Source: JADFSZ01 sp022560555 [NCBI: PVC group bacterium]
GTDB taxonomy: Bacteria > GCA-001730085 > JADFSZ01
Direction of reading: 5' to 3'
DNA: 8,198 nt
Assembly (NCBI GenBank): GCA_022560555.1
Contig: JADFSZ010000077.1
Span: 1-8,198, forward strand
Shown here: positions 1 through 8,198 of the stretch, in pieces
How the letters are laid out: each line of letters starts with the position of its first letter
Numbering within the stretch: position 1 is the stretch's first letter
Notes under the pieces: model-generated
The model's database searches: none
What the model saw: the letters and a program-made list of their open reading frames with translations, nothing else
Told to the model about the DNA's origin: nothing
Made by a program: the position numbers and the translations under genes

Positions 1-220
1 AATAGGACGGGGTATCTCCTTTGAGTAGGGTTTTTTCGCGGAATAACTTGGAAATTTGTTCAAGTTTAAGATCTCGAATTTTATTATTATTACGCTCAAC
101 TCGATACAAAATGTCTTCGGGCAAAAATCGGGACTGCGCTTTTAACTCTCCATGGGGACAAGCTACCGCAACGACAATAAACATACTCCCCAATATCCAT
201 TTCGCAAAGCTCCGGTTCAT
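1..220 (-). CDS. 5' part of an exported protein, truncated by the left window edge
   Basis: Reading the minus strand from an ATG at 220-218 gives 73 codons with no stop up to base 1, so this is the beginning of a gene whose remainder lies outside the window. A Shine-Dalgarno GGAGG (plus-strand 232-236) sits 11 bases upstream. The N-terminus has basic residues (R3, K7) and a hydrophobic core at about 8-20, then Leu-Lys-Ala-Gln at 26-29, a plausible signal peptidase I site. Cys21 follows Ala-Val-Ala and is not a canonical lipobox. The mature start is charged and probably helical (PEDILYRVERNNNKIRDLKL at 34-53), a pattern like the first helix of LolA/outer-membrane lipoprotein-sorting-like periplasmic proteins; that assignment is only suggestive. 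A TATTAT-like -10 (255-260) with a TTGAAT -35 (280-285) is present, but the 19-base spacer is poor. Confidence 0.72.
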   Translation of the reverse strand, partial: MNRSFAKWILGSMFIVVAVACPHGELKAQSRFLPEDILYRVERNNNKIRDLKLEQISKLFREKTLLKGDTPSY

Positions 221-346
221 TTCCCAACAAGCCTCCTATATCGGTCATGTATATATAATACGTATAACCCATTTCCCTTATTCAAAGCAAGGGGCTTTTT
301 TAATAAAAACGCTTTCGTCCTTATTTTATCAATAGGTTCGGAAGTT

Positions 347-646
347 TCAAGAAAGGTCTTTTTTGACAAAATTCTTCGTGATAAACGAATGGATCCAGAG
401 GGAAAATTTCGTGATGAGATAGAAATTGATCGTGAGCGCCAATGCAAGGCCAATCAGAGCCACCAATAAGGACATAATACTGTGAAGGTCGGACATATCT
501 TTCTGAACGCCAAGCCCCAAATCGCTCCCTAAGAGCCCGGCCAGACACGCCAGAATCCCCACCATCAAGCAAAAAAATCCAAAAAACATGAATAAGGATA
601 AAAACAAGGGTTGCTGTGTTTTGAGATCTTGTTCGTCCATTCGCAT
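347..646 (-). CDS. Small two-helix inner-membrane protein, function unknown
   Basis: This 99-residue protein has a polar N-terminus (1-12), a hydrophobic segment at about 14-39, a short polar loop (42-55), a second hydrophobic segment at about 56-78 and a basic tail ending Lys-Lys-Asp-Leu-Ser. Both termini probably face the same side of the membrane. I recognise no family or catalytic motif. The start at 646 is chosen because this frame gives a coherent membrane protein; an ATG at 640 is equally possible, and no strong ribosome binding site is visible for either. A competing open frame (653-321) gives a mixed, unconvincing protein. The gene has its own promoter at 693-720. The exported protein at 220-1 follows 126 bases downstream on the same strand, so they might be co-transcribed. 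Confidence 0.62.
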   Translation of the reverse strand: MRMDEQDLKTQQPLFLSLFMFFGFFCLMVGILACLAGLLGSDLGLGVQKDMSDLHSIMSLLVALIGLALALTINFYLITKFSLWIHSFITKNFVKKDLS

Positions 647-664
647 GCCCCATTTGTGGAAGGT

Positions 665-681
665 AAAATATGCCCGCGCTA
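665..681 (-). repeat. 17-bp exact repeat, copy 1 (5' UTR of the small membrane protein)
   Basis: On the minus strand this reads TAGCGCGGGCATATTTT. An identical 17-mer occurs in the same orientation at 7836-7852. Here it lies between the predicted transcription start (about 686) and the start codon at 646, so it would be in the leader RNA. Its GC-rich core contrasts with the AT-rich surroundings. Confidence 0.6.
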
Positions 682-692
682 CTTAATGTATT

Positions 693-720
693 ATTTTATC
701 CTAATTTCTAATGATGTCAA
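693..720 (-). promoter_or_regulatory. Sigma70-like promoter for the small membrane protein
   Basis: On the minus strand a perfect -35 TTGACA (plus 715-720) is followed by a 16-base spacer and a -10 TAAAAT (plus 693-698). The predicted start near 686 gives a leader of about 40 bases to the ATG at 646. A second TTGACT lies about 12 bases further upstream. Confidence 0.55.
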
Positions 721-740
721 AGATTTAAGTCAACAAAGTG

Positions 741-780
741 TTTCACAAGATTTCACGCAATTTCACCAAGTTTCCCAAGC
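741..780. repeat. Four helically phased 10-bp direct repeats (TTTCACNNAR-like)
   Basis: Four units follow without gaps: TTTCACAAGA, TTTCACGCAA, TTTCACCAAG, TTTCCCAAGC. The period is exactly 10 bp, about one DNA helical turn. The array starts 20 bp upstream of the -35 box of the minus-strand promoter at 693-720, a usual position for an activator or UP-like element. Which gene it controls, and the protein that binds, are unknown. Confidence 0.6.
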
Positions 781-783
781 AAA

Positions 784-811
784 GTGTTCGCATTAATGAA
801 TCAACGAACAC
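784..811. promoter_or_regulatory. Inverted repeat, candidate operator (GTGTTCG-N14-CGAACAC)
   Basis: A perfect 7-bp inverted repeat, GTGTTCG at 784-790 and CGAACAC at 805-811, has a 14-base spacer that itself contains the 8-bp palindrome CATTAATG (791-798). It lies between two divergently oriented genes and directly beside the phased repeats. There is no following T-run, so it does not look like a terminator; a dimeric regulator site is plausible but unproven. Confidence 0.35.
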
Positions 812-1246
812 CCGTCATATTCTTTTATGCTCCGGGGTCTTAAAAATAACCTGAAGTCATTTTCAAGTTTAAGGGAATCAAAACTAAAGAACAAAAAGCA
901 AACAACTTGCTTCTGCTTAATTCTTATGCTAAAATTCTTCTTAAATTCTTTTCTTGCGGGAGACAACAAAAATAAGCCGATCAAACATTCTGAGCTGATG
1001 CTCCAGTGGAAGTTTTGTGATTATGATAAAAAATCTCCCAAGGGTTTTCGTTATTTGGTATGTTAATTTTATTGTTCTGTTCCTCTTAAACCTCTGTCCT
1101 ATTCGGGCTGTTCGTTTTCCGTCAATTAAAGATTATGAATGTCTTCAAACAGAACCACTGACCTTAAAACTCATATTCCAAAACATCGCCTGGATCATCA
1201 ATCGTCAACCTCTTCGCAATAATTCGCTCCCTAAGCAGGCGTCGCT
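812..1246. other. Intergenic/leader region upstream of the aminotransferase
   Basis: This AT-rich stretch of about 435 bases holds no convincing gene. Open frames at 827-1066 (plus) and 984-793 (minus) have low-complexity composition and no good ribosome binding site, and were not accepted. It contains the candidate plus-strand promoter at 907-935 and a weak leader ORF (1017-1250). I saw no RNA gene or clear terminator. Confidence 0.5.
907..935 (+). promoter_or_regulatory. Candidate promoter for the aminotransferase gene
   Basis: TTGCTT (907-912) is followed by a 17-base spacer and TAAAAT (930-935), with a TG one base upstream of the -10 (extended -10 form, TGCTAAAAT). The predicted start near 942 would leave a leader of about 300 bases before the ATG at 1247, unusually long. 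Confidence 0.35.
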
Positions 1247-1250
1247 ATGA
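1017..1250 (+). CDS. Doubtful small leader ORF overlapping the aminotransferase start
   Basis: A 77-codon frame opens with GTG at 1017 (or ATG at 1023, preceded by GGAAG at 1008-1012). Its TGA at 1248-1250 overlaps the downstream ATG at 1247-1249 as ATGA, an arrangement often seen in translational coupling. The N-terminal half has one hydrophobic stretch (about 10-27) and the rest is mixed. I recognise no family, and the composition is not clearly that of a real protein. It may be chance in an AT-rich leader. Confidence 0.18.
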   Translation: MIMIKNLPRVFVIWYVNFIVLFLLNLCPIRAVRFPSIKDYECLQTEPLTLKLIFQNIAWIINRQPLRNNSLPKQASL

Positions 1251-2392
1251 ACATTCCCTCATCAAAGGCATCTCTGGTCGGAAAGGAGTTAAAAAACATC
1301 AAAAGTGTTTTGACCTCCGGGAAATTGTCAGCCGGATTCTATACAGCCCGATGCACCCGACTCCTGGAAAAACTACACAACGCCAAAAAGATTTTTCTCA
1401 CAACTTCCGGAACGCATGCCTTGGAAATGGCGTCCCACCTTGTAGGATTGGAACCGGGAGATGAGGTAGTTCTTCCGGCTTTCACGTTTGTGTCGACGGC
1501 CAATGTCTTTGCCACGCGTTTAATCCGACCTGTGTTTGTGGATATTAGGCCGGATACGCTGAATATTGATGAACGCATCATTGAACGAGCTCTCTCAAGC
1601 CGGACCAAGGCGATTGTTCCGGTCCATTACGCCGGTGTCGGAGCTGAAATGGATGCCATCCGCAGGATCGCGCAAAAACACCGGCTCTATGTCATCGAAG
1701 ACGCTGCGCAGGGCTGGAACGCGACCTACAAGAACAAATTTTTAGGAACACTGGGGGATTTAGGATTTTACAGTTTTAATCACGATAAAAATTTCACATG
1801 CGGCCAAGGCGGAGCCCTTGTGATCAACAACAAGAAATTTTTTACGCGCTCTGAAATCGTGATCGATAACGGAACAAACCGGGCACAATTCCTTCGAGGC
1901 GAAGTAGATCATTATGAGTGGATCGATATCGGTAGCCGTTATCAGATCTCAGAGATTCTCGCGGCCTTCCTCTATGGTCAGCTCGAGAAACATCAACAGA
2001 TTACAGAGAAGCGCAAAAAACTGTACGATTACTATTACAAAAACCTCGTGCCACTAGCCAAAAAAGAGTGTTTACGCCTGCCCGTGATTCCGCGATCATG
2101 TAAATCCAATAAACATATTTTCTACGTGCTGATGGAAAACAACAAATCGCGCGAAGCGCTCCGAAAAGACCTCAATCAGCACGGCATCCAGGCAACCTTC
2201 CACTTTGTTTCTCTTCATTCCTCACCCATGGGGCGTAAACTGGGATACCGTCCGGGGGACTTCCCCATCACGGAATCCGTCTGCGATACGCTTCTCCGCC
2301 TTCCGATGTATTATACGCTAACGAACAAACTTCAAGACCACGTTATTGACAGAATTTATCGATACTTCGATGAGAAACGCCCCCGGAATTAA
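1247..2392 (+). CDS. wecE: dTDP-4-amino-4,6-dideoxygalactose transaminase (WecE/RffA-like, DegT/DnrJ/EryC1/StrS family)
   Basis: This is predicted to be a cytosolic PLP enzyme that moves an amino group from glutamate to C4 of dTDP-4-keto-6-deoxy-D-glucose. Its 381 residues match the usual family length, and the whole chain follows E. coli WecE as I recall it. The N-terminal SGKLSAG (24-30), TSGTHALEMA (53-62), GDEVVLPAFTFVSTAN (71-86) and VDIRPDTLNIDE (98-109) all fit. VHYAG (126-130), EDAAQG (151-156; Asp152 contacts the pyridine nitrogen) and SFNHDKN (176-182; Lys181 the Schiff-base lysine) follow. NGTNRAQFLRGEVDHYEW is the WecE-type substrate-binding stretch. The start at 1247 begins the family's N-terminal pattern, though the ribosome site is weak. 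Its stop overlaps that of the opposing oxygenase-like gene. The closely related viosamine or perosamine enzymes (VioA, Per) are alternatives, so the exact sugar is inferred. Confidence 0.9.
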   Translation: MNIPSSKASLVGKELKNIKSVLTSGKLSAGFYTARCTRLLEKLHNAKKIFLTTSGTHALEMASHLVGLEPGDEVVLPAFTFVSTANVFATRLIRPVFVDIRPDTLNIDERIIERALSSRTKAIVPVHYAGVGAEMDAIRRIAQKHRLYVIEDAAQGWNATYKNKFLGTLGDLGFYSFNHDKNFTCGQGGALVINNKKFFTRSEIVIDNGTNRAQFLRGEVDHYEWIDIGSRYQISEILAAFLYGQLEKHQQITEKRKKLYDYYYKNLVPLAKKECLRLPVIPRSCKSNKHIFYVLMENNKSREALRKDLNQHGIQATFHFVSLHSSPMGRKLGYRPGDFPITESVCDTLLRLPMYYTLTNKLQDHVIDRIYRYFDEKRPRN

Positions 2393-3051
2393 GGTTTGCG
2401 CTGTATTGTATACCCAAAGCTGAATCGATTTGTCTGGGAGTACACAGCATGCCAGAATGGCTTCTCGGGGCTAATCAGAAACAAGCGAAAATTCCATATC
2501 TGATCCATTGAGGTCACAATTCGACCATTATCCGGATCACGATAGCGGAAAAACGATTTTCCGGCTTCTTGGGCATAATTGACGTATAACCGCCAACCGG
2601 GCTTTCTTAAATTTGTATGCCAGCCCATGTATCCCCCGGGAGGATACCAAAAATGTCCGCTCATCTGTATGAGAAGTTTTTCCGGCTCTTCAAAAATGTG
2701 TCCTAAACGCTCACAAATCAGCTTGTCTGCCCGTTGTCTAAGATCAAGTACGGACGCATCCAAAACGGTACCATCCAGATTTTTTGTATGAAACACCATA
2801 CAGTTAGATAAATTCTGTTCAGTCCGAATGTCACTAATATCTTTTCCGGACCGAAGGATTTCCTCAAGGGCCTCGGGAGATACGGACTTTATGGCATTGT
2901 CATCCGTTCGAAAGTCATCTTTCCACTTAGCCTCACCGGCTTTCTTCTGTGCTTCAACACAAGTTAGAATAACATCTTTCAAAACGGAATCTTTTTCCCA
3001 ACCATTGATTTCATGAAAAATCACCTGAGAATCAAAGCTTATTCGCATCAT
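2389..3051 (-). CDS. 2OG-Fe(II) oxygenase-fold protein with an altered metal motif (HTN)
   Basis: This 220-residue protein is the third gene of the operon. Its C-terminal half has the layout of a prolyl-hydroxylase-like double-stranded beta-helix: FWYPPGGYMGWHTN (134-147), WRLYVNYAQE (153-162), KSFFRYRDP (165-173), WNFRLF (186-191), then WHAVYSQTNRFSFGY (200-214). His145 and His201 fit the two iron-binding histidines, and Arg209 with Ser211 fits the 2-oxoglutarate carboxylate site. The residue two after His145, normally Asp or Glu, is Asn147. The N-terminal half (1-125) is polar with no motif I recognise. The protein may be an active oxygenase with an unusual ligand, a non-oxygenase or an inactive relative. 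The start ATG overlaps the upstream stop as ATGA, with a GAAGG-type ribosome site nearby; the second codon is also ATG. Confidence 0.78.
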   Translation of the reverse strand: MMRISFDSQVIFHEINGWEKDSVLKDVILTCVEAQKKAGEAKWKDDFRTDDNAIKSVSPEALEEILRSGKDISDIRTEQNLSNCMVFHTKNLDGTVLDASVLDLRQRADKLICERLGHIFEEPEKLLIQMSGHFWYPPGGYMGWHTNLRKPGWRLYVNYAQEAGKSFFRYRDPDNGRIVTSMDQIWNFRLFLISPEKPFWHAVYSQTNRFSFGYTIQRKP

Positions 3052-3755
3052 GGGACAGCCTTCTTATTTGTCAAATTAAAATTCTTTTTAATGCTAGCCG
3101 GGACGCCGACGGCCAAAACATAATCCGCAAGATCCTGAATAACAACGGCACCGGCCCCGATTTTCACGTGTTTACCGATTTTGATCCGGTCAATCACCGT
3201 TGACGTTATTCCCAAAAATGTACTTTCTCCTATTTCGGAGCAGCCGGCGATACTCACGACCGGACCCACATAACAATGAGAACCAATGACAACGTCATGA
3301 GCAATGTATGATTTTGGCCCTACGTAGATATTATCACCTAATCTGACGTTGGCACAAATCGTACAGTTCATTAAAACGATGCATCCTTCCCCAACTGTCA
3401 CGGTCGAATCGATGTAAGAATCCGGATGGATGAATGTTGTTACCGGAATGTCATGTTTTTTCATTTGCAGAAACACATTTTTTCGAAATTCAATGTGCGC
3501 ATACCCTACCGCATTAAGGACGGAATCAAACTGTCCATTTTTGTATAACAAGGGGACATCCTTGAGAGGGCCCAGGAGAGAACGATGGTATTTGATTAAA
3601 CCCGCAGGCTCAAAATCATCAAACATCCCTACAACTTGTCCCTGCCCTGTTTCTTCGATATAGGGTATCATTTGCTTGGCAAAGAACTGACTCCCGATTA
3701 TAGCGATTCGCGGTCGGGATTTGGTTTTAGAATTATTTTTAGATATGCTTTTCAT
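3048..3755 (-). CDS. NeuD/PglD-like sugar O/N-acyltransferase (left-handed beta-helix)
   Basis: This 235-residue protein is likely to transfer an acetyl group from acetyl-CoA to the amino group of a nucleotide-linked amino sugar. An N-terminal Rossmann-like part (RIAIIGSQFFAKQM at 16-29, GMFDD at 43-47) binds the nucleotide sugar in PglD. From about residue 110 there are hexapeptide repeats (VTVGEGCIV, VRLGDNIYVG, VVIGSHCYVG, IKIGKHVKIGAGAVV) ending in AVGVPAS. His153-Asp154 in YIAHDVVIG aligns with the PglD His-Glu catalytic pair. The frame stays open to a TTG at 3842, but that would overlap the GT2 gene by about 100 bases; ATG at 3755 leaves a 17-base overlap and the normal family start. 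No strong ribosome site is visible, suggesting coupling to the GT2 gene. Next to a WecE-like aminotransferase, N-acetylation of a 4-amino-4,6-dideoxyhexose is the best guess. Confidence 0.85.
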   Translation of the reverse strand: MKSISKNNSKTKSRPRIAIIGSQFFAKQMIPYIEETGQGQVVGMFDDFEPAGLIKYHRSLLGPLKDVPLLYKNGQFDSVLNAVGYAHIEFRKNVFLQMKKHDIPVTTFIHPDSYIDSTVTVGEGCIVLMNCTICANVRLGDNIYVGPKSYIAHDVVIGSHCYVGPVVSIAGCSEIGESTFLGITSTVIDRIKIGKHVKIGAGAVVIQDLADYVLAVGVPASIKKNFNLTNKKAVP

Positions 3756-4668
3756 AAATTTGATATTGTGTTTTTTTAAAAATGCATTCAAGAATTTGGC
3801 GAAGATACTCTCCGAAGATATTGAAAGCGAAAGCAACGCCAAGAATCCACAGCGTCATCGAGACGCCTTTGAGAAGTTGTCCCGGCAAGATCTCAGGCAT
3901 AAAAGTCCATGTCACAAATCCCCAAAGAGCGATGAGTCCACCGGTTAACACCAGTCCCAATCCCCATAGCGCTGCCTGAATAGACAGGGGGCTATCAGCA
4001 ATGAGACCCGCAATAAAAAACCGTGTGAGTTTTCGAAACGTATAATAAGATTGTCCTTCATAACGGATTTTGTGCTGAATGATCAAAGAGCCCCACTTCT
4101 CTGTGGTTTTAGCAAGAAGAATGTTAATATTGGGATTAGGCCTCTCGAATCGCAGAATCTTATCAACGATGCTTTTTCGGATGACGCGAAAACTGCTCAC
4201 CTTCTGCCGGGAATGAACACGAAATATCATACGAAAAAGTTTGTTATACACAAAACTCCCAATTTTACGAAAATGAGAGTAAAGTTTTTTTTGCGGAATT
4301 CCGTAAACGACATCCGCGCCGGACTCATTAAGTTCCCTGATAAGACGGGGAATATCTCCCGGGGAGTATTGCAAATCGTCATCTAGCGTGATAATATTTT
4401 GGCCTGAGGCATGCCGAAATCCGCACATGAGGGCATTGTGCTGTCCATAATTTTGATCAAGTCGTATGATTTTGACGTTTGCGTCTGAAGCATGTAGTTG
4501 CAAGAGCACATCCCAGCTGGCCCCGTCACCGCTGTCATCAACAAAAATGAGTTCATAGTCCGCATTGATCTCTCGAAAGACCTGACGAACTTGCTTGGCC
4601 AATTCATGCAAAACCGACCGCGTTCGATAAACGGGAACGACAATGGAGCTTAAGGTCTGGGACATCAC
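3739..4668 (-). CDS. Polyprenyl-phosphate glycosyltransferase, GT2 family (ArnC/GtrB/DPM1-like)
   Basis: This 309-residue protein should move a sugar from a nucleotide donor to undecaprenyl phosphate on the cytoplasmic face of the inner membrane. The GT-A domain shows SIVVPVYR (8-15), FVDDSGDGS-like (42-51, Asp44/45 for the nucleotide) and ITLDDDLQYSP (93-103), the metal-binding acidic motif of this family. NYGQHNALMCGF (73-84) is also typical. Two hydrophobic helices at about 229-257 and 267-286 end in FGEYLRQI, like the C-terminal GEYL element of ArnC/GtrB. It is the first gene of a three-gene operon, and its end overlaps the acyltransferase start by 17 bases. The first codon is GTG (4668) and the second ATG (4665); either may be used, with GGGA 6 to 9 bases upstream. 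The transferred sugar is not known; the aminosugar made nearby is a reasonable candidate. Confidence 0.88.
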   Translation of the reverse strand: MMSQTLSSIVVPVYRTRSVLHELAKQVRQVFREINADYELIFVDDSGDGASWDVLLQLHASDANVKIIRLDQNYGQHNALMCGFRHASGQNIITLDDDLQYSPGDIPRLIRELNESGADVVYGIPQKKLYSHFRKIGSFVYNKLFRMIFRVHSRQKVSSFRVIRKSIVDKILRFERPNPNINILLAKTTEKWGSLIIQHKIRYEGQSYYTFRKLTRFFIAGLIADSPLSIQAALWGLGLVLTGGLIALWGFVTWTFMPEILPGQLLKGVSMTLWILGVAFAFNIFGEYLRQILECIFKKTQYQIYEKHI

Positions 4669-4991
4669 CTGGATTCCCGCATTGTCCTTGCCTCTTGAGC
4701 AAGAGACGCGCTATTCATAGCATGGCAACTTTACTACAGTTTACTGACACTTACCCCACAAGTCAAGCTTGCCTATGGCTGTATTTCAAAGCCCTCTCTC
4801 CCTCAGTGGCCGTAACGAAAAAATACAAGATCTACAATGACAGAACCGAAAAAGGAAGCGGCCCTTATGGATCGACGTAGCTATCAGTGTTTGTTTGACA
4901 GAGCACTAGTCTCTAGAGTTTTTTGTGTGTACCTGGCGATTTAAAAGTTCTAGTATTAAAATAAAGTTTTTTTACAGTTACGGAGGTATCG
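4669..4991. other. Divergent intergenic region between the GT2 operon and the membrane protein
   Basis: This region has about 320 bases without a gene. The minus half carries the operon promoter (4738-4766) and a small hairpin in the leader (CTCTT 4692-4696, AAGAG 4701-4705, loop GAGC). The plus half has a perfect TTGACA at 4895-4900 but no good -10 at the right distance, an 8-bp palindrome CTCTAGAG at 4911-4918, and an AT-rich stretch before the ribosome site at 4981. The short frame at 4695-4880 shows no coding character. Confidence 0.5.
4738..4766 (-). promoter_or_regulatory. Sigma70-like promoter of the GT2-acyltransferase-oxygenase operon
   Basis: On the minus strand TTGACT (plus 4761-4766) and TAAACT (plus 4738-4743) are separated by 17 bases. 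The predicted start near 4731 gives a leader of about 65 bases to the GT2 start. It would serve all three overlapping genes. Confidence 0.5.
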
Positions 4992-4994
4992 TTG
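4981..4994 (+). promoter_or_regulatory. Strong ribosome binding site that fixes a TTG start
   Basis: CGGAGG (4981-4986) lies 5 bases before TTG at 4992-4994. The next codons give Lys-Arg-Lys and then a hydrophobic helix, as expected for a membrane protein N-terminus. No in-frame ATG lies between the site and the TTG, so TTG is the best start. Confidence 0.7.
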
Positions 4995-5627
4995 AAAAGG
5001 AAATTTTTAACTACTTGTTTTCATATTTTTATCTGCTTACTGTTCACCTTATCGATACTTGCCATTGTTTACTCAATCGGCCGGGCTACAGGAAAACCCT
5101 TGTCCGGTTTGACCATGGATCCCGCCGAAACATTTCACGCCGTCCCTTATGTCGGAATTCTTTCTTATCTTGGAATAATGTTATGGGCTGCAACATTCGG
5201 CGTTTGCCTGATAGGGGGCTTGATATTACGTCAGCAGCATTGCCATCCCGGAAGATTTTTGTTGGCTACAGCAATGTTTAGTCTCCTGCTAACCCTTGAT
5301 GACGCGTTGTTATTTCACGAACAAATTTTTCCTCATTATCTGCATATTCCTCAGCCGGTGGTCATGGTGAGCTATGTTGTAATTATGACAGCATACCTCC
5401 TTGCCTTTTTCCGATTAATCCTGACGACAGAATACATTTTATTTGTTTTGGCCCTCATATCTTTAGGCATATCGGCAGGGATGGATCAGCTTCTTGGGCC
5501 CAGTGATCTGGAAAACGTTATTGAGGACTGTTTTAAATTTACTGGAATTGTTTTCTGGTTTAGCTACTTTTTAAGTACAGCTAATGAAATGATCCAAAAA
5601 AACCCATCCCTCAATCACATGACATAA
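4992..5627 (+). CDS. Polytopic membrane protein with buried acidic/His residues, unknown function
   Basis: This 211-residue protein starts with Met(TTG)-Lys-Arg-Lys and has about six hydrophobic segments, roughly 8-29, 52-79, 88-107, 121-144, 147-164 and 181-198. Several charged residues fall inside or at the edge of helices: LDD at 102-104, HE at 109-110, Asp165, ED at 178-179 and Lys182, followed by an aromatic TGIVFWFSYF (184-193). This spread of Asp/His/Glu recalls membrane hydrolases such as the CREST (alkaline-ceramidase-like) group, but the spacing does not clearly match. I do not recognise a named family. It is not in an operon. It converges on the DUF2079 gene with only 28 bases between stops, and diverges from the glycan operon, so a role in the same envelope pathway is possible but unproven. 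Confidence 0.8.
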   Translation: MKRKFLTTCFHIFICLLFTLSILAIVYSIGRATGKPLSGLTMDPAETFHAVPYVGILSYLGIMLWAATFGVCLIGGLILRQQHCHPGRFLLATAMFSLLLTLDDALLFHEQIFPHYLHIPQPVVMVSYVVIMTAYLLAFFRLILTTEYILFVLALISLGISAGMDQLLGPSDLENVIEDCFKFTGIVFWFSYFLSTANEMIQKNPSLNHMT

Positions 5628-5655
5628 GCTCAATTGCAACAAAACCCGCTCAGAA

Positions 5656-7527
5656 TCAATCCCGAATTTGCTCGAGCATTTCTTTCGCTCCCTGATGCTT
5701 CGGTTCAATGGCAAGAACATTTTTCCAGTACTTGCGGGCCGTTTTAACATTCCCGGTGCGAAATGCCGCTAAGCCCAGATTTAAATGAGTCGGCACATTA
5801 AGGGGATCCTCTTGTAAAATCAATTGCCATTGCAAAACAACACTCGACATATCATTCAGATACATGTAAAATTCCGCCAATTTATTGCGAAATATTAAAT
5901 ATTGTTTCGGATAATCCGCAACCAATTTCTGATAGGCTATGATTTGAGCTAATAGTATTTTCTGCCGCAAATCATCCCAGGCCACTTTAGGATACAGACC
6001 TTCAGAACTTATGTTCCCTTTACTGGCAAAAAAGAAAATGTTTTCTTTTTCATGAACCAAATTATAATTCCGCTGGATGAATTTTAATAAATCCGGATAC
6101 CGGATAGGGACGTCCACGCATTCTGCATCGAGCAATAAATATTTAGGTTCGATGTTATTATATTTCTTCATAGCAAAAACTCCCTCGCTACGATGCGTAA
6201 AATGAGGTTCGAGGCTTCTAGAAACTAACAAAGAGTCCTCAGGGGGGACCAACTCTTCAATCTCTTTTATCGCTTTGAGACGCGTACCATGAAATTCTTT
6301 CGTCTGCAACAAGGATTTATCACGGAAACTGTAATCAAACGTTTCGGAATAGTAAAACATAACTGCCGTAACCGCAAGACTCGCCAATACAATCCCTCTT
6401 AACATTTGTCGCGATTTCCTAGGAGGAAGCCATCCCCCGAGTTTTCGAAGCCCCATAATATATGCGTAAAAAATGACCGGGATCATGGTGGCCGTATAAT
6501 GCTTGATTAAACTGAACTGTCCCGTAAAATCAGCCAAAGTGTTTTGAGCAATTAAGGGAAGAATCGCCACGATCAGCGGCCAATGAAGCAGGGGGATTAA
6601 GAAATGCGGTCCAAATAAATACATGATGTATTTCATTTTCTGGGGGTTTCCTGCAACAAACCCAAACGTATCAACGGGGTGAAGGAAAGTGTTTTTGACA
6701 ATTGAGCTCAACGATCCTCCTAACGTAGAGTAACGATTAAGGAGAACAACATCGTTGATAAAATCAATTCCTCCGAGATACTTAATCATAACAACTTTTG
6801 TGATTACGATAAACCAGGATAGCCCCAAAAGAATACACAAAATTCCCTTTTGCCAATCTTTCCTGTATAGCAGAAAATATAACCCCAGTAGCGCCACCAA
6901 AATGCCATGGTCTTCTTTGCAAAGAAGAATGCATGCCAGACACAGATAGAATCCTTTTGTCGATTTTAATTCATAAAATAAAAATAGTAATACCAAAAAT
7001 ATGATCGCTGTCACTCCATAATGAAAACCATTGACACAAAATCCTGATGTCGCCGGAAAAATGAGGTAACATATCCCTACGAGACATGCCAGAACTTCAT
7101 CATGAAGAATTCTGCGCGCTAAGTAATATAAGGGAATGGCTGCCAATGCGGCAAAAAGGGTCTGTAATATAAACAGGGTGTGTATACTTGTAAATATATA
7201 GTAAAACGCGAGGTATACAACTGCGATGGCTTCAAAATGTTGTGCAAACATGTTTTGATCAGCCGATTGGGTCCAAAATCCACGCCCCTGGAGAAAGTGC
7301 CAGAGCGACCCTTCATAAACGGCAGCGTCTTCACAATCAACATAATGCGCATACTTGTAAATAGGAACAGCCGAGAAGATAATAACAAATATAACAATCG
7401 CGCCACATAGTAAAAGTAACGGCTTGCTAAAAATCTTTCTGGAAAATAAAATGCCTGGAGTTGAGGCTTCAGACCTTGAAACAGGAGATAACCGATCCGG
7501 TTTTCTCCTATTTCTATTAGCTCTCAT
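5656..7527 (-). CDS. DUF2079 (GT-C-like) membrane protein with C-terminal TPR repeats
   Basis: This 623-residue protein begins with a basic, Ser-rich cytoplasmic tail (1-34). Around ten hydrophobic helices follow between about 36 and 395. DUF2079 landmarks are visible: CEDAAVYEGSLWHFLQGRG (65-83; the acidic pair is typical of the first outer loop), MFAQHFEAI (93-101), GFHYGV (167-172), CKEDHGI (203-209) and HYTATMIPVIFYA (343-355). The segment at about 400-502 is the family's soluble domain (SLLVSRSLEPHFTHR, PKYLLLDAE, IFFFAS). From about 515 to 620 there are TPR-like helices, clearest at THLNLGLAAFRTGNVKTARK (580-599). DUF2079 proteins are predicted lipid-linked-sugar-dependent glycosyltransferases like ArnT or PMT. 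The acceptor is unknown, and the TPR part may bind a protein partner. AAAGGG precedes the ATG, and two promoters lie just upstream. Confidence 0.87.
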   Translation of the reverse strand: MRANRNRRKPDRLSPVSRSEASTPGILFSRKIFSKPLLLLCGAIVIFVIIFSAVPIYKYAHYVDCEDAAVYEGSLWHFLQGRGFWTQSADQNMFAQHFEAIAVVYLAFYYIFTSIHTLFILQTLFAALAAIPLYYLARRILHDEVLACLVGICYLIFPATSGFCVNGFHYGVTAIIFLVLLFLFYELKSTKGFYLCLACILLCKEDHGILVALLGLYFLLYRKDWQKGILCILLGLSWFIVITKVVMIKYLGGIDFINDVVLLNRYSTLGGSLSSIVKNTFLHPVDTFGFVAGNPQKMKYIMYLFGPHFLIPLLHWPLIVAILPLIAQNTLADFTGQFSLIKHYTATMIPVIFYAYIMGLRKLGGWLPPRKSRQMLRGIVLASLAVTAVMFYYSETFDYSFRDKSLLQTKEFHGTRLKAIKEIEELVPPEDSLLVSRSLEPHFTHRSEGVFAMKKYNNIEPKYLLLDAECVDVPIRYPDLLKFIQRNYNLVHEKENIFFFASKGNISSEGLYPKVAWDDLRQKILLAQIIAYQKLVADYPKQYLIFRNKLAEFYMYLNDMSSVVLQWQLILQEDPLNVPTHLNLGLAAFRTGNVKTARKYWKNVLAIEPKHQGAKEMLEQIRD

Positions 7528-7546
7528 GTATCACCCTTTAATTTTC

Positions 7547-7590
7547 GTTATATCTTCGGTAATTTATACGTCAATCGAACATTCCGACAA
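7547..7590 (-). promoter_or_regulatory. Two overlapping sigma70-like promoters for the DUF2079 gene
   Basis: Minus strand, nearer the gene: TTGACG (plus 7569-7574), 16-base spacer, TATAAC (plus 7547-7552). Further away: TTGTCG (plus 7585-7590), 16-base spacer, TATAAA (plus 7563-7568). The nearer one would start at the ribosome site itself and so give almost no leader; the farther one gives a leader of about 30 bases and fits better with the AAAGGG at plus 7534-7539. Confidence 0.45.
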
Positions 7591-7786
7591 TATTCCCGTA
7601 CTTGGCAGTAGGCAAATAAGCGATGAGCTGCTTGGCAATCATATCCAGGGGATATAGTTTGACTGCATGATGGCAATTGTTTTTTCTTTTGGCGTAATGA
7701 CATTCATCAGAGGTCTACAAAAGTTTTATGAATCCTGAAACTAATCTGATCTCTTCTCGAATGATCATAGGAGATGAAGTCAAAGC

Positions 7787-7829
7787 AAAAAGAGGGGGCA
7801 GGCTGGACTTGCGAACCTTTAACCTCTTT
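7787..7829 (-). terminator. Possible minus-strand terminator (AAAGAGG/CCTCTTT plus T-run)
   Basis: On the minus strand AAAGAGG (plus 7823-7829) pairs with CCTCTTT (plus 7789-7795) and the RNA then runs into U residues (plus 7787-7791). The 27-base loop is too long for a classic intrinsic terminator, and an alternative pairing (GGGCA 7796-7800 with TGCCC 7829-7833) competes. It could end a minus transcript entering from the right edge. Confidence 0.22.
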
Positions 7830-7835
7830 GCCCGA

Positions 7836-7852
7836 AAAATATGCCCGCGCTA
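7836..7852 (-). repeat. 17-bp exact repeat, copy 2
   Basis: On the minus strand this reads TAGCGCGGGCATATTTT, identical to 665-681. Here it borders the GC-rich segment and lies next to the possible minus-strand terminator rather than downstream of a visible promoter. Confidence 0.6.
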
Positions 7853-7901
7853 GGAATCGGCCCACTCTTGCTCGCCTTAAAGTCTCGTTCCAGCAGGCCC
7901 C

Positions 7902-7972
7902 TTCATCCCGAAAATGAAACCCTGGAAGCTCGTGCATGGTTTTCGAGGACCAAAGGTCATCGGAAATCCAGG
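7902..7972 (+). other. Cluster of inverted repeats, possible structured RNA element
   Basis: TTCAT/ATGAA (7902-7906/7914-7918) forms one hairpin. CCTGGA/TCCAGG (7921-7926/7967-7972) can close a branched domain that holds CTCG/CGAG (7929-7932/7944-7947) and GACC/GGTC with a 3-base loop (7948-7951/7955-7958). These pairings were found by eye and are individually short; chance is possible in GC-rich DNA. I recognise no known RNA family here. Confidence 0.22.
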
Positions 7973-8009
7973 TCACTCGTTCACTGCCGCTTACGTCCCG
8001 CTCGCTTTT

Positions 8010-8026
8010 CCGGCCTTTTCGGCCGG
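8010..8026. repeat. Perfect GC hairpin CCGGCC-TTTTC-GGCCGG
   Basis: A 6-bp all-GC stem (8010-8015 with 8021-8026) closes a 5-base loop. No T-run follows on either strand, so it is not a simple terminator. Confidence 0.5.
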
Positions 8027-8042
8027 CGTTCACTCGGGTCCG

Positions 8043-8198
8043 TCACTTCGTTCCTCCCCTAGGACCTACAGATTTGTCACGCAACTGATACGTTTCCACT
8101 GTAAGGGTAGGTCGTCGTTTTTCTACCTTTTTTTCTACTAGTGTGCTTTTTGTTGTTTTTTCTGCTTTGCTTCGTTTTTTTTGTTTTTTGCCTTGTTG
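8043..8198 (-). CDS. Possible lysine-rich C-terminus of a gene entering from the right edge
   Basis: On the minus strand the frame from 8198 stays open for 51 codons to TGA at 8045-8043. The first about 30 codons are very rich in Lys/Arg with Gln, Thr and Glu (QQGKKQKKRSKAEK near the edge), like the basic tails of some ribosomal or nucleic-acid-binding proteins. The other two minus frames are also open for a while (stops at 8138 and 8077) and equally Lys-rich, because the strand is a run of A-rich codons, so the correct frame cannot be chosen here. It may instead be noncoding low-complexity DNA. Confidence 0.25.
   Translation of the reverse strand, partial: QQGKKQKKRSKAEKTTKSTLVEKKVEKRRPTLTVETYQLRDKSVGPRGGTK
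8103..8134 (+). terminator. Terminator-like hairpin with T-run, plus strand
   Basis: AAGGGTAG (8103-8110) pairs with CTACCTTT (8123-8130), eight pairs including one G-T, around a 12-base loop. The T-run (8128-8134) overlaps the outer stem and continues. No plus-strand gene lies upstream, so it would end an unannotated RNA from 7590-8100, or it is a by-product of the T-rich composition. Confidence 0.3.

What the first reader, a model, noticed from the sequence alone, without database searches (positions are those of the whole stretch)
2389..3051. Oxygenase-fold protein with His-Thr-Asn where HxD is expected
The residues at His145, His201, Arg209 and Ser211 fit a 2OG-Fe(II) enzyme, but the third iron ligand position is Asn147. 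In known non-heme halogenases this carboxylate is replaced by Ala or Gly to open a halide site; Asn is different again. The surrounding residues look intact and conserved in style, which argues against simple decay. From memory, related phage and bacterial sequences may share the HTN, which would make it a subfamily trait. In a sugar operon it could modify a glycan or its acyl group, or sense 2OG or iron.
Basis: partly seen in the sequence, partly recalled or inferred. Interest (0 to 1): 0.62.

Follow-up and report, generated by a model that had tools for sequence, protein, structure and literature searches.

The report
Oxygenase-fold family with fixed asparagine
A gene in a bacterial sugar operon encodes a protein with the fold of iron- and 2-oxoglutarate-dependent oxygenases that has an asparagine where its relatives of known function usually hold iron with an acid, and many environmental virus sequences share that asparagine, so it looks like a fixed trait of an unnamed family and not an error or decay.

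Summary
ORF 2389-3051 (minus strand, 220 aa) has His145-Thr-Asn147, His201, Arg209 and Ser211. An AlphaFold2 model (pLDDT 84, pTM 0.81) matches PHD2 and prolyl 4-hydroxylases (best Z 12.3). Asn is not an error: in a viral scan seeded downstream of the motif, 79 of 79 readable loci (80 read of 189 relatives) have Asn; the exact flank with Asp gave 0 viral hits, with Asn at least 120. In 115 non-redundant domains, many Asn-seeded, Asn147 is 115/115. The family has no convincing Pfam or PHROGs match, occurs in 2 of 50,697 GenBank phage records but at least 591 IMG/VR stretches, and is rare in cells. Three related cellular copies lie in glycan clusters; viral copies are often beside genes that look like tail fibres. 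Best reading: an active 2OG/Fe(II) enzyme with a carboxylate-free site (2-His, perhaps 2-His-1-Asn), oxidising a sugar or its N-acyl group here. Iron, 2OG, turnover and substrate are untested; halogenase, sensor, pseudoenzyme and replaced-ligand readings stay open.

The parts
2389..3051 (-). HTN-family 2OG-oxygenase-fold protein, 220 aa (P0001); its ATG overlaps the stop of the upstream acetyltransferase gene (ATGATG)
2617..2619 (-). His145, first predicted metal ligand, end of strand 140-145
   Evidence: 115/115
2611..2613 (-). Asn147, in the place of the HxD carboxylate
   Evidence: 79/79 readable seed-blind loci, 115/115 (partly Asn-seeded)
2449..2451 (-). His201, distal predicted metal ligand, start of strand 201-205
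   Evidence: 114/115
2419..2427 (-). Arg209-x-Ser211, predicted 2OG C5-carboxylate binding
   Evidence: R 114/115, S or T 114/115
2644..2646 (-). Tyr136, 9 residues before His145, the same spacing as in the Pseudomonas putida P4H chain 4iw3_A
   Evidence: Y 112/114
3048..3842 (-). NeuD/PglD/VioB-type hexapeptide sugar acetyltransferase (ORF from TTG; an internal ATG at about 3755 is a likelier start)
   Evidence: TIGR03570 E 2e-46, 158.1 bits, just under its cut-off of 160.8; Hexapep over its cut-off
3739..4668 (-). family 2 glycosyltransferase, first gene of the run; nearest NCBIfam models are ArnC and PgfS, both far under their cut-offs
1247..2392 (+). WecE-type dTDP-4-amino-4,6-dideoxyhexose transaminase (over two NCBIfam cut-offs), convergent; its stop overlaps the stop of the HTN gene

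Best explanation
It is a member of an unnamed family of 2OG/Fe(II)-oxygenase-fold proteins whose predicted metal site has two histidines and a fixed asparagine instead of the HxD/E...H triad. Most likely it is an active 2OG-dependent oxygenase with a carboxylate-free iron site (Asn147 binding iron through its side-chain oxygen, or holding a water ligand somewhat as in AspH), with 2OG held by Arg209 and Ser211. In this genome it most likely oxidises the sugar or N-acyl group of the N-acyl-4-amino-4,6-dideoxyhexose that the neighbouring WecE-type transaminase and NeuD-type acetyltransferase would make, before or during transfer by the GT2. In viruses it is often attached to modules that look like tail fibres. 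Shown by computation: fold, constancy of HxN, family breadth, gene neighbourhood. Inferred: iron and 2OG binding, activity, substrate.
For: Model with H145 at the end of one strand and H201 and R209 at the starts of two others, as in 2OG oxygenases; Foldseek to 3obz, PHD2, P4H, AlkB; PHD2 Z 12.3 over 168 residues; cyanophage 2OG-Fe(II) oxygenases among the BFVD hits. H145, N147, H201, R209 and S/T211 are kept in 114 or 115 of 115 domains (rows were picked by WH and a downstream H...R pattern, which 245 of 246 proteins passed), which argues for a site under selection. The only near-universal acidic column is D183 (114/115), in the turn before strand 186-193, which by topology lies away from the metal; E162 is acidic in 83% of 106. 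Two-His 2OG enzymes are real: AspH (passages of PMC8252765 and PMC13168262). Sugar-gene neighbours in the window, in L164 (PglD/NeuD-like gene directly upstream, GT2 downstream) and in L176 (polysaccharide pyruvyl transferase).
Against: No Fe, 2OG or activity data. No convincing match to a 2OG-oxygenase profile or PDB chain. Comparison with one P4H gave nothing (P 0.54); with 19 P4H-like proteins the local alignment has the right register but P is only 0.055 and 0.061, and the global mode failed (P 0.97). Foldseek TM-scores to solved structures are about 0.25-0.43 by query length. Asp-to-Asn changes at this ligand are generally damaging in ordinary 2OG oxygenases (recalled). The NeuD-type neighbours of the window and L164 are 30% alike over 109 residues against 55% for the HTN proteins, so the pair was not simply inherited together. 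L165 has no glycan-synthesis gene in its 5.9 kb (by inspection).
Confidence: 0.5

Rival explanations
1. A non-catalytic (pseudo)oxygenase: the fold and the 2OG pocket are kept for binding (sensor, chaperone or structural role), and Asn is fixed because iron chemistry has been lost.
For: Loss of the carboxylate ligand; in 37 of 81 viral loci a small conserved protein of unknown function lies just upstream, where a chaperone-like role is conceivable; no substrate known.
Against: Both His, Arg, Ser/Thr and the Tyr nine residues before His are kept in nearly every member read, across very divergent branches; a dead enzyme would be expected to drift at some of these.
Confidence: 0.22
2. An enzyme with non-hydroxylating chemistry, e.g. 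halogenation or azidation, or an anionic substrate group completing the iron sphere because Asn is neutral.
For: The carboxylate is missing as in 2OG halogenases (passage of PMC8252765); a neutral third ligand leaves charge to be balanced by an anion (inference).
Against: Known halogenases have Ala or Gly there (recalled); Asn fills the pocket. AspH lacks the carboxylate yet does not halogenate its EGF-domain substrates (PMC13168262 passages).
Confidence: 0.1
3. An ordinary 2OG hydroxylase in which another acidic side chain replaces Asp147 as ligand.
For: D183 is Asp/Glu in 114 of 115 and E162 in 83% of 106.
Against: D183 is in a turn at the far end of the strand that leads to H201 (and known topology); E162 is not universal.
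Confidence: 0.1
4. Sequencing error or decaying HxD gene.
For: None found.
Against: 79 of 79 readable seed-blind relatives have Asn; 0 Asp hits for the exact flank in viral contigs.
Confidence: 0.01

Closest known systems
Prolyl 4-hydroxylase / HIF prolyl hydroxylase (PHD2) branch of 2OG-Fe(II) oxygenases (PF13640 type)
   Same: Barrel fold, Tyr-to-His spacing of 9 as in 4iw3_A, His / distal His / Arg-x-Ser register in a weak profile alignment
   Different: HxN for HxD; no profile match; KSFFRY motif where P4Hs have GG-x-L; 6-11% identity in the structural alignments listed
Aspartate/asparagine beta-hydroxylase AspH (PF05118 type; accession recalled)
   Same: Lacks the carboxylate ligand; two His and an Arg/Ser 2OG site (passages of PMC8252765, PMC13168262)
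   Different: In AspH a water (W1), supported by D721, takes the place; no AspH-family profile match here
2OG-dependent halogenases (SyrB2, WelO5, BesD type; recalled)
   Same: Carboxylate ligand replaced
   Different: They carry Ala or Gly (recalled), which opens a halide site; here Asn is fixed
Annotated 2OG-Fe(II) oxygenases of marine phages (phrog_61 and cyanophage proteins)
   Same: Viral, similar fold; 2OG-Fe(II) oxygenases are reported marine auxiliary genes (passages of PMC11561400)
   Different: HTN proteins have no convincing PHROG match; one member, P0002, touches phrog_61 at E 0.0048

Membership tests
2OG/Fe(II) oxygenase superfamily | double-stranded beta-helix fold | tested here: met
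   AF2 model pLDDT 84.2, pTM 0.81; Foldseek PDB list from E 2.9e-4 is mostly 2OG enzymes, with cupin-like 2fqp and 3lag and an unrelated Golgi-domain protein (7rrm) among the 50 shown; PHD2 Z 12.3, rmsd 3.6, 168 residues
2OG/Fe(II) oxygenase superfamily | HxD/E...H metal triad | tested here: not met
   HxN in 79/79 readable seed-blind loci and 115/115 domains. Exceptions to the triad exist among true members (AspH, halogenases)
2OG/Fe(II) oxygenase superfamily | Arg/Lys (RxS) that binds the 2OG C5 carboxylate | tested here: met
   by sequence only: R209 114/115, S or T at 211 114/115
2OG/Fe(II) oxygenase superfamily | Fe(II) binding and 2OG turnover | not testable with these tools
   needs purified protein
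PF13640 prolyl 4-hydroxylase-like | match to the Pfam profile | tested here: not met
   not among the matches of P0001 at E 1 nor among the 15 families matched by any of 62 members at E 0.1
AspH / PF05118 | profile match | tested here: not met
   not among the matches
AspH / PF05118 | carboxylate-free two-His iron site | tested here: inconclusive
   no universal acid that topology would put at the metal, but no coordinates or metal data
2OG halogenases | Ala or Gly at the third-ligand position (recalled) | tested here: not met
   Asn in every readable member
2OG halogenases | halide binding and C-H halogenation | not testable with these tools
   needs assay
cupins | cupin barrel without a 2OG site | tested here: inconclusive
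   2fqp and 3lag appear in Foldseek but over about 96-103 columns; the VIA rows shown are 2OG enzymes spanning the whole model

The most novel reading that the evidence does not exclude
A large, mostly viral class of 2OG oxygenases in which a neutral asparagine is a genuine, evolutionarily fixed third iron ligand (2-His-1-Asn). The more cationic iron site would favour an anionic ligand from the substrate or medium, giving chemistry unlike ordinary hydroxylation, used by viruses on tail fibres and recruited by a few bacteria for surface glycans.
Probability: 0.25. Interest if true: 0.8.

Novelty: new variant of a known kind. Interest (0 to 1): 0.6.

Why it matters
The 2-His-1-carboxylate triad is used to recognise and name 2OG oxygenases. 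A big family that has fixed Asn there has no convincing match in Pfam or PHROGs, and asks directly whether a neutral amide can serve in such a site. It also points to a gene that is common in uncultured virus sequences but was found in only two of the GenBank phage records searched, and to a possible new decoration step in bacterial amino-sugar glycans.

Tried and rejected
Viral scan with P0001 alone found no relative; alignment-seeded scans were needed. PDB search by sequence or profile gave nothing meaningful. Plasmid collection: no match. Own genome one copy, 58 other genomes none. Profile searches in cells, counts including the genome used as centre: phylum of the planctomycete 1 of 392, itself only; class of the Lysobacterales MAG 2 of 369, itself plus G533; order of G533 1 of 20, itself only. 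So rare and scattered in cells.

Collagen-like tail fibres as the general substrate: GXY runs of 7 or more in only 9 of 81 loci, some directly upstream; interesting, not general. Co-inheritance of the NeuD-HTN pair: rejected, 30% against 55% identity. MAFFT placed one P4H wrongly among HTN proteins; profile comparison replaced it: nothing with one P4H (P 0.54), right register but P 0.055 and 0.061 with 19 P4H-like proteins, which I had picked by an HxD...GG...H...R pattern; global mode P 0.97; reversed-column control another alignment at P 0.27. The structure of the second HTN branch was too poor to use (pLDDT 57.6). The BFVD list also holds unrelated proteins. Papers: searches for HXN, 2-His-1-Asn and Asn ligands showed no natural case (listings), in an open-licence library only; the listing gave one 'hxn' in PMC7923460 but a passage search found none in its main text; D101N of PMC13336071 is one of a set of loop variants, not an iron ligand.

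L108 has no motif (truncated). L225 is frameshifted after the motif but was counted in the 115 and left out. Many of the 115 domains came from an Asn-containing seed; only the loci came from seeds without that column, and the profile searches include it. loci overlap the contigs, and L084 is on the same contig as L046. Of the 120 stretches, 77 were read. Neighbour clusters are single-linkage BLAST groups and may mix families; the tested member of the 44-locus cluster matches only PHROGs of unknown function, so 'tail-fibre-like' is by inspection.

Full report
What is there. It is the last gene of a minus-strand run: GT2 (3739-4668), NeuD/PglD/VioB-type acetyltransferase (3048-3842; TIGR03570 at 158.1 bits, just under its cut-off of 160.8) and HTN gene, the last two overlapping at ATGATG. 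A WecE-type transaminase (1247-2392, plus strand, over two NCBIfam cut-offs) converges on it with overlapping stops. The window is a whole contig (C46, 8198 bases) of a 1.66 Mb draft genome, 91.5% complete; among 58 other genomes returned as relatives one is of the same phylum.

Family. P0001 has no convincing Pfam, NCBIfam, PHROG or PDB sequence match. tblastn finds two of 50,697 phage records, LR756511 (HSN) and Phage C48C1 (HTN); queries from other members find the same two or one of them. These 80 and L084 (same contig as L046) all carry HTN, but the seed contains the motif.

Test of the Asn without that bias. A second scan used only residues after 149. Of 189 relatives the best 80 were read: 75 HTN by pattern plus L126 (AWHTN), three HNN, and L108, which begins after the motif. 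So 79 of 79 readable have Asn and none Asp or Glu. The same design over a collection of 84,980 species genomes gave 24 pattern matches, five of them relatives: HTN in L164, L165, L167, L168 and HHN in L166. These scans cover one flank; a distant Asp-bearing cousin with a changed flank would escape.

Depth. Of 77 Asn-scan stretches read, 49 fit the WH...R-x-S pattern; of the other 28, 26 are a second branch ending in KRLTLGY, one (L282) is another divergent form and one (L225) is frameshifted. The still more distant L174 has HNN. So the middle residue varies (T, S, N, H) and the third does not, in what was read. Over 115 non-redundant domains H145 and N147 are 115/115, H201 and R209 114/115, S or T at 211 114/115, Y136 112/114 (rows picked by WH and a downstream H...R pattern, 245 of 246 passing; many rows Asn-seeded). 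The only near-universal acid is D183 (114/115); E162 is acidic in 83% of 106.

Fold. The model has eight strands, with H145 at the end of 140-145, H201 at the start of 201-205 and R209 at the start of 209-218, which is where 2OG oxygenases carry HxD, the distal His and the 2OG Arg (established knowledge). Foldseek ranks phyhd1, PHD2, PolD and P4H first, then AlkB and others, with some cupin-like chains, at low TM-scores; VIA-align puts PHD2 at Z 12.3, a Dictyostelium PHD at 12.2 and bacterial P4H at 11.9 and 11.4; in BFVD the best hit is an uncharacterised phage protein (E 2e-12, TM 0.68), followed by many annotated 2OG-Fe(II) oxygenases among unnamed and some unrelated proteins. Comparison with 19 P4H-like proteins aligns H-H, N-D, H-H, R-R in register but only at P 0.055, and 0.061 with the 114-domain alignment; the global mode failed, one P4H alone gave nothing, and a reversed control gave P 0.27. 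D183 precedes strand 186-193, whose far end leads to H201, so it should lie away from the metal; this is inference from topology, since no coordinates could be read.

Neighbours. Cellular: L164 (Planctomycetaceae MAG) has a PglD/NeuD-like acetyltransferase directly upstream and a GT2 downstream; L176 (G533, same class as the Lysobacterales MAG) sits among a polysaccharide pyruvyl transferase and, by inspection, AsnB-like, CapK-like, glycosyltransferase and flippase-like genes; L166 lies after WecA-like and ManC-like genes (by inspection); L165 has no glycan-synthesis gene in its 5.9 kb (by inspection); L167 and L168 look like phage contigs. P0001 is 55% identical to L164 and 46% to L176 over nearly full length, and the three group together in a quick tree (SH-aLRT 86, below the tool's 95 mark, few columns). 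The NeuD-type proteins are only 30% alike, so the repeated pairing is suggestive, from two cases. Viral: of 81 loci, 44 share a cluster of ORFs upstream that look like tail fibres by inspection (its tested member matches only PHROGs of unknown function), 37 a small protein just upstream, 22 a small IDGRHRL-type protein downstream, 9 a cluster whose tested member is a carbamoyltransferase. Two other tested neighbours match tail-fibre PHROGs (L024:5364-5702 and L017:5769-8888). Collagen-like runs occur in 9 of 81 loci. Of the viral relatives nearest to the window, L004, L006 and L007 lie beside a primase-like gene and L010 elsewhere, not beside a fibre-like gene (by inspection).

How it would work. 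Shown: fold, HxN constancy, kept Arg/Ser/Tyr. Inferred: Fe(II) held by H145 and H201; the third place taken by the Asn147 amide oxygen or by a water that Asn147 orients; 2OG bound by R209/S211; O2 activation and oxidation of a substrate C-H. AspH shows that a two-His site works: passages of PMC8252765 and PMC13168262 describe a water in the carboxylate place, active enzyme, and no halogenation of its EGF-domain substrates. In the window the likely substrate is the N-acyl-4-amino-4,6-dideoxy sugar or its acyl chain, because transaminase, acetyltransferase and GT2 are adjacent; sugar-nucleotide epimerase-family genes exist elsewhere in the genome (15 matches, two adjacent on C34). This step is a guess with no direct test.

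Known or new. Marine viral 2OG-Fe(II) oxygenases are known as auxiliary genes (PMC11561400, passages), but that count went by PHROG categories, in which I found no HTN family. I saw no report of a natural HxN 2OG oxygenase in the listings of four searches of the open library; subscription papers were not searchable. I therefore call it a new variant of a known kind: it folds like a 2OG oxygenase and probably works like one, but fails the defining triad and is not filed under P4H, AspH or halogenases.

Noticed in passing
L003 (Phage C48C1) 5671-6345, and record OQ984149.1 152346-153023: One phage carries two divergent members: P0002 (HTN), next to a NifU-like Fe-S assembly gene, and a second place matched by L174 and L220 whose motif was not read.
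   Followed up: partly
L220, L213, L218, L228 and others: A second, highly conserved viral HTN branch ending in KRLTLGY; in GenBank phages its full-length match is Phage C48C1 only.
   Followed up: partly
L014, L017, L022, L054, L059, L061, L066, L080, L081: ORFs with collagen-like GXY runs within about 5 kb of the HTN gene, in several directly upstream; a possible substrate for a P4H-like fold.
   Followed up: partly
L071 and L076, 3269-4738: NodU/TobZ-type carbamoyltransferase gene overlapping the start of the viral HTN gene.
   Followed up: partly
L167 10201-10548 and similar: Small protein with an IDGRHRL motif directly downstream of the HTN gene, cluster present in 22 of 81 viral loci; PHROGs of unknown function only.
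   Followed up: no
window 5656-7527 (-): DUF2079 membrane protein with C-terminal TPR-like matches.
   Followed up: no
window 4992-5627 (+): 211-aa probable membrane protein without any Pfam match, divergent from the GT2 gene.
   Followed up: no
G062 (Rhodobacteraceae Water_Bin34) C86, C110, C115: Contigs that look like phage are binned with a bacterial MAG and carry three HxN proteins.
   Followed up: partly
L225: HTN gene whose frame shifts just after the motif (assembly error or broken copy).
   Followed up: no
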